Below are positions 1 to 64,000 of a stretch of DNA of 64,000 nucleotides, piece by piece. A program made the translations under genes and the position numbers. Each line of letters starts with the position of its first letter. The first letter of the stretch is position 1. Location: assembly GCA_029246685.1 (NCBI GenBank), contig JAQWMR010000015.1:62001-126000 (forward strand), written 5' to 3'. Origin of the DNA: Acidimicrobiales bacterium (GTDB lineage: Bacteria > Actinomycetota > Acidimicrobiia > Acidimicrobiales > Aldehydirespiratoraceae). The notes under the pieces were generated by a model. The model had not been told where the DNA came from and made no database searches. It was given only the letters and a program-made list of their open reading frames with translations.

Positions 1-69
1 CCGAGCGGCCCGCCTCCCACTCCCGACCCCGACGCCGGCGACCCTGGTCGCCTGCCCGGATTGGACTGA
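1..69 (+). CDS. C-terminal tail of an upstream gene (partial)
   Basis: A frame that enters from outside the window ends in RLPGLD and a TGA at 67-69, two bases before the next start codon. The 22 visible residues are rich in Pro, Asp and Gly, as in a disordered tail, and third positions are mostly G or C. Too little is visible to name the protein. The tight spacing suggests it is cotranscribed with the hemolysin III gene. Confidence 0.4.
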   Translation, partial: PSGPPPTPDPDAGDPGRLPGLD

Positions 70-71
70 TC

Positions 72-761
72 ATGACCACCGTCTCCCCCACCGCTGACGC
101 CGCCTCCGCCGCTGTTGATCACCCGGACCACAAGCCGGTTCTGCGGGGTCGGTCGCACGAATACGCGTTCGTCGTCGCGATCACCTTGGCGCTGATCATG
201 ATCGTGGCCGCCCCGGGCATCGTGCCCCGCTTCGTCGTCGCGCTCTACGTCGCCGCGATCGCCGGGCTGTTCGGCATCAGTGCGCTCTATCACCGTGTGG
301 ACTGGGCCCCCGCGGCCCGGGTCCGCATGAAGCGGCTCGACCACTCGTTGATCTTCATTGCGATCGCCGGCACCTACACGCCGATCGCGGCGTTTGCGTT
401 GTCCCCGAGCGTCGCTCGTGTCGTGCTTCCGATCGTCTGGGGCGGCGCGCTGCTCGGCATCGCGACCCGCAACCTCTGGCCCGATGCTCCAAAGCCGCTC
501 ACTGCGGCGCCCTACGTAGCCGTGGGCTGGGTTGCCGTCTTCGTGATGGTCGACATGTGGCGGTCACTCGGCGTCGCCGGCTTCACGCTCGTGAGCGTCG
601 GCGGGCTGCTCTACACGGCCGGGGCCGGGATCTATGCCTTTCGCCGTCCGAACCCGTGGCCCCGTCTCTTCGGCTACCACGAGGTCTTTCACTTGCTGGT
701 GGTCGGCGGAGCCGCGCTGCACTACGTCAGTGTGGCTTTCGTCGCGCTCCCGAAGGCGTAG
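72..761 (+). CDS. hemolysin III / PAQR-family membrane protein
   Basis: A 229-residue, mostly hydrophobic protein with about seven membrane segments, matching the YqfA/hemolysin III family (PAQR superfamily). The family pattern is clear: SALYHR near residue 75, LDHSLIF followed by IAGTYTP near 90-105, and a C-terminal GYHEVFHLLVV...HY block. The conserved His, Asp and Ser residues of these blocks are the zinc-site residues in the PAQR superfamily. The bacterial members' real role is uncertain despite the name. The start lies two bases after the stop of the preceding frame, and no strong ribosome site is visible, so translational coupling is likely. Confidence 0.88.
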   Translation: MTTVSPTADAASAAVDHPDHKPVLRGRSHEYAFVVAITLALIMIVAAPGIVPRFVVALYVAAIAGLFGISALYHRVDWAPAARVRMKRLDHSLIFIAIAGTYTPIAAFALSPSVARVVLPIVWGGALLGIATRNLWPDAPKPLTAAPYVAVGWVAVFVMVDMWRSLGVAGFTLVSVGGLLYTAGAGIYAFRRPNPWPRLFGYHEVFHLLVVGGAALHYVSVAFVALPKA

Positions 762-764
762 GCC

Positions 765-929
765 TCAGGCCGCAGCGCCCACACGAATCTGGTCGCGGAT
801 CTCGTCGAGTTCGGCGCGGCTTGCCGACAGTTCGGCGATGGAGGCGTCGCTGCGGCGGAGCTCCTGATGGGCGTTCCAGCGGCTGGTCAGGCTGGCGAGG
901 AGGTCGTCGAAGGAGGGGGTGTTCTTCAT
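765..929 (-). CDS. small hypothetical protein (54 aa)
   Basis: A 54-residue reading frame beginning MKNTPSFDDLLASL and ending QIRVGAAA. It is mainly helical in character, with a charged heptad-like middle (RRSDASIAELSASRAELDEI), and has no membrane segment. Two things support it as real: codon third positions are strongly G/C, and a TACAGT box lies exactly six bases before the ATG, the arrangement seen at many other starts here. It converges on the hemolysin III gene three bases after that gene's stop. No family was recognised. Confidence 0.6.
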   Translation of the reverse strand: MKNTPSFDDLLASLTSRWNAHQELRRSDASIAELSASRAELDEIRDQIRVGAAA

Positions 930-935
930 GACCCC

Positions 936-941
936 ACTGTA
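936..941 (-). promoter_or_regulatory. -10 box of a leaderless promoter (54-aa gene)
   Basis: TACAGT on the minus strand, six bases before the ATG at 929. The spacing implies that transcription starts at or next to the start codon. Confidence 0.45.
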
Positions 942-1031
942 CGGATCCCTTCGCCGTGATACCTATCGATTCTCGGGCCATACGCACTATGATGCCGTGG
1001 TTCTGTAGGTGACTCTCTCTCTTGACTTTGG

Positions 1032-1037
1032 TATCAT
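1032..1037 (+). promoter_or_regulatory. -10 box of a leaderless promoter (Lrp gene)
   Basis: TATCAT followed by seven bases and then the GTG at 1045. This decides the choice of start over the earlier in-frame GTG at 1009, which would place the box inside the gene. Confidence 0.5.
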
Positions 1038-1044
1038 CGGGATC

Positions 1045-1518
1045 GTGCCCTGGACACCTCCGAAACCGATCGACCCAATCAACCGTCGTATCCTCGAGGA
1101 ACTCGCGGCCGACGGGCGGTTGAGCATGCGCGAACTCGGTGAGCGGATCGATCTGTCTGGCCCGGCAACAACGGAGCGGGTCCGCAGGCTCGAGCGCGAT
1201 GGCGTGATTCGCGGCTACCGAGCGATCGTGGATCCCGATGCCTTCGGCTACCCGATGCTGGTCGTCATCCGCATCCACTCCGCCGGTCCTCGCGCGGCCG
1301 AAATCGACCGCGTCGCTCGTGAGACACCCGAAGTCGTCGAGTGTCACCGGGTCACCGGAAGCGAGAGCCATGTGATCCGCGTGCGAGTCCGCGACGTCGA
1401 TCACCTCAACGAGATCGTCGAGCGCTTCTGGGAGTTCGGTGACACGATCACGAACGTGGTCACCACCACGCCGGTGGTCCTGCGCGATGTTCCGTTCACA
1501 TCGCCGGCAAGCCGCTGA
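1045..1518 (+). CDS. Lrp/AsnC-family transcriptional regulator
   Basis: A 157-residue regulator of the Lrp/AsnC family. Residues about 8-60 form the helix-turn-helix, with the typical opening IDPINRRILEELAADGRLSM and the recognition part RVRRLERDGVIRGYRA. The remainder is the RAM ligand-binding domain, usually bound by an amino acid. The GTG at 1045 is chosen because a TATCAT box lies seven bases upstream and because the family starts close to its helix-turn-helix; an in-frame GTG at 1009 would add 12 residues. It converges on the ABC permease gene ending at 1519. Its targets are not visible, though the neighbouring exporter is a natural candidate. Confidence 0.9.
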   Translation: MPWTPPKPIDPINRRILEELAADGRLSMRELGERIDLSGPATTERVRRLERDGVIRGYRAIVDPDAFGYPMLVVIRIHSAGPRAAEIDRVARETPEVVECHRVTGSESHVIRVRVRDVDHLNEIVERFWEFGDTITNVVTTTPVVLRDVPFTSPASR

Positions 1519-2331
1519 TCAGGGGTTGCGGCGCTTCAGTTCGTAGCTCGCCCACGCCATCGTCAGGGCCAGCCCGACGACGATAGCCAGCAGACCCGGC
1601 CACGTCTGATCCCAGGTGACCGGACCGATGAAGCCCTGACGGGTGAGTCGGAGGACGTTGGTGACCGGGTTGAACCGGGCGAACTGGTGCATCCATCCGG
1701 TCAGGAGCGTGATCGGAACCTGGCCGATCGACGGGAACATCAGGAGGAACGAGAACATCTGCACGATGGCCATCGCCTTCGTGTTGCCGATCCGTAGGAC
1801 GACGGCCAGGCCGAAGGCGCCGAACACCAGCGCTCCCCCGATTCCGCCGACATAGGCCAGCACCACGCCGAGGACGCCACCCTGGATGTCGAGACCTTGG
1901 AAGAACGCTGCGATCAACACCACCATCGTCAACGGGATGACGGCCCGGACAACCGTGTAGACGAGCGGGGCGACGAGGATGGCGCTCCGCCGGATCGGGC
2001 TGACGAGCAGCCGGTCGATGAAGCCGGTTTCGAGGTCGTTGGCCATTGCCCCAGCGGTGCCCACCCCGGCAAACGACGCTCCCTGAAGCATCGCGAACGC
2101 AGCGACCCAGTTGACGATGTTGTCGGTCGGATACCCCTCGACCCGGGTGATGCCGTCGAAGCTCCCGGTGAACGCCACCACGAAGAAGACCGGCATGACG
2201 ACCATCGGCAGGACGATCGCCGGAATCCGCACGAATCGCGTGAGGTTGCGCTGCGCCATCGTCCCGACCGTGGGCCAGAACGGCGCGATGCGCATCGTCT
2301 CCGAGGCGTCGGTGGCGGAGATGGTGGTCAT
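1519..2331 (-). CDS. ABC-2 type exporter permease (second subunit)
   Basis: A 270-residue permease with about six membrane segments, of the ABC-2/DrrB type. The cytoplasmic motif DLETGFIDRLLVSPI (about residues 95-110) is the coupling region typical of daunorubicin-resistance-like exporters. It is a paralogue of the permease encoded just upstream, which carries the matching IDIETGFFDRLISSPV. Its ATG overlaps the end of that gene by four bases, so ATPase, permease 1 and permease 2 form one operon. Two different permeases with one ATPase suggest a heterodimeric membrane domain. The substrate cannot be inferred. Confidence 0.9.
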   Translation of the reverse strand: MTTISATDASETMRIAPFWPTVGTMAQRNLTRFVRIPAIVLPMVVMPVFFVVAFTGSFDGITRVEGYPTDNIVNWVAAFAMLQGASFAGVGTAGAMANDLETGFIDRLLVSPIRRSAILVAPLVYTVVRAVIPLTMVVLIAAFFQGLDIQGGVLGVVLAYVGGIGGALVFGAFGLAVVLRIGNTKAMAIVQMFSFLLMFPSIGQVPITLLTGWMHQFARFNPVTNVLRLTRQGFIGPVTWDQTWPGLLAIVVGLALTMAWASYELKRRNP

Positions 2332-3140
2332 GCGTCGCGGAGCCGTCCGAGATGCGCCCGGTACGAGATGCTGAGCGAAACGAAGGCGATCAGGATTGTG
2401 ATACTCACGGCCTGACCGAAATCGGACCAGCTCCAGCCGGAGATGACCAGCTCCCGCGTCGGGTTGATGATCAGGCTGAAGGGGTTGAGTTCCGCAGCTG
2501 TCTGATACCAGCCCCGCATCAACTCGGTCGGGAAGAAGGCCGAGCTGATGAATATCGCGACGAAGATCAGCGGGAACATCGCCTGTGTCGCTTCAGAACT
2601 CCCTGTGCGGAGGGCGACCGCGAGACCGAAACCGCTCAACGCGACGGCCAAGAGGATGGAGACGATCACGATGGCGATCGCTCCGGCGATGCCGCTCTTC
2701 ACCGGCGCCCCGAACACGAGAAACACGATCATCAGGAAGACCGCTTGCACCGCGGCGGCGGAGGCAGCGCCGGCAACCCGCCCGATCAGGACGGACTGGC
2801 GGGCAACGGGGCTGGAGATCAGCCGGTCGAAGAATCCGGTCTCGATATCGATCGCCATGTCGCTCCCGGCGTTGGCGGCATTGAACGCGATCCCCTGCAG
2901 AATCGCCGACGGCAGGATGAACTGCAGAAACGAGTCGACCTCGGGAAACGCCGGCAGATCGATCGCCTGGGAGAACTGCGACGCATAGACCGCGGCCATC
3001 ACCAGCGGAAAGAACAGCCCGGGTATGAAGTTGGCCGGATTGCGGAATGTCGCGATCGTCGCGCGAACGGACAGCGCCCAGATCTGCTCCGCCGCGACGA
3101 GAATGCGCTGCCTCGACGGTTCGATCGCGACAGCCCCCAT
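2328..3140 (-). CDS. ABC-2 type exporter permease (first subunit)
   Basis: A 270-residue ABC-2 permease with about six hydrophobic segments and the IDIETGFFDRLISSPV coupling motif near residue 100. It starts exactly where the ATPase gene ends (a one-base overlap, TGATG style) and overlaps the next permease by four bases, so the three proteins should be made together. DrrB-type permeases act with DrrA-type ATPases in export of drugs, lipids or glycans. No substrate clue was found. Confidence 0.9.
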   Translation of the reverse strand: MGAVAIEPSRQRILVAAEQIWALSVRATIATFRNPANFIPGLFFPLVMAAVYASQFSQAIDLPAFPEVDSFLQFILPSAILQGIAFNAANAGSDMAIDIETGFFDRLISSPVARQSVLIGRVAGAASAAAVQAVFLMIVFLVFGAPVKSGIAGAIAIVIVSILLAVALSGFGLAVALRTGSSEATQAMFPLIFVAIFISSAFFPTELMRGWYQTAAELNPFSLIINPTRELVISGWSWSDFGQAVSITILIAFVSLSISYRAHLGRLRDA

Positions 3141-4090
3141 CAGGCCGGCTCCGCCCCTTCGAGGCGCCGACCGGTTGCCTCGGCGAACACATCGTCGAGG
3201 CTCGGCGAGTCCAGCTCGACGTGGGCGACCGAGACGCCTTGCTCGTCGAGCGAGCGGACCACATCGGCCATGCGGCTGGCGCCACCGCGCAATCCGATCG
3301 CCAAGCGGCCGGCCCGGGCCGGTCGAGCCTCGCCGAACGTCGCGAGCACGGACGTCGCAATGTCGCTCATCACGTCGTCAGCCAGCTCGATCCGTAGCGT
3401 CGGATCGCCAACCTGTTCTTTGAGCGTGGTCGGGTCGCCTTCGCGAACGATTCGGCCGCCGTCGATGATCGCTATTCGGCCGGCGAGCTGGTCGGCTTCC
3501 TCCAGGTACTGCGTGGTGAGGAAGACAGTCGTGCCGTCGTCGTTCAGCGCACGGACCTCTTCCCAGACCGCCTGGCGACTGGTGGGATCGAGGCCGGTCG
3601 TGGGCTCGTCCAGGAACAGCACGGTGGGGCGATGGATGAGAGCGAGCGCGAGGTCGAGGCGACGGCGCATACCGCCGGAGTACTCCCCCACCCGTCGATC
3701 AGCGGCGGCGGTGAGGCCGACGCGCTCGAGGAGCTGGCCGGCTCGAACCGTGCCTTCCTTGCCACCGAGCCCGTGCAGCACCGCCTGCAGGCGCAACAAC
3801 TCGTTGCCCGTCATGAGCGGGTCGATCGCCGCATCCTGGAGCGCGACGCCGATCGAGCGGCGCACCGCAGTCGCCTCGGAGACGACATCGAAGCCCGCAA
3901 CCCGAGCGGACCCGGCGGTAGGACGCAGGAGCGTGACGAGCATGCGCACGGTCGTGGACTTGCCCGCGCCATTCGGGCCGAGGAAGCCGAAGATCTCGCC
4001 GGCATCAACTTCGAGGTCGATCCCGTCGACGGCGCGAAGGTCACCGAACTCACGAACGAGACCGGAGGCCTCCACTGGCTTCGCGCTCAT
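3140..4090 (-). CDS. ABC exporter ATP-binding subunit (DrrA-like)
   Basis: A 316-residue ATPase. Walker A GPNGAGKST is at about residues 38-46, the signature YSGGM at 137-141, and Walker B VLFLDEP at 157-163. The switch region reads TTQYLEEAD, with Gln in place of the usual His, which is normal in the daunorubicin-resistance DrrA subfamily. The roughly 100-residue C-terminal extension is also typical of DrrA. An AGGGGG ribosome site precedes the ATG. The gene leads the exporter operon and lies 70 bases downstream of the ftsB-like gene, so it may have its own promoter. Confidence 0.93.
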   Translation of the reverse strand: MSAKPVEASGLVREFGDLRAVDGIDLEVDAGEIFGFLGPNGAGKSTTVRMLVTLLRPTAGSARVAGFDVVSEATAVRRSIGVALQDAAIDPLMTGNELLRLQAVLHGLGGKEGTVRAGQLLERVGLTAAADRRVGEYSGGMRRRLDLALALIHRPTVLFLDEPTTGLDPTSRQAVWEEVRALNDDGTTVFLTTQYLEEADQLAGRIAIIDGGRIVREGDPTTLKEQVGDPTLRIELADDVMSDIATSVLATFGEARPARAGRLAIGLRGGASRMADVVRSLDEQGVSVAHVELDSPSLDDVFAEATGRRLEGAEPA

Positions 4091-4160
4091 CGATCCCCCT
4101 GCAGCGTGGTCCGATCACGGTACCGGCTGTTCAATTCAGGTCGGTCATTCGCGACCGTTC

Positions 4161-4478
4161 TCAGGGTGTTGGATCCGTCACACATCCCTCGAGACCAGGG
4201 ATGGCGTAGAGCTCTTCGCCGGGCTCGACGTAGAAGCTCCGGCAGCGAGCGGCAACGTCGAGGCCATCCTCACCGAGGATGCCCTCGATATCGGACTCGA
4301 TGCGGTCGATCTCAGCCTGTAAAGCGTCGCGGCGCGTGTTGGCTTCGCCCAGCTCGTCACGCTGGTCGAACCAGTTGCCGACCGGGATCGCGGCGAGGCC
4401 CACACCCACCGACAGGGTGACGGCAGCAAGCGCGGCCCGCACGATGCGGCCGGAACGGAGGGCGGGTGTGTCAGTCAC
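4161..4478 (-). CDS. FtsB/DivIC-type septum formation initiator
   Basis: A 105-residue bitopic protein: a short N-terminus, one membrane segment at about 13-33, a predicted coiled coil at about 38-66 (ELGEANTRRDALQAEIDRIE), and an outer part with RSFYVEPGEELYAI, which resembles the family's A.E..G.V.PGE..Y pattern. FtsB/DivIC works with FtsL and FtsQ in the divisome. Position supports the call, since in Actinobacteria this gene typically follows eno, here nine bases after it. It is likely expressed from the eno promoter. Confidence 0.85.
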   Translation of the reverse strand: MTDTPALRSGRIVRAALAAVTLSVGVGLAAIPVGNWFDQRDELGEANTRRDALQAEIDRIESDIEGILGEDGLDVAARCRSFYVEPGEELYAIPGLEGCVTDPTP

Positions 4479-4487
4479 GACGGCGGA

Positions 4488-5795
<1,308 letters not shown>

Positions 5796-5798
5796 TCA

Positions 5799-5804
5799 AT
5801 GTTA
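5799..5804 (-). promoter_or_regulatory. probable eno -10 box
   Basis: TAACAT on the minus strand, about 30 bases upstream of the eno GTG. It leaves a short leader containing the AGAAGG ribosome site, so eno seems to be one of the conventionally translated genes here. Confidence 0.35.
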
Positions 5805-5830
5805 CCGACCATCGCGCGCAGCGTGAGGTA

Positions 5831-5849
5831 TTCGCGCGATCCGCGCGAA
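5831..5849. terminator. stem-loop in the mazG-eno gap (1 of 2)
   Basis: Perfect 8-bp arms TTCGCGCG and CGCGCGAA around an ATC loop. It abuts a second perfect hairpin at 5850-5869. It probably ends the mazG transcript, although no T-run follows on the minus strand. Confidence 0.45.
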
Positions 5850-5869
5850 GGTCGGAGGATCCTCCGACC
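5850..5869. terminator. stem-loop in the mazG-eno gap (2 of 2)
   Basis: A perfect 20-bp palindrome with half-site GGTCGGAGGA, immediately next to the hairpin at 5831-5849. It may be a terminator hairpin or a protein-binding site upstream of eno. Confidence 0.45.
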
Positions 5870-5933
5870 GCCGGGATCCCGATCAGTTTCGCACTGCGGC
5901 GCAGCGATCGCTAGTCGCTTCGTCCGCCGATGG

Positions 5934-7370
5934 TCAGGCCGACTCGATCTCCTTGGCCCGGCGCCAAAGTGCTTCGAGTTCCTCCACCAGCGCGTCAGCA
6001 ATCACGACACTGTCCGCAGCGGCCAACTCTTCGACCGTTCGGAAACGGCTTACAAACCGGTTCCCGGCACCGCGAAGCGCGGACTCAGGATCGACGTCGA
6101 GGCGGCGAGCCACCTGCACGGCGGCGAAGAGAAGATCGCCGACCTCGTGCTCCGACGGGTCCTCGCGCACCTCGGCAAGCTCGTCCTCCACGTCCGCGTA
6201 GGCCGCCTCGGGACCGCCGTCCCAGTCGAAGCCGACTCCGGCGGCTCGCTTCTGCGTCTTGAGCGCGAAGAGCAGTGCCGGTAGCGCAGATGGGATCCCG
6301 TCCATGGCCGAGTCCCGGCCCTTTTCCTCCCGCTTGATCGCCTCCCAGTTGGAGACGACCGTGTCCGCGTCGTCGGCTTGGACGTCGCCGAACACGTGCG
6401 GATGACGGAGGACGAGCTTGTCGTGCACGCCCTGCGCGACGTCGGCCGCCGTGAAGGCGCCCCGCTCCGACGCAAGTCTCGCGTGGAAGAAGATCTGGTA
6501 GAGCAGGTCGCCGAGTTCCTCCGCCAGGTGCTCGTCGAGCTCCGGGTCGTACTCGTCGTCGTCGAGCGCGGCACGAGCATCGATTGCCTCGAGCGTCTCG
6601 TGGGTCTCCTCGAGGAGGTGTTGGCGCAGCGAGGCGTGCGTCTGCTTGCGATCCCAAGGACACTGCTCCCGCAGCACGCGGACGAGTTCCTCGAATCGGG
6701 CGAACTCCGGCGCCACAGGCGACGGCAGACGGCCGATCCACAGCGACGTCAGGTGGTCGGCCTCGACCCCCCGGTCGAGATCCGCCCAATCGACGGAGAA
6801 CACCGACTCCGTGTCGAGACCGAGATGTTGGAGGACGATGGTCTCCGTTGGAGGTTCTTCGACCGCCAGCTTGATGTCGGACAGGACTGCCTTCGAGTGA
6901 CAGTGGGCGACGAGAAACGGCCCGTCCCGGCCGGCGACCTGCTCCGCGAACCGATGTCCGTCGATGAGGGTGACATTGGACTCGATGGGGTCGCCCATCT
7001 TCTGCCAGACGAGGTCGAGGAACGACACCGCCGGGAGTTCCATCACCGTCACGCCTGCCGCGCCGGCTCGTTCCCGCAGGATCGCGACGCTTCGCTCGAG
7101 GACGAGCGGCGAGCCGGGCACCGCGTAGACGAGATCTCCGTTCGCCGCCTCGTCGATCAAGCGCGTCGCGATCGCCTCGTAGACCTCATCGAACGTGTCG
7201 GCTTGGTCGTAGACCTCGTCGAACGACGTCGCCGCACCCATCACCACGGCCGCGGGGTGCTGCTTCGTGCGCACGAAGCGGGCAGTCGCTCCGTCGATGG
7301 CCGCCTGCGTTTCCGGCGTGATCAGCGAGGCGTCCGCCGGGCCGAGCCCGATGACCGTGATCACGCCCAC
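5934..7370 (-). CDS. mazG: YabN-type fusion: tetrapyrrole-methylase-like domain plus MazG nucleotide pyrophosphohydrolase
   Basis: A 478-residue two-domain protein like Bacillus YabN. Residues about 1-215 resemble the SAM-dependent tetrapyrrole methylase fold (ITVIGLGPAD at the start, YAVPGSPLVLERSV near 80). From about 225 there is a MazG domain beginning RFEELVRVLREQCPWDRKQTH and carrying the EETHE metal-binding motif, with a second degenerate MazG repeat towards the end. MazG hydrolyses NTPs to NMPs and PPi and removes abnormal nucleotides. The start lies nine bases after the stop of the parvulin gene, so the two are probably cotranscribed. Confidence 0.93.
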   Translation of the reverse strand: MGVITVIGLGPADASLITPETQAAIDGATARFVRTKQHPAAVVMGAATSFDEVYDQADTFDEVYEAIATRLIDEAANGDLVYAVPGSPLVLERSVAILRERAGAAGVTVMELPAVSFLDLVWQKMGDPIESNVTLIDGHRFAEQVAGRDGPFLVAHCHSKAVLSDIKLAVEEPPTETIVLQHLGLDTESVFSVDWADLDRGVEADHLTSLWIGRLPSPVAPEFARFEELVRVLREQCPWDRKQTHASLRQHLLEETHETLEAIDARAALDDDEYDPELDEHLAEELGDLLYQIFFHARLASERGAFTAADVAQGVHDKLVLRHPHVFGDVQADDADTVVSNWEAIKREEKGRDSAMDGIPSALPALLFALKTQKRAAGVGFDWDGGPEAAYADVEDELAEVREDPSEHEVGDLLFAAVQVARRLDVDPESALRGAGNRFVSRFRTVEELAAADSVVIADALVEELEALWRRAKEIESA

Positions 7371-7379
7371 TGTCGCGAC

Positions 7380-8276
7380 TCAGTTGGCGACGACGGCCAG
7401 AACGTTGGGGTCCGAATCCCACACGCCGTACTGCGGGTCGACATCCACGTCGCGGGTGATCGCCGCTTCCTGATAGTCGAGGAACTCTTGCGTCTCGAGC
7501 AGGGCTGCCTCGATCGCGTCAGAATCCTCGGACGGCGAATTACCGAAGCTGTCGACGAGAATGACGTGCCAGCCGAACTGGCTCTCGGTCGGCGCCGAGA
7601 CGCCGCCCTCCTCAGTCGCCGCCGCACCGGCGGTGAACTCCGGGACGAACGTGGCCGGGTCGACGCAGCCGAGCGCACCGCCGTTGGGGCCGGATGGGCC
7701 GGTGGACAGCTCGGCCGCCAGCGCGCCGAAGTCCTCGCCCTGATCGATCCGATCGATGATGGCCAGCGCCTCGTCCTCGGTGTCGACCAAGATGTGGCTG
7801 GAGCACAGCAGGACCGGCCACACCGGCTCGACGCCGCTCGTCACGAGGTAGTCGATGACGATCGGGATGAGCGCGTTGCCGCGCACCGCGAGCTCGTATT
7901 CGAACGTGTCGGCATCGGGGACGTTGTCCTCGACGGTGGGGTCGGGAGACCGGAAGCCTTCGATTTCCGCTTCGGAGGCTGCGAAGAACGACTCGTCGAC
8001 CTCGTAGCCCCGCACCGCGAGCTCGGCGTAGAAGATCTCCGTACGGGCCCAGCTCGTGATGGCTTGCGCTGCTTCGGCCTTGCCCAGCGTCTTGAGGTTC
8101 TCTCCGGCGAGCTCGACGCCGGAGATCACGGCTGCGATCTCCACCACCTCCGACTGGGTGATCGAGTCACCACCATCGACTTCGGCAACGGGCTCGTCGT
8201 CGCCACAGGCGGAGGCGACCACCACGAAGACGGCGGCGAGAGCGGCGAAGCGGATGCGGGACGAAATGCGGTTCAC
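7380..8276 (-). CDS. peptidyl-prolyl isomerase lipoprotein (SurA/PpiC-like)
   Basis: A 298-residue secreted protein. The N-terminus is a lipoprotein signal with lipobox VVASAC (Cys24), so it should be anchored on the outer face of the membrane. An N-terminal SurA-like helical part is followed by a parvulin domain at about residues 160-250 (CSSHILVDTEDEALAI, then DFGALAAELSTGPSGPNGGALG and FGWHVILVD). It likely helps fold exported proteins. The GTG start is favoured because it gives the basic n-region NRISSRIR. It lies between mfd upstream and mazG downstream on the same strand. Confidence 0.88.
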   Translation of the reverse strand: MNRISSRIRFAALAAVFVVVASACGDDEPVAEVDGGDSITQSEVVEIAAVISGVELAGENLKTLGKAEAAQAITSWARTEIFYAELAVRGYEVDESFFAASEAEIEGFRSPDPTVEDNVPDADTFEYELAVRGNALIPIVIDYLVTSGVEPVWPVLLCSSHILVDTEDEALAIIDRIDQGEDFGALAAELSTGPSGPNGGALGCVDPATFVPEFTAGAAATEEGGVSAPTESQFGWHVILVDSFGNSPSEDSDAIEAALLETQEFLDYQEAAITRDVDVDPQYGVWDSDPNVLAVVAN

Positions 8277-8316
8277 GAGGGGTGAAGGCTATCGGTCGCT
8301 TGGGGGTGAAACGGGA

Positions 8317-11300
8317 TCAGGCGTCGGGATTCGCGTCGTCGCCTCGCCCGGGCAGATCCGGCAGGAGGTCGGCGAAGATGTCGACAAGCTGGTCGAGGAC
8401 GGGGCCGCGCTTCTTGAAGAGCGGCAGCTGGATTTCGCCGACCGCCTCCTTGTAGATCGCGGCGTTGCCCGACCCCTTGCCGGAGTAGAGCCGCTGCATA
8501 CGCACCTGGCGGCTCTCGGGCAGCGTGATCGGCGATACGCGGGCGACGAAGTCCGGGCCGCCGAAGCCGGTGCCCTTGGTGACCGTGACCTCGCGAACGC
8601 CGGACCGACCGCACTCAACCCGGAGGCGACCGACCGACAGGAGCGCTTCCGCCGGGGCCGGGATCGGTCCGAACCGGTCGAGCCATTCTGCCCGAACGTC
8701 GTCCAATGCCTGCTCGGTCTCGACGTTGGCGAGCCGGCGGTAGGCCTCGAGACGGGTGGCTTCCTTGGTGACATAGTCGTCGGGGAGATGGGCGTGGCCC
8801 GGCACCTCGATCGAGATCTCGATCGGTTCGTCGGGCTTCTCGCCCTTCAGCTCGGCGACCGCCTCGGTGACCATCTGGCAGTAGAGGTCGTAGCCGACTG
8901 CCGCGATGTGCCCGGATTGGCCGGTCCCGAGCAGGTTGCCGGCACCGCGGATCTCCAGATCGCGCATCGCGATGCGGAAGCCTGATCCGAGCTCCGTGGC
9001 CTCGCCGATGGTCTTCAGGCGCTCGTAGGCCTCCTCGCTGAGGACGACGTCCTCCGGATGGAAGAGGTACGCGTACGCTCGCTGGCCGGCCCGCCCGACT
9101 CGACCGCGGAGCTGATGAAGCTGCCCGAGGCCGAGCAGGTCGGCCCGGTCGACCACCAGCGTGTTGACCGATGGCATGTCGATGCCGGACTCGATGATCG
9201 TGGTGCAGACGAGGACGTCGTACTCACCCTCCCAGAAGTCGACCACGACGCGTTCGAGGGTCCCTTCGTCCATCTGCCCGTGGGCGACTGCGATCCTCGC
9301 CTCCGGTACGAGGCCGCGGAGCCGCTCGGCGACGTGCTCGATGTCGCGCACCCGGTTGTGCACGAAGAACATCTGTCCTTCCCGCAACAGCTCGCGTCGG
9401 ATCGCTTCGGCGACGGCGCGCTCCTCGTACTCGCCCACATAGGTGAGGATCGGCTGGCGATCGGCCGGCGCTGTGTTGAGCACGGACATGTCGCGGATGC
9501 CGGTCAGGCTCATTTCCATCGTCCGGGGAATCGGCGTGGCGGTCAGCGTGAGCACGTCGACATCGGTCCGCAGGCTCTTGATCTGCTCCTTGTGCGAGAC
9601 GCCGAACCGTTGCTCCTCGTCCACGACGAGCAGGCCGAGGTTCTTGAAGGAGATGTCCTGGGAGAGGAGCCGATGCGTGCCGATCACGAGGTCGACCACG
9701 CCGTCCTTCACCCCGTCGACCACAACTTTGGCCTGGGCGTTCGTGAGGAAGCGACTGAGAACCTCGACCCGCAGCGGGTACGGCGCATATCGCTCTCGGA
9801 AGGTGGCGTGGTGCTGCTGGGCCAACAGGGTGGTGGGCACGAGCACCGCCACCTGCTTGCCGTCCTGGATCGCCTTGAACGCGGCGCGCAGCGCCACCTC
9901 CGTCTTGCCGAAGCCGACATCACCCACGACAAGGCGGTCCATCGGGGACGGCCGCTCCATGTCGTCCTTGACGTCGACGATCGCATGGAGCTGATCGGGC
10001 GTCTCCTGGAACGGAAACGCGTCCTCGAGCTCTCGCTGCCAGGGCGTGTCGATTGCATAGGCATGGCCCGGCGTGGTCACCCGGGTCTGGTACAGCACGA
10101 CGAGATCCTGCGCGATCTCTTGGACCGCTGAGCGCACCTTAGCCTTCGTGGTGTGCCAGTCCGCGCCGCCCATCTTCGACAGCGTCGGAGTTTCGCCGCC
10201 ACTGTAGAGCCGGATCGACTCGATCTGATCGGATGGCAGATAGAGGCGATCGGTCCCGCGGTACTCGAGCAGGAGATAGTCACGCTCGCTGTCGCTGATC
10301 GAACGGGTCACCATGCCGCCGAAGCGCGCGACGCCGTGCTGTTGATGGACGACGAATGAGCCCTCCCGCAGATCATCGAAGACCTTCTGGGCGTCACGAC
10401 GACGGGCACGGGCACGACGATGGGTTCGCCGACGGCCCGTGAGGTCCGTCTCCGCCAACACCGCGAGCTTGACGTCCGGCATAATCGCGCCTCGGTCGAG
10501 CGGCACGGTCGCCAGGTGCCCGCCGGTGGCCGAGAGATCCGTGTCGGCCGTTGCCGGCGACATCTCCACACCATGATCACGCAGCAACGCGCCGAGCCGC
10601 TCGGCCGACGCGGCACCGTCGGCAGCCACAACGACGGAGTAGCCCTTGGCGATGAGACCCTGGATCTGGGACACCGTCGGGGCCATGTCACCGACAACCG
10701 GCTCCCAGCCAGACGCGGCGATCGACGGCGTGGACGGCCCATCAGCGACCGGCAACATCGTCCACGCCGGAGCATCGGCCTTGGCGAGTAGCCGATCGAA
10801 CGCTAGGTGGAGCCGGTGAACGTCGTCGGACGCAACGTCCCACGTCTTCGCGAGCGACGCAGCCAGGTCGGCCTCTTCGGCCTGGATATCGGCCGCTCGA
10901 TCACGAATGCGGCGAGGTTCAACCAGCACGATCAGTCCGTCGGCGGGCAGCAGGTCGGGCAGGACGACCTCCTCGTCGACCAACCACGGGAGCCACGACT
11001 CCATGCCGTCGAAGAGCTGGCCGTCGACGATCCGGTCCCACTGCTCGCGGCCCCACGGCTCTTCGGCGACGAGTGCAGCAGCACGGGTTTTGGCATCGTC
11101 GCCCGGCCGGAGCTCGCGACACGGGAAGATCTCGGCTTCAGCGACGGCGATCGTCGCCCGCTGATCGGCGACGGAGAACTCAGTGAGCCGATCGACTTCG
11201 TCGCCCCACAGATCGATACGGACCGGCGCATCGGCGGTGCTCGGGAAGACGTCGACGATCGAGCCGCGGACCGCCACTTCGCCCCGGTGTTCCACTTGAT

Positions 11301-11802
11301 GCTCGCGGCGGTACCCGAGCCCGACGAGTTCCGCGACGAGATCCATGGGATCCACGATGTCGCCACTCCCGATCACGATCGGATCGATCGCGGCTGACGG
11401 GTCGAGGCGTTGAACAAGCGCACGCGCCGACGCAACGACGACCGCTGGTGCCCGATCACCGGACCGCAGCCGGTGCAGCGTCTGCAGGCGTGTACCCATC
11501 GTCTCGACGGCAGGGCTCACCCGCTCGAACGGCAGCGTCTCCCACGCCGGGAACATCGCGACGTCGTCCGCTCCGAGTAGCGCAGCGATGTCGTGGCCCA
11601 GCCGATCCGCTTCATTCCGTGTGGCGGTAACGACGAGCGCCGGGCGCCGGTCCGACGCAGAGGCAAGGCCGGCGATCGCAAAGGCCCGACCCGCGTCGGG
11701 GACCGCGACAGAGGCGTCACGCCGGCCGACGACGGAGTCGAACGTCGGGTCCTCGGCGAGGCGCGGCAACAGCGTGCGCAGATCGGTGATGGGCGCGTTC
11801 AT
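8317..11802 (-). CDS. mfd: transcription-repair coupling factor
   Basis: An 1161-residue Mfd, the normal size. The N-terminal third has the UvrB-like UvrA-binding module, the middle holds the RNA-polymerase interaction domain ([14 protein letters not shown] onward), and the C-terminal half is the DNA translocase. Visible translocase motifs are [14 protein letters not shown] (Walker A), [10 protein letters not shown] (DEEQ box), [13 protein letters not shown] and the VHNRV / [10 protein letters not shown] motifs. Mfd removes RNA polymerase stalled at lesions and recruits UvrA. Its position between pth and the parvulin gene matches the usual actinobacterial order. Confidence 0.98.
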
Positions 11803-11823
11803 GTGGGGAGGAGCATGGCCGGT

Positions 11824-12438
11824 CTAGGAGCGGTTGAAGCGGTTCATCGTGGCCTCGATGTCGCTCTCGAGGAGGTACTCGACAGCGTCCGCAGCTTCGC
11901 CGACGACACGATCGAGCTCGGGCCGTTCGCTCCGCGCCGGTCGCCGCAGCACGTAGTCGGCTCCCTTCATCGTGCCGGACTCCGGCTTGCCGACCCCGAT
12001 ACGAATGCGGGCGAAGGCGTCGGAGCGGAGATGGGCTCGCACACTCTTGAGTCCGTTGTTGCCCGCGAGGCCGCCGCCGAGCTTCACCTTGAGGCGGCCG
12101 ACCGGCAGATCCAACTCGTCGTGGATGATGACGAGGCGCGACATGTCTTCGATGCCGTAGCGGCGCATGAGCGGCGCGACGGCGCGGCCCGACTCGTTCA
12201 TGTAGGTCGTCGGGATCGCAACGGCCAGTCGATGCAGCCCCAGACGGAGTTCGTCAGCTTCCGCGTAGTCGCGCTTGCCTCGAGTCAGCTTGCCGCTGTA
12301 GCGGCGCACCAATTCGTGGACAACCCATGCCCCAGCGTTGTGGCGCGTCTGGGCGTAGTCGTCGCCGGGATTGCCGAGTCCGACGACAAGGAGGTTCGCC
12401 GGGGTACCCCGACGCTCCTTATTGCGACGGCCGACCAT
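11824..12438 (-). CDS. pth: peptidyl-tRNA hydrolase
   Basis: A 204-residue Pth that recycles tRNA from prematurely released peptidyl-tRNA. The family motif GLGNPG is at about 20-25, the catalytic His33 with Asn34 lies in TRHNAG, and YMNESG and the GGGLAGNNGLKS block follow. The first roughly 14 residues (MVGRRNKERRGTPA) extend beyond the usual start and are basic, so a slightly later start cannot be excluded. It follows the L25 gene on the same strand, the common L25-pth arrangement. Confidence 0.96.
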   Translation of the reverse strand: MVGRRNKERRGTPANLLVVGLGNPGDDYAQTRHNAGAWVVHELVRRYSGKLTRGKRDYAEADELRLGLHRLAVAIPTTYMNESGRAVAPLMRRYGIEDMSRLVIIHDELDLPVGRLKVKLGGGLAGNNGLKSVRAHLRSDAFARIRIGVGKPESGTMKGADYVLRRPARSERPELDRVVGEAADAVEYLLESDIEATMNRFNRS

Positions 12439-12458
12439 GAGCCGTCGAGCTCCGAAGA

Positions 12459-13142
12459 TCAGTCGTCGTCGCCGTCGTCGTCGCCGGCATCGCCAGCGTC
12501 GTCGCCGTCGCCCTCTTCGCCGCCCTCGCCCTCTTCGGCCGCAAGCTCGGCGGCCTCTTCGGCAGCCATGGCTTCACGGGTGGAGCGGGTGATGAGCGTG
12601 TTGGCGACCGTGTCCTCGGGATCGAGGGTGGTGGTGACACCGGCCGGCAGCGGGAGGTCTTGGACTCGGATCGAGTCGCCGAGCTCGAGGTCGGAGATGT
12701 CGACTTGGATCTCGTCGGGGATGTCGGCCGGCTTGGCGGACACGGAGAGCGTGTAGAGCGCCTGGTCGACCATGCCGTTGGCCCGGGTGACCTCGAGGGC
12801 CTCGCCGATGAGGATGACGGGGACTTCGGCCTCGATCTGCTGATCGGCGGTGACGCGCTGGAAGTCGACGTGGATGACGTCGCGGCGCACCGGGTGGCGC
12901 TGGAGGTCCTTCACGACCGAGAGCTGCTCGGTGCCGTCGATGGAGAGCGTGATGATGGCGTTGATGCCGGCATCAGTGGTGAGCGCGGTACGCAGGTCCG
13001 GCCATGCGATCGACACGGTGACGGGGTCGGCGTCGAGCCCGTAGACAATGGCCGGGACACGGCCTTCGCGGCGCAAACGGCGCGAGGAACGGGTGCCCTC
13101 TTCGCGGCCGGTCTCGGCGCTCAATAGAAGCTGGTCTGACAT
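12459..13142 (-). CDS. rplY: 50S ribosomal protein L25/CTC (bL25)
   Basis: A 227-residue L25 of the long TL5/CTC type: a 5S-rRNA-binding N-terminal domain (SAETGREEGTRSSRRLRREG, then VPAIVYG), a C-terminal beta domain, and a very acidic tail of Glu, Gly and Asp in the last 40 residues. The ATG at 13142 is chosen because a TTCAGGAG ribosome site precedes it; an upstream in-frame start would add nine residues without such a site. A TAGCCT box about 60 bases upstream is a candidate promoter. It is followed by pth. Confidence 0.95.
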   Translation of the reverse strand: MSDQLLLSAETGREEGTRSSRRLRREGRVPAIVYGLDADPVTVSIAWPDLRTALTTDAGINAIITLSIDGTEQLSVVKDLQRHPVRRDVIHVDFQRVTADQQIEAEVPVILIGEALEVTRANGMVDQALYTLSVSAKPADIPDEIQVDISDLELGDSIRVQDLPLPAGVTTTLDPEDTVANTLITRSTREAMAAEEAAELAAEEGEGGEEGDGDDAGDAGDDDGDDD

Positions 13143-13217
13143 GGTTTTTCGGCTCCTGAAGGAAAGCACGCGATCTCGAAATGGTCCTTGCGAACCGACG
13201 GCTCAGGCTAGCGGGGA

Positions 13218-13235
13218 CTGTGGGTTTCCCCACAG
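13218..13235 (-). terminator. stem-loop just after prs
   Basis: CTGTGGG and CCCACAG arms (7 bp) around a four-base loop, starting a few bases after the prs stop on the minus strand. No clear T-run follows, so termination may be weak or factor-assisted. Confidence 0.5.
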
Positions 13236-13238
13236 GGA

Positions 13239-14222
13239 TCAGGCCAGGTGATTGCCGTCGAAGATCTCGCTCACAGAAGTGTCTTCGAAGACCGCAGAGA
13301 TCGCTCGGGCGATGATCGGCGCCACACTCAGGATCTCCATCTTGTCGAACTGCTTCTCCGGGCCCAGCGGGAGCGTGTCGGTGACCAATACGGTCTCGAT
13401 CGACGCGTTCTTCAAGCGATCGATCGCCGGTCCGGAGAACACGCCGTGCGTCGTCGCCACGATCACCTTGCCGGCTCCGTTCTCGGCCAGAAGGTCAGCC
13501 GCCGCGCAGATGGTGCCGCCGGTGTCGATCATGTCGTCGATCAGGACGCAGGTACGGCCCTGCACGTGGCCGATGATCTCCTTCGCTTCCACCGCGTTGG
13601 CTTCCTCCGTGGAACGACGCTTGTGGACGTAGGCCAGGTCGGCACCGAGGAGGTTGGTGTAGCGCTCCGCCACCTTCATGCGACCGGCGTCGGGCGAGAC
13701 GATCACCATGTCGTCGTCGTTCAGGTCCGCGAGGTAGTCGACGAGGACCGGCATCGCGACGAGGTGGTCAACCGGCCCGTTGAAGAAGCCCTGGATCTGA
13801 CCCGAGTGGAGATCGACCGACATCAGCCGATCGGCCCCGGCCGCGGTGAACAGGTCCGCGAGGAGCCGGGCGGTGATCGGCTCGCGGCCAGAGGCCTTGC
13901 GGTCCTGACGGCTGTATCCGTAGAACGGCGCCACCACGGTGATGCGCTTGGCCGAGGCTCGCTTGGCGGCATCGACCATGATCACGTGCTCCATGATCGC
14001 GTCGTTGATCGACCCGTCCTCCCACGCGGTGTGGGTCTGGATGATGAAGACATCGGAGCCGCGAATCGACTCGCCGTACTTCACGTGGATCTCACCGTTG
14101 GCGAACTCGGCGATGTTGGGCGAGCCCAACGGCCCGCCGAGCTCGTGACAGATGTCGGTGGCCAATTCCTGCGTGGCTCGACCCGCCACGACATGAAGCT
14201 TCTTGTGGTTCAGGAGTTGCAT
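13239..14222 (-). CDS. prs: ribose-phosphate pyrophosphokinase (PRPP synthase)
   Basis: A 327-residue class I PRPP synthase that makes PRPP from ribose 5-phosphate and ATP, for purine, pyrimidine, His and Trp synthesis. Landmarks are the N-terminal LHVVAGRATQELA with FANGEIHVKYGESIRGSDVF, the MVDAAKRASAKRITVVAPFYGYSRQD stretch, VSPDAGR, and the PRPP loop LIDDMIDTGGTI. The ATG at 14222 has an AGGAA ribosome site. Longer in-frame readings upstream overlap the neighbouring gene and lack family similarity. It lies between the GlmU-like gene and L25, the usual place in Actinobacteria. Confidence 0.97.
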   Translation of the reverse strand: MQLLNHKKLHVVAGRATQELATDICHELGGPLGSPNIAEFANGEIHVKYGESIRGSDVFIIQTHTAWEDGSINDAIMEHVIMVDAAKRASAKRITVVAPFYGYSRQDRKASGREPITARLLADLFTAAGADRLMSVDLHSGQIQGFFNGPVDHLVAMPVLVDYLADLNDDDMVIVSPDAGRMKVAERYTNLLGADLAYVHKRRSTEEANAVEAKEIIGHVQGRTCVLIDDMIDTGGTICAAADLLAENGAGKVIVATTHGVFSGPAIDRLKNASIETVLVTDTLPLGPEKQFDKMEILSVAPIIARAISAVFEDTSVSEIFDGNHLA

Positions 14223-14265
14223 GGGTTCCTGGGCTGTAGGTGAGCAGTGGCTGAGCGGATGGTGA

Positions 14266-15267
14266 TCATCGAGCGTCTGGACCCGCAGTGTAGAACGGCC
14301 CGGTGACGGTCGCGGCGAGGATCTCCGACCCCGGAGCGAGGACGGCGAACGGGCCGACGCGTGCGTGGTCGGCAATGGTTGCGAGCTCGGCCGACGTCTG
14401 TTCGAGGCGGCACTGTTCGCCGACTCGGGTGTCGACCAGATTGCAGCCGGGACCGATCTCGGAACCGGCTCCGATGGCCGTCGATCCGGTCAGCACGACG
14501 CCCGACGCGAGTGTGACGTCGACGTCCAAGGTGACCGTCGCGTCGATGAATGTTCGTTCCGGGTCGCGCATCGTGACGCCTCTGCGCATCCACCGGCGAT
14601 TGATCCTGGCCCGGAGGACCGCCTCTGCGTCGGCGAGATCGGCGCGGTCTCGGACGTCGATCACCTCATCGGCGGGCGCGGCGGCAAACGCCACGTCGTG
14701 ACCGGTCTCACGAAGAACCTCCGCGATGGCGGCGATCTCAGGAGCGTCGGTACGCCGCAGCGCCGGGGCGAGCAGTGATCGGCGCACGAACCACGCAGCG
14801 CTCGCCATCTCGGCGTCGTCCTCAGTCGGGTCGATGACGAGCGCTGTGGCCGCCGCATCGGACTGACGATGGATTCGGTAGAACGCTCGTACCGTCTCCG
14901 GCTCGAGCAGAGGAACGGACGCCGACACGACGAGGACGTCGTCGTCATCCGGATCGAGCTCGATGTCGAGCTCGTCCTCGGTCCAGCCGTTGAGCGCAAC
15001 CAACACGCCGACACACGGGTCATAGCGGACGTTGGCCGCCACCCGGCGAACGTCGGCATCGACGCCATCGAGCTCCTTGGCGACGGCATCGTCATCCGGA
15101 CCGACCACCACGGCAAGCCGACGCGGCTCGAGGGACGAGACGACATCGACCACGTGGGCGATCAGGGTGCGGCCGCAGATTCGGTGCAGGGCACGCGGCG
15201 TCGCGGAACGCATTCGGGCATCTGAACCGGTGGCGACGACGACGACGGAGGGAGCAACCGGCTGCAC
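14266..15267 (-). CDS. degenerate GlmU-like protein, probable pseudoenzyme
   Basis: A 333-residue protein aligned by eye along its whole length with the first three quarters of GlmU. RALHRICGRTLIAHVVDVV matches the nucleotidyltransferase start, and the GVTMRDPERTFIDATVTL block leads into a left-handed beta-helix (VGPFAVLAPGSEI). The catalytic features are missing. The LAAGxGTRM loop reads VATGSDARM, the following Pro-Lys is Pro-Arg, the GDVPL metal-Asp site reads SASVPL, and the chain ends before the acetyltransferase active-site region. A GTG at 15267 is taken as start, preceded by TAGAAA seven bases upstream. It sits at the canonical glmU position before prs. The call rests on comparison with E. 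coli GlmU from memory. Confidence 0.75.
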   Translation of the reverse strand: MQPVAPSVVVVATGSDARMRSATPRALHRICGRTLIAHVVDVVSSLEPRRLAVVVGPDDDAVAKELDGVDADVRRVAANVRYDPCVGVLVALNGWTEDELDIELDPDDDDVLVVSASVPLLEPETVRAFYRIHRQSDAAATALVIDPTEDDAEMASAAWFVRRSLLAPALRRTDAPEIAAIAEVLRETGHDVAFAAAPADEVIDVRDRADLADAEAVLRARINRRWMRRGVTMRDPERTFIDATVTLDVDVTLASGVVLTGSTAIGAGSEIGPGCNLVDTRVGEQCRLEQTSAELATIADHARVGPFAVLAPGSEILAATVTGPFYTAGPDAR

Positions 15268-15341
15268 GTGAAGGTTTCTAGCGCGGGAGCGGGCTAGGGA
15301 CGAACGCGCGGAGCAATCGATTCTCGCGATCGCCAGATGAG

Positions 15342-15414
15342 CTGGCCCGGCAGGGATCGAACCTGCGACATCCGGCTCCAAAGGCCGGCGTTCTACCAAC
15401 TGAACTACGGGCCA
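15342..15414 (-). tRNA. tRNA-Gln (anticodon TTG)
   Basis: A 73-base cloverleaf without encoded CCA. The acceptor stem TGGCCCG pairs with CGGGCCA. The anticodon stem CCGGC/GCCGG encloses the loop CTTTGGA, giving anticodon TTG. The T arm carries GGTTCGATCCC. The U1-A72 start is typical of tRNA-Gln. Confidence 0.96.
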
Positions 15415-15464
15415 CCGTCACGCAGTGACGACGTCACCGTACCGCGCCGAGGGGCGGCGTCCGC

Positions 15465-15757
15465 TCAGGAATCGGGCGGGTGCAACCTTTGCGGCGCACT
15501 CCGCGCCACGACGCCGTCGGCCTCGTCGAGACCGATGACGCGGTAGGTCAGCGCATTGAACTCGTCGGGCAAATCGCTTCGCGTCTCGACGGCCTCGCCC
15601 GATGCACCATGGCCGACGACGGTGCCGTCAGCGGGCGTCGACGGCGGCTGGAACCAGGCCCAGCGTCGGCCGCAGCTGGGACGACGGCCAGACCGGCGAT
15701 CAGCGTGGCCAGAATCGCGACGACGGCGAATCGTCGGCTCAGGAACGGAACAGACAT
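15465..15757 (-). pseudogene. small secreted protein with a frameshift
   Basis: A GAGGAG ribosome site precedes an ATG at 15757, and the first 33 codons encode a clean signal peptide (MSVPFLSRRFAVVAIL...VVPAAADAG). After that the original frame becomes Arg/Ser-rich with poor codon bias. The frame reached by adding one base continues with well-biased codons (AWFQPPSTPADGTVVGHGAS...EFNALTYRVIGLDEADG) to a stop at 15465. One base seems to be missing in the GGG run around 15660. An intact gene would give about 97 residues. The family is not recognised. Confidence 0.5.
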
Positions 15758-15908
15758 GGGAGAAACTCCTCGGGGGATCGGGTCGGACCGGGTCGACACG
15801 ACGTCGACACCCTGTTCAACGACGACCACCAGGGCGGATCACACCTGCGCCCGAACTTCTTTCGATCGGCAAGCCCGCTCGAAGGGTGGCGACCGGCGGT
15901 TGCGGCGG

Positions 15909-15914
15909 TAGCGT
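15909..15914 (+). promoter_or_regulatory. -10 box of a leaderless promoter (bS22)
   Basis: TAGCGT followed by seven bases and the GTG at 15922. Confidence 0.5.
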
Positions 15915-15921
15915 CGCGTCC

Positions 15922-16014
15922 GTGGGTTCACTCGTAAAGAAGCGCCGCAAGCGCATGCGGAAAAAGAAGCACAAGAAGATGCTCCGGAAGACGCGCCACC
16001 AGCGTAAGAATTAG
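15922..16014 (+). CDS. 30S ribosomal protein bS22 (AURKAIP1/COX24-domain)
   Basis: A 30-residue, extremely basic protein (GSLVKKRRKRMRKKKHKKM, then LRKTRHQRKN). It matches the AURKAIP1/COX24-domain mini-protein found across Actinobacteria, identified in mycobacterial ribosome structures as bS22 of the small subunit. Such short genes are often missed. The GTG start is supported by the family N-terminus (GS-V/I-KKRRKRM) and by a TAGCGT box seven bases upstream, suggesting a leaderless mRNA. It stands alone between the frameshifted secreted-protein gene and ispE. Confidence 0.92.
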   Translation: MGSLVKKRRKRMRKKKHKKMLRKTRHQRKN

Positions 16015-16035
16015 CTTCTACGGCCTCGGCTGTAG

Positions 16036-16746
16036 CTACTGCTCGGGCACGGTGGTTGTCACCACCCGCCCCTCCCCCGGAAACGCACCTTCGACGAACC
16101 ACGTACTGCCGCTTCCGGCAAGACGTGGACGCTTACCCGACGCCTCGGCGAGTTCGTCGCGCCAGCGGGCGAGTTCCGGCGCAACATCGAGCGCAGCGGG
16201 CTCGAGATCGTTGCCGTGGTCGCCAGTCGGCCCACCGAGCCGGTCCCACGCCGCATAGACGGCGGGGGTGGAGCACATCACCGGGGGCGTCAGCAGCGTG
16301 AACGTCTGCTCGGCGTACGGCAGCGGCTCGATGATCTCCCCGATGCCAGTCACCCGCGCCCGTCCGCCCCGAAGACAGAAGGCGACGTCTGCTCCGATCG
16401 AAGCCGCGCCGACCACGTCGTCATAGCCCGCCCATCGAAGAACAGCCGCGGCATCGGAGGAGCCACCACCGAGGCCGGCGCCCGCCGGGATCCGCTTCCC
16501 CAGCCGGACGTGGGCTTCTCGCCCGCAGAGTCGCAACGCCCGCGTGACGAGGTTGTCGTCGTCTGAACCGACCGATTCCTGGCCGGCCGGGCCGACGACT
16601 TCCAGCCCGCTCCCCGCGGAGATCTCCAGGGTGTCGTGGAAGTCGAGGCTGACCATCTCGGCATCGATCAGGTGGAAGCCGTCGTCACGAATACCGGTCA
16701 TGCGAAGCGACATGGTGAGCTTGGCCGGAGCGATGACGGTGGTCAC
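16036..16746 (-). CDS. ispE: 4-diphosphocytidyl-2-C-methyl-D-erythritol kinase
   Basis: A 236-residue GHMP kinase of the non-mevalonate isoprenoid pathway. The N-terminus TTVIAPAKLTMSLRMTG carries the conserved Lys of the substrate site. The ATP loop IPAGAGLGGGSSDAAAVL lies at about 100-117, and a C-terminal GSGSTWF is the third GHMP motif. It is somewhat shorter than typical IspE (about 280-300 residues). The GTG at 16746 is preferred because TATCGT lies six bases upstream and because the residues added by longer starts do not resemble the family. It follows rsmA on the same strand across the divergent hydrolase gene. Confidence 0.93.
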   Translation of the reverse strand: MTTVIAPAKLTMSLRMTGIRDDGFHLIDAEMVSLDFHDTLEISAGSGLEVVGPAGQESVGSDDDNLVTRALRLCGREAHVRLGKRIPAGAGLGGGSSDAAAVLRWAGYDDVVGAASIGADVAFCLRGGRARVTGIGEIIEPLPYAEQTFTLLTPPVMCSTPAVYAAWDRLGGPTGDHGNDLEPAALDVAPELARWRDELAEASGKRPRLAGSGSTWFVEGAFPGEGRVVTTTVPEQ

Positions 16747-16752
16747 GAGCGG

Positions 16753-16758
16753 ACGATA
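16753..16758 (-). promoter_or_regulatory. -10 box of a leaderless promoter (ispE)
   Basis: TATCGT on the minus strand, six bases before the ispE GTG. It overlaps the opposing -10 box at 16757-16762. Confidence 0.5.
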
Positions 16759-16762
16759 CTCT
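16757..16762 (+). promoter_or_regulatory. -10 box of a leaderless promoter (MBL-fold gene)
   Basis: TACTCT, six bases before the ATG at 16769. It overlaps the ispE -10 box on the other strand by two bases, so the two polymerases could not bind together. Confidence 0.5.
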
Positions 16763-16768
16763 CCGCCC

Positions 16769-17728
16769 ATGACCCTCGGAACCCATCCCTTCACGCATGG
16801 CCTCCACGATCTCGGCGCCGGGAACTGGGCGTGGATTCAACCGGACGGTGGCTGGGGCTGGAGCAACGCTGGTCTGATCGTCGACGGCGAGGAGTCGCTG
16901 CTCGTCGACACGCTGTTCGACCTGCCCCTCACTCGCACGATGCTCGATGCGTTCGCTGACGCAGTGCCCGGTGCGCAGATCACCACGCTCGTCAATACCC
17001 ACAGCAACGGTGATCACTGCAACGGCAACGAGCTCGTGGATGCGGAGGTCATCACCTCGCGCGTGGCCGCGGAGGAGATGGCCCACGAGAGCCCGGAGAC
17101 CATGGTTGGGCTCATGGAGGCTGCGCCGGCCATGGGCGTCACCGGCGAGTTCTTCACCCACTGCTTCGCCGCGTTCGAGTTCGCCGGAATCAATCGACCG
17201 GACCCGACGACCACGTTCGACGGCCGGCTCGAGCGCGTCGTCGGCGACACGCGGGTGGACCTCGTCGAGGTCGGTCCGGCCCACACCGGCGGTGACGTCC
17301 TCGTGAACGTTCCGAGCCGTTCCACCGTCTACACAGGGGACATTCTGTTCGTGGAAGGGCACCCAATCCTCTGGGCCGGTTCGATCCCGGACCTTCTCTC
17401 CGCGCTCGACGTGATCGAGGCGTGGCAGCCGGAGACGATCGTGCCCGGGCACGGCCCCATCACGGACCTAGCCGGGCTCGCAGAGATCCGCTCGTATCTG
17501 GAGTACTGCCGGGCCGAGTGCCGCGCCCGGTTCGATCGCGGGCTCTCCGTCGGCGCGGCCGCCCGCGAGATCTCATTCGACCGCTGGAGCAACTGGGGTG
17601 AACCCGAGCGCGTCGTGACCCTCGTGGACACCTGCTACCGGGATTTCACCGGTACAGAGGAACCCGGCACGATCACCGACTTGTTCGGTGCGATGGCCGA
17701 ACTCTGGGCCGATCAGCGGGCGAGCTGA
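16769..17728 (+). CDS. metallo-beta-lactamase-fold hydrolase
   Basis: A 319-residue MBL-fold protein with the metal motif THSNGDHCNG (HxxxxDH-type, about residues 77-86), the later metal His in PAHTGGDV, and TGDILF and VPGHGPI blocks towards the end. These give a two-metal hydrolase site, but the first motif has Ser-Asn where HxHxDH has a His, so one ligand differs from the standard pattern. The substrate is unknown; relatives include glyoxalase-II-like and cyclase-type enzymes. The ATG at 16769 fits a TACTCT box six bases upstream. It converges on rsmA, overlapping that gene's end by 16 bases. Confidence 0.88.
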   Translation: MTLGTHPFTHGLHDLGAGNWAWIQPDGGWGWSNAGLIVDGEESLLVDTLFDLPLTRTMLDAFADAVPGAQITTLVNTHSNGDHCNGNELVDAEVITSRVAAEEMAHESPETMVGLMEAAPAMGVTGEFFTHCFAAFEFAGINRPDPTTTFDGRLERVVGDTRVDLVEVGPAHTGGDVLVNVPSRSTVYTGDILFVEGHPILWAGSIPDLLSALDVIEAWQPETIVPGHGPITDLAGLAEIRSYLEYCRAECRARFDRGLSVGAAAREISFDRWSNWGEPERVVTLVDTCYRDFTGTEEPGTITDLFGAMAELWADQRAS

Positions 17729-18528
17729 GCGGCGAGGCGGGCCCACTCGTCGAGACCGAGCGTCTCTGGGCGCGCTGTCGGGTCCACCCCGGCATCCGTG
17801 ATCGCCGCCTCGTCGAGAAGCCCGTTGAGGGAGCGGCGCAACATCTTGCGCCGTTGCCCGTACGCGGCTCGGAGCAGCGGGTCGATCGCCTCCAACGGCT
17901 GATCGACCGGCGGCTCGGCGTGGCGCTCGATTCGCACGAGCACGGACTCCACCTTCGGCTGCGGATGAAACACCGTCGCCGGGACCTTGCCGACCACCTC
18001 CGCCGTCCCGTGATAGGCGACGAGCATCGACGGGATGCCGATGGCCTTGTCACCCGGTGCCGCAGCGAGCCGCTCCCCCGCCTCACGCTGCACCATCACG
18101 AGCATCGTCTCGATCGCGGGCACCTCGGCAAGCAGATCGAGCACGAGTGTGGTGGCGACGTTGTAGGGAAGGTTGGCCACGAGGGTCCATGCGGATCGAC
18201 CGGCCAGGATCTCGTCCCAGTCCACCTCGAGTGCGTCCGCCTGGACGACGCGAGCGCCGAGCGGCTCGACGATCCCGGCCAGAACCGGCGCCAGGTCCCG
18301 ATCCTTCTCGACGGCGACGACGTCGGCACCGAGCTCGGTCAGCGCGAGTGTCAGCGACCCGAGGCCTGGGCCGATCTCGACGACAGGGTCACCCTCGCCA
18401 ACGACCGCCAGCTTCGCGATGCGACGCACCGTGTTGGGGTCGACGACGAAGTTCTGGCCGAGCGCTCGGCGAGGTTCGAGGCCGTGTTCGTCCAGCAGGG
18501 CGCGCAACGCCTGAGGTGAGTGGGTCAC
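17713..18528 (-). CDS. rsmA: 16S rRNA (adenine1518/1519-N6)-dimethyltransferase
   Basis: A 271-residue KsgA/RsmA that dimethylates the two adjacent adenines of helix 45. Motifs: LGQNFVVDPNTVRRI at the start, SAM loop VVEIGPGLGSLT (about 49-60), and the catalytic NLPYN (about 119-123). The GTG start gives a normal family N-terminus. It lies between the rpf-like gene (stop six bases from this start) and ispE, as in other Actinobacteria. Confidence 0.97.
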   Translation of the reverse strand: MTHSPQALRALLDEHGLEPRRALGQNFVVDPNTVRRIAKLAVVGEGDPVVEIGPGLGSLTLALTELGADVVAVEKDRDLAPVLAGIVEPLGARVVQADALEVDWDEILAGRSAWTLVANLPYNVATTLVLDLLAEVPAIETMLVMVQREAGERLAAAPGDKAIGIPSMLVAYHGTAEVVGKVPATVFHPQPKVESVLVRIERHAEPPVDQPLEAIDPLLRAAYGQRRKMLRRSLNGLLDEAAITDAGVDPTARPETLGLDEWARLAAQLAR

Positions 18529-18534
18529 GAACTC

Positions 18535-19164
18535 TCAGGCCGCAGCGGCCTGTTGACCGCAGATCGGCCACGGGTTCCAGCCCTGCCGAATCCAGAGAGC
18601 GAGGGCCATCGCATCCTGATCGGCCGGCGCCGCAGTGGCCGGATCGATGCCCGCGAGGCTCGGGAAGTCGACCGAGGCAACCCAATCCCACGTGGCCTGG
18701 GAGAACTGGTACACACCGCGATAGAGGCCGTTGGAACTCACGATCGAGTAGTTACCACTGGACTCGCACTGACGAAGCACTTCCCACTGTGCCGCGGTCG
18801 GAGTACCGGCCGGTGGCGGCGGGGGCTCGGTCGTTGTCGTGGTGCCGTCGCCGCCCGGATCGGGCGCCTGGGTCGTCGGCGGCGCCGTGGTCGTGGTTGT
18901 GCGCGCGGCTTCTTCCGCGGCGCGTTGGCGGGCCAGTTCCGCCTGACGCTCTGCCTCGAGCACCGCCTCTTCGGCCGCGATTCGGTCCACTTCCGCCTGG
19001 CGGGCTTCCTCAGCGAGATCGAGCGCCTGTTCGTGCGCCTCTTCGCGATACGCGTCGCGAGCGGCGCTCCACGCGTCGGCGCGCGAGGAGAAGGCGTCGA
19101 TGTCCACCTCCGCAAACGGGGCAGCCGCGCCGGCGGGCACGGTCAGGAGTGTGAGGTACGCCAC
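18535..19164 (-). CDS. resuscitation-promoting-factor-like secreted lysozyme-fold protein
   Basis: A protein of about 209-227 residues: signal peptide, an Ala/Glu/Arg-rich helical stretch (about 35-85), a Thr/Pro linker (TTTTTAPPTTQAPDPGGDGT), and a C-terminal transglycosylase/Rpf-like domain (WEVLRQCESSGNYSIVSSNG, then YRGVYQFSQATWDWVA and RQGWNPWPICG). The Glu of CESSGNY is the expected catalytic residue. Such enzymes cleave cell-wall glycan. The GTG at 19164 is the first ordinary start but cuts into the signal peptide. The frame upstream encodes a basic n-region (LDRTRRTLRRPRRFAAALV) with no ATG or GTG, so a CTG at 19218 may be the true start. Confidence 0.88.
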   Translation of the reverse strand: MAYLTLLTVPAGAAAPFAEVDIDAFSSRADAWSAARDAYREEAHEQALDLAEEARQAEVDRIAAEEAVLEAERQAELARQRAAEEAARTTTTTAPPTTQAPDPGGDGTTTTTEPPPPPAGTPTAAQWEVLRQCESSGNYSIVSSNGLYRGVYQFSQATWDWVASVDFPSLAGIDPATAAPADQDAMALALWIRQGWNPWPICGQQAAAA

Positions 19165-19281
19165 GAGGGCAGCGGCGAAACGACGCGGCCGACGTAGCGT
19201 CCGGCGGGTGCGGTCCAGAGCTCCGTCCTTCCCCTCTGGCCGGTTGTCGCACGAGCGACAGCGGGACGACTACAGCGCGCG

Positions 19282-19310
19282 ACGGTAGAAGTGTCGTAAC
19301 ACAATTGCAA
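19282..19310 (-). promoter_or_regulatory. promoter of the rpf-like gene
   Basis: TTGCAA (-35, 19305-19310) and TACCGT (-10, 19282-19287), separated by exactly 17 bases on the minus strand. It predicts a leader of about 55 bases to the possible CTG start or about 110 to the GTG. Confidence 0.5.
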
Positions 19311-19327
19311 CCTTTGCGATGCCTCGC

Positions 19328-20080
19328 TCAGGACTCGTCGAGGCCGTAGAACGCCGAGGCCGTGGCCCACGTGGCAGCTTCGACCTCGCCGACCGAGCAG
19401 TCCTTGGCCTCGGCGACTGCCGCTCCAACGAGCGTCACCAGGGCCGGGCGGTTCTGTTTGCCACGGTGCGGAACCGGGGCCAGGTACGGGCTGTCCGTCT
19501 CGACGAGGAGCCGATCGAGCGGGCACGCAGCCGCTGCATCACGCAGGTCCTGGCCGCTCGGGAAGGTGATGATGCCGGAGAACGAGAGCAATCCGCCCCG
19601 AGCGAGACACTCGGCGCCTTCATCCGGCCCGCCAGTGAAGCAATGAAAGACAGTGCGGCGGGGTGTGCCGAGGTCATCGAGGATGGCGAACGTGTCGTCC
19701 CATGCCGTTCGGGTGTGGATCACCAGCGGGATGTCGCGCTCGTGGGCAATGGCGATCTGGCGACGGAAGACATCCGCCTGCACATCGCGGGGCGAGTGGT
19801 CGTAGTGGTAGTCCAGGCCGGCTTCGCCGACGGCGACGACGTTCGGATCGTCGAGCAGCTTCTCCAGTCCGTCCACGCCGTCCGACGAGTCGTGGGGATG
19901 GATGCCGGCGGTGGCGTAGACACCCTCGTGGGCGCGGGCAATCTCGATCATCTGCCGGCTCTGCTCGATCGTGCAGCCCACCGTGACCATGCGGGCCACC
20001 CCCGCAGCGCGGGCGGCGGCCACTTGCTCAGCCCCGTCGTCGCCGGGGGGAAGGTGACAGTGCTGGTCGATCCAGGGCAT
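19328..20080 (-). CDS. tatD: TatD-family metal-dependent hydrolase
   Basis: A 250-residue TatD-type (DNase/amidohydrolase fold) protein. Metal ligands are visible in DQHCHL at the N-terminus, GEAGLDYH (Glu), VIHTRTA (His), FHCFTGG (His) and LVETDSPYL (Asp). TatD proteins act as 3'-5' exonucleases and have been linked to DNA quality control. The start lies four bases after the metG stop, so the two are cotranscribed, the usual metG-tatD-rpf-rsmA order. Confidence 0.95.
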   Translation of the reverse strand: MPWIDQHCHLPPGDDGAEQVAAARAAGVARMVTVGCTIEQSRQMIEIARAHEGVYATAGIHPHDSSDGVDGLEKLLDDPNVVAVGEAGLDYHYDHSPRDVQADVFRRQIAIAHERDIPLVIHTRTAWDDTFAILDDLGTPRRTVFHCFTGGPDEGAECLARGGLLSFSGIITFPSGQDLRDAAAACPLDRLLVETDSPYLAPVPHRGKQNRPALVTLVGAAVAEAKDCSVGEVEAATWATASAFYGLDES

Positions 20081-20084
20081 GAGC

Positions 20085-21731
<1,647 letters not shown>

Positions 21732-21783
21732 GGCCACCGAGGCTACCGCTGCCCCTCCCGCTCCCGAGGACTATTCCGAGCTG

Positions 21784-23130
21784 CTAGCTCGCCGTGACGT
21801 CGCGCAGCACAGGGGCGGACGTCGGACCGAGCATCGGAGCGTCGTCGTCGACACCTGAGCGCGACCGGACATCTTCGATCCGGTCCAGCTGGCGCTCAAG
21901 CTGGCGCCGCCGGGTGCCGGCCAATTCACCGAAGCTGTTGGTCAGCGTGCCGATGTGGCGATCGACCTTGTCGATGTGCTCGGAGAACTTGCGCCACTGC
22001 TCACCAAAGCCGGCCAGACACTCGAGGATCTCCTCGGTGGCGCGCTCCACGGCGAAGGTGTCCATCGCCTGACGGATCACCCCGAGCACCGCGAACAGTG
22101 TGGTCGGCGAGCAGAGGACGACCTTCTGGCCGAGCGCATCGTCGAGCAGCGTCATGTCGTTCTCGTGGATGAAGCCGTAGACGCTCTCGTTGGGAATGAA
22201 GAGAAGCAGATAGCCGACGGTGGTGTCGGTGGCCGCGTAGCCCCGACCGGTCAGCTCCTTCACCCGGTCTCGCACGTCGCGCATGAACCGGTCGCGTAGG
22301 GTCGCCGCCTCGGCGTCGGACGATGCTTCGAGGTAGCGGAGGTAGTTGGTGATCGGGAACTTCACATCCATGTGAAGGTGCCGGTCGTCGGGCAGCAGGA
22401 ACGTGAAGTCCGGCTTGGTGCCGCCCTCGATCATCTTCTGCTTCCGGTAGTTGATCCCCTCCCGCATGCCGGCCGAACGAAGAACGTCTTCGGCCATCCG
22501 CTCACCCCACTGTCCTCGGGCCTGGGGGTTGGCGAGCGCTTCACGGAGATGCTGTGTGGTCTCGGCCAGAACCTTCTGTTGGCGAGTGGCAGCCTCGAGG
22601 CTTTCGACGAACTGACCGTGCTGCTGCGCCCGCTCCTTCTGCAGCTGCGCGACGAGCGTGCGGACCTGCGCGAGCTCGCCGGCCATCGAGGTGACCTGCT
22701 GACCGAGATTCTTCGACATGCCGCCCACGCGCGCGTCGACCGTGTCGGACAGCCCGCCAACCTTTTCGGTGACGAGCTTGTCAACCTGATCGACCTTCGC
22801 CTGCAACGACTCCACGACGGTGCCGAGCTGCTCGTCGAGACGCTGCTGGGCCCCAGCCATACGTAGATCGATGGCCTCGCGGCGGACGTCGAGCTCGGCG
22901 GTGCCCGTCTGCAAGCGACTGTCGAAGCTCTCGCCGGCAACCGCGACCACGCGTTGCACGACACCGTCGACCTGGGCATCTTGGCGAGCGTCGAGCTCGG
23001 CGGCGAGCTGCGAGACCAGCTCGCCGTGCGCCTTCTCGCGGGTGCGGACGAGCCGGAGGCCGACGGCGACACCGAGGCCGGCGGCGATGAAGAGCGCGGC
23101 GATCAGCGAGATCACGAGCATGGGTTCCAT
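21784..23130 (-). CDS. rmuC: RmuC-family protein
   Basis: A 448-residue protein: one N-terminal membrane segment (MLVISLIAALFIAAGLG), a long coiled coil (about 25-200), and the RmuC domain (GQWGERMAEDVLRSAGMREG, then DVKFPITNYLRYLEA and YLLLFIPNESVYGF). The fold is nuclease-like. RmuC limits recombination at inverted repeats in E. coli, by an unknown mechanism. The ATG at 23130 puts the membrane anchor at the N-terminus and has TAGCAT seven bases upstream; longer in-frame readings have no family similarity. Confidence 0.92.
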   Translation of the reverse strand: MEPMLVISLIAALFIAAGLGVAVGLRLVRTREKAHGELVSQLAAELDARQDAQVDGVVQRVVAVAGESFDSRLQTGTAELDVRREAIDLRMAGAQQRLDEQLGTVVESLQAKVDQVDKLVTEKVGGLSDTVDARVGGMSKNLGQQVTSMAGELAQVRTLVAQLQKERAQQHGQFVESLEAATRQQKVLAETTQHLREALANPQARGQWGERMAEDVLRSAGMREGINYRKQKMIEGGTKPDFTFLLPDDRHLHMDVKFPITNYLRYLEASSDAEAATLRDRFMRDVRDRVKELTGRGYAATDTTVGYLLLFIPNESVYGFIHENDMTLLDDALGQKVVLCSPTTLFAVLGVIRQAMDTFAVERATEEILECLAGFGEQWRKFSEHIDKVDRHIGTLTNSFGELAGTRRRQLERQLDRIEDVRSRSGVDDDAPMLGPTSAPVLRDVTAS

Positions 23131-23137
23131 GAACCGA

Positions 23138-23143
23138 ATGCTA
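23138..23143 (-). promoter_or_regulatory. -10 box of a leaderless promoter (rmuC)
   Basis: TAGCAT on the minus strand, seven bases before the ATG at 23130. It overlaps the last codons of rsmI. Confidence 0.45.
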
Positions 23144-23989
23144 CGAAGGGGGTGTGACAGCCCCGGGGATGCCAAGCGCCAGCTGGTACACGCGCCGCCG
23201 CGACACGCCCCGTTCATCGGCCACCTGAGCCGCCGCATCGCGGGTGGAAACACCCTCGCTGACCAGGGAAGACACGATCTCGACCAACTCGTCGTCCGTC
23301 GCCTCCGGAGCCGCGGCGGCGCCTTCGATCACCAACACGATCTCGCCCTTGGGGATTTCCGTGTAGCGCTGCGCCAGTTCGCCGAGCGGACCGCGCACGA
23401 ACTCCTCGTGCAGCTTGGTGATCTCGCGGGCCACCACGGCCCGGCGCTCGGCCCCGGCGGCGTCGACGAGATGTCCGAGCGTCGCCCCGATGCGTTTGGG
23501 CGACTCGTAGAGGACAAGCGTCCGTCGCTCCCCCGCGATCTCGGCGAGCCGCTGCGCCCGTTCTTGACCTTTGCGGGGAAGGAAGCCTTCGAACACGAAT
23601 CGGTCGGTCGCGAATCCGCTCGCGACGAGCGCGGCCACCGCGGCGACGGGGCCGGGCACGGTGCTGACCGGGTGGCCGGCATCGAGCACCGCGGCGACGA
23701 GCCGACTTCCCGGATCCGAGATCCCGGGCGTACCCGCATCGGAGACGAGCACGACATCCTCACCGGCGGCGAGCAGCTCGACCACGGCGTCGACTGCGGC
23801 CGCTTCCGTGTAGTCGTCCACCCGGCGAAGACGCGCACCCTCGACCCCGGCGTGGGCCAAAAGACGGCCCGACCGGCGGGTGTCTTCACAGCAGATCAAC
23901 GCCGCGCCCTCGAGTGCCTCGACCGCGCGGGGCGAGAGATCACCGAGGTTGCCGATCGGCGTGGCAACGAGGACCAGGGTGCCGCTCAC
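23141..23989 (-). CDS. rsmI: 16S rRNA (cytidine1402-2'-O)-methyltransferase
   Basis: A 282-residue tetrapyrrole-methylase-fold enzyme that methylates C1402 of 16S rRNA. The N-terminus GTLVLVATPIGNLGDLSPRA, the CEDTRRSGRLLA block, VSDAGTPGISDPG and ASGFATDRFVFEGFLPRKG are all family hallmarks. A C-terminal helix-turn-helix-like region (STRDAAAQVADERGVSRRRVY) is common in RsmI. The GTG at 23989 overlaps the stop of the DUF192 gene as GTGA, which fixes the start and indicates coupled translation. Confidence 0.97.
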   Translation of the reverse strand: MSGTLVLVATPIGNLGDLSPRAVEALEGAALICCEDTRRSGRLLAHAGVEGARLRRVDDYTEAAAVDAVVELLAAGEDVVLVSDAGTPGISDPGSRLVAAVLDAGHPVSTVPGPVAAVAALVASGFATDRFVFEGFLPRKGQERAQRLAEIAGERRTLVLYESPKRIGATLGHLVDAAGAERRAVVAREITKLHEEFVRGPLGELAQRYTEIPKGEIVLVIEGAAAAPEATDDELVEIVSSLVSEGVSTRDAAAQVADERGVSRRRVYQLALGIPGAVTPPS

Positions 23990-24315
23990 GACTTCACCTC
24001 GATCTGCACGCCAGTCTCGATTCCCCACCGTCGGAGCGAACCGGCTTCGGCCTCGATGACGTGACGGGACCGGCGCCGCCACCGCCCCACTCGCCAGGGA
24101 GCCATCGTGACCACGGAGATCACCACCATCTCCGCATCCACGTGGGCGACGTCGATCGGAAACCTCATCCGCACGGTGTGCACGGACCGGGCGGGGCTGA
24201 GGATCATCGCCCCCTCGATGCCGTCACGGCCGAGCAGGCCACGCCGTCGATCGGCGCGCGACGCAGCAACCTCAAGGGAGGCAACCACTTTGTCCTCGGC
24301 CACGAGCCACGGCAT
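23986..24315 (-). CDS. DUF192 family protein
   Basis: A 109-residue protein of the DUF192 (COG1430) family, recognised from SRADRRRGLLGRDGIEGAMIL and HTVRMRFPIDVAHVD. The family fold is known from archaeal and bacterial examples, but the function is not. No signal peptide is seen here, although many relatives have one. The ATG at 24315 is chosen because a TAGATT box lies seven bases upstream. It is translationally coupled to rsmI and divergent from the 2OG-oxygenase gene. Confidence 0.87.
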   Translation of the reverse strand: MPWLVAEDKVVASLEVAASRADRRRGLLGRDGIEGAMILSPARSVHTVRMRFPIDVAHVDAEMVVISVVTMAPWRVGRWRRRSRHVIEAEAGSLRRWGIETGVQIEVKS

Positions 24316-24322
24316 GGTCCGA

Positions 24323-24328
24323 AATCTA
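24323..24328 (-). promoter_or_regulatory. -10 box of a leaderless promoter (DUF192-rsmI)
   Basis: TAGATT on the minus strand, seven bases before the ATG at 24315. Confidence 0.5.
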
Positions 24329-24358
24329 AACCGCTCTGGCGACCTCACGCGGTCTCCC

Positions 24359-24364
24359 TAGGGT
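24359..24364 (+). promoter_or_regulatory. -10 box of a leaderless promoter (2OG-oxygenase gene)
   Basis: TAGGGT, six bases before the GTG at 24371. It favours that GTG over the one at 24365, which directly abuts the box. Confidence 0.5.
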
Positions 24365-24370
24365 GTGACG

Positions 24371-25318
24371 GTGTCTTCGACGATTCCCGTCATCGATCTC
24401 GAACCCGTCGGCCACGGGGGCAACGCCCGCGCCGCCGTCGTCTCCGAGATCGACGCGGCGTGCTGCGACGTCGGCTTCTTCGCAGTGGTCGGCCACCTGA
24501 TCGACGAGACGTTGCGCCAGGACATGCTGGCCGCGGGCCGGTCGTTTTTCGCACTGGATGCGGAGGAGAAGCAAGGGATCGCCATCGAGCAGTCGGACCA
24601 TCACCGCGGCTACGCAGGCATCGGCCAGGAGCAACTCCAACCTGACCTGCCCGGCGACGCGAAGGAGACACTCGACTTCGGCATCGAGCGATCGATCGAC
24701 GATCCGGGTCGGTCGCCACTCGAGGGGCCGAACCAGTGGCCTGACCTCGTCGGCTTCCGCGACGTGGTCGAGCGCTATCAACGCGCGGCGCTCGCCACCG
24801 CCGATCTCGTTCTCGGACTCATCGCCCGGGCCCTCGACCTGCCACCCGAGTTCTTCCGGCCGGCGCTCGTTCACCCACTGCTCGGAACCCGCCTCGTGCA
24901 CTATCCGCCCGTCTCCGAGCAGGAACTCACCCGCCAGCTCGGGTGCGGTGCGCACAGCGACTACGGATGCATCACCCTCTTGTCCACCGATGGCACGCCG
25001 GGCCTCCAACTCCTGCATCGAGACGACACATGGATCGACGTCGACGTCCCGGCTGGTGCCTTGGTCGTCAATTTAGGCGATCTGCTCGGGCGTTGGACGA
25101 ACGATGTCTACCGGTCCACCAGGCATCGGGTGATCTCGCCGAGCGAGGGGCACCGCTACTCGGTCCCTGTCTTCGTGGATCCGGCGTACGACACGCTCGT
25201 GACGTGTCTGCCCTCATGTGTGGCGCCCGATCGACCGGCTCGCTACGAGCCGGTTCGGGCCGGCGACTACCTGCAGTCGCGCTTCGACGACACCTTCGCC
25301 TACCGCGACGCTGACTAG
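24371..25318 (+). CDS. 2-oxoglutarate/Fe(II) oxygenase, isopenicillin-N-synthase-like
   Basis: A 315-residue non-heme iron oxygenase with the N-terminal DIOX_N part (IPVIDLEPV, then CCDVGFFAVVGH) and the double-stranded beta-helix core. Iron ligands are His and Asp in GAHSDYGCITLL and the distal His in STRHRVISP; the Arg and Ser of the 2-oxoglutarate site follow in HRYSVPVF. The family hydroxylates or cyclises small molecules, and the substrate is unknown. The GTG at 24371 is chosen because of the TAGGGT box six bases upstream. It converges closely on the desaturase gene (one base between stops). Confidence 0.93.
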   Translation: MSSTIPVIDLEPVGHGGNARAAVVSEIDAACCDVGFFAVVGHLIDETLRQDMLAAGRSFFALDAEEKQGIAIEQSDHHRGYAGIGQEQLQPDLPGDAKETLDFGIERSIDDPGRSPLEGPNQWPDLVGFRDVVERYQRAALATADLVLGLIARALDLPPEFFRPALVHPLLGTRLVHYPPVSEQELTRQLGCGAHSDYGCITLLSTDGTPGLQLLHRDDTWIDVDVPAGALVVNLGDLLGRWTNDVYRSTRHRVISPSEGHRYSVPVFVDPAYDTLVTCLPSCVAPDRPARYEPVRAGDYLQSRFDDTFAYRDAD

Positions 25319-25319
25319 C

Positions 25320-26249
25320 TCAGGCGGGAGCCGGCTCGAGCTGCGCGGCCTTCTCTTCACGACGGGCGGCCAATCGGGCGCCAACCTTGCCCACGCGTCC
25401 GATGTGCTTCACGAGCTTGGCTCGGGACTGCTCGGCTTCCGCATCGAGACCCTCGATCGACTCGAGCGCCCAGTCCCGCATGATCACGGGCTGCAGGATC
25501 TGATCGTGATGGATGGCCAGGTCGTAGATGCCCGCGTCGGCGATCGCCTTCGCGTGCTTGCTGAAGCCCGGGATGCCCACGCCGGGCATCGCGAAGTCGG
25601 TGGCCTGCTTCTCGATCGCGATCACGGCAGCTGATGGGTCGACCTCGATCACCGCACTGAGTGCATCCCGGTAGAAGAGGAAGTGGTGGTTCTCGTCGGA
25701 AGCCACCCGCCGCATGATCTTCTTGCCAACCTCGTCGGTCAGCATCGAGCCGGTGTTGAAGTGGGAGATGCGAGTCGCAAGCTCCTGGAGCGACACGTAG
25801 GCCAGGCCCTCGACCATGTTGGGCGGCTCCGGAACGGCACCGGTCTGGACCTGGACCATCCGGGCCCGTTCGAGCTCGACCGGGTCGAGCGCGCGGGTGG
25901 CCTGCAGGTAGTTGTTGATGACCATGCCGTGGCGGCCTTCTTCGGCCGTCCAGCGTCGAACCCATTCGCCCCACGCACCGTCGCGTCCGAACATTCGCTC
26001 GATGTCGCGGAAGTAGTACGGGAGGTTGTCCTCGGTGAGCACGTTGACGAACAGCGCGCTCCTGACCGCCGGCGGGATCGCGGCGTCGTCCGGCTCCCAC
26101 TGATAGTCGTCCTCGTAGTCGCGGGCCTGCGACCACGGCACGAAGGTGTGGGGGAACCACTCCTTGGTTGAGGAGAGGTGGCGTTCGAGAAGACGCTCAC
26201 CAGTAGACGAGAGGGCCTCAAGGGCGGCGGAATCGGCGGGATTTGCCAT
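25320..26249 (-). CDS. soluble acyl-ACP desaturase (DesA/FabB-type di-iron)
   Basis: A 309-residue ferritin-like di-iron enzyme of the stearoyl-ACP desaturase family, like mycobacterial DesA proteins. Metal ligands are visible in TEDNLPYYFRDIERMFG (Glu), TAEEGRHG (the EExxH pair), and DENHHFLFYRD (the second ExxH-type site). It should insert a double bond into acyl-ACP, tuning membrane or cell-wall lipids. The basic, Ala/Glu-rich C-terminus (RLAARREEKAAQLEPAPA) is extra. A 26-bp imperfect palindrome covers its -10 box, so repression is likely. No regulator gene is adjacent. Confidence 0.92.
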   Translation of the reverse strand: MANPADSAALEALSSTGERLLERHLSSTKEWFPHTFVPWSQARDYEDDYQWEPDDAAIPPAVRSALFVNVLTEDNLPYYFRDIERMFGRDGAWGEWVRRWTAEEGRHGMVINNYLQATRALDPVELERARMVQVQTGAVPEPPNMVEGLAYVSLQELATRISHFNTGSMLTDEVGKKIMRRVASDENHHFLFYRDALSAVIEVDPSAAVIAIEKQATDFAMPGVGIPGFSKHAKAIADAGIYDLAIHHDQILQPVIMRDWALESIEGLDAEAEQSRAKLVKHIGRVGKVGARLAARREEKAAQLEPAPA

Positions 26250-26256
26250 CAGAAAT

Positions 26257-26282
26257 CAGCCTACCTGCCGGTAGGCAGGCTG
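26257..26282. promoter_or_regulatory. palindromic operator over the desaturase promoter
   Basis: A 26-bp inverted repeat in which 11 of 13 base pairs match. The outer arms are CAGCCT/AGGCTG, with inner CC-T and central CCGG symmetry. It contains the TAGGCT -10 box (26258-26263) and ends eight bases before the ATG. The length and symmetry suit a TetR-family dimer, a common type of lipid-gene regulator in Actinobacteria (inference). Confidence 0.6.
26258..26263 (-). promoter_or_regulatory. -10 box of the desaturase gene
   Basis: TAGGCT on the minus strand, eight bases before the ATG at 26249 and inside the palindrome at 26257-26282. Confidence 0.45.
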
Positions 26283-26378
26283 GTGCGGCACCGCGCGAAT
26301 AGGGAACGTGAGAAGGGTCACAAACGTTGGACTGCTCGTGCCCCGGAAGGGTTACGAAGGGCACAGCGACGATGAGGG

Positions 26379-26396
26379 CTCCGGCTACGCCCGGAG
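26379..26396 (-). terminator. stem-loop after ychF
   Basis: CTCCGG and CCGGAG arms around a six-base loop, starting about 10 bases after the ychF stop on the minus strand. There is no T-run. Confidence 0.4.
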
Positions 26397-26406
26397 GAGA
26401 CAACGC

Positions 26407-27480
26407 TCAAACATTGAAGCGGAACTCCATGACATCGCCGTCCTGGGCGATGTAGTCCTTACCCTCCGAGCGGACCTTGCCAACGTCTCGGGCCGCGGCC
26501 CACGAGCCGGCGTCGAGAAGCTCGTCCCACTGGATCGTCTCGGCGCGGATGAAGCCGCGCTGGAAGTCGGTGTGGATCACGCCGGCGCATTCCGGCGCGT
26601 TGGAGCCGGCCCGGAACGTCCACGCCCGGCTCTCCTTGTCCCCTGTCGTGAGAAACGTACGCAGCCCGAGCATGTGGTACGCCGACGTGAGGAATCGCGG
26701 CACGGCGCCCTCACCGAGGCCAAGGGCCTCGAGCATCTCTTGGCGCTCCTCGGCGTCCATGAGGGCGGCTTCGGCTTCGAGCTGAACGCTGAGGGGCACG
26801 ACCTCGGCGCCGTCGAGCTCCGCCCGCACCGGTGCGGCGATCGCGTCCTCGTCGCCGATCTGGTCCTCGCCGATGTTGAGCACTGCCATCACCGGCTTGT
26901 TCGTGAGGAAGAAGTGCTCCTTGAGCTCGGCCCGATCAACGGGCTTCATGCCGGCCCGGTAGAGCGGAGTGCCTTCGGAGAGGTGGGCAACACACTCTTC
27001 GAGCAGATCGACCGTTGGCTTGAGCGAGCTGTCGCCCTTGAGCATGCGGCTCGTCTTATCGAGCGCCTTCTCGGCGCTGGCGAGGTCCGCGAGGGCGAGC
27101 TCGATCTCCACGACGCGCAGATGCTCGAGCGGATCCGACGGTCCGGGGACATCGGAGTCCGGGAAGGCCCGGAGCACGAACACGATCGCGTCCACTTCAC
27201 GGATGTGCGACAGGAAGGCATTCCCGAGGCCCTCGCCTTGGCTCGCGCCCTCGACGAGGCCGCCGATGTCGGTGAACTGCACGGCCGCGTGGACCACGTT
27301 CTTGCTCTCGCTCATCACCGCGAGACGGTCGAGGCGTTCGTCGGGCACCTTGGCGACGCCGACGTTCGGATCGGTGGTCGCGAAGGCGTAGGGCGCGGCG
27401 TGCGCGCCACCGCCGGCCAGCGCGTTGTACAGCGAGCTCTTGCCCGCATTGGGTAGCCCGACGAATCCGAATCGCTCCAT
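26407..27480 (-). CDS. ychF: redox-regulated ATPase/GTPase YchF (OLA1 family)
   Basis: A 357-residue Obg-family NTPase. The G1 loop GLPNAGKSSLYNAL begins at residue 7, with G2/G3 in FATTDPNVGVA and FTDIGGLVEGASQGEGLGNAFL, and the C-terminal TGS/ubiquitin-like domain ends in YIAQDGDVMEFRFNV. YchF usually prefers ATP, binds ribosomes and affects stress responses. The ATG at 27480 starts the canonical MERFGFVGLPN, and TAGCGT lies seven bases upstream. It is divergent from the small membrane protein gene at 27525. Confidence 0.97.
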   Translation of the reverse strand: MERFGFVGLPNAGKSSLYNALAGGGAHAAPYAFATTDPNVGVAKVPDERLDRLAVMSESKNVVHAAVQFTDIGGLVEGASQGEGLGNAFLSHIREVDAIVFVLRAFPDSDVPGPSDPLEHLRVVEIELALADLASAEKALDKTSRMLKGDSSLKPTVDLLEECVAHLSEGTPLYRAGMKPVDRAELKEHFFLTNKPVMAVLNIGEDQIGDEDAIAAPVRAELDGAEVVPLSVQLEAEAALMDAEERQEMLEALGLGEGAVPRFLTSAYHMLGLRTFLTTGDKESRAWTFRAGSNAPECAGVIHTDFQRGFIRAETIQWDELLDAGSWAAARDVGKVRSEGKDYIAQDGDVMEFRFNV

Positions 27481-27487
27481 TCCGGCA

Positions 27488-27493
27488 ACGCTA
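27488..27493 (-). promoter_or_regulatory. -10 box of a leaderless promoter (ychF)
   Basis: TAGCGT on the minus strand, seven bases before the ychF ATG. Confidence 0.5.
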
Positions 27494-27524
27494 TCGACGG
27501 CACCTGCGAGTACCGTGGGGGTCA

Positions 27525-27887
27525 ATGATGGATCTGAGCACGCCCGCGAGCGCCACCGACGCGCCAGGGTCCGACGCCGTCGGCGTCGGCGACGACACCG
27601 AGCGGCGCGCTGAGAGCGCGTTCTCGAAGTCGATCCTCGTGTCGGCCGTTCGGTGCACGCTCACCTACGTCCTGATCCCGTTCGTCTTCCCGATCATCGG
27701 GTTCGGCACCGGCGTCGGACCATGGATCGGCGTGCCGATCGGCATTGCCGCGATCATCGCCAACGTGGTCAGCATCCGCAGGTTCCATCGCTCGGACCAT
27801 CGCCTGAAGTGGCCGATGAGCACGATCAACGTCGGCATCATCGTGCTGCTGACGATCCTGGTCGTTCTCGACCTCGGCAACCTCTGA
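27525..27887 (+). CDS. small membrane protein, conserved-type hypothetical
   Basis: A 120-residue protein: an acidic soluble N-terminus (about 1-35), then three hydrophobic segments, TLTYVLIPFVFPIIGFG, the GPWIGVPIGIAAIIANVVS stretch, and INVGIIVLLTILVVLDLG. The short loops carry RRFHRSDHRLKW. No enzyme motif or recognised family was found. A TACCGT box lies eight bases before the ATG (two adjacent ATGs at 27525 and 27528 are possible). It is convergent with the thioesterase gene. Confidence 0.75.
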   Translation: MMDLSTPASATDAPGSDAVGVGDDTERRAESAFSKSILVSAVRCTLTYVLIPFVFPIIGFGTGVGPWIGVPIGIAAIIANVVSIRRFHRSDHRLKWPMSTINVGIIVLLTILVVLDLGNL

Positions 27888-27903
27888 TCAGCCCAAGCTC
27901 ACG

Positions 27904-28659
27904 TCAGATGAGGCTGGGATCCCAGATGAGCGTTTCCTGGGTCACGGTGGCGACGTGGGTGCCGTCCTCCGTGTGAATCTGGCCGCGTAGATAGCCTCGT
28001 CCACTTGTGTTGATCGTGGACGTGAGGTCGTAGAACAACCACTCGTCACTCATGAGCAACGGCCGGGCGCCCTGACCGGTCATGTCGGTCATGTCGGACA
28101 TGTACGCGAACAGTGCCGCGCGGATCACCGGGTCGTCCGGCAGTGGCCGCGCGAATCGGGTCCAGCGCCGCATCGAGGAGGCGACGTGACCGTCTGCCTC
28201 CGGCTCGGTCGGGCCGAGCCACGCGCCGTCGAATGGGTCCTCCCCACTCTCGATCTCGAGATCGTCGGGCCGCGGCACCGACGGGTCGAGCGAACGGCCG
28301 TACTCGTAGTCGCTGCGGCGATTGGGCGACGCAAACGATGCCACCATCGACACGAACATCTTTCCCTCCTGGGTTCCGGTGAGCGCCCTGTGGGCGAACG
28401 AACGCCCGTCGCGCAGCGCGTCGACCGTGTAGTCGGCCGGCACGCCCGAGCGCATCGCGGAAAGGAAGTAGCCGCGCAGCGAGTTGATGCGGAAACCGTC
28501 GGGGGCGGTCTGGGCGAGCGCGCTCGTCGCCTGACCGAGGACGAAGCCACCGAAGAGCGTGGGGCCGAACCAGTCCGGGCTGTCGCCGACGAAACCTTCG
28601 TCAACTGGGCGGGCGGGCAGCAGTTTCAGTGTCTCGGCGACATAGTCGTCCGTCGTCAT
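27904..28659 (-). CDS. acyl-CoA thioesterase, double hot-dog (TesB-like)
   Basis: A 251-residue thioesterase-family protein with two hot-dog halves. The first has DWFGPTLFGGFVLGQAT and LRGYFLSAMRSGVPADYTVD with RDGRSFAHRALTGTQEGKMF. The second ends with MSDEWLFYDLTSTINTSGRG and THVATVTQETLIWD. This is the TesB/acyl-CoA thioesterase II pattern, releasing free fatty acid and CoA. The family's catalytic Asp/Gln/Thr set was not assigned with certainty. It is divergent from the PHP gene, whose start lies 45 bases away. Confidence 0.88.
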   Translation of the reverse strand: MTTDDYVAETLKLLPARPVDEGFVGDSPDWFGPTLFGGFVLGQATSALAQTAPDGFRINSLRGYFLSAMRSGVPADYTVDALRDGRSFAHRALTGTQEGKMFVSMVASFASPNRRSDYEYGRSLDPSVPRPDDLEIESGEDPFDGAWLGPTEPEADGHVASSMRRWTRFARPLPDDPVIRAALFAYMSDMTDMTGQGARPLLMSDEWLFYDLTSTINTSGRGYLRGQIHTEDGTHVATVTQETLIWDPSLI

Positions 28660-28704
28660 GTCCCCGTCGGATACGGCGGTGATCGTAGAGGTACCGTGGA
28701 CGAC

Positions 28705-29721
28705 ATGGAGCCCGTTATCGCGCTACAGCAAGCGATCCACTGTCTGGATCGTGAACTCGCGCCCGGGCAGAAGGTCCGCGCCTTTCAAAAGGCGATCGAC
28801 GTCGTGGTCGAGACCGGGCCCGGCGAGATCACCGCACGGGCCGACGCCGGCACGCTCACCGACCTCGACGGCATCGGCACGTCCACCGCAGAGGTGATCG
28901 TCGATGCGCTCAGCGACAACCACGACGGCTACCTCGCTCGGCTCGACGAGCGCAGCCGCATCCAGATCGGCGAGGGCGAGGCCGTTCTCGCCGCACTACG
29001 AGGAGACGCCCACGCCCACACCACGTGGTCCGACGGGGGCGCCCCGCTGCGATCCATGGCGGAGACGGCGATGAGCGTGGGCCACGAGTGGATCGTCATC
29101 ACCGATCACAGCGCTCGTCTCACGATCGCTCATGGCCTGAACGAGCAGCGGCTCGTGTGGCAACTCGACGAGATCCAGACGCTCAACGCGGAATTGGCAC
29201 CCTTCCGCATCCTGACCGGGAAGGAGGTCGACATCTTCGAGGACGGCTCACTCGATCTGTCCGACGACATGCTCTCGCAGCTCGACGTCGTCGTCGCCAG
29301 CGTCCACTCCAAGCTGAAGCTGCCGAAGCTCGAGATGACCAAGCGCATGGTCACTGCGATCGCCAGCCTCCACAGCGACATCCTCGGCCACTGCACCAAC
29401 CGCAAGCTCGCGGGCCGCGGTCGGCCACCGTCGGAGTTCGACGCCGAGATCGTGTTCGCAGCCTGCGCCCAGTTCGACACCGCGGTCGAGATCAACTGCC
29501 GACCCGAGCGCCAGGACCCGCCCGAAGAGCTCCTCGAGCTAGCGATGGACTGGGAGTGCAAGGTCGCCATCAACACCGATGCCCACGCCACCGGCCAACT
29601 CGAGTGGCAGCCATACGGCGCGGACAAGGCGGTGCGCTGCGGCGTGCCGGTCGAGGACATCATCAACACGTGGTCCGCCGACGACGTTCTCGCCTGGACG
29701 GCGAGACACGCCAGGCCCTGA
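28705..29721 (+). CDS. PHP-domain phosphoesterase with N-terminal helix-hairpin-helix (PolX C-terminal-like)
   Basis: A 338-residue protein. The first roughly 95 residues form a helix-hairpin-helix-like DNA-binding region (LTDLDGIGTSTAEVIVDAL). The PHP domain follows, with metal ligands in GDAHAHTTWSDG (101-112), ITDHS, EVDIFEDGSLDL, SVHSKLK, HCTNRKL and INTDAHA. This layout is that of bacterial PolX without its polymerase part, so a nuclease or phosphatase acting on DNA is plausible. A GTG three codons earlier (28696) is an alternative start. The next gene begins three bases after its stop. Confidence 0.88.
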   Translation: MEPVIALQQAIHCLDRELAPGQKVRAFQKAIDVVVETGPGEITARADAGTLTDLDGIGTSTAEVIVDALSDNHDGYLARLDERSRIQIGEGEAVLAALRGDAHAHTTWSDGGAPLRSMAETAMSVGHEWIVITDHSARLTIAHGLNEQRLVWQLDEIQTLNAELAPFRILTGKEVDIFEDGSLDLSDDMLSQLDVVVASVHSKLKLPKLEMTKRMVTAIASLHSDILGHCTNRKLAGRGRPPSEFDAEIVFAACAQFDTAVEINCRPERQDPPEELLELAMDWECKVAINTDAHATGQLEWQPYGADKAVRCGVPVEDIINTWSADDVLAWTARHARP

Positions 29722-29724
29722 CAC

Positions 29725-31200
29725 ATGACGAGGCATCGTTGGTCTGACGAGATCCCGATCAAGTTCGGGCCTGCGTCCAACGGCGAGATCCTGGTTCCAC
29801 CCACCACGGCAGTCCAGCGCGAGGCGCAGCGGCGGATCCTCGCGGAGGCCGACGTGCTGGCGCATCGCCTCGGAACGACCCGCCGCCAGTTCCTCAACAC
29901 CATCTGCGGCAGTGCGCTGTCGCTCACGGTTCTCGCCGCGTGTTCGAAAGAGGAGCAGGCCGCCAGGTCGGCGACCTCCACCACAACCACGTCCGAACCG
30001 GGCGGCACGTTCACGCTGCCGCCATCGTCCACCACGGAGCCCGAAGCCGCAGCCGAGGTGCTGAGCGGACCGGAGCCCGTGATCGACGTCCAGACCCATG
30101 TGTTGGACTTCGACCTCAGCAGCGCCGAGCCGTCGTTCTTCTTCGGCTCGTCGTTCCCCCAGGTGGAGTGCGGACTGGACGACGCCCGCGAGTGCTTCAT
30201 GGCCGAGCGCTTCCTGGAGGACATCTTCATCCGCAGCGACACGAGCGCGATCGTTCTCTCCGCCTTGCCCGCCTACGGCGCGGCGAACCCACTGACGCTC
30301 GAACACATGGTCGCCACCCGGTCGCTCGTGACCGCGTTGTGCGGCGATGAGCGCGTCTACGTACAGGGTCAGGGCGCCCCCCACGTCGGTGATCCGGCCG
30401 CGGCGCTCGCGGCGATGGACGTCGTGATGGCCGACCACCCCGACCTCGTGGCATGGAAGGTCTACACCCACAACCCCGACGGGTTTTTTCTGGACGACCA
30501 CGATCCCGATCGTCCGCCGCTCGGCACCGACTTCATCCGTCGGGCGGTCGACGGTGGTGTTCCCGTCGTCGCGGTCCACAAGGGGCTATCGGGAAACCAC
30601 CCGGCCGCGTCGCCGGTCGACATCGGCCCTGCGGCCGTCCGCCATCCGGACTGTTCCTTCCTCGTGTACCACTCCGGTCTCGAGGGCAATGTGAGCGAGG
30701 GCGCCTTCGATCTGGCGAACCCCAATGGCGGCGTCGACCGGCTGATCGCCTCGCTGCGCGACGCCGGTGTCGGCCCGGGGTCGAACGTCTACGCCGAACT
30801 CGGGTCGACGTGGCGCATCCTGATGAGCCGACCCAACCAGGCCGCTCATGTGCTCGGCAAGCTGCTCGTCGCGTGCGGGCCCGACAACATTCTGTGGGGT
30901 ACGGATTCGATCTGGTACGGATCCCCGCAGGATCAGATCGAGGCGCTTCGGGCGTTCGAGATCACCGAGGAGTTCCAGGAGACGTACGGCTATCCGGCGC
31001 TCACCGCCGAGGTGAAGGAGAAGATCCTCGGCGGCAACGCCGTCCGGCTCCACGGCATCGACCTGGGCGGTATCCCCTGCGAGTTCACCCGCGAAGAATT
31101 GCGGGCCGTTCGGGAGTCGATGCCGATCAGCCACGTCACCCGGGGCCCGACGGAGCGCGACGACATCGTGATGCACCTGGCCGCGCACGGCGCCTGGTAA
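29725..31200 (+). CDS. amidohydrolase-family lipoprotein, probable Tat substrate
   Basis: A 491-residue protein. Residues about 53-74 read TRRQFLNTICG...LTVLAACSK, a twin-arginine signal with a lipobox Cys. An unusually long cytoplasmic N-terminus precedes it, so a later start is possible. A Thr/Ser-rich linker follows, then an amidohydrolase-2 (TIM-barrel) domain: VIDVQTHVLDFD (metal HxH variant QTH), VAWKVYTHNPDG, VVAVHKGLSG, FLVYHSGLEG and ILWGTDSIWYG (Asp). Members hydrolyse or decarboxylate small carboxylates. It is cotranscribed with the PHP gene and followed by a palindromic repeat. Confidence 0.85.
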   Translation: MTRHRWSDEIPIKFGPASNGEILVPPTTAVQREAQRRILAEADVLAHRLGTTRRQFLNTICGSALSLTVLAACSKEEQAARSATSTTTTSEPGGTFTLPPSSTTEPEAAAEVLSGPEPVIDVQTHVLDFDLSSAEPSFFFGSSFPQVECGLDDARECFMAERFLEDIFIRSDTSAIVLSALPAYGAANPLTLEHMVATRSLVTALCGDERVYVQGQGAPHVGDPAAALAAMDVVMADHPDLVAWKVYTHNPDGFFLDDHDPDRPPLGTDFIRRAVDGGVPVVAVHKGLSGNHPAASPVDIGPAAVRHPDCSFLVYHSGLEGNVSEGAFDLANPNGGVDRLIASLRDAGVGPGSNVYAELGSTWRILMSRPNQAAHVLGKLLVACGPDNILWGTDSIWYGSPQDQIEALRAFEITEEFQETYGYPALTAEVKEKILGGNAVRLHGIDLGGIPCEFTREELRAVRESMPISHVTRGPTERDDIVMHLAAHGAW

Positions 31201-31205
31201 CCGAA

Positions 31206-31238
31206 GATTGGACATGGGGTCAGACCCCATGTCCAATC
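31206..31238. repeat. dispersed palindromic repeat, copy 1 (core GGGGTCAGACCCC)
   Basis: Perfect 15-base arms (GATTGGACATGGGGT and its complement) around a CAG loop, five bases after the amidohydrolase stop. The core recurs at 33219-33250 and 54813-54841. It can form a strong hairpin on either strand and so may also terminate transcription. Confidence 0.75.
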
Positions 31239-31269
31239 CTGGGGCGGAGGCATCCCCTGACATGCTCGC

Positions 31270-31275
31270 TAGCCT
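31270..31275 (+). promoter_or_regulatory. -10 box of a leaderless promoter (bL37)
   Basis: TAGCCT followed by seven bases and the ATG at 31283. Confidence 0.5.
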
Positions 31276-31282
31276 GTTGGAC

Positions 31283-31372
31283 ATGTCGAAGCGCACGAAG
31301 AAGAAGAAGGCGAAGGCTCGCCGCAGCAAGGCCAACCACGGGCGCAAGCCCAACATGGGCCGCAACAGCTGA
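31283..31372 (+). CDS. probable 50S ribosomal protein bL37
   Basis: A 29-residue, very basic protein (MSKRTKKKKAKARR, then SKANHGRKPNMGRNS). The SKANHGRKPN segment closely resembles the C-terminus of mycobacterial bL37, a 24-residue large-subunit protein found in cryo-EM structures (comparison from memory). The size, composition, leaderless TAGCCT box and a stem-loop five bases after the stop support a real, independently transcribed gene. It lies alone between the amidohydrolase and the NTF2-like gene. Confidence 0.72.
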   Translation: MSKRTKKKKAKARRSKANHGRKPNMGRNS

Positions 31373-31376
31373 ATCC

Positions 31377-31392
31377 GGTCCCCACGGGGACC
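31377..31392 (+). terminator. stem-loop after bL37
   Basis: GGTCCCC and GGGGACC arms (7 bp) with an AC loop, five bases after the bL37 stop. There is no T-run. Confidence 0.45.
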
Positions 31393-31521
31393 ACTGAACA
31401 CCGTCTCGCACTCGACGCCTGAACGCTGTCCGTTCCGGACAACTGCACCCACACCGTCGGCACCGTCCGGCGGTGTCGTGCGTTTTGCAGCAACCGCCCG
31501 CCGCGATGAAAACTCCCGAGA

Positions 31522-32730
31522 ATGGGACGTTGGAGCCGCGAGGAAATCGAAGAAGCGTTCGACCACTACCAGAAGATGGGGCTCAAATCGGCCCGCACCG
31601 GCGACTGGTCGTTCTGGGGGAAGGTCTTCATCGACGATGTGACCTACGACGAGCACCAGCTCGGTTCGTGGGGCGGTCAGCGCGCCGTGATCGAGAACAT
31701 GTCCGCCGTCATGCATATGACCGGCGACGAGGCGGACGACGACGATCCGGCGGCTATGGAGGACGAATACATCAACAAGCCGTGGCTGCATTGCAACCAG
31801 TACCCGTGCGAGGACTTCGTCGTCGACGAGGAGCGGGGTTGGGTCTGGGCGCTGATCTGGAACCGGATGGACGATCCCGGTGACGGCTCGATCCACCAGG
31901 CGAACTGCTTCAATCTCTTCAAGTACGCGGGCAACGGCCGGTTCAGCTTCGAGCAGGACCTCTACAACCCGCTGGAGTTCCAGGACATGATGGCGGCCTG
32001 GATCGCCGCGAAGCAGCGCTGCCTGGCCAACACCGACAAGGCGGCTCGGCGCGCCGCTCGGGCCGAGGCGGCCCGCAAGGCACTGGGCGTCGACCGCATG
32101 AGCGAGGCCGAACTCGAGGAGCACGGTCAGGTCAACCACGGCGGCGGAGGCTGGGACCACGAGCCCGCGCCGGACCCTGCCGCCGCGGTGCGGCCCGCGT
32201 ACGACAAGCTCGAACTCCAGGCGGCGTACGACGCCTACGTCGAACGACTGAACCGATCGGCTCGCACCGCCGACTGGAGCCACCTGGGCGAGAGTTTCAT
32301 GCCCGACGCCACGATGGTCGAGACCGTTCTCGGCCGCTTCGCCAAGCGCGACGGCATCACGCGCGAGATCGCTGCGTTCATGCATCAGAGCGAGCGCTAC
32401 CCGTGGGTGTTCCTCAACCGGTACGTCCCCGAGTTCCACGTGGTCGATGTCGACCGAGGTTGGGTCTGGGCGAAGCTCATGGGCCGCTTCGACGATCCCG
32501 GCGACGGCTCGCGCCATCAGGCCGAGATCTTTCTGCAGCTGAAGTACAAGCAGGACGGCCGGTTCAAGTACGTGGAGACGATCTACAACCCGAACGAGTT
32601 CAAGGCCGCGATGAAGTCGTGGCGCCTCGCGAAGGAGCAGTGCGAGAAGGAGGGCGAAGCCGAGGAGGTGCGGCGCGCCGAACGGCAGCGACGCGCCGCC
32701 GCCGAGGCGCCGGCCGACGTGACGAACTGA
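31522..32730 (+). CDS. tandem NTF2-like (SnoaL-type) two-domain protein
   Basis: A 402-residue protein built from two copies of an NTF2-like domain, about 1-165 and 230-380. Matching landmarks are SARTGDWSFWGKVFIDD and SARTADWSHLGESFMPD, then RGWVWALIWNRMDDPGDGS and RGWVWAKLMGRFDDPGDGS, then YNPLEFQDMMAAW and YNPNEFKAAMKSW. A charged helical linker (AARRAARAEAARKAL) joins them, and a basic tail follows. NTF2-like proteins are often small-molecule isomerases, cyclases or binding proteins, and no catalytic role can be assigned. The nitroreductase gene starts six bases after its stop, so the two are probably cotranscribed. Confidence 0.82.
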   Translation: MGRWSREEIEEAFDHYQKMGLKSARTGDWSFWGKVFIDDVTYDEHQLGSWGGQRAVIENMSAVMHMTGDEADDDDPAAMEDEYINKPWLHCNQYPCEDFVVDEERGWVWALIWNRMDDPGDGSIHQANCFNLFKYAGNGRFSFEQDLYNPLEFQDMMAAWIAAKQRCLANTDKAARRAARAEAARKALGVDRMSEAELEEHGQVNHGGGGWDHEPAPDPAAAVRPAYDKLELQAAYDAYVERLNRSARTADWSHLGESFMPDATMVETVLGRFAKRDGITREIAAFMHQSERYPWVFLNRYVPEFHVVDVDRGWVWAKLMGRFDDPGDGSRHQAEIFLQLKYKQDGRFKYVETIYNPNEFKAAMKSWRLAKEQCEKEGEAEEVRRAERQRRAAAEAPADVTN

Positions 32731-32735
32731 TCGCC

Positions 32736-33218
32736 GTGGCCCTCAAGCGACCGGAGTCACAGAAGGCTGACCCGCAGAGCAAACCGCCGGACTGGCTGAT
32801 CCCCTGGTTCTCGAAACTGAACACGTTCCTCTACCGCCGCTCCGGCGGAAGGATCCTCGGCAGCGGCGGCGGGATGTGGCAGCTGCTCCTCACCGTCACC
32901 GGACGGAAGTCCGGCAAGACGCAGACGGTCACACTCCCGTACTGGTTCGACGACGACGGCACGCTCATCCTCGTCGCATCGAACGCCGGGCAGGACCACA
33001 ACCCGGCCTGGTACCACAACGTCAAGGACACGTCCGCCAACCCGACGGTGGCCGTGCAGATCCGTGCTACGCACTACACCGCGTCGGCAACCGTACTCGA
33101 AGGGGACGAGCGAGCCGATGTGTGGGCTCGGCTCACCGACGACCGTCCCAACTACGGGCGCTACCAGGACCGCACGACCCGCGTGATCCCCCTCATCCGC
33201 CTCACCGTCCACGACTGA
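32736..33218 (+). CDS. deazaflavin (F420)-dependent nitroreductase family protein
   Basis: A 160-residue split-barrel protein of the DDN family (F420H2-dependent quinone reductase/nitroreductase). Typical segments are LLTVTGRKSGKTQTVTLPYW (cofactor-binding barrel), ASNAGQDHNPAWYHNVK and PTVAVQI with a closing YQDRTTRVIPLIRL. The family reduces quinones or nitro compounds using F420H2, a cofactor made by many Actinobacteria. A GTG at 32736 is used as start, six bases after the previous gene. It ends at a palindromic repeat shared with the convergent amidohydrolase gene. Confidence 0.9.
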   Translation: MALKRPESQKADPQSKPPDWLIPWFSKLNTFLYRRSGGRILGSGGGMWQLLLTVTGRKSGKTQTVTLPYWFDDDGTLILVASNAGQDHNPAWYHNVKDTSANPTVAVQIRATHYTASATVLEGDERADVWARLTDDRPNYGRYQDRTTRVIPLIRLTVHD

Positions 33219-33250
33219 GTTGAAAGAGGGGTCAGACCCCACCTTTCGAC
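33219..33250. repeat. dispersed palindromic repeat, copy 2
   Basis: An imperfect palindrome with core GGGGTCAGACCCC and outer arms GTTGAAAG / CTTTCGAC. It fills the gap between the convergent nitroreductase and D-aminoacylase-like genes, so it could terminate both. Confidence 0.7.
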
Positions 33251-33253
33251 TTG

Positions 33254-34966
33254 TCAGATGCGGATGACGCCGTCGTCGGTGGCTTTGAGGGTGCGGCCGG
33301 GGCGGGCGTCGGTGACTTCGTCGTTCTCGACGATCACCTCGCCGGCCTTGATCGTGTGGACGTAGCCCTCCACGTTCTGCAGGAGACGCCGACCACCTGC
33401 GGGCAGGTCGTGGACCATGTGGGGCGCGTAGAGCGTGAGCCCGGCGTGGTCGATCACGTTGACGTCGGCGAGCATGCCGGGTGCGAGCACGCCCCGGTCG
33501 TGGATGCCGTAGGAGCGAGCCGTCGCCTGCGTCTGCTTGTGGACCACGAGCTCGATCGGCAACTGCTCACCCCGGGTTCGGTCGCGCGTCCAGTGGGTGA
33601 GCATGTAGGTGGGCATCGAGGCATCGCAGATCAGGCCGCAGTGGGCGCCGCCGTCAGACAGGCCCATGATCGACGCCGGGTGGGCGATCATCTCGCGAAT
33701 CGCCTCGTGGTCCTGATCGACGTAGCTGCCGAGCGGCATGAACACCATCGCCTTGCCGTCGTCCTCGCCCATCCAGCCGTAGACGACCTCCTGCGGCGTC
33801 GTGCCGTTGCCGCGCGCGACGGCTGAGGCCGAGGCCTCCGGCGGCGGCTCGTAGTCGGGGATGTCGCCGAGGCGGTACATCTGATCGAAGTTGTTGGCGA
33901 GGTAGGAGATGAACGGATCCTTGCTGGCGACCTCTTCGCTCAGAATCCGGGCCTTGTACTCGGGGTCCCGCCACATCGCCAGACGCTCGTCGAGCGGGCG
34001 ATCCCACACGTCGCGGTACGACGGATGCGCACGGAACGGGTGGAAGGACGACTGCAGTCCGTACAGCAGGCCGGTCGGTCGAGTGGGCACCTGCGGGACG
34101 ATCATCGGACCGTCGACACTCTGCGCCGCGTCATCGGTGAGTTGCGTGCGATAGCCGAGCGGACTGCCGGGGTCCTGCGCCATCGTGTAGGTGACGGGTA
34201 CGCCGATAGATGCGAGGTGAGCCAGCCAGCGCCACTCGTGCTTGTCGTACATCTTGTCGCTCACGAATTGGAAGAGCCCGCGACCGAGGCCCGCGAGCTC
34301 ATCACCGATCGCCATCAGTTCCTCGTCGGGTGAGAACGTACCCGGCTCGTAGCCGTGCTTCGAACGGTGCTGGAACGTCCGGCTGGTCGATATGCCGAGC
34401 GCACCGTCGCGCACGCCGGTCGCCATGACGGTCGCGATCTCGCCGATCTCCTCGGCGCTGACGTCGTACTCATGGGCCCGCTCCCCCATCACGTAGGCCC
34501 GAACCGCGGCGTGCGGCACTGTGGTGCCGAGGTCGATCGTGCGGTGCAGCGCCGACAGCGAGTCGATGTACTCGCCGAAGGTCTCCCAATCCCACGTGAT
34601 GCCCTCGGCGAGCGCAGTGCCGGGGATGTCCTCGATCGCCTCCATCAGCTCGATCAGGAACTGCTGGCCTCCGGGACGTACGGGCGCGAACCCGACCCCA
34701 CAGTTGCCCATGACCGCCGTGGTGACGCCGTGGTTGACCGACGGCATCATCACCGAGTCCCAACTGGCCTGTCCGTCGTAGTGGGTGTGGACGTCCACGA
34801 ATCCCGGAGTGACGAGCGCGCCGTCGGCATCGATCTCTCGGCGGCCCTCACCATCGACGGACCCGATCTCGGAGATCGCGTCGCCGTCGATCGCGATATC
34901 GGCGCTGCGAGGCGCCGCTCCACTTCCGTCAACGACGTTTCCACCACGAATCACGAGGTCATGCAC
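33254..34966 (-). CDS. amidohydrolase, N-acyl-D-amino-acid deacylase-like
   Basis: A 570-residue amidohydrolase of the D-aminoacylase type. The N-terminal beta part (DLVIRGGNVVDGSG) is followed by metal-binding VDVHTHYDGQASWD, VMGNCGVGFAPVRPG, and near the end SDGGAHCGLICDAS, with a C-terminal PGMLADVNVIDHAGL that rebuilds the beta-sandwich. The enzyme would deacylate an N-acyl-D-amino acid or related amide. A GTG at 34966 is chosen: it gives the canonical start and has GACAAT six bases upstream. It is divergent from the DCC-family gene. Confidence 0.9.
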   Translation of the reverse strand: MHDLVIRGGNVVDGSGAAPRSADIAIDGDAISEIGSVDGEGRREIDADGALVTPGFVDVHTHYDGQASWDSVMMPSVNHGVTTAVMGNCGVGFAPVRPGGQQFLIELMEAIEDIPGTALAEGITWDWETFGEYIDSLSALHRTIDLGTTVPHAAVRAYVMGERAHEYDVSAEEIGEIATVMATGVRDGALGISTSRTFQHRSKHGYEPGTFSPDEELMAIGDELAGLGRGLFQFVSDKMYDKHEWRWLAHLASIGVPVTYTMAQDPGSPLGYRTQLTDDAAQSVDGPMIVPQVPTRPTGLLYGLQSSFHPFRAHPSYRDVWDRPLDERLAMWRDPEYKARILSEEVASKDPFISYLANNFDQMYRLGDIPDYEPPPEASASAVARGNGTTPQEVVYGWMGEDDGKAMVFMPLGSYVDQDHEAIREMIAHPASIMGLSDGGAHCGLICDASMPTYMLTHWTRDRTRGEQLPIELVVHKQTQATARSYGIHDRGVLAPGMLADVNVIDHAGLTLYAPHMVHDLPAGGRRLLQNVEGYVHTIKAGEVIVENDEVTDARPGRTLKATDDGVIRI

Positions 34967-34972
34967 GCCCCC

Positions 34973-34978
34973 ATTGTC
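34973..34978 (-). promoter_or_regulatory. possible -10 box of the D-aminoacylase-like gene
   Basis: GACAAT on the minus strand, six bases before the GTG at 34966. It is weaker than the other boxes because it lacks the first T. Confidence 0.3.
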
Positions 34979-35010
34979 GCAGAACGGCACCACTGTGCGA
35001 AACTAGAGTC

Positions 35011-35367
35011 GTGCTCATCTTCGATGGCGACTGCGGATTCTGCACCTCATCGGCCCGATGGATCGAGGATCGACTGCCCACCGGGACGCCCGTGGTCCCA
35101 TGGCAGATGCTCAACATCGAGACCCTCGGACTCACCGAGGCAGATGTCAGCACGGCGGCGTACTGGGTCGACGACGACGGAACCCTGCACCGCGGCCACC
35201 GCGGCATCGGCCGGGCGCTGCAGACCATGGGCCGCCTCTGGGTCGTCATCGGCCGTCTGATGGTCACGCCGCCGATCTCGTGGCTCGCAAAGCCGGTCTA
35301 CGCCCTCGTCGCTCGCTTCCGGTACATGCTCCCGGGCTCGACGGACGCCTGCAAGCTCCCCACCTGA
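35011..35367 (+). CDS. DCC-family (DUF393) thiol-disulfide-oxidoreductase-like protein
   Basis: A 118-residue protein with the family motif LIFDGDCGFCTSSARWI at the N-terminus (the DxDCxxC core) and HRGHRGIGRALQTMGRLW in the middle. DCC proteins have a thioredoxin-like fold, but their role is not established. The GTG at 35011 gives the standard start. The gene is convergent with the crotonase gene, 12 bases between stops. Confidence 0.88.
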   Translation: MLIFDGDCGFCTSSARWIEDRLPTGTPVVPWQMLNIETLGLTEADVSTAAYWVDDDGTLHRGHRGIGRALQTMGRLWVVIGRLMVTPPISWLAKPVYALVARFRYMLPGSTDACKLPT

Positions 35368-35379
35368 CGGCCGAAGCGG

Positions 35380-36174
35380 TCAGTCGCGGGGCCAGACGGG
35401 GTCGCGCTTCTCGAGAAACGCGGTCATCCCTTCGCGCATCTCGGGGTTCATGATCGAGCGCTGGAAGACCCGGAAGTCGTGCGGTCGGAGATCGCGATTG
35501 ATGTCGTCCTTGATGGCTCGCCGAGAACCCGGACCGCCTCTGGCAACGTTGGCTACGAGCGCGTCGACCGCAGCCTCGAACTCGTCGTCCGGGGCGATCT
35601 CCTGAACCAGGCCCATCTCCTGGGCGCGTTGCGCATCGAAGGCGTCCATGGCGAACATGATCCACTTGGCGTTGCCCACGCCGACCCAGTCCGCCAGACG
35701 AGCGGCCATGAACACGTCCGGTGCGCCCCGCATGACCTCCGGTGCGCGGAATCGAGCCGACTCGGCGGCGATGACGAAGTCGCAGTGGATCGCGATGTCG
35801 AGGCCTCCGGCGTAACAGAGGCCGTTCACCGCGGCGATCACTGCAGCGCCGCAGCGCTCGAGATGACGGAACGGGAAGTGGTCCGTCGGATCCCACTCGG
35901 CGGACAACGTCGGATCGTCGATCGAGTTGCCGCCCATGTCGCCACCAACGCAGAAGACGTCGTCGGTGCCGGTGAGGACGAGCACATCGATGTCGGCGTC
36001 GCGGTCCGCCAGGATCGCAGCGCGCTTCACGGCCCGGTACATGTCCTGCGTCATCGCGTTGCGCTTCTCGACCCGGTCGATGCGAACCCGCAGCGTGTGG
36101 CCGTGCTGGAACGCATGCACGCACGGTGATCCCAGGTCCACGACCACGCCGTCTTCGGTGTCTTCGTCAGCCAT
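35380..36174 (-). CDS. enoyl-CoA hydratase/isomerase family protein (crotonase)
   Basis: A 264-residue crotonase-fold protein. The oxyanion-hole segments are DVFCVGGDMGGNS (about 75-87) and AAVNGLCYAGGLDIAIHCD (about 115-133), and the later FRAPEVMRGAPD carries the position of a catalytic Glu. It probably acts on an acyl-CoA in beta-oxidation or a related pathway, and the exact reaction is unknown. The ATG at 36174 has TACCGT six bases upstream. It is divergent from the ADP-forming acyl-CoA synthetase operon, which suggests a shared metabolic role. Confidence 0.92.
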   Translation of the reverse strand: MADEDTEDGVVVDLGSPCVHAFQHGHTLRVRIDRVEKRNAMTQDMYRAVKRAAILADRDADIDVLVLTGTDDVFCVGGDMGGNSIDDPTLSAEWDPTDHFPFRHLERCGAAVIAAVNGLCYAGGLDIAIHCDFVIAAESARFRAPEVMRGAPDVFMAARLADWVGVGNAKWIMFAMDAFDAQRAQEMGLVQEIAPDDEFEAAVDALVANVARGGPGSRRAIKDDINRDLRPHDFRVFQRSIMNPEMREGMTAFLEKRDPVWPRD

Positions 36175-36180
36175 ACCCGG

Positions 36181-36186
36181 ACGGTA
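36181..36186 (-). promoter_or_regulatory. -10 box of a leaderless promoter (crotonase)
   Basis: TACCGT on the minus strand, six bases before the ATG at 36174. Confidence 0.5.
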
Positions 36187-36206
36187 GGGCACGCAGGCGC
36201 GCGTGG

Positions 36207-36212
36207 TAGACC
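36207..36212 (+). promoter_or_regulatory. -10 box of a leaderless promoter (acyl-CoA synthetase operon)
   Basis: TAGACC, seven bases before the GTG at 36220. It lacks the final T of the usual box. Confidence 0.35.
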
Positions 36213-36219
36213 CGAGCGC

Positions 36220-36900
36220 GTGAGCATCACCCTCTCCGAAGCGGAATCCCGGCGAGTCGTCGCCGGCTACGGGGTTCCGGTCTCGCCGTTCGTGACCGGC
36301 ACCTCCACGGATGCGGTCGTCGCCGCTCTCGTGGCAGACGACACCGTCACCTATCCCGTGGTCGCCAAGCTGTGTGGTCGAGCAATCGCACACAAGACCG
36401 AACGAGGGCTTGTCCGACTGCACATCGCCGACGAAGCGATGCTGCGATCCGCGTGCAACGACCTTCTCGCGGCGGCCCAGCCGAGCGACGGTGACGTCGA
36501 GGTCCTCGTCTCCACCATGGTGGACGGCAACCGGGAGCTCATCGCAGGCCTCGCCGACGATCCGCAGTTCGGCCTGACAGTCATGGTGGGCATCGGCGGC
36601 ATCCTCGCCGAAGCCATCCGCGACGTCGCCTTCCGACTGGTGCCCATCGCCGAAGCCGATGCGGCCGAGATGATTGACGACCTGGCCACACAGCGGCTCC
36701 TCGGCGAGTTCCGGGGCGAGCCCGAGGTCGACCGCCAGGCTCTCATCGACGCGCTGGTCGCGCTGGCGAACGTCGGCCAGCAGGAGACCGGCGTGCGCTC
36801 TGTGGACCTGAACCCGCTGATCATCGTCGACGGCAAGCCGGTCGCCGTCGACGCGTTGCTCGAGATCGAGGACGCTGCCGGCGGGGAGGCAAAGCAATGA
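36220..36900 (+). CDS. ADP-forming acetate/acyl-CoA synthetase, beta (ATP-grasp) subunit
   Basis: A 226-residue ATP-grasp protein matching the beta subunit of ADP-forming acyl-CoA synthetases. Landmarks: LSEAESRRVVAGYGVPVSPF at the start, YPVVAKLCGRAIAHKTERG (ATP-binding Lys), VEVLVSTMVDGNRELIAG, GLTVMVGIGGILAEAIRDVAF and a closing VDLNPLIIVDGKPVAVDALL. With the CoA-binding subunit encoded next, it links an acyl-CoA to ATP synthesis or the reverse. The stop overlaps the next ATG by four bases (ATGA). Confidence 0.93.
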   Translation: MSITLSEAESRRVVAGYGVPVSPFVTGTSTDAVVAALVADDTVTYPVVAKLCGRAIAHKTERGLVRLHIADEAMLRSACNDLLAAAQPSDGDVEVLVSTMVDGNRELIAGLADDPQFGLTVMVGIGGILAEAIRDVAFRLVPIAEADAAEMIDDLATQRLLGEFRGEPEVDRQALIDALVALANVGQQETGVRSVDLNPLIIVDGKPVAVDALLEIEDAAGGEAKQ

Positions 36901-38357
36901 GCCACGACCTCTCTGCGCTCTTCGACCCCAAGGGCGTGATCATCACCGGCGTGTCGAATCACCCGGGCAAGTTCGGTTTCGTCACGCTGCACAACCTGCT
37001 CGCCGCAGGTTACGAAGGCGCCATCTTCCCGGTGGGTCGCGAGCACGGCGAAGCGCTCGGCCGACCCGTTCTCGGGTCGATCGACGAGGTGCCCGAGGGC
37101 GCGGCCGAAATGGTGTTCATCTGCACCCCGCAGTCGGTCAATGAGGGTCTGCTCCGCCAGGCGGCCGCCAAGGGCGTCACTGCCGCCTTCTTCGCCGCGG
37201 CCGGCTATCGCGAGGCGGGCCCTGAGGGCGTGGAGGCCGAGGAGCGCCTCGTCGCGCTGGCTGACGAACTCGGCATCGCCGTCGCCGGGCCGAACGGCCA
37301 GGGCGTGGTGTCCACGCCGTCCAAGCTCTGCGCCCAGATCGTCGCGCCCTACGCCCCCGCCGGACGGATCGCCGTCGCCAGCCAGTCGGGCAACTTCGTT
37401 TCGTCGTTCCTGAACCTCGCCCACCACACCGGCGTCGGCGTCAGCCGAGCGGTGGCCGCCGGCAACGCCGCGGTTCTGGGCATCGCCGACTACGTCGAGT
37501 GGTTCGCCGACGATCCCGAGACCGACGTGTGCCTCGTCTACATGGAGTCGGTCGACGACGGCCGCTCGATGTTCGAACGCCTCCGGGCGGTCGCCGAACG
37601 CAAGCCGGTGGTCGTCGTCAAGGGCGGCGCCAGCGATGCCGGCGCTCGCGCTGCGGCGTCGCACACGGGCGCGCTCGCATCCGACGATGCCGTGTTCGAC
37701 GGCATGTGCCGTCAGGCCGGCATCATCCGGGCCCGCGACGTGGAAGAAGGCTTCGAGGCCGCGGCCACCATCGCCACGCAGCCGCTCCCGACCGGGAACC
37801 GCGTCGTCGTGGTCACAACGGTCGGCGGATGGGGCGTCGCCGCCGTCGATGCCATGTCCGAGACCCGACTGATCGCCACCCCACTCCCCGACGATCTGTT
37901 CGCGGCGATCGACGAGAAGCTCCCGCCCCGCTGGTCGAAGAACAACCCGATCGACATGGCCGGCGGGGAGACCCGCGACACGGTCCCCGAGATCCTCGAG
38001 CTCGCGGCGGCGCACCCGGAAGTCGACGCGGTGCTCTTCCTAGGGCTGGGCATCCAGTCCAACACCGCCGCGCTGATGCGCGAGGGCGGCTTCTACCCGG
38101 ACCACGGCCTCGAACGCATCGTCGGCTTCCACGAGCGCCAGGACACGCGCTACGCCGAAGCAGCCGCAGAGATCGCCGGCCGCACCGGCACCCCGGTTCT
38201 CGTCGCAACCGAATTGGCGAATGCCCGTCCGGACAACGCGGGGCCCACCGCCGTGCGCGCCGGGGGCCGCATGTGTCACGCATCGGCCGGTCGGGCGATC
38301 CGGTCGCTGGAGCTGATGAACCGCTACTCGAGTTGGCGGCGAGCCCGAGGGCTCTGA
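36897..38357 (+). CDS. ADP-forming acetate/acyl-CoA synthetase, alpha (CoA-binding) subunit
   Basis: A 486-residue protein with a Rossmann CoA-binding domain (FDPKGVIITGVSNHPGKFGF), a succinyl-CoA-synthetase-like middle (VAGPNGQGVVSTPSKLCAQ, GRIAVASQSGNFVSSFLN), and the phospho-His region SDAGARAAASHTGALASDD, in which the His would carry the phosphoryl group. Together with the beta subunit this forms an NDP-forming acyl-CoA ligase. In many bacteria the two parts are fused; here they are separate and overlapping, beta first. The acyl substrate is unknown. Confidence 0.93.
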   Translation: MSHDLSALFDPKGVIITGVSNHPGKFGFVTLHNLLAAGYEGAIFPVGREHGEALGRPVLGSIDEVPEGAAEMVFICTPQSVNEGLLRQAAAKGVTAAFFAAAGYREAGPEGVEAEERLVALADELGIAVAGPNGQGVVSTPSKLCAQIVAPYAPAGRIAVASQSGNFVSSFLNLAHHTGVGVSRAVAAGNAAVLGIADYVEWFADDPETDVCLVYMESVDDGRSMFERLRAVAERKPVVVVKGGASDAGARAAASHTGALASDDAVFDGMCRQAGIIRARDVEEGFEAAATIATQPLPTGNRVVVVTTVGGWGVAAVDAMSETRLIATPLPDDLFAAIDEKLPPRWSKNNPIDMAGGETRDTVPEILELAAAHPEVDAVLFLGLGIQSNTAALMREGGFYPDHGLERIVGFHERQDTRYAEAAAEIAGRTGTPVLVATELANARPDNAGPTAVRAGGRMCHASAGRAIRSLELMNRYSSWRRARGL

Positions 38358-38399
38358 CCCGCTGATCCAATTGGCGCCTCCCACGACCGCCTGGGCGCC

Positions 38400-38405
38400 T
38401 ACGGT
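38400..38405 (+). promoter_or_regulatory. -10 box of a leaderless promoter (ABM-Qng1 operon)
   Basis: TACGGT, six bases before the ATG at 38412. Confidence 0.5.
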
Positions 38406-38411
38406 CACGCC

Positions 38412-38744
38412 ATGACCTCCACGCCCGCTCCTCCCTACCTCGCCGTGATCTTCACGAATCGGCGAGCAGGTTGGGGCGAGAGCGACGTCGATGCGGCCTA
38501 CGGCGCTGCCGCGCAGCGCATGGAGGAGCTCGCTCGCACGATCCCGGGGTATATGGGCATCGAGTCGGCCCGCTCCGATGACGGCGTGGGCATCACCGTG
38601 TCGTATTGGGAGACCGAGGACGCGATCGCCGAGTGGCGGGGTCATCCGGAGCACCTCGACGTGCAGGCCAGCGGCCGCGCCGATTGGTACGAGTGGTGCG
38701 AGCTTCGAGTCGCTCCCGTGGAACGGGCCGCGTCGTTCCCATGA
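38412..38744 (+). CDS. antibiotic-biosynthesis-monooxygenase (ABM) fold protein
   Basis: A 110-residue dimeric-barrel protein of the ABM superfamily, with LAVIFTNRRAGWGESD at the start, IPGYMGIESARSDDGVGITV and SYWETEDAIAEWRGHPEHLD, ending in ASGRADWYEWCELRVAPVER. Members include cofactor-free monooxygenases and haem-degrading enzymes, and the role cannot be fixed here. Its stop overlaps the start of the queuosine-salvage gene (ATGA), so the two are translated together. A TACGGT box six bases upstream makes it the first gene of this operon. Confidence 0.85.
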   Translation: MTSTPAPPYLAVIFTNRRAGWGESDVDAAYGAAAQRMEELARTIPGYMGIESARSDDGVGITVSYWETEDAIAEWRGHPEHLDVQASGRADWYEWCELRVAPVERAASFP

Positions 38745-39694
38745 CGGTCTTCGACGACATCCGGTCGTCGTGCGCGGCGGTGGCTGAGGCCGCGACGCAT
38801 GTCACGATCGACACGGATCGGCTGGCCGCCTTTGCCTCGGAGATCGACCTCGCCGTCGAGAAGAACGACCCCGGCCAGGACCGCATGGGGTCCGAGGAGT
38901 CGGCAACCGCGTTCGTGATCGCCCTGGATGCGATCAACTTCGGCAGCGGCTACTTCTCGTACCTGCACAAGCGGCCCGGGATGTCCGGCTATCACACAAT
39001 CGCCACGTCGCTGCGCGATCTCGTCGCCGACACCGGAGCGCTCACCGCGGACCGACTCGCGGCGTGGACCATCGACGACGCCGCTGCGACGTTCGACCAG
39101 GTCCTCGACGATGGCCCCGCTCATGAACTGATGGAACTCTTTACGCAGGCGTGGACTGACCTCGCCGGCTGGGCCGAGCGCCACGGCGCGGGATCGTTCG
39201 CCGCCGCGGTGGCGAAGGCCGAGGGCTCGTCCGCAACGCTCGTCGAGATGCTCGACGAGATGCCCTTCTTTCACGATGTGCATGCGTATCGCGGCGTTGG
39301 CGATGTCCTGCTCTACAAGCGCGCGCAGATCGTGGTGCAGGATCTCCACGTCACGTTCGGGGGCGTCGGGCCGGGCCGCTTCGAGGATCGCACGGAGCTG
39401 ACGATGTTCCCGGACAACCTCGTACCCCACGTGTTGCGCGTCGAGGGGGTGCTCGAGTTCGACGAGGAGCTCGTCGCCAGGATCGACGCCGTCGAGGACA
39501 TCGACTCCGGCTCGCCCGCGGAGATCGAGATTCGGGCCTGCGGGCTCCACGCGGTCGAACTGCTCCGCCGCGAGCTCGACGCGGCTGGCACACGCATCGC
39601 CGCCGGAGATCTCGACAACGTGCTCTGGAACCTCGGCGCACAGCCGCAGTACAAGGCAGTGCCCCGTCATCGCACTCGGTGCGTGTTTTATTGA
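38741..39694 (+). CDS. queuosine salvage protein (Qng1, DUF2419 family)
   Basis: A 317-residue protein matching the Qng1/DUF2419 family, known in eukaryotes and some bacteria as the glycosidase that frees queuine from queuosine 5'-monophosphate. Family segments seen: VIALDAINFGSGYFSYLHK (about 65-83), FFHDVHAYRGVGDVLLYKRAQI (about 170-190), EDRTELTMFPDNLVPHVLR, and the C-terminal HRTRCVFY. It would let the cell make queuine for tRNA modification from imported queuosine, provided a kinase and Tgt exist. It is translationally coupled to the ABM gene and lies just upstream of a nucleoside-importer operon. Confidence 0.88.
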   Translation: MTVFDDIRSSCAAVAEAATHVTIDTDRLAAFASEIDLAVEKNDPGQDRMGSEESATAFVIALDAINFGSGYFSYLHKRPGMSGYHTIATSLRDLVADTGALTADRLAAWTIDDAAATFDQVLDDGPAHELMELFTQAWTDLAGWAERHGAGSFAAAVAKAEGSSATLVEMLDEMPFFHDVHAYRGVGDVLLYKRAQIVVQDLHVTFGGVGPGRFEDRTELTMFPDNLVPHVLRVEGVLEFDEELVARIDAVEDIDSGSPAEIEIRACGLHAVELLRRELDAAGTRIAAGDLDNVLWNLGAQPQYKAVPRHRTRCVFY

Positions 39695-39807
39695 GCTGCG
39701 CCGCGACCGCGGATGAACCGCGTTCGTGTTGCGTGGTCCGCCAACACTCCGCGTGACCGAAAGACAAACGTCACGCTTTCAGCAGCGCGCGAGTGCCGAG
39801 AGCGGGA

Positions 39808-39813
39808 TACGGT
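39808..39813 (+). promoter_or_regulatory. probable -10 box of the nucleoside-importer operon
   Basis: TACGGT about 80 bases before the lipoprotein ATG, giving a leader of about 70 bases with two hairpins. No convincing -35 box was assigned. Confidence 0.35.
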
Positions 39814-39862
39814 GCTGACACCTTCGGCGGGGCTGCGCAGCCTCACCGAATACACGAACATC

Positions 39863-39880
39863 AGCCGCCGTCGAGCGGCT
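39863..39880 (+). promoter_or_regulatory. leader hairpin next to the bmp ribosome site
   Basis: AGCCGC and GCGGCT arms around a six-base loop, ending two bases before the GGAGG ribosome site. A second palindrome, GGCTGCGCAGCC, lies at 39831-39842. It could modulate translation of the lipoprotein. Confidence 0.35.
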
Positions 39881-39891
39881 CTGGAGGAAAA

Positions 39892-40953
39892 ATGCGCAAG
39901 CGACTGCTATTGCTTCTGAGCGTCCTGCTGGCCTTCTCGCTCGTCGCCGCCTCGTGCGGTGATGACGACGGACCAGCCGGGTCGGTGGGCCTCGTCTTCG
40001 ACATCGGTGGTGAGGGCGACCAGTCGTTCAACGACTCCGCCGCTGCCGGTCTGAACCGCGCGGCCGAGGAGCTCAACGTCGAGACCTCGAAGGTCTCGCC
40101 CAACGACGACGGGTCGAACCGCGCCGAGCTGCTCCAGCTGCAGTCCGATGCCAACGACATCGTGATCGCCGTCGGCTTCCTCTTCGAGGCCGACGCAGCC
40201 GAGGTTGGTGGCGCCAACGCCGACACGAACTTCGGTGTCATTGACTCCTCGATGCTCGACTTCTCGGGTGATGCCCCGGCGCCGTACGCCGACAACATCG
40301 CCGGCTTGGTCTTCTCCGAAGAGCAGGGCTCCTACCTCGTGGGCGCCGCAGCGGCCTCCATGAGCGAGACGGGCACCATCGGCTTCATCGGTGGCGTTTG
40401 CTGCTTCGGCCTCATCGAGAAGTTCGAGGCTGGCTACATCGCCGGCGCCAAGGCGGTGAACCCGGACATCAACATCATCTCCGAGTACATCACCGAGTTC
40501 CCGAACTTCGACGGCTTCAACGATCCGGCTGCCGGCCGTGAGACCGCTCTGGCGATCTTCGAGCAGGGTGCCGACATCACGTACCACGCTGCTGGTGGCA
40601 CCGGCGCCGGTCTCTTCGCTGCGGCGAAGGAGCACACCGAGTCCTCGGGCTCGAAGGTGTGGGGCATCGGCGTCGACTCCGATCAGTACAACACCGTGGG
40701 TGCCGACGTGCAGGAGTACGTCCTCACCTCGATGCTGAAGCGTGTCGACTCGGCCGTGTTCGAGATCATCAAGGCGCACCTTGAAGGCACCTTCGTTGCT
40801 GGCGAAGCCCGCTACGACCTCTCGGTCGATGGCGTGGGCTACTCCACCTCCGGTGACTTCCTTCCCGACGACGTGATCGCCACGCTTGAGGACTTCAAGC
40901 AGCAGATCATCGACGGCGACATCGTGGTGCCGACCGATCCGGCCGACGCCTGA
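39892..40953 (+). CDS. BMP-family (PnrA-like) nucleoside-binding lipoprotein
   Basis: A 353-residue substrate-binding lipoprotein: signal MRKRLLLLLSVLLAFSLVAA with lipobox Cys22, an acidic linker (GDDDGPAG), then the BMP/PnrA domain with GLVFDIGGEGDQSFNDSA, VGFLFEADAAEVGG, LVFSEEQGSYLVGAAAASMS, GFIGGVCCFGLIEKFEAGYI and VWGIGVDSDQY. Family members bind purine or pyrimidine nucleosides. GGAGG is four bases upstream of the ATG. It heads the operon with the ATPase and two permeases, and a strong hairpin after it probably makes it the most abundant product. Confidence 0.95.
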   Translation: MRKRLLLLLSVLLAFSLVAASCGDDDGPAGSVGLVFDIGGEGDQSFNDSAAAGLNRAAEELNVETSKVSPNDDGSNRAELLQLQSDANDIVIAVGFLFEADAAEVGGANADTNFGVIDSSMLDFSGDAPAPYADNIAGLVFSEEQGSYLVGAAAASMSETGTIGFIGGVCCFGLIEKFEAGYIAGAKAVNPDINIISEYITEFPNFDGFNDPAAGRETALAIFEQGADITYHAAGGTGAGLFAAAKEHTESSGSKVWGIGVDSDQYNTVGADVQEYVLTSMLKRVDSAVFEIIKAHLEGTFVAGEARYDLSVDGVGYSTSGDFLPDDVIATLEDFKQQIIDGDIVVPTDPADA

Positions 40954-40980
40954 TTGCTCGTCACAAATGACGTAAGCGAT

Positions 40981-41005
40981 GGGGCCGGGATACATTCCCG
41001 GCCCC
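40981..41005 (+). terminator. intercistronic terminator/attenuating hairpin after bmp
   Basis: Perfect 10-bp arms (GGGGCCGGGA / TCCCGGCCCC) around a TACAT loop, with a run of five T about eight bases later. It lies in the 86-base gap between the binding-protein gene and the ATPase gene, and likely stops part of the transcripts. Confidence 0.75.
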
Positions 41006-41039
41006 GTCGTGGTTTTTCGGCACCGGACAAGGAGAGGTA

Positions 41040-42548
41040 GTGGCGCTCGCCATCGAGCTCAGTGGCATCACGAAGCGCTTCCCCGGCGTTGTCGCGAACG
41101 ACGACGTCAACCTCGCCGTCGAAGACGGCGAGATCCACGCGATCTGCGGCGAGAACGGGGCGGGCAAGTCCACCCTCATGAAGATCCTCTACGGCATGCA
41201 GAGCGCCGACGAGGGAACCATGGCGGTCAACGGCGCCGAGGTCGTGTTCGGTTCGCCCGCCGATGCGATCGACGCCGGGATCGGCATGGTCCACCAGCAC
41301 TTCATGCTCGCGGACAACCTGAGTGTGATCGAGAACGTGATCCTCGGAGCCGAACCAACGAAGGTCGGCCTCATCGACCAGCGCAACGCCCATCGTCACC
41401 TCGAGGAAGTCGGCGCCGCCTACGGGCTCGAGATCGATCCGGACGACCTCGTCGAGGAACTCGAGGTCGGCGAGCGGCAACGAGTCGAGATCATCAAAGT
41501 GCTGTACCGCGGTGCGAAGATCCTCATTCTGGACGAGCCCACGGCTGTGCTAGTGCCCCAGGAGGTCGACGAGCTCTTTCGCAACATACGCGAGCTGAAG
41601 GCCGACGGCGCGACGATCCTCTTCATCGACCACAAGCTCGAAGAGGTGCTCGAGATCGCCGACACCATCACGGTGCTCCGTCAAGGTCGCACGGTGGCCA
41701 CTGTGAAGCCGGACGATGTCACGACCGGCGATCTCGCGGAGCTGATGGTGGGCTCCGAGCTACCAACGCCGGAGACCACCCAGTCGACGGTCACCTCCGA
41801 AGTCGCCCTCGCCGTCACCGGCCTCACCGTGCTCGACGAGGATGACCGCCCGTCCGTGGACGACGTCAGCCTCACCATCCACCGCGGCGAGGTCGTGGGA
41901 ATCGCCGGCGTCGAAGGCAACGGCCAGACCGAACTCGTCGAAGCCATCATCGGTACCAGCCGCCCGGCCGCCGGCCGCATCGAGCTGCTCGGAAGCGACA
42001 TCTCCCACGAGTCCGTCCGCCACCGTCGGGCCAACGGCGTGGGCTACATCCCTCAGGATCGCCACCACGAGGGCCTGCTGCTCGAAGCGCCGCTCTGGGA
42101 GAATGCCGCGCTCGGTCACCAGATGAAAGCACCATACGGCCGCGGTATCTGGTTCGACCGAGTGGGCGCGCAGGACATCACCGCGGAGATCTGCGACCAG
42201 TTCGATGTCCGCACGCCCGACATCGACGTCGCCGCCCTCGCCCTCTCCGGCGGCAACCAACAGAAGTTGATCGTCGGTCGTGAGATGACGGCCGAGCCGG
42301 ATGTGCTCATCGCGTCCCACCCGACCCGCGGGATCGACGTTGGTGCACAGGCCGCCGTGTGGGACGACATCCGCGCCGCCCGGGCGAATGGCATGGCCAC
42401 ACTCCTCATCTCGGCGGACCTCGACGAGCTGATCGGCCTCTCCGACACCATTCTCGTGATGTACAAGGGCCGCATCGTCGCCGAACTCGATCCCGGGTCG
42501 GTCACCCCGCGCGAGCTCGGCGGCTACATGACCGGAGCGGCCGTATGA
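41040..42548 (+). CDS. nucleoside-type ABC importer, tandem ATP-binding subunit
   Basis: A 502-residue ATPase with two ABC domains, as in RbsA and the Bacillus YufO (NupO) subunits. Domain 1 has Walker A GENGAGKSTLMKIL, signature region LEVGERQRVEIIKVL and Walker B ILILDEPTAVL. Domain 2 has the degenerate Walker A GVEGNGQTELVEAI and signature LSGGNQQKLIVGREM with DVLIASHPTRGID. Degenerate second sites are normal in this family. GGAGAGG precedes the GTG start. It overlaps the next permease gene by four bases. Confidence 0.94.
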   Translation: MALAIELSGITKRFPGVVANDDVNLAVEDGEIHAICGENGAGKSTLMKILYGMQSADEGTMAVNGAEVVFGSPADAIDAGIGMVHQHFMLADNLSVIENVILGAEPTKVGLIDQRNAHRHLEEVGAAYGLEIDPDDLVEELEVGERQRVEIIKVLYRGAKILILDEPTAVLVPQEVDELFRNIRELKADGATILFIDHKLEEVLEIADTITVLRQGRTVATVKPDDVTTGDLAELMVGSELPTPETTQSTVTSEVALAVTGLTVLDEDDRPSVDDVSLTIHRGEVVGIAGVEGNGQTELVEAIIGTSRPAAGRIELLGSDISHESVRHRRANGVGYIPQDRHHEGLLLEAPLWENAALGHQMKAPYGRGIWFDRVGAQDITAEICDQFDVRTPDIDVAALALSGGNQQKLIVGREMTAEPDVLIASHPTRGIDVGAQAAVWDDIRAARANGMATLLISADLDELIGLSDTILVMYKGRIVAELDPGSVTPRELGGYMTGAAV

Positions 42549-43693
42549 CCGATCTCGCCCCTGACGTGAGCGTCACGGAGCCGGCCGAGGACTCCACTCG
42601 TCGCCGGATCGTCATGTCCCTGGCCGCGCCGCTCGGTGCGATCGTGTTCTCGGTTGTCGCCGCGACGCTCATGCTCTTCATCGCCGGCAGCGACCCGTTC
42701 GCCGCCTACGCCGACATGTTCGAGCATGCGGCCAAGCCCGAGACCATGGTCGCGATGATCAACCGAGCGACGCCGCTCTACATCTCGGGCGTGGCTGCAG
42801 CCATCGGGTTCAAGATGAACCTGTTCAACATCGGCGTCGAGGGTCAGTACCGCATGGCGGCGATCTTCGCCGCGTATGTCGGCGGCGCCATCGCACTCCC
42901 CGGGGTCCTCCACATCGCGATCATCATGGTCGTGGCGATGCTGGTTGGCGCTGCATGGTCCGGGCTCGCCGGAATCCTCTACACCCATCGAGGCGTCAAC
43001 GAGGTCATCAGCACGATCATGCTGAACGGCGTCGCGCTCGGCATCATCGCCTGGCTCGTGCGCTCGTGGCAGGCCGAGGGCGAGATCAGCCAGGTCGGCG
43101 TCGGCACGGAGCCCATCGAGAGCACAGGCATTCTCCCCACCCTGACGTGGGTGCCCGAGCTGTTCACGGACCTGCGCGGCACCAACGAGCTCACCGGGAT
43201 GCTCGTCGTCGCCATCCTCGTCGGCGTCTTCTACCACGTGCTGTTGAACCGCACGGTCTTCGGATTCGAGCTCCGAGCGAGTGGCGGCAACCCGTTCGCC
43301 GCCCGGGCCGGCGGTGTCCCGCCCCGCCGCATGGCACTCACCGCGATGCTCCTCTCCGGCGGCATCGCCGGGCTGGTCGGCATCGCCGAGATCATGGACA
43401 AGGCCCGCTACAATCCGAACTTCGTAGGCGGCCTCGGGTTCAACGGCATCGGCATCGCCCTGCTCGGACGGAACCATCCGGCCGGCATCGCCGTCGGTGC
43501 ACTCCTGTGGGCATTCCTCGAGGCGTCGTCCGACATCCTTCAGGTCACCCAGACCGCACCGAAGGAGATCATCGACATCATGCGGGGCGTGATCCTGCTC
43601 ACCGTGGTCATCGGCTACGAGGTGGTCCATCGGATACGCAGACGCGAGGAAGCAGGCCGCGCTGCGGCCCGCCTCGTGGGGGCTCCGACATGA
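42545..43693 (+). CDS. nucleoside-type ABC importer permease (YufP/NupP-like)
   Basis: A 382-residue permease of the branched-chain-amino-acid/BMP-type family, with about eight membrane segments. Recognisable parts are AAIGFKMNLFNIGVEGQYRM, LYTHRGVNEVISTIMLN and ALLGRNHPAGIAVGALLWAF. NIGVEGQ is typical of the nucleoside-permease subgroup. Its ATG overlaps the ATPase stop (ATGA), and it overlaps the next permease by four bases in turn. Confidence 0.93.
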   Translation: MTDLAPDVSVTEPAEDSTRRRIVMSLAAPLGAIVFSVVAATLMLFIAGSDPFAAYADMFEHAAKPETMVAMINRATPLYISGVAAAIGFKMNLFNIGVEGQYRMAAIFAAYVGGAIALPGVLHIAIIMVVAMLVGAAWSGLAGILYTHRGVNEVISTIMLNGVALGIIAWLVRSWQAEGEISQVGVGTEPIESTGILPTLTWVPELFTDLRGTNELTGMLVVAILVGVFYHVLLNRTVFGFELRASGGNPFAARAGGVPPRRMALTAMLLSGGIAGLVGIAEIMDKARYNPNFVGGLGFNGIGIALLGRNHPAGIAVGALLWAFLEASSDILQVTQTAPKEIIDIMRGVILLTVVIGYEVVHRIRRREEAGRAAARLVGAPT

Positions 43694-44949
43694 GCCCCTG
43701 GCAGACCCTCCGCACGCCCGTCCGTTGGATGATCCTCGCCACGGTCGGGATCCTCGCGCTCTCGCTCCTCGAGTTCCTCACGGACAACCACGGCCTGACC
43801 ACGGAAGGCCAAGCCGGCGCGATGCTGCGATGGGCCGCTCCGATCATGCTCGCGGGCCTTGGTGGTCTCTTCGCCGAACGGGCGGGAGTCGTCAACATCG
43901 GTCTCGACGGAATGATGATCCTCGGGATGTGGGCCGGCGCGTGGGGCACGATCAACTACGGACCCTGGGCCGGCGTGGCGATCGGCGTTTGCGGAGGCGC
44001 ACTCGGCGCCCTCGTGCATGCGATCGCGACGGTGTCGTTCGGCGTCGATCAGATCATCAGCGGCGTCGCGATTCTCATCGCCGCCCCGGCGGTCACGCGG
44101 TATCTGTCGCTCGAGATCTTCGATGACTACGACGGCGGATCGATCACGCAGTCTCCCCGACTCGATTCGGCGGGTGAGTTCACGTTCCCGTTCCTCGCGG
44201 GCGGTGACCTCTTCGGGTGGCAGACCCCCGACATGCTCGGCTGGTTCAACGAGCGGAACTGGTTCGCGATCTCCGACCTGACCGAAGTTGGTCGCGGCCT
44301 AACTGCGGATCTCAGCATCTTCACGGTGGTCGCCTACGGGCTGGTTCCGGTCATCAGCTTCGTGATCTGGCGAACCCGGTTCGGCCTTCGCGTTCGCATC
44401 TGCGGCGAACACCCCACGGCGGGCGAGTCACAGGGCATCAACATTTACCTCTACAAGTACGCGGCAGTTCTGCTCTCCGGAGCTCTCGCCGGTTTCGGCG
44501 GCGCGTTCATCGCTACGCCGAAGATGGGCGGGATCTACCTCGAAGGCTCCACGAACTCCATGGGGTTCATCGGGCTCTCGGCGCTGATCGTGGGCAACTG
44601 GCGACCGGCCGGCGTCATGGCCGGCGCTCTTCTCTTCGGGTTCCCGCGAGCGCTCGGCCTGCGCGACGTCGGAGAGGTGAACTCCACGCACCTGTTGTTG
44701 CTCGTGGCCGGGCTCGCCTTGCTTGCCGTATCGGCGAGCAACGCTCAGCGCAAGAACTGGGTCGACACCGCGCTGTCAGGTGCCATCGGTGCGGCGAGCC
44801 TTGTGTGGTACTTCACGTCCGATTCCGTCCCAGATTGGTTCGTCGACATCCTGCCGTTCCTGACGGTGCTGCTCGTCCTGACCTTCTACTCTCAGAAACT
44901 CCGCATGCCGGCCACCGCCGGCCAGCCCTACATCAAGGGCGAAACCTGA
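43690..44949 (+). CDS. nucleoside-type ABC importer permease (YufQ/NupQ-like)
   Basis: A 419-residue second permease, with RWAAPIMLAGLGGLFAERAG, VNIGLDGMMILGMW and GVDQIISGVAI (the nucleoside-type permease pattern), later ICGEHPTAGESQGINIY and GFIGLSALIVGNWRP, and about nine membrane segments. An insertion of about 50 residues in the middle (near SITQSPRLDSAGEFTFPFL) seems longer than in typical members and may form an outer loop. It ends two bases before the dioxygenase start. Confidence 0.93.
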   Translation: MSPWQTLRTPVRWMILATVGILALSLLEFLTDNHGLTTEGQAGAMLRWAAPIMLAGLGGLFAERAGVVNIGLDGMMILGMWAGAWGTINYGPWAGVAIGVCGGALGALVHAIATVSFGVDQIISGVAILIAAPAVTRYLSLEIFDDYDGGSITQSPRLDSAGEFTFPFLAGGDLFGWQTPDMLGWFNERNWFAISDLTEVGRGLTADLSIFTVVAYGLVPVISFVIWRTRFGLRVRICGEHPTAGESQGINIYLYKYAAVLLSGALAGFGGAFIATPKMGGIYLEGSTNSMGFIGLSALIVGNWRPAGVMAGALLFGFPRALGLRDVGEVNSTHLLLLVAGLALLAVSASNAQRKNWVDTALSGAIGAASLVWYFTSDSVPDWFVDILPFLTVLLVLTFYSQKLRMPATAGQPYIKGET

Positions 44950-44951
44950 CC

Positions 44952-45788
44952 GTGCTCACGGCCGGACAGCTCGCGGCCTGGGAGCGCGATGGCTACATCG
45001 TCATGCTCGACGCGGTCGATCCCGCGGCCTGCGACACGCTGCGGGAGCACGTCATGGCCGACTTGGCGGCCGCCGATCCGAGCGTCGACGGCGGGCTCAC
45101 CGTCTTCGACACCACCGAGCAGGGCCATGCCCAAGACGAGTACTTCCTCACTTCCGGTGACAAGGTTCGCTGGTTCCTCGAGGACGGCGCCGTGGTCGAC
45201 GGTCAGCTCACCCGTCCGCTTCCACTGGCGGTCAACAAGCTGGCCCACGCGATGCACGACCTGGACCCGAAGTTCGACGAGTTCAGCCGCACCCCGCTCT
45301 TGGCTGGGGTTGCCACGGATCTCGGGATCGCGGACCCGAAGCTGCTGCAGTCGATGTACATCTTCAAGCAGCCCTCGATCGGCGGTGAGGTCAGCTGTCA
45401 CTGCGACCACACGTTTCTGTGGACCGAACCGCAGTCAGTGATCGGCTACTGGTTCGCCATCGAGGACGCGACGCTCGAGAACGGCTGCCTCTGGGTGGCG
45501 CCGGGTCATCACCGCGACCCTGTCCGCACCCGGTTTCGGCGTGAAGGCAACGGCACCACGATGGATGTCCTCGACACTGCCCCGTGGCCCACGGACGAGC
45601 TCGTCCCGATCGAGGCGACCAAGGGCACCATGGTCGTCCTTCATGGCTCGCTCCCCCACTGGAGCGCGCCCAACACCTCAGACATGAGTCGCCACGCCTA
45701 CACGCTCCACGTCATCGACGGTGCAGCTGACTATCCGGTCGACAACTGGTTGCACCGAGCCTCCGACATGCCACTGAGAGGATTCTGA
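44952..45788 (+). CDS. phytanoyl-CoA-dioxygenase (PhyH)-family 2OG oxygenase
   Basis: A 278-residue Fe(II)/2-oxoglutarate oxygenase of the PhyH family. The N-terminus AGQLAAWERDGYIVMLDAVD is typical. The iron site appears as CHCDHTFLW (HxD) with the distal His in HGSLPHWSAPNTS, followed by the Arg of SRHAYTLHV for 2-oxoglutarate; NGCLWVAPGHH also matches. PhyH relatives hydroxylate many small molecules, including nucleoside-like ones. A GTG start lies two bases after the permease stop, and the stop overlaps the acetyltransferase start (TGATG), so it belongs to the importer operon. The substrate is unknown. Confidence 0.9.
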   Translation: MLTAGQLAAWERDGYIVMLDAVDPAACDTLREHVMADLAAADPSVDGGLTVFDTTEQGHAQDEYFLTSGDKVRWFLEDGAVVDGQLTRPLPLAVNKLAHAMHDLDPKFDEFSRTPLLAGVATDLGIADPKLLQSMYIFKQPSIGGEVSCHCDHTFLWTEPQSVIGYWFAIEDATLENGCLWVAPGHHRDPVRTRFRREGNGTTMDVLDTAPWPTDELVPIEATKGTMVVLHGSLPHWSAPNTSDMSRHAYTLHVIDGAADYPVDNWLHRASDMPLRGF

Positions 45789-46375
45789 TGACCGACGTTC
45801 GCTACGCCCTTCCCAACGATGCTGAGGACGTCGAGGCCACACTCGTCGACGCGTTCCTGGCCGATCCGATGATGGCCTGGATGCTCGAGGACCCCGATCG
45901 GCCCGGCCATGCCCGACCCGACGACCTCGCCAAGGTGATGGACGTCGAACGCCGCACCTACGGACCGTGCGGCCACAGCTACACGATCCCCGGGAAGGCC
46001 GCGGCACTCTGGGCCCCTCCCGGACACCGCCCAGACCTCACCGAGTTCCTCGAGGTGTTCGGCGCCCTCGCCGACCCCGAGCGAGTCGGCGGAGCGGGCA
46101 AGAAGTTCATGCTCATCGGTGAGTACGAACCTGAGGAGCCCCACTTCTATCTGCACATGATCGGTGCTCGTGACAGCGCACGCGGCCAAGGACTGGGCTC
46201 GCTGCTGATGGACCGCGTGCATGCGGAATGTGATGCGGAGCGCATTCCCGCGTACCTCGAAGCGTCCACCGAACGCAGCGCGGCGCTCTACGAACGCCAC
46301 GGCTACGAGCGGCTCGCGACCATTGAGTTCGCGCCCAGCATCGCGCTGCGGCCGATGCTGCGACCTCCGCAGTAG
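45788..46375 (+). CDS. GNAT-family N-acetyltransferase
   Basis: A 195-residue GNAT protein. The acetyl-CoA loop is RDSARGQGLGSLLMDRVHAE (about 127-146), preceded by EEPHFYLHMIGA and followed by YLEASTERSAALYERHGYE, which is the usual C-terminal pattern. It transfers an acetyl group to an unknown amine. It is the last gene of the importer operon, coupled to the PhyH gene; the adenosine deaminase gene after it has its own promoter-like box. Confidence 0.93.
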   Translation: MTDVRYALPNDAEDVEATLVDAFLADPMMAWMLEDPDRPGHARPDDLAKVMDVERRTYGPCGHSYTIPGKAAALWAPPGHRPDLTEFLEVFGALADPERVGGAGKKFMLIGEYEPEEPHFYLHMIGARDSARGQGLGSLLMDRVHAECDAERIPAYLEASTERSAALYERHGYERLATIEFAPSIALRPMLRPPQ

Positions 46376-46391
46376 GCGGCCCGACGCGGCC

Positions 46392-46397
46392 TAGCCT
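46392..46397 (+). promoter_or_regulatory. -10 box of a leaderless promoter (add)
   Basis: TAGCCT, five bases before the ATG at 46403. Confidence 0.5.
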
Positions 46398-46402
46398 GGG
46401 GT

Positions 46403-47524
46403 ATGGCCGCCCCAGTCAGCCCCGCCCTCGACGTCGGTCCTCCCACTCTCGACCGGATCCGTCGGGCTCCGAAGGTCCTTCTTCACGATCATCTCGACGG
46501 TGGACTGCGCCCGGAGACGATCATCGAGATCGCCGACCAGGTCGGCTACACCGACCTCCCGAGCACCGACGCCGAGGAGCTCACGACATGGATGCTCCGC
46601 GGCGCCAACCGCAAGGACCTCACCCTCTACCTCAAGACGTTCGCCCACACCGTCGCCGTGATGCAGACGCGTGACGGGATCGAGCGCGTCGCCCGAGAGT
46701 GCGCCGAGGATCTCGCGGCCGACGGCGTCGTCTATGCCGAGATCCGGTTCGCGCCGGAGCTACATACGGAGCAGGGTCTCGGGTTGGAGGACGCAATCGA
46801 AGCCGTCCTCGCGGGGTTCGCCACCGGCTCGACGGGCACTGATCTCACGATTCGGGCGATCTGCTCGGCAATGCGCCACCAGCAGAACTCCCTCGAAGTC
46901 GCGCAGGCGGCCGTTCGATGGCGAGACCGCGGTGTGGTCGGGTTCGACATTGCCGGCCCGGAGGACGGCTTCCCGCCGGACGATCACCTCCTTGCCTTCC
47001 AGTACTGCCATCGAGAGAACTTCCATATCACCATCCACGCCGGCGAGGCGTACGGCCCTCGATCGATCTGGAAGGCGCTGCAGTACTGCGGCGCTGAGCG
47101 CCTCGGCCACGGCATCCGCATCATCGAGGACCTGACCCGCACGGATGACGACGAGCGCGATCTCGGCCGTCTCGCTCACTACATCCGCGACCGGCGAATC
47201 CCGTTGGAGATCTGCCCGACCTCCAACGTCAATACCGGCGTCGTCGACGACATCGCCGATCACCCGATCGCCGAACTAATCGATCTCCGCTTCCGCGTCA
47301 CGATCAACACCGACAACCGGCTGATGTCCGGCGTTTCGATGAGCTCCGAGATGGAGGCCCTGGTCGGCGCGTTCGACTACGGCTGGGATCGGCTGCGTTG
47401 GCTCGCCGTCAATGGCATGAAGTCGAGCTTCCTGCCGTTCCGCGAGCGTCTGCAGATCATCGAGCAAGTGATCAAGCCCCGATACGCTCCGCTCGAGGCC
47501 TGGGCGAACGAGCCCCGCATCTGA
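46403..47524 (+). CDS. add: adenosine deaminase
   Basis: A 373-residue adenosine deaminase converting (deoxy)adenosine to (deoxy)inosine. Zinc and active-site segments are HDHLDGGLRPETIIEIA (near 28-44), VGFDIAGPEDGFPPDDH, FHITIHAGEAYGPRSI (His and Glu), RLGHGIRI, and NTDNRLMSGVSMSSE, where Asp is the zinc ligand. EICPTSNVNTG is also canonical. It follows the nucleoside importer, fitting breakdown of imported adenosine. TAGCCT lies five bases upstream of the ATG. Confidence 0.97.
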   Translation: MAAPVSPALDVGPPTLDRIRRAPKVLLHDHLDGGLRPETIIEIADQVGYTDLPSTDAEELTTWMLRGANRKDLTLYLKTFAHTVAVMQTRDGIERVARECAEDLAADGVVYAEIRFAPELHTEQGLGLEDAIEAVLAGFATGSTGTDLTIRAICSAMRHQQNSLEVAQAAVRWRDRGVVGFDIAGPEDGFPPDDHLLAFQYCHRENFHITIHAGEAYGPRSIWKALQYCGAERLGHGIRIIEDLTRTDDDERDLGRLAHYIRDRRIPLEICPTSNVNTGVVDDIADHPIAELIDLRFRVTINTDNRLMSGVSMSSEMEALVGAFDYGWDRLRWLAVNGMKSSFLPFRERLQIIEQVIKPRYAPLEAWANEPRI

Positions 47525-47543
47525 GGCTCGACCGACGGCGCAC

Positions 47544-47549
47544 TAGCGT
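47544..47549 (+). promoter_or_regulatory. -10 box of a leaderless promoter (M16 protease)
   Basis: TAGCGT, seven bases before an ATA codon at 47557 that opens the lipoprotein signal. No ATG, GTG or TTG lies at a suitable place. Confidence 0.4.
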
Positions 47550-47556
47550 CGGCGAC

Positions 47557-48480
47557 ATACGGATCCCTCTCTCGAAGCTTCTCGTCGCCCTGCTTGCCCT
47601 CGCCCTGGTGGCGGCGGCGTGTTCGGGAGATCCCGAAGCCGAGCAGGTCATCGACGACCTCATCACGGACAACGACCCGGTGGACGAACCCGACGAACCC
47701 GTGGACGACCCCATCGATTCGGACACGCTCACCATTCCGTCCGCACCGGCGCCGGAGATCGACGACACGCCGCTTCCGATCGACGACGACTTCCGCATCA
47801 TCACACTCGCCAACGGGCTGACGGTCCTCCTTCGCAGCAACGACAGTCCTGGCGCGACGCTCAACGCGCAGCTCGTCGTGAACGCAGGGTCGCTCCAGCA
47901 GCCGGTCGGGCTCGACGGCAGCGCCCACTTTCTCGAACACATGATGTTCAACGGCACGGAGAAGTTCCCCGCAAATGAACTGACGGCGAGTCTCCAGCGT
48001 CTCGGCATCAACTTCGGGGCCGACGTCAACGCCTACACGAGCTACGACGAAACGGTGTACTTCCTCTCCGCGAGTACGTTCGACCCGGACGCCCCGGGGA
48101 TCGCGCTCGATGTACTCGCCGAGTGGGCCGGGCGAGCGACGATCGACCCGGCCGAGGTCACCGCAGAGATCGGCGTGGTCCGAGACGAGCTGCGCCAGGG
48201 CCGCGAGAGCGTCAACGGCATCATCTTCACGCAGCTCGAGGAGCTCTACGCCGCCGGTACGCCCTACGAAGGCCACATCGTCATCGGTGATCCGGAGCAG
48301 GTCGAGGCGACGGCCGCCGACAACCTGCGGGCCTTCTACGACACCTGGTACCGACCGGACAATATGGCTGTGATCGCGGTGGGTGATTTCCCGCTCAACT
48401 CGCTGGAGGAGCAGGTCGTCGAACGATTCAGCGACCTCACGGCGCGTGGCGAAAGCCCCCCCCTCGCGAGGAGGTGGTGA
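47557..48480 (+). CDS. M16-family zinc peptidase lipoprotein, N-terminal part (frameshifted)
   Basis: The first half of a secreted M16 (pitrilysin/PqqL-like) protease: lipoprotein signal RIPLSKLLVALLALALVAAAC, an acidic linker, then the catalytic domain with the inverted zinc motif HFLEH in GSAHFLEHMMFNGTEKF and a downstream Glu region RDELRQGRES. The frame leaves the protein in an eight-C run (48456-48463) and stops at 48478-48480. The rest continues in the -1 frame from the same spot, so the two frames are one gene of about 970 codons. The start is uncertain: an ATA at 47557 sits seven bases after TAGCGT. Confidence 0.8.
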   Translation: MRIPLSKLLVALLALALVAAACSGDPEAEQVIDDLITDNDPVDEPDEPVDDPIDSDTLTIPSAPAPEIDDTPLPIDDDFRIITLANGLTVLLRSNDSPGATLNAQLVVNAGSLQQPVGLDGSAHFLEHMMFNGTEKFPANELTASLQRLGINFGADVNAYTSYDETVYFLSASTFDPDAPGIALDVLAEWAGRATIDPAEVTAEIGVVRDELRQGRESVNGIIFTQLEELYAAGTPYEGHIVIGDPEQVEATAADNLRAFYDTWYRPDNMAVIAVGDFPLNSLEEQVVERFSDLTARGESPPLARRW

Positions 48481-50477
48481 TCGATCTCGATCCCGCGCCG
48501 GTCACAGCGGTGATCACTCATCCTGACAACGCCAACGACAACCTCTCGTACGACATCCCGCTGCCTGTTTGGGATGTCGGCACGGTCGGCGGTGAGCGCA
48601 TCGCGCTAATTGAAGAGGCGGTCGCGATCATGCTCTCGACCCAGCTCGACGAAGCGTTCCAGCAAGGCGAGCTCGACGCCGACTTCGCGCCCGGCTTCAA
48701 CTCGTTCGCGATCAACCGCGGCCTGCGCTACTACGGCACAAACCTCCAAGGCCCCGACCTCGGGGGGCTCTTGGAGCAGTTCCAATCCCACCTGCTGCGG
48801 GCCGCCGTTACCGGCTTCACCGCGGACGACGTCCAACGAGCCCAGGATCAGCTGCTCGGCGCGCTCGATGAAGAGCTCGCCGGTCTCGACTCGAAGCAGG
48901 ATTGGCAATACGCCAGCGAGCTCATGGGGTACTTCCTCGAGGGCTCCGGTCTCGACGGGACGGCGAGCCGGGTGGCCCGGCAGCGAGCGGTCGTCGAGTC
49001 GTTCGACGTCGAGGAGCGCACGGACTTCTGGCGCTGGCTGGTCGGCGCCTCCGGTCCGGTTGTCGTTTCCATCGGTAGCGAGGCCGCCGACGTTCCGAGC
49101 GCGGACGAACTCGAGGCGATCATCGAGGAGGCTCGTCCCGCCGAGGTCGGCGGAGCTGCGCAAGCGATCGACGAACTCATCGCCACGCCTGACGCCGCGG
49201 AGATCACGGACGAATCGACACGCCGCACCCCCGAGGGCGACGTGACCACCTGGACCTTCGCCAACGGCGTCCAGGTGTCGCATCAGCAGAGCGACATCCA
49301 AGCCGGACAATTCTTCGTGGCCATGGAGTCGGATGGCGGGTGGAGCACGCTCGACGAACCCGATGCCTCCATCGCCCAGGCCGCGGTGAGCGCCGTGATC
49401 CAGAGCGGAGTGGGTGACCACGACGCCGCGACCGTCGCCCGCTATCTCGAGTCGCGCGACCTCGGGCTCGATGTCGCGCTCGAGGAGACCGCCGAGACGC
49501 TCTTCGGTGCATCCGCCACCAGCGACGCAGAGGACCTCTTCGCGCTCATCCACGTGACCATGACGCAACCGCGGGTTGACGACGTTGCGTTACGCTCGGT
49601 CGGGCGCCAAGCGGAAACGGCGCTCGAGTTCTTGGAATCCAACCCGGTCGTGCAGGCGGAGACGGTGCTTCTGGAGCTCCTCGTGGATGGCGACGATCGA
49701 TACGACACTTTCCTGCGAGCCGGCGACATCGACGCTCTCGATGGCGACGAGCTGCTCGGCGTCTTCGCAACCCGATTCGGCACGGTCGACGATCTCGTGG
49801 TCGCGATCGTCGGCGATATCCCCGCTCTCGCTGCTCGCGACCTCGCGGCTCGATACCTCGGGACCCTTCCCGTGGGTGAGGCGGACTCGTGGGTCGACCT
49901 CGGCATTGACGCCCCGACGGAGGCCCGGCGGGCGAATATCGAGCTGACGGATGGCACGGCGAACGGTGGGATCACCCGATTTGATGTCGTGCTCGCTGAC
50001 CCGACGGCTCGCGACACGGTGAACACCGAGTTTCTCTCGACAATCATCACGAACCGCATCACCGATGTCATCCGCGAGGAACTCGGAGCGTCTTATGGCG
50101 GTGTGGCCGCTGTCGTAGTCGACCGCTCCGGGGCCGGCTTCATCTCATCGTACATCGAAGTGGACGGCGACCCGGCACGGCTCGACGAGATCCACGGCGC
50201 TCTGGATTCGATGCTTGCCGAATTGAGCACCGCCGGGCCCAGCGCGGACGAGTTCGATCGAGCCGTCACGCTGCTGACCAACGACTACGACTTCATCGAC
50301 AACTTCCTGTTCATCGACACCAACCTCGAGCTGCTCCTCCATCCGGGGGCCGACGTTCTCCTTCCTGAGGATCGCTTCGCCGTCCTCAGTGGGCTCTCAC
50401 GCGACGATGTGCGCGCCCTGGCGGCGACCCTCTACGGCGACGAGGGCTCGGTCGAGGTGTGGAAGGTGCTTCCGTAG
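48474..50477 (+). CDS. M16-family peptidase, C-terminal part (continues 47557-48480)
   Basis: A 667-codon open frame that continues the M16 protease. The junction in the restored frame reads RGESPPPREEVVIDLDPAPV. The rest holds the remainder of the first half, then a second M16 pair (WTFANGVQVSHQQSDIQAGQF, inactive, without HxxEH; later REELGASYGGVAAVVVD). The frame is long and well biased throughout, so any lesion is recent, an assembly error, or bypassed by slippage. A GTG at 48474 is listed, but AGGAGG sits too close to act as a normal ribosome site. Confidence 0.8.
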   Translation: MVIDLDPAPVTAVITHPDNANDNLSYDIPLPVWDVGTVGGERIALIEEAVAIMLSTQLDEAFQQGELDADFAPGFNSFAINRGLRYYGTNLQGPDLGGLLEQFQSHLLRAAVTGFTADDVQRAQDQLLGALDEELAGLDSKQDWQYASELMGYFLEGSGLDGTASRVARQRAVVESFDVEERTDFWRWLVGASGPVVVSIGSEAADVPSADELEAIIEEARPAEVGGAAQAIDELIATPDAAEITDESTRRTPEGDVTTWTFANGVQVSHQQSDIQAGQFFVAMESDGGWSTLDEPDASIAQAAVSAVIQSGVGDHDAATVARYLESRDLGLDVALEETAETLFGASATSDAEDLFALIHVTMTQPRVDDVALRSVGRQAETALEFLESNPVVQAETVLLELLVDGDDRYDTFLRAGDIDALDGDELLGVFATRFGTVDDLVVAIVGDIPALAARDLAARYLGTLPVGEADSWVDLGIDAPTEARRANIELTDGTANGGITRFDVVLADPTARDTVNTEFLSTIITNRITDVIREELGASYGGVAAVVVDRSGAGFISSYIEVDGDPARLDEIHGALDSMLAELSTAGPSADEFDRAVTLLTNDYDFIDNFLFIDTNLELLLHPGADVLLPEDRFAVLSGLSRDDVRALAATLYGDEGSVEVWKVLP

Positions 50478-50514
50478 TCCGCTCCACGGCCCCCACCGTG
50501 GCATAGTCATCGCC

Positions 50515-51147
50515 GTGCAGGTTCTCGTCGTCGACCATCCCCTCGCAGCCGTTGCGCTCACTCGTCTTCGCGACGAGCGCACCGACCGCCCAGCCTTTCG
50601 CGGCGCGCTGCGCCAGCTCAGCCGGCACCTCGTCTACGAGGCGAGTCGCGACCTGACAACGGCGCCGGTCGACATCACCACACCGATGGGCCCGACCACG
50701 GGCACTGCCCTCGGCCACGACACCGAGCTTCCGCTTCTCGTGCCGGTTCTGCGAGCCGGGCTAGGCATGCTCGACGCCGCCCTCTCCGTGTTGCCCGAAG
50801 CGCGCACCGGCTTCATCGGCCTGAAACGCAACGAAGAGACGCTGCTTCCCGACGTCTACCTCGACACCGTGCCGACCGACCTGGCCGGACAACCAGTGAT
50901 GGTGCTCGATCCGATGCTGGCAACGGCCGGCTCGGCGATCCACGCCTGCGAGTCGCTGCGGAACGCCAATGCCGGACCGATCACGGTGGTCTGCGTGCTC
51001 TCTGCGCCCGAGGGCGTCGAGGCGCTGCGAACCTCCGGCACCGCCGATGCTCACGTGACCGCCTCGATCGACAGCCACCTCAACGAGATCGGCTACATCG
51101 TTCCGGGCCTGGGCGATGCTGGGGACCGCCAGTTCGGCGTCGATTGA
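50515..51147 (+). CDS. upp: uracil phosphoribosyltransferase
   Basis: A 210-residue UPRTase making UMP from uracil and PRPP. Motifs: LTRLRDERTDRPAFRGALRQ at the start, LPLLVPVLRAGLGMLDA, IGLKRNEETLLPDVYL, and the PRPP loop VLDPMLATAGSAIHA (Ala where many relatives have Gly), ending IGYIVPGLGDAGDRQFG. The GTG at 50515 follows a CATAGT box by seven bases. The stop overlaps the following dehydrogenase ATG (TGATG), which gives a pyrimidine-salvage gene next to the nucleoside-import region. Confidence 0.96.
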   Translation: MQVLVVDHPLAAVALTRLRDERTDRPAFRGALRQLSRHLVYEASRDLTTAPVDITTPMGPTTGTALGHDTELPLLVPVLRAGLGMLDAALSVLPEARTGFIGLKRNEETLLPDVYLDTVPTDLAGQPVMVLDPMLATAGSAIHACESLRNANAGPITVVCVLSAPEGVEALRTSGTADAHVTASIDSHLNEIGYIVPGLGDAGDRQFGVD

Positions 51148-52070
51148 TGGACCGGACCAAGATCGCGGTCGTGCCCGACAGCCGTCCGGCGATGCACGCG
51201 GCGCTGAGCGCCGCCGTGGAGGCCGCCGGCGGGACGGTTGTGGGCCCGGAGGACGCGTCGGCGCTCGTCTGGGCCGACCCGGCCGCCGTTGACGTGTTCC
51301 GCGAGCACATCGACGCGGCACCGCACGCAACGTGGGTGCAGCTCCCCTACGCCGGGATCGAGACGCTGATTCATCTGCTCGACGGGAGCCACCACTGGAC
51401 CTGCGGCAAGGGCGTCTACGCCGATGCCTGCGCCGAGTGGATGATCGCCGCTCTCCTCACGGCGTTTCGGGACATGCCGACCTTCGCTCGAGCCGACTCC
51501 TGGCCGAAGCAGACCGGCCGCAACCTCCTGAGCGCCAACATCACCTTGCTCGGCGGCGGCGGGCTGGCGGAGTCCTTCCTCCGGCTGATCGAGCCGTGGG
51601 GCTGCGCGACCACGGTCGTCCGGCGCTCGGCTGAACCAATCCCCGGCGCAGCTCGCACCTTCACCACCGACGATCGCCTGACCGCGGTCGCCGACGCTGA
51701 CGCCGTCATCGTCTGTCTCGCACTCACGCCCGAAACCACAGGAATTGTGGACGCCGATCTGCTGGCCGCCATGCCCGACGACGCATGGCTGCTGAACATC
51801 GGGCGCGGTCCCCACGTCGACAACGACGACCTGATCGCCGCTCTCGATGCCGGCACCATCGCCGGCGCCGTCCTCGATGTCACCGACCCCGAGCCGCTCC
51901 CGGATGGCCATGCGCTGTGGCGCTACGACAACGTGCTGATCACGCCTCATGTGGGCAATACGCCGGAGATGGGGCTCCCGCTGATCGCAAGCCGGGTGAA
52001 GGAGAACGTCCGCCGCTGGATCGCCGGCGACGAGCTGCTCGGGCCCGTCGACCTCGACGCCGGCTACTAG
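51147..52070 (+). CDS. D-isomer-specific 2-hydroxyacid dehydrogenase family protein
   Basis: A 307-residue NAD-binding dehydrogenase. The Rossmann part contains ITLLGGGGLAESFLRLIEPW, a slightly altered GxGxxG motif. The second signature is DADAVIVCLALTPETTGIVD, then DAWLLNIGRGPHVDNDDLIAAL (catalytic Arg region normally near LNIGRG) and VTDPEPLPDGHALW with VLITPHVGNTPEM (catalytic His). The substrate is unknown. The ATG overlaps the upp stop as TGATG; a TTG one codon earlier is also in frame. Confidence 0.9.
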   Translation: MDRTKIAVVPDSRPAMHAALSAAVEAAGGTVVGPEDASALVWADPAAVDVFREHIDAAPHATWVQLPYAGIETLIHLLDGSHHWTCGKGVYADACAEWMIAALLTAFRDMPTFARADSWPKQTGRNLLSANITLLGGGGLAESFLRLIEPWGCATTVVRRSAEPIPGAARTFTTDDRLTAVADADAVIVCLALTPETTGIVDADLLAAMPDDAWLLNIGRGPHVDNDDLIAALDAGTIAGAVLDVTDPEPLPDGHALWRYDNVLITPHVGNTPEMGLPLIASRVKENVRRWIAGDELLGPVDLDAGY

Positions 52071-52073
52071 TCT
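52068..52073 (+). promoter_or_regulatory. -10 box sharing the dehydrogenase stop codon
   Basis: TAGTCT, whose TAG is the stop codon of the dehydrogenase gene, followed by six bases and the ATG at 52080. Confidence 0.45.
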
Positions 52074-52079
52074 CCCCAC

Positions 52080-52676
52080 ATGCTCGACCATGTTTTTACC
52101 GACGCCATCGGGGCGTTGCGTGACGCGTTCGAGTTCTCCCGGCTCGAGCGCCAGGCGTTCGAGGAGCGATTCCAGGTCGACGTTCTCCTCGGCGACGTGT
52201 CCTGGCAGACGAGCTACGGCCTCCCCGGCGAAGGTCTGCCGCCGCGGTTGCAGGCCGACGTCATCTGCGGCTGGCCCACGTGGTCACAGACCGCGTACCG
52301 GAGCTGGTACGTCGACGAGGAGCTCACCGAGCCGCCACGCATCGACATCGAGATCACATTACGGATCCAACGCCTCACCGAATGGCCGGAGCCCCGACCG
52401 GTTCTCGCCGTCCTCCCGATCACGAGCCCGGAGGTCGGCGGCGAGAAGCTCACGAGGAGCGGCCCGACCGTCGAGTCCATCTACGGAGCGGACCCGGACG
52501 ACGCCGAATACGCCCTCGAGGTGTCCTACGAAGGCGTCTACGAACTCGACGAGACCGCACTGGCCGACGGATCGGCGCTCGACGAGCACTTCAACACGCT
52601 CGGCGGCTGGATTGCGTCCATGCTCGTCAAGCTCGGTGACCTCCCGCTCACGTTCGGCCCCGCGTTCGAAGGCTGA
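52080..52676 (+). CDS. hypothetical protein of unknown family (198 aa)
   Basis: A 198-residue soluble, acidic protein beginning MLDHVFTDAIGALRDAFEF. The middle reads as beta-rich (LQADVICGWPTWSQTAYRSW, then IDIEITLRIQRL, VLAVLPITSPE), and the C-terminal part ends LVKLGDLPLTFGPAFEG. There is no signal peptide, membrane segment or recognised motif. Codon bias and a TAGTCT box six bases before the ATG support it. It converges on the crotonase gene with one base between stops. Confidence 0.75.
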   Translation: MLDHVFTDAIGALRDAFEFSRLERQAFEERFQVDVLLGDVSWQTSYGLPGEGLPPRLQADVICGWPTWSQTAYRSWYVDEELTEPPRIDIEITLRIQRLTEWPEPRPVLAVLPITSPEVGGEKLTRSGPTVESIYGADPDDAEYALEVSYEGVYELDETALADGSALDEHFNTLGGWIASMLVKLGDLPLTFGPAFEG

Positions 52677-52677
52677 A

Positions 52678-53535
52678 TCAGAGACCGCGGTTGATCGCGC
52701 CGAGGTCGTCGAAGTCGGTGTCACGGCCCTCGGCCTTGGCGGTGAAGGCCTCCGCCATGTCACCGGGCTGGAACATGCCGGTCTGCCAGGCGGCGATGTA
52801 CTTCAGCGAGTCCTCGACCGTGTGATCACGGGTAAAGAGAATCGTCTCCTTCGTGCCGTGGATCGCGAGCGGCGACTTCGAGGCGATCTCGGCCGCGATG
52901 TCATGCACGCCGCTCAGCATTGCGTCCTGATCGGCGAAGACCTGGTTCACGAGGCCGTGCTGGAGCGCCTCCCCCGCGGGCATCCGGCGACCCGTATAGG
53001 CGAGCTCTCGGACCACGCCGTCAGGGATCAGCTTGGGGAGACGCTGGAGCGTGCCGACATCGGCGGTCATGCCGATGTTGATCTCCTGGATGCAGAAAAA
53101 GGCGTCCTCGGTGGCGTAGCGACAGTCAGCGGCCGTGACCATGTCGACGCCGCCACCGATACACCCGCCCTGGATCGCCGCCAGCACCGGCATACGCGCC
53201 TGCTCGAAGGCGGTGAACGTGCGCTGCAGATGCAGCACGTTGACCCGTAGGGCTGCCCGTTGGCGACCCCGCTCGGTGATCCCCTGCCCCGCGTTCACAG
53301 AATCGGTGGCATCACCATCGCCGGTGAACACCGAAAGATCCATGCCGGCACAGAAGTGCTTGCCGGTGGACGACAGCACAATCGTGCGAACTCGCCCGGA
53401 GTCCGACAGTTCGTCGACGATCTCGGGCAGCTCCGACCAGAAGGCCGGAATCATCGAGTTGTAGGCGTCAGGTCGCGAGAGGCGAACGTGAGCGACGCCC
53501 TCGGTCTCCTCGATTTCGAAGCAGGTGTATCCCAT
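52678..53535 (-). CDS. enoyl-CoA hydratase/isomerase (crotonase, ECH1-like)
   Basis: A 285-residue crotonase with an N-terminal YTCFEIEETEGVAHVRLSRP, the oxyanion segments KHFCAGMDLSVFTG (about 58-71) and AAIQGGCIGGGVDMVTAADC (about 119-138), and IQEINIGMTADVGTLQRLPK, whose acidic positions resemble delta3,5-delta2,4-dienoyl-CoA isomerase (ECH1) more than plain hydratases. It probably serves oxidation of unsaturated fatty acids. TACGCT lies seven bases before the ATG. It follows the ferritin-like gene on the same strand. Confidence 0.92.
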   Translation of the reverse strand: MGYTCFEIEETEGVAHVRLSRPDAYNSMIPAFWSELPEIVDELSDSGRVRTIVLSSTGKHFCAGMDLSVFTGDGDATDSVNAGQGITERGRQRAALRVNVLHLQRTFTAFEQARMPVLAAIQGGCIGGGVDMVTAADCRYATEDAFFCIQEINIGMTADVGTLQRLPKLIPDGVVRELAYTGRRMPAGEALQHGLVNQVFADQDAMLSGVHDIAAEIASKSPLAIHGTKETILFTRDHTVEDSLKYIAAWQTGMFQPGDMAEAFTAKAEGRDTDFDDLGAINRGL

Positions 53536-53542
53536 GCGGCGG

Positions 53543-53548
53543 AGCGTA
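53543..53548 (-). promoter_or_regulatory. -10 box of a leaderless promoter (crotonase at 52678)
   Basis: TACGCT on the minus strand, seven bases before the ATG at 53535. Confidence 0.5.
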
Positions 53549-53560
53549 CTCCGCTCACTC

Positions 53561-54406
53561 TCAGGCGGTCTCGCCGTACGATCCGTCCTCGAGGTCGTAC
53601 TCGAGGAACTCGGCACAGGTGTCCTCGAAGTGCTCGAACTCGATCACACCGATTTCGGTGAACCGGTCGCGCAGCCAGCCATCGCCCGCGTCGAGCAGTC
53701 CGAGCTTGCGGCAGTTGGGAACGACCTTCGAGAAGAGCATCCACTGGAAGACCTTGGACTCCTCGGGAGCGTTGAGGAGCGTCTCCACCATCTTGCGGGT
53801 GTCGACACCCATGTGCTCCCAGACCTCCTGCTGAAGGAAGTGGTCACGCATGCGCAGGGCCGCCTCGAAGGCGAACTCCTGACGCTCGCGGATCTCGGCG
53901 GCGCCCATGCCGTCGCAGACCTCCTGCAACGACAGCACGCCGAAGGCGACGTGGCGGGCCTCGTCGCTCATCACATTCCGGAGCAGCTTCTTGAGCAGCG
54001 GCTCGGTGGTGACGTCATGCATGAATCCGAAGGCGGCGAGGGCCAGACCCTCGACCATGATCTGCATGCCGAGATAGGTCATGTCCCAGCGGCTGTCGTT
54101 GATGATGTCGTCCAGCAGCAGGCCGAGATGCGGGTTGACGGGGTACCCGCCATCGAGCTTCTCGTCGAGATACTTCGCGAACACCTCGACGTGGCGAGCC
54201 TCGTCCACCAACTGGGTGGCGGCGTAGTAATTGGCGTCGATCCAGGGAACGGTCTCGAAGATCTTGGCCGTACACAGCAGAGCGCTTTGCTCGCCGTGCA
54301 TGAACTGGCTCAGCCGCCACTTGATCGACTGGAGACCGAACTCCTCCCACTCCTTGTCGCCCCACTTCGCGACCGGCGAGTCGGGGTCTTCCTCGAAGTC
54401 GCCCAT
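53561..54406 (-). CDS. ferritin-like di-iron protein, main part after an in-frame TAG
   Basis: A 281-codon frame, of which the true start is probably further upstream at 54634, interrupted by a TAG at 54476-54478. The protein is all-helical with two carboxylate/His motifs: GEQSALLCTAKIFETVPWID and LVDEARHVEVFAKYL (DEARH), then VEGLALAAFGFMHDV and MSDEARHVAFGVLSL (DEARH again). This repeated E...DExxH pattern is the di-iron site of ferritin-like oxygenases or oxidases (AurF-like group). Function unknown. If the TAG is not bypassed, translation could restart at the ATG at 54406, which would lose about 77 residues but keep both iron motifs. Confidence 0.75.
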   Translation of the reverse strand: MGDFEEDPDSPVAKWGDKEWEEFGLQSIKWRLSQFMHGEQSALLCTAKIFETVPWIDANYYAATQLVDEARHVEVFAKYLDEKLDGGYPVNPHLGLLLDDIINDSRWDMTYLGMQIMVEGLALAAFGFMHDVTTEPLLKKLLRNVMSDEARHVAFGVLSLQEVCDGMGAAEIRERQEFAFEAALRMRDHFLQQEVWEHMGVDTRKMVETLLNAPEESKVFQWMLFSKVVPNCRKLGLLDAGDGWLRDRFTEIGVIEFEHFEDTCAEFLEYDLEDGSYGETA

Positions 54407-54475
54407 GAGTGCGCGTTCGAGGTCCAGATCGAGAGCGGTGTAGGGATCGACTTCGATCGACCAGTCGAGATCGGT

Positions 54476-54634
54476 CTAGACGTTCCACTGCGACGTCTTG
54501 CCCTTCTCGTACAGCTTGTCGAGCTTTGCCCGCTCGCCCTTGTCGTAGCCCCATGTGAAGATCGCGTCGGCGTTGGTGTTCGCCTGGGCGATCTCGGTGA
54601 TCCGCTCGACGTCGTTCGCATCCATGATGGTCAT
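54476..54634 (-). CDS. N-terminal fragment of the ferritin-like gene, ending at an in-frame TAG
   Basis: 52 codons from an ATG with a GAGGAA ribosome site (MTIMDANDVERITEIAQAN...YEKGKTSQWNV), then TAG, then in the same frame TDLDWSIEVDPYTALDLD, running on into the ferritin-like protein. Codon bias and protein character are continuous on both sides, so this is one gene of about 357 codons broken by a single amber codon. A CAG or GAG codon one base away would restore it. Other genes here use TAG as a normal stop. Confidence 0.65.
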   Translation of the reverse strand: MTIMDANDVERITEIAQANTNADAIFTWGYDKGERAKLDKLYEKGKTSQWNV

Positions 54635-54812
54635 CGGGGTGATTCCTCGCTCTGTACTGGATTGGGGGATTGGCTAGGCGGGAGGCTGGGCGGCAACAAG
54701 AAGCCGTTCGACGACAGCATTCCATCCATCGGCAGAGGGCAGCTGTCGATCAATGGATCCGAACATCGCCACTCCGATGAAGATCGCGTGGCGAGAGACC
54801 TGCGTCACACCG

Positions 54813-54841
54813 CTACAGCTGGGGTCTGACACCAGATGTAG
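54813..54841. repeat. dispersed palindromic repeat, copy 3 (degenerate)
   Basis: An imperfect palindrome with core GGGGTCTGACACC and outer arms CTACAGCTGG / CCAGATGTAG, just after the kinase stop on the minus strand. It shares the core of the repeats at 31206 and 33219 but has lost part of its symmetry. Confidence 0.55.
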
Positions 54842-54849
54842 CGCGGGGG

Positions 54850-55824
54850 TCAGATGAGGGTGGTGAGGGCGACCTGGGGGCGAGCGCCGATGTGGGAGAT
54901 GATCTCCCCTGCCGCGATACCGCCGAGTTCGGCGCAGCGGGCGAGGTCAGCGCCGTTGGCGAGGCCGTGCATGAAGCCGGACGCGTACAGGTCGCCGGCG
55001 CCGGTGGCATCGACGACCCGGGTCACGGAAACCGCGGGAACCGCGATCGTCTCGCCACCGCTGACCACGACAGAACCTGCAGCGGACCGGGTCAGCGCGG
55101 CGGTCTCGACCATCGACCCGATCTGCTTGGCCGCCGAGTCGAAGTCGTCCGTCCGGAAGAGCGAACAGATCTCCGCCTCATTGGCGAACACCAGATCCAC
55201 CTTGTCGGTGAGCAGGTCGAGCCATTCGTCGCGATGTCGATCAACGCAGAACGAGTCGGACAACGTGAGCGACACGGTTCGGCCCGCATCGGCCGCGATC
55301 GCCATCGCGCCTCGGATCGCCTCCTTGGCGATCTCCATGTCCCAGAGATATCCCTCGCAGTAAGTGATTCCTGCGGACGCAACGAGCGAGTCGTCGATGT
55401 CGTCCGGGCTGAGCACGGCTGATATCCCGAGGAAGGTGTTCATGGTGCGCTCGGCGTCCGGCGTCACCTGGATGAGGCAGCGGGCGGTCGGCGGACCCTC
55501 GGAGCCGGGGGCGACATCGAAACCGACACCAGCGGCCCGCAGATCGTGAATGAACACTTCACCGAGCTGATCGTCGCGAACCTTGCCGAGGTAGGCGGCC
55601 TTGCTCCCGAGACTGGCGAGACCCGCAGCCGTATTGGCCGCCGATCCCCCACTCGCCTCGATGCCGGGCGGCATCGCTGCGTACAGCGACGTGGCTCGGT
55701 CGGCATCGATGAGCGTCATCGCACCCTTGTTCAGGTCGTGCTCGGCGATGAACGCCTCGTCAACGGTCGCGATCACGTCGACGATAGCATTGCCGACGCC
55801 GACGACGTCGAGAGTGGGTTCCAC
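54850..55824 (-). CDS. PfkB-family carbohydrate/nucleoside kinase, adenosine-kinase-like
   Basis: A 324-residue PfkB kinase. The N-terminal VVGVGNAIVDVIATVDEAFI and GGSAANTAAGLASLGSKAAYLG match the adenosine-kinase-like branch, and the C-terminal ATP/catalytic motif VVDATGAGDLYASGFMHGLA has the base Asp. It would phosphorylate a nucleoside or sugar using ATP. Adenosine, or another imported nucleoside, is a reasonable substrate given the importer and deaminase about 8-15 kb away. GAGGAG lies seven bases before the ATG. A degenerate palindromic repeat follows the stop. Confidence 0.92.
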   Translation of the reverse strand: MEPTLDVVGVGNAIVDVIATVDEAFIAEHDLNKGAMTLIDADRATSLYAAMPPGIEASGGSAANTAAGLASLGSKAAYLGKVRDDQLGEVFIHDLRAAGVGFDVAPGSEGPPTARCLIQVTPDAERTMNTFLGISAVLSPDDIDDSLVASAGITYCEGYLWDMEIAKEAIRGAMAIAADAGRTVSLTLSDSFCVDRHRDEWLDLLTDKVDLVFANEAEICSLFRTDDFDSAAKQIGSMVETAALTRSAAGSVVVSGGETIAVPAVSVTRVVDATGAGDLYASGFMHGLANGADLARCAELGGIAAGEIISHIGARPQVALTTLI

Positions 55825-55945
55825 GGAAACTCCTCGTGAACGTGGTCCGGAACCCGTCGACTGTACCGGCGCGACACGTCGCGGGGATGGTCCGGGCGAC
55901 TCATGTCGCGACCGGACCCAGACCCGGCCTCAGCCGGGTCGCGGC

Positions 55946-56092
55946 TCAGGCCGCGAGCTCTTCGCCTCTGCCTTCGGCGATAGCCCGGGCGAAGGCCTCG
56001 TCGTCGACATCGAGCTGGGGATCAGGCCAATCCAGGTCCCCGAAGGGCTCGAATGGCTGGTTCAACTCCTGGCGATGATCTCGGTTCCGCAT
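55946..56092 (-). CDS. small acidic hypothetical protein (48 aa)
   Basis: A 48-residue frame (MRNRDHRQELNQPFEPFGDL, then DWPDPQLDVDDEAFARAIAE and GRGEELAA) with an AGAGGAG ribosome site seven bases before the ATG. The sequence has a Trp/Pro/Asp-rich middle and an acidic helical end, with no signal peptide or Cys. An AT-rich stretch upstream (56120-56170) could hold its promoter. No family recognised. A precursor-peptide role is conceivable, but no maturation gene is nearby. Confidence 0.5.
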   Translation of the reverse strand: MRNRDHRQELNQPFEPFGDLDWPDPQLDVDDEAFARAIAEGRGEELAA

Positions 56093-56178
56093 GACCGAAC
56101 TCCTCTTTCGTTGTCCCGCACCTTCCATAAAAGCGAGTTTCTGTATTACAAGGGTGTATTTCGTTTTACGGTCCGATG

Positions 56179-56184
56179 TAGATT
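56179..56184 (+). promoter_or_regulatory. -10 box of a leaderless promoter (M1 aminopeptidase)
   Basis: TAGATT, six bases before the ATG at 56191, next to an unusually AT-rich stretch. Confidence 0.5.
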
Positions 56185-56190
56185 TCGCGA

Positions 56191-58710
56191 ATGACGTCGG
56201 ATCCCCGCCTCCCCTCTCACGTGGTGCCGCACCGCTATGACCTGATCCTGGAGCCTGATATTCCGGCGGCCACCTTCCGAGGATCCGTGACGATCGATGT
56301 CGAGCTGGTCGAGAAAACCGACGAGATCGTGTGCAACGCCACCGATCTCGAGATCGACAGCGCTCTCGTCGTCACCGGGGAGGGAGCGGCTGCGGTCGAG
56401 CACATCCCCGACATCCGCCTCGACGCGGAGACCGAACGGATGCACCTCACCCTGCCTACGGATCTTCCGCCAGGACCGGCACGGGTGACGGCCACGTTCC
56501 GAGGCACCATCAACGATCAGCTCCGGGGCTTCTACCGCTCCACCTACGCCGACGAACACGGCGTCGAGCACACGATCGCAACCACCCAGTTCCAGTCGAC
56601 CGACGCCCGCCGCGCGTTTCCGTGTTGGGATGAACCAGCGTGGAAGGCAACGTTCGCCACCACGCTCATCGTGGACCCGGACCATCTCGCCGTCGCCAAC
56701 AGTGCCGAGGTTGCCGCGACGATCGACCCCGACGGCCGTCGCCGCGTCACCTTTGCCGAAACGATGCGTATGTCCACGTACCTCGTCGCGTTCGTCGTGG
56801 GTCCGCTCGAAGTGACCGAGCCGATCGATGCCGGCGGAGTTCCGGTGCGCGTCGTCCACCGCCCCGGCCAGGGCCACCTGACCCCATTCGCGCTCGACGT
56901 CGCCCGTCATGCGCTCGAGTGGTTCACGGCGTACTACGAGATCCCCTACCCCGGCGACAAGGTCGACCTGCTCGCGATCCCCGACTTCGCGTTCGGAGCC
57001 ATGGAGAACCTGGGTTGCGTGACATTCCGGGAGGTCTTGCTGCTCGTCGACCCCGAGGGCGCGAGCCAGCCGGAACTCCAGGTGGTGGCCGACGTCATCA
57101 ATCACGAGCTCGCCCACATGTGGTTCGGCGATCTCGTCACCATTAAGTGGTGGGAGGGCATCTGGCTGAACGAGGCATTCGCCACATTCATGGAGACATC
57201 CTGCAGCAACGCATATCGCCCCGACTGGCGCGTGTGGACGACGTTCGGGCGCGCCCGGGCAGCCGCATTCGACACCGACGCTCTCGCCAGCACGCGGCCC
57301 ATCGAGTTTCCCGTCGTCACGCCGGAGGAAGCGGAGGGGATGTTCGACATCCTCACCTACGAAAAGGGTGCGTCCGTCGTCCGGATGCTGGAACAGCACC
57401 TCGGTCCGGAGGTCTTCCGCGACGGCGTGCGCCACTACCTCCTCACCCATGCCTACGCGAACACCGAGACGAGCGATCTGTGGGACGCGCTCGAACACGT
57501 GAGTGGCGAGCCGGTACGTCGCCTCATGGACGGCTGGATCTACCAGGGCGGGCACCCGGTCATCGATGCCGAGCAGACGACCCACGGGGTCGAGCTTCGC
57601 CAACGCCACTTCACGCTCGACCCGGAAGCGACCGAGACCAAGCAATGGGCGGCCCCGCTCGGCGTTCGCCTTCATCACGACGGTGCCATCAGCGAACATC
57701 GGGTGCTGCTCGACGGACCGTCGACGCTTCTCACTGCGCCCGGTTCGCTCGTCAGCGCCAACGCCGACGCGTCGGGGTTCTACCGCGTCGCTCACGGCCC
57801 CGTGGCCCGAGCGACAATCGAGTCAGGCGGACCCGGGCCCCGCACCGCCGACGAGCGTCACGGCCTGATCGACGACGCCTGGGCCCTTACGGTCGCCGAC
57901 GAGCTGACCGCCGACGATTGGCTACGGCTCGCGCTCACCCTCGATGGCGAGACGGACCTCACCGTGTGGCAAGCACTGTCCGCCGGTTTCGGTGGCCTCG
58001 CCCGATTGGCAGACGACGAACCGAGGAAGCGGCTTGTCGGGCACATCGTGAACCTCGCGGGCCCGGCCCTCCACCGACTCGGGCTCGATACGGCAACCGA
58101 CGACGACGACCGCACCCGGGAGCTGCGAGCAACGCTGCTTCGCCTCCTCGGCGTCGTCGCCGAGGACGCTGCGACCATCGCGGCATCTCACGACCGCCTC
58201 GATCACGCCGACCCAACCATCGCGGCCGCGGCGTTGATCGTCGTCGCCCATGCCGACGCGGATGCCGGTCCCCGCATACGTGGGATCTGGAAGACCGCCG
58301 ACGACCCCCAAACCGAGCAGCGTCATCTACGCGCACTCGCCGATCTACCGCTCGCACGCCTGCCAGTCCTCGACGACATCCTGACGGGAGAGGTTCGCAG
58401 CCAGGACGGGCCGTACGTGATCCGCCGCGCGCTCGCGAACCTCCACGCCGGTCCGGCCGTGTGGGCGTTCGTGCGGGACAACTGGGCCGCCCTCAACGAA
58501 CGCTTCCCGAGCAACTCGGTGGCCCGCATGCTCGAAGGCATCACCACGCTCGACACCGCCGCTCTGGTGGGCGACACCGGCGCGTTTCTGGCCGCCAACC
58601 CCGTGCCGCAGGGCGCGAAACAGATTGCGCAGCACCTGGAGCGTCAGCGCATCAACGCGGCGTTTCGAGTCCGGGAGACCTCGCGGTTCGAGGCTTCAGG
58701 AACTCGCTGA
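56191..58710 (+). CDS. M1-family metallo-aminopeptidase
   Basis: An 839-residue M1 aminopeptidase. The substrate-anchoring GAMENLGCVTFRE is at about 270-282, and the zinc motif HELAHMWFGDL...WWEGIWLNEAFA (HExxH plus the distal Glu) follows about 30 residues later, with the Tyr region FDILTYEKGASVVRML. A C-terminal ERAP1-like helical domain (about 530-839) makes it full length. It is cytoplasmic (no signal peptide) and releases N-terminal residues from peptides. It converges on the ribBA end about 80 bases away. Confidence 0.96.
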   Translation: MTSDPRLPSHVVPHRYDLILEPDIPAATFRGSVTIDVELVEKTDEIVCNATDLEIDSALVVTGEGAAAVEHIPDIRLDAETERMHLTLPTDLPPGPARVTATFRGTINDQLRGFYRSTYADEHGVEHTIATTQFQSTDARRAFPCWDEPAWKATFATTLIVDPDHLAVANSAEVAATIDPDGRRRVTFAETMRMSTYLVAFVVGPLEVTEPIDAGGVPVRVVHRPGQGHLTPFALDVARHALEWFTAYYEIPYPGDKVDLLAIPDFAFGAMENLGCVTFREVLLLVDPEGASQPELQVVADVINHELAHMWFGDLVTIKWWEGIWLNEAFATFMETSCSNAYRPDWRVWTTFGRARAAAFDTDALASTRPIEFPVVTPEEAEGMFDILTYEKGASVVRMLEQHLGPEVFRDGVRHYLLTHAYANTETSDLWDALEHVSGEPVRRLMDGWIYQGGHPVIDAEQTTHGVELRQRHFTLDPEATETKQWAAPLGVRLHHDGAISEHRVLLDGPSTLLTAPGSLVSANADASGFYRVAHGPVARATIESGGPGPRTADERHGLIDDAWALTVADELTADDWLRLALTLDGETDLTVWQALSAGFGGLARLADDEPRKRLVGHIVNLAGPALHRLGLDTATDDDDRTRELRATLLRLLGVVAEDAATIAASHDRLDHADPTIAAAALIVVAHADADAGPRIRGIWKTADDPQTEQRHLRALADLPLARLPVLDDILTGEVRSQDGPYVIRRALANLHAGPAVWAFVRDNWAALNERFPSNSVARMLEGITTLDTAALVGDTGAFLAANPVPQGAKQIAQHLERQRINAAFRVRETSRFEASGTR

Positions 58711-58786
58711 ATCGCGGACGTCCGCCGCCCGGAGCCGATCGATCGACTCTCGGAGGTACATGACCTCGTGCTTCAGGGAGCGGACG

Positions 58787-60010
58787 TCAGCCCTCCGAGG
58801 AGTGCTCGCCGGCCAGCGTGTGGCCCATCCGGTCCCGCTTCGTCTGGAGGTAGCGGACGTTCTCCGGGTTCGAATCGATCTCGATCGGCACCCGCTCGGT
58901 GATCTCCAGGTCGTACCCTTCGAGTCCACCGAGCTTGGTCGGGTTGTTGGTCATCAGCCGCATGGCGGTGACACCCAGATCGGCGAGGATGTTGGCGCCG
59001 ACGCCGTACTCGCGCGAGTCGATCGGGAGCCCCTGCGCTTCGTTGGCTTCGACGGTGTCGAGGCCATCGTCCTGCAGCGCGTAGGCACGGAGCTTGTGAC
59101 CGATACCGATGCCGCGACCCTCGTGGCCGCGGAGGTAGACGAGCACGCCGCGCCCTTCTTCCGCAATCGTGCGGAGCGCCGTATGGAGTTGCGGGCCGCA
59201 GTCGCAGCGGATCGAGGCGAGGATGTCGCCCGTCAGGCACTCGCTGTGGACACGCACGAGCGGCGGCGAACCGCCCTCGACGTCGCCCATGACGTACGCA
59301 ACGTGCTCCTCATTGTCCAGCAACGAGCGATAGGCGTGGGCCATGAAGTCGCCGTAGGTGGTGGGAACCCGGGCAGCCCCGAAGTGCTCGACGAGCTTCT
59401 CGTTGCGGCGTCGGAATCGAATGAGATCGGCAATCGAGATGAGCCGAAGACCATGGTGGTCGGCGAACTCGCGGCAGTCAGCGAGCCGCATCATCGAGCC
59501 GTCGTCGTGGGTCATCTCGCAAATTGCGGCAACTTCGGCTCGACCGGAGAGTCGGCAGAGATCAACCGCGGCCTCTGTGTGGCCGGCGCGCTTCAACACG
59601 CCACCCGGGCGGGCGCGGAGCGGGAAGATGTGGCCAGGGCGGCTGAACTCGCGCGGCGAACGGTCGGGGTCGGCGAGGGCGCCGATGGTGCGGGCCCGAT
59701 CGCCCGCGGAGATGCCGGTGGAGTTGCCGACCACCAGGTCGATCGTCACCGTGAAGGCCGTGCGGTGCGCCTCGGTGTTCTCGGTGACCATGAGCGGGAG
59801 CTGCAGCCGATCCGCGTGTTGTTCGGTCATCGGCGCGCAGATCACGCCGCTGGTGTGGCGCACCATCCACGCCATCTTCTCTTCCGTGATGGCATCCGCG
59901 GCGATGATCAGGTCGCCTTCGTTCTCGCGGTCTTCGTCGTCGACCACCACGAGAAGCTCGCCACGGCGAAACGATTCGATTGCGTCGTCGATGGTGTCGA
60001 GTGCAGTCAT
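58787..60010 (-). CDS. ribBA: bifunctional DHBP synthase / GTP cyclohydrolase II
   Basis: A 407-residue fusion. The N-terminal RibB half has GELLVVVDDEDRENEGDLII and STGISAGDRARTI with RPGHIFPLRARPGGVL (3,4-dihydroxy-2-butanone 4-phosphate from ribulose 5-phosphate). The C-terminal RibA half has RVHSECLTGDILASIRCDCG, the zinc Cys cluster, and GRGIGIGHKLRAYALQD. Both supply the branches of riboflavin synthesis. It starts 12 bases after ribE, so the two form an operon. No ribD or ribH is present in the window. Confidence 0.97.
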   Translation of the reverse strand: MTALDTIDDAIESFRRGELLVVVDDEDRENEGDLIIAADAITEEKMAWMVRHTSGVICAPMTEQHADRLQLPLMVTENTEAHRTAFTVTIDLVVGNSTGISAGDRARTIGALADPDRSPREFSRPGHIFPLRARPGGVLKRAGHTEAAVDLCRLSGRAEVAAICEMTHDDGSMMRLADCREFADHHGLRLISIADLIRFRRRNEKLVEHFGAARVPTTYGDFMAHAYRSLLDNEEHVAYVMGDVEGGSPPLVRVHSECLTGDILASIRCDCGPQLHTALRTIAEEGRGVLVYLRGHEGRGIGIGHKLRAYALQDDGLDTVEANEAQGLPIDSREYGVGANILADLGVTAMRLMTNNPTKLGGLEGYDLEITERVPIEIDSNPENVRYLQTKRDRMGHTLAGEHSSEG

Positions 60011-60022
60011 GAGAACTCCGAT

Positions 60023-60619
60023 CTAGAGCGACGGGCGAACCAGCCGCTCGACGTACTTCGCGAGGACGTCGGCTTCGAGATTGACCTGGTCTCCCACGGT
60101 ACGGGCGCCAAGCGTGGTCACCTCGTGGGTGTGCGGAATGAGCGCGATCGAGAAGGAGGACGAATCGACGGCTGCTACCGTGAGGCTGATTCCATCGACC
60201 GCGATGCTGCCCTTCTCGACCACATAGTCGGCCAGCGAAGGCGGGAGCGAGAAGGTATAGCGGAACGAGCCATCGGCGAGTTCGTCGACCGCGGTAATGG
60301 CCGTGGCGGCGTCGACATGGCCCTGCACCACGTGGCCGCCGTACCGCCCATTTGCGGCCAGCGGGCGTTCGAGGTTCACCCGGTCCCCCGGCTGGAGAGC
60401 GCCGATGTTGGTGCGATCGATGGTCTCGGGAACCGCGTCCGCCGTCCAGCTGTTGTTGTCGAACTCGACAACGGTGAGGCAGCAGCCGTTCACGGCAATC
60501 GATGCGCCGAGGGCTGCGTCGTCGAGCACGACGGCGGCTTCGATGGCGACGCGAGCGCCTCCGCCGCCTGGGGTCACGGAACGAACCGTGCCCACCTCTT
60601 CCACAAGTCCGGTAAACAT
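60023..60619 (-). CDS. ribE: riboflavin synthase alpha subunit
   Basis: A 198-residue riboflavin synthase with two lumazine-binding repeats. Repeat 1 opens MFTGLVEEVGTVRSV and includes LGASIAVNGCCLTVVEFD. Repeat 2 opens GGHVVQGHVDAATAI and includes EKGSIAVDGISLTVAAVD. It dismutates 6,7-dimethyl-8-ribityllumazine to riboflavin. The ATG at 60619 is the family start, has no ribosome site, and lies at the edge of a perfect 24-bp palindrome with a CATGTT box six bases upstream, which suggests a leaderless, repressor-controlled gene. ribBA follows. Confidence 0.97.
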   Translation of the reverse strand: MFTGLVEEVGTVRSVTPGGGGARVAIEAAVVLDDAALGASIAVNGCCLTVVEFDNNSWTADAVPETIDRTNIGALQPGDRVNLERPLAANGRYGGHVVQGHVDAATAITAVDELADGSFRYTFSLPPSLADYVVEKGSIAVDGISLTVAAVDSSSFSIALIPHTHEVTTLGARTVGDQVNLEADVLAKYVERLVRPSL

Positions 60620-60641
60620 TTCTAGAACATGTTCTAGAAAT
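60618..60641. promoter_or_regulatory. perfect 24-bp palindrome over the ribE start, probable operator
   Basis: Twelve-base half-sites (ATTTCTAGAACA and its complement) with no mismatch. It covers two bases of the ribE ATG and the CATGTT box at 60626-60631. The length and AT-richness suit a MarR- or TetR-type dimer. No FMN-riboswitch-like leader is present, because no untranslated leader seems to exist. Confidence 0.7.
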
Positions 60642-60668
60642 TCGGGGAGGAAGTCAAGACCCGAGCAG

Positions 60669-61613
60669 TCACGACCCGAGCAATGACCGGGACTCGTCGA
60701 TGTCGTCCGTGAGCTGGGCCCGAAGCTGGTCGATGCCGTCGAACTTGCGCTCACTGCGCAGGAACTGGGCGAAGGACACGTCGATCTGTTCGCCGTAGAG
60801 GTCGCCCTCGAAGTCGATGAGGTGCGCCTCGAGCAAGGACTGCTCCGTGCGCTCGTAGAACGTCGGGCGGCGGCCGATGTTGATGGCGCACGGGTGGCGG
60901 TCCCCGTTGGCCCTCGTGCACCAGCCGGCGTAGACCGCGTCAGCCGGCCAGGCCATCACGTTGGGCACCGGAAGATTGGCGGTGGGGAACCCGATCCCGC
61001 TCCCCCGGCGGTCGCCTCTCTCGACCACTCCACGAACGGTGTAGGGGCGACCAAGCATCAGCGCAGCGCGGTCGACATCGCCACCGGCGAGAGCGCGGCG
61101 GATCTTGGTGGACGACACCGGCTCGCGGGCGTCCTCGCTATGACGAATCAGTTCCAGCGCGACGACTTCGAAGTCCCACTCCTCGCCGATCTCGCGGAGA
61201 CCCTCGACGTTGCCGCTGCGGCCCTTGCCGAAGTGGAAGTCCTCGCCCACGACGATCGCCCGGGCATGGAGGGCGTCGATGAACACCTGCTCGACGAATA
61301 CCTCAGGGTGGGTAGCGGCCCGCTCCTCGTCGAAGTGGATGATGTAGGCGAAGTCGATGCCTTCCGCCTCGATGAGCTCGAGCTTGCGCTCGAGCGAGGT
61401 CAGCAGGCGGGGCGCACTCTCCGGGCGCACGATGTAGGCCGGATGGGTGTCGAAGGTGACGACCGCCGACTCAACGCCAAGACGATCTGCAACCTCACAG
61501 ACCTGACGAAAGACCGCTTGGTGGCCGATGTGCACGCCATCGAACACGCCGATGGTGGACGCCACCGACACCGTGTCCGGCAGCCGGTCCTGACGATCGT
61601 GCAGGATCTCCAT
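60669..61613 (-). CDS. ribF: bifunctional riboflavin kinase / FAD synthetase
   Basis: A 314-residue RibF. The N-terminal FAD-synthetase domain has SVASTIGVFDGVHIGHQAVF (HIGH-like) and VVGEDFHFGKGRSGNV. The C-terminal flavokinase domain has RGSGIGFPTANLPVPN and HLIDFEGDLYGEQIDVSF. It converts riboflavin to FMN and FAD. It lies nine bases after truB, the common truB-ribF pair, and directly upstream of the ribE operator. Confidence 0.97.
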   Translation of the reverse strand: MEILHDRQDRLPDTVSVASTIGVFDGVHIGHQAVFRQVCEVADRLGVESAVVTFDTHPAYIVRPESAPRLLTSLERKLELIEAEGIDFAYIIHFDEERAATHPEVFVEQVFIDALHARAIVVGEDFHFGKGRSGNVEGLREIGEEWDFEVVALELIRHSEDAREPVSSTKIRRALAGGDVDRAALMLGRPYTVRGVVERGDRRGSGIGFPTANLPVPNVMAWPADAVYAGWCTRANGDRHPCAINIGRRPTFYERTEQSLLEAHLIDFEGDLYGEQIDVSFAQFLRSERKFDGIDQLRAQLTDDIDESRSLLGS

Positions 61614-61622
61614 CCCGAAACG

Positions 61623-62504
61623 CTATCGGGGGATCACGACAGCTGGCTTCGAGGCGCCCTTGTGGTGCTCATAGACGGCGAGCAGGTCGCCGTCGGCATC
61701 GAGCATGGCCCACGGGCCCGACGAGTCACCCATGTCGAGGCGGTCGAGGTCGAGGATCTTGCCGTGGCCGATATCGACGACCATCGCGTCGTCAGCGACG
61801 ACAGAGTCCAGATGGCGAACGGCCGCGGCGATCGGTAGCAGTGTCGGCTTCTCGATCGTGCCGGCATCGCCGAGACCGAATCCGCCGACGGCGGTTCGGC
61901 GCAGGGAGCGCAGGTGGGCACCCCCGCCGAGGGCCGTGCCGAGGTCGGCCGCCAGGGTCCGCACGTAGGTTCCCGACGAGCAGTCGACCTCACAGCGCCA
62001 CACGCCGGGCTCCCCAGCGACGGGCTCCACGTCGTACCGATAGACCGTGACGGGCCGGGGCTTTCGCTCCACTTCCTTGCCCTCGCGGGCGAGCTGGTGG
62101 AGGCGCTTGCCGTCCACCTTGACGGCTGAGACCATCGGCGGGATCTGCTCGATCGCACCGGTGAGCGGCACCACCGCTGCTCGGACCTCGTCATCGGTCA
62201 CGCCTGACATGTCGTGGGTGGCGGTGACCTCGCCGGCTGCATCGAGCGTCGACGTTTCGATGCCGAGGACGATCTCGCCGACGTAGGACTTCGGCAGCTC
62301 CGTCAGGAATCGCAGCAGCCGCGTCGCCTTCCCGACTCCGAGCACGAGCACGCCCGTCGCGTCGGGGTCGAGTGTGCCGCTGTGGCCGACCTTGCGGGTG
62401 CCGAGCACACCTCGGCTCTTCGCCACGACATCGTGACTGGTCCAGCCGGCCGGCTTGTCGATGACGACAACGCCGTGGGGGCCGAGGTCAGGCTTCTTCG
62501 CCAT
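61623..62504 (-). CDS. truB: tRNA pseudouridine(55) synthase
   Basis: A 293-residue TruB. GVVVIDKPAGWTSHDVV opens the protein, followed by RKVGHSGTLDPDATGVLVL with the catalytic Asp, KSYVGEIVLGIETSTLD, and YDVEPVAG...CSSGTYVRTLAADLG. The C-terminal part resembles the actinobacterial TruB C-terminal domain. It makes pseudouridine 55 in the T loop of tRNAs. Its start overlaps the rbfA end by 17 bases. Confidence 0.97.
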   Translation of the reverse strand: MAKKPDLGPHGVVVIDKPAGWTSHDVVAKSRGVLGTRKVGHSGTLDPDATGVLVLGVGKATRLLRFLTELPKSYVGEIVLGIETSTLDAAGEVTATHDMSGVTDDEVRAAVVPLTGAIEQIPPMVSAVKVDGKRLHQLAREGKEVERKPRPVTVYRYDVEPVAGEPGVWRCEVDCSSGTYVRTLAADLGTALGGGAHLRSLRRTAVGGFGLGDAGTIEKPTLLPIAAAVRHLDSVVADDAMVVDIGHGKILDLDRLDMGDSSGPWAMLDADGDLLAVYEHHKGASKPAVVIPR

Positions 62505-62910
62505 CGCCCGAGTCGTCGAGATCCGGGACCGGCGGCCGGTCGTCGCTGGCGAGTAGATCCTCGATCCGCTGCGCCGAGCGCAGTGTGATGTCGGCGCGAA
62601 ACTCCAGGATCGGCGTGGCCCGAAGCCGGGCCTGCGAACTCACTGCCTTGCGGAGTTGACCGCGGAGTTCCTCGAACGCCTCCTCGATCTCCGGGTCGTC
62701 GTCGCCATCGAGCGTGGTGAACCATACGACAGCCTTGTGGAGCTCCCGGTCCACGTCGACATCGGTGATCGACACCATGGAGAGCCGCTCGTCATCGAGA
62801 TGCTCGAGCTCCTCCGCCACGATCCGGCGAATCAGTTCACCAACACGCGCGGCGCGGTTCACCGTGGCCGGATTGGGCCGCCGGTTTCGATTGTTGCCCT
62901 TCCTGGCCAT
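62488..62910 (-). CDS. rbfA: 30S ribosome-binding factor
   Basis: A 140-residue RbfA with VGELIRRIVAEELEHLDDER and MVSITDVDVDRELHKAVVWF (the KH-like core), then LRATPILEFRADITLRSAQR and an acidic tail. RbfA assists 16S rRNA maturation in cold and normal growth. The ATG at 62910 has AAGAGGA eight bases upstream, and the gene starts at the DUF503 stop (TGATG). Confidence 0.96.
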   Translation of the reverse strand: MARKGNNRNRRPNPATVNRAARVGELIRRIVAEELEHLDDERLSMVSITDVDVDRELHKAVVWFTTLDGDDDPEIEEAFEELRGQLRKAVSSQARLRATPILEFRADITLRSAQRIEDLLASDDRPPVPDLDDSGDGEEA

Positions 62911-63200
62911 CAGTCCTCTTCCAACCATCGAGGCGTTGTCGACAGCACCTCGATCTCCGGGAACGACCACACGAACCGTTCCGCTTCATCCATCATCGCC
63001 TGCGCGTGGCCGGGAGTCTCCGACACCACTGCCACGCCCACCGCCGCGCGCTGCCACAGATCCTGGTGATCCGTCTCAGCGACGCTCACCGAGAAGCGAT
63101 TGCGTAGTCCGTCCACGATGGGACGCAATACGGCCCGCTTCTCCTTGAGCGACTGGCACCCTGGAAGGCGCAGATCGAATTCGACGGCGAGAACCTGCAT
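62910..63200 (-). CDS. DUF503 (YlxP-like) family protein
   Basis: A 96-residue protein: QVLAVEFDLRLPGCQSLKEK at the start, RAVLRPIVDGLRNRFSVSVA, then DLWQRAAVGVAVVSE. This is the DUF503/YlxP family, a small alpha-beta protein almost always next to infB and rbfA, with YlxP linked to ribosome assembly. The ATG at 63200 begins the conserved part, 18 bases after infB. The stop overlaps the rbfA start. Confidence 0.92.
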   Translation of the reverse strand: MQVLAVEFDLRLPGCQSLKEKRAVLRPIVDGLRNRFSVSVAETDHQDLWQRAAVGVAVVSETPGHAQAMMDEAERFVWSFPEIEVLSTTPRWLEED

Positions 63201-63217
63201 CAGGTCGAAACCGACGG

Positions 63218-64000
63218 TCAGTTGTCCAGCGTGCGCTCGATCTCCCGCTCGTCGAAGGTCTCGATGATGTCGCCTTCCTTGAGGTCCTGGAAGTCCGACA
63301 GGCCGATACCGCACTCGTACCCTGCAGCCACCTCGGTGGCGTCTTCCTTGAACCGCCGCAGCGACTGCACAGAACCCTTCCAAATGATCGTGCCCTCACG
63401 GAGGAAGCGAACCTTGGAATTACGGGTGATGACACCGTTGGTGACGTAGCAACCAGCGATCTTGCCGATGCGGGGAACACTGAAGATCTCCCGGACCTCG
63501 GCATCGCCGGTGACGATCTCTTCGAACGCGGGGGCGAGCATGCCGACCATGGCCGCCTCGATGTCTTCGAGGAGCTTGTAGATGATTTCGTAGGTGCGAA
63601 TCTCCACACCCTCGAGCTCGGCGAGATCACGGGCCTTGCGCTCCGGGCGAACGTTGAACCCGATGATCGTCGCGTTGGACGCGGCGGCCAGCTGGATGTC
63701 GTTCTCGGTGATGCCACCGACGCCGCGGTGCACGAACCCGATCTTGACCTCGTCGCGCTCGAGCTTTCGCAGCGACTCGGTGACCGCTTCGAGCGAACCG
63801 TTCACGTCGGCCTTGACGACCATGTTGAGCGTGGCGGCTTCGCCGCGCTTGATCTGCTCGAAGATGTCTTCGAGCTTGGCGCCGCCGGACAGAGCATGGG
63901 CTTCGCGGCCGAGGCTCGACTGACGCTGCCAATGCTCGCGGGTGTCGGCCACACGGCTGGCGACCTTCTCGGTCGGGGCGACGACGAAGTCGTCGCCAGC
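63218..64000 (-). CDS. infB: translation initiation factor IF-2 (C-terminal part, partial)
   Basis: The last 260 residues of IF-2; the gene runs off the window at 64000, so its GTPase domain is not seen. Visible are AGDDFVVAPTEKVASRVADTR, LNMVVKADVNGSLEAVTESL (domain III), FVHRGVGGITENDIQLAAAS and the C1/C2 region IFSVPRIGKIAGCYVTNG with AAGYECGIGLSDFQDLKEGD. IF-2 places initiator tRNA on the 30S subunit. It leads the infB-DUF503-rbfA-truB-ribF cluster. Confidence 0.97.
   Translation of the reverse strand, partial: AGDDFVVAPTEKVASRVADTREHWQRQSSLGREAHALSGGAKLEDIFEQIKRGEAATLNMVVKADVNGSLEAVTESLRKLERDEVKIGFVHRGVGGITENDIQLAAASNATIIGFNVRPERKARDLAELEGVEIRTYEIIYKLLEDIEAAMVGMLAPAFEEIVTGDAEVREIFSVPRIGKIAGCYVTNGVITRNSKVRFLREGTIIWKGSVQSLRRFKEDATEVAAGYECGIGLSDFQDLKEGDIIETFDEREIERTLDN

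Follow-up and report, generated by a model that had tools for sequence, protein, structure and literature searches.

GlmU is regarded as a near-universal and doubly essential bacterial enzyme, the maker of the cell-wall sugar UDP-GlcNAc and an antibiotic target. In the window (the whole stretch of 64,000 nucleotides of Acidimicrobiales DNA that was analysed), the position of glmU is taken by a GlmU-like gene whose product has lost both active sites. The locus raises two questions: what keeps such a gene in the genome, and which enzyme makes UDP-GlcNAc in its place. The explanation favoured here, with modest confidence, is that the gene is a dead-site descendant of a short GlmU, that UDP-GlcNAc is supplied by another enzyme, for which a nucleotidyltransferase of the 3PNN type is the lead, and that the remnant is kept for a non-catalytic job.

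The glmU locus of the window

The GlmU-like open reading frame is flanked by tRNA-Gln and prs (table 1). A preliminary description, made from the letters of the sequence, had placed it at the glmU locus before prs and had aligned its product with GlmU. Both points hold. The order is tRNA-Gln, GlmU-like gene, prs, and the GTG start codon aligns with Val in three sister species. The GlmU models NF010932 (E 1e-59, 202 bits) and TIGR01173 (E 2e-49, 169 bits) match the protein, although the curated cut-offs of 611 and 366.85, respectively, are not reached despite these strong E values. Homology covers the N-terminal domain and the start of the beta-helix, over residues 1-355, and the closest solved structures are GlmU proteins. 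Structure prediction, suggested earlier as a check, yields, from an input alignment rich in true GlmU, a GlmU fold with a mean pLDDT of 83; the structures nearest to it are Mtb GlmU, 4k6r and 6ge9. Confidence is low in the beta-helix region, where the pLDDT is about 60. A complete GlmU elsewhere in the genome was also sought. No second, intact copy was found in the window genome (93.85% complete, 20 contigs), nor in that of the sister species G004, which is a single contig and is in the same state.

Table 1. Features of the glmU locus, the candidate replacement gene and a kinase gene that lies beside some 3PNN-type genes.
Feature	Position	Strand	Remarks
GlmU-like gene	14266..15267	(-)	333 aa; GTG start at 15267, TGA stop at 14266
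tRNA-Gln (TTG)	15341..15414	(-)	upstream neighbour of the GlmU-like gene, same strand; locus anchor
prs (ribose-phosphate pyrophosphokinase)	13239..14222	(-)	downstream neighbour, same strand; locus anchor
Degenerate nucleotide-binding loop VATGSDARM	15211..15237	(-)	residues 11-19; canonical LAAGxGTRM
Residue 25, Arg for catalytic Lys25	15193..15195	(-)	E. coli numbering; from alignment
Segment replacing Q76/Q79/GTGHA	15007..15036	(-)	residues 78-87; genus form N-[VM]-R-x-D-[PS]-C
Residue 117, Ser for metal-binding Asp105	14917..14919	(-)	from alignment
Junction of ~30-aa deletion	14805..14823	(-)	approximate (alignment gap); removes G140, E154 and the run-up to N169
Short left-handed beta-helix remnant	14293..14577	(-)	about residues 231-325; stops before the acetyltransferase residues
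Candidate nucleotidyltransferase, 3PNN family	G000:C10:260642-261472		~280 aa
Galactokinase-like GHMP kinase beside 3PNN-type gene	L331 7336-8127		also L344, L351, L354, L356, L367, L384

Active-site residues

Residues were compared in an alignment of E. coli GlmU, which served as anchor and numbering, actinobacterial full-length GlmU and 29 relatives. Of the positions R18, K25, Q76, GT81-82, D105, E154, N169 and N227, the window copy has R18 only. The nucleotide-binding loop is altered, as had been described, but its Gly and Arg (G14 and R18) are retained. The Pro-Lys, the metal Asp of GDVPL and the Q/GTGHA segment had all been read as altered, and rightly so: Lys25 is Arg, Asp105 is Ser, Q76 is A, Q79 is R, and G81-T82 is DP. 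In addition, N227 is R and N169 is lost. On the acetyltransferase side, R333 is A, and beyond about residue 350 there is nothing, so that H363, Y366, N377, N386 and K392 are absent. The residue alignment thus bears out the earlier picture of a GlmU-derived protein without either active site. Conservation of the altered residues in sister species had been proposed as a check. The sister species G002, G004 and G006 are in the same state, sharing the deletion and most residue changes with the window copy; the loop Arg is His in G004, and the loop Gly is Val in G006. New genus-wide motifs, such as NVRxDPC and DPDDDDVLVV, stand at the old active site. In Mtb GlmU the substitution K26A abolishes uridyltransferase activity (PMC4619583). 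Because this single change is sufficient there and more sites are lost here, the window protein very probably cannot act as a uridylyltransferase.

A short GlmU throughout the order

In a set of 148 genomes of the phylum, GlmU matches extend to position ~435-452 almost without exception outside the window's order, also in the rest of the class; within that order (e.g. L018-L038) they end near residue 344. The window protein does end before the acetyltransferase residues, as first described, but this truncation is order-wide and not peculiar to the one copy. The order-wide absence of the C-terminal part indicates that the ancestor of the order lost the acetyltransferase half, and hence that another enzyme acetylates glucosamine phosphate. 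The substrate acetylated by this missing enzyme would be GlcN-1-P or GlcN-6-P.

Most short GlmU proteins of the order keep all or nearly all uridylyltransferase residues: in contrast to the window copy, they retain GTRM, K, Q, GT, D, E and mostly N. Fragment 1-352 of Mtb GlmU is active on its own as a uridyltransferase, and both activities of the full enzyme are essential (PMC4619583). By analogy with this active fragment and the dead K26A variant, the short form of the order is plausibly an active uridylyltransferase, and the window form is not. Some short GlmU proteins (L055, L056, L064, L068, L070, L084, L089, L111, L114 and others) share an altered G140, Asp in place of E154 and Ala in place of N169; the order members with these shared changes mostly carry a distant 3PNN-type homologue.

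A long form of GlmS was considered as the missing acetyltransferase and rejected: families with truncated GlmU (G058, G130) have normal GlmS, and long GlmS occurs together with full GlmU in G076. No replacement emerged among the proteins considered, nor did a GNAT-type acetyltransferase stand out in the searches made. The long proteins, of about 1120-1150 aa (L212 4165-7593 (-), on G000:C10; also L216, L217 and L219), contain an insertion close to the N-terminus and, at the C-terminal end, an extension of ~310 aa without a Pfam match. Their genes adjoin glmM and acpS and are common in the class, with normal length in some families.

Loss of glmU within the family

A match to the window protein is present in 10 of 37 genomes of the family; the other 27 have none. 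The surviving copies differ in state. G012 has a near-intact short GlmU and no 3PNN-type gene. In G015, G013 and G020 the gene is part-degenerate. In the window genus it is dead-site but conserved. G025 retains a relic of ~39 codons of the C-terminal end (L223, about 1352-1468), between tRNA-Gln and prs. In G003, a member of the window's genus that is 99% complete, glmU is absent, which shows that at least one sister species can do without the remnant. Eleven genomes without the gene were checked: in 10 of them a tRNA-Gln lies about 25-110 bp before prs, at the place of glmU; in the eleventh, G010, the tRNA was not found in the stretch examined. Within this family, the GlmU-like gene represents one of the stages through which glmU is being displaced. 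Against its reading as a pseudoenzyme, the preliminary description had set an intact gene in close relatives and decay in this copy. That pattern was found in part: decay and deletion occur in other genera, and the gene is lost in the sister G003.

Selection on the dead-site copy

Among four species of the window genus (G000, G002, G004, G006), dN/dS is 0.25-0.38 for the GlmU-like reading frame and 0.06-0.14 for prs in the same genomes, a three- to fivefold difference. Differences at third codon positions are more than twice as frequent as those at second positions, and the codon-position bias is weaker than that of prs. Conservation of the N-terminal domain comes close to that of the helix. 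Since the deletion and lost residues are common to all four species, the loss is older than their split; neutral evolution over ~333 codons would be expected to produce 6-8 nonsense changes per lineage, and none is seen. To judge from these comparisons, the gene is not simply a neutral pseudogene: it is constrained, although less than a core enzyme. Catalytic residues gone in several species and a constrained protein sequence are what is expected of a pseudoenzyme under selection. GlmU trimerizes through its beta-helix (PMC11947611). The part of the helix that is kept would suit a scaffold or binding role, and the window protein may serve, for example, as a trimeric scaffold or binding partner.

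Candidate enzymes for UDP-GlcNAc synthesis

GlmM was found in 61 of 61 relatives, and cell-wall synthesis requires UDP-GlcNAc, which is therefore made by another enzyme. The need for another gene had been anticipated in the earlier reading, and with GlmM present and no other GlmU in the genome it stands. The best lead for a replacement uridylyltransferase is a candidate of the 3PNN family. Of the 37 family genomes, 33 carry its gene, among them 25 of the 27 that have no GlmU match; it is absent from G012, G025, G029 and G001. Two of these, G029 (94% complete) and G001 (66% complete), have neither gene, and G025 (98% complete) has the glmU relic only. Gaps, or else a third enzyme, may account for the lack of both working genes in G025 and G029. 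Beyond the family, G048 and G053 alone carry close copies (315-372 bits), and in both of them the active site of GlmU is altered (L037 in G048, L023 in G053). For 21 scored non-family genomes, GlmU is altered in 2 of 2 with a close copy and in 1 of 19 others (exact p about 0.014, 3/210, ancestry ignored). When the set is widened to 49 genomes, a homologue of any closeness is found in 19 of 20 with at least two altered sites versus 17 of 29 with at most one (p 0.004, ancestry again ignored). Presence of the 3PNN-type gene thus appears to track loss or decay of GlmU in the family and in G048 and G053, and more weakly in the wider sample.

The 3PNN-type protein retains G-x-G-x-R, K20, Q78, GT, D112/D113 and N199. 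Its predicted structure (pLDDT 93) is closest to 3PNN of Porphyromonas gingivalis (38% identical, TM 0.90), followed by UDP-glucose pyrophosphorylase, RmlA, GlmU and MurU. As a replacement, the candidate would use UTP and GlcNAc-1-P. The family is broad and is also found alongside an intact GlmU. Both Bacteroidota and Clostridia have relatives, and in a Hymenobacter plasmid the gene precedes a sugar-kinase-like gene. The neighbour in genus g9, and in two distant genomes, is a galactokinase-like GHMP kinase, so that the protein could serve galactose or other hexose-1-phosphates.

Several other candidates were set aside. AGX-type UDPGP (PF01704) is absent from the family, and elsewhere was present only in G042, which has an intact short GlmU. 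No tie was found for a ManC-phosphomannomutase fusion; TIGR01455 in G009 yields only glmM and one further mutase. A MocA-like gene near the locus (G000:C2:61079) has the MocA signature and is present whatever the state of GlmU. Hexapeptide proteins matching GlmU 302-428 (G000 C8 and C3) read as DapD-like and gamma-carbonic-anhydrase-like.

A model for displacement and its alternatives

The favoured explanation proposes the following events. The short, uridylyltransferase-only GlmU carried by the whole order would be the direct ancestor of the window gene. The copy of the window genus has, at the level of its sequence, lost UMP transfer to GlcNAc-1-P: Lys25, Asp105, Asn227, GT, Glu154 and Asn169 are all absent. 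Another enzyme, of which the 3PNN-type protein is the best lead, would have taken over UDP-GlcNAc synthesis. Released from this duty, glmU would then have become part-degenerate in some genera and been deleted in most; in the window genus a non-catalytic job presumably preserved it, with purifying selection weakened. Counted in favour is that G009 and G011 have no PF00483 protein other than a ManC-like one; counted against are the missing 3PNN-type gene in G012, G025, G029 and G001 and the missing remnant in G003. A more extended history, which would give Acidimicrobiales a route to UDP-GlcNAc independent of GlmU, can be proposed tentatively: the acetyltransferase half would have been replaced in the ancestor of the order, the uridylyltransferase half later by a 3PNN-type enzyme in at least one family, and the emptied GlmU of the window genus would have taken on a new, non-catalytic job.

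It is possible, if somewhat unlikely, that UDP-GlcNAc comes from an enzyme outside the 3PNN type, for example a non-homologous enzyme, or the universal ManC-like protein if its specificity is relaxed. In G009 and G011 the ManC-like protein is the sole sugar nucleotidyltransferase matching PF00483, with no match to GalU or RmlA in either genome, and G029 does without both GlmU and the 3PNN-type protein; but genomes with an intact GlmU carry ManC-like proteins equally, so that these do not track its loss, and AGX-type UDPGP is missing from the family. Simple decay after a recent loss of need, with the frame open by chance or leftover constraint and no present function, is improbable. The partial decay, relic and clean deletion in neighbouring genera would suit it, as would the gene-free G003 of the same genus, the raised dN/dS and the weakened codon-position bias, but the loss predates the split of four species that have gained no stop, and their differences are still concentrated at third positions. 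A repurposed enzyme, acting on a new substrate, as a nucleotidyltransferase or otherwise, through the loop Gly and Arg and new conserved residues, is more doubtful still: the retained G14 and R18, the genus-wide motifs at the old active site and the conservation of the N-terminal domain point that way, whereas Asp105, Asn227, Lys25, GT and the Glu154/Asn169 wall are all gone, and the changes of loop Arg in G004 and loop Gly in G006 leave no constant replacement chemistry evident. That the protein is still a working GlmU with unusual residues is scarcely credible. It has the locus and predicted fold of GlmU and is the sole GlmU homologue in its genome, but it has lost Lys25, where the single change K26A in Mtb GlmU kills the uridyltransferase, together with six or more other positions through substitution or deletion, and 27 family genomes live without the gene.

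Comparison with known systems

An order without the acetyltransferase half and a family mostly without the rest mean that the last two steps of UDP-GlcNAc synthesis can be rewired in free-living Actinomycetota. At this one locus the successive states can be seen together, from intact through part-degenerate, dead but conserved and relic to gone, which makes enzyme displacement directly testable, and one candidate uridylyltransferase is indicated.

The window protein resembles GlmU (TIGR01173/NF010932, bifunctional UDP-GlcNAc pyrophosphorylase/GlcN-1-P acetyltransferase) in homology, locus beside prs and predicted fold; it differs in lacking the uridylyltransferase residues and the acetyltransferase half, in its ~30-aa deletion and in a score far below the cut-off. 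With the short GlmU of the order (cf. Mtb GlmU 1-352 and the E. coli fragment 1fwy/1fxj) it shares C-terminal end point and locus. The lead protein is akin to the 3PNN-type nucleotidyltransferase of Porphyromonas gingivalis; some members in the class have theirs beside galactokinase-like genes. Reported cases include losses of GlmU in Chlamydia, the FCB group and Spirochaetes, the lack of complete GlmU pathways in Bacteroidota and a missing C-terminus in Chlorobaculum limnaeum (PMC7725333). These cases are alike in that GlmU or its acetyltransferase half is missing in free-living bacteria; the survey makes no mention of Acidimicrobiia, a retained dead-site copy or a 3PNN-type candidate. In the open-access literature, which the search covered, no paper on GlmU in Acidimicrobiia was found. 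Pseudoenzymes and non-orthologous displacement are both known kinds; their combination at glmU seems not to have been reported before.
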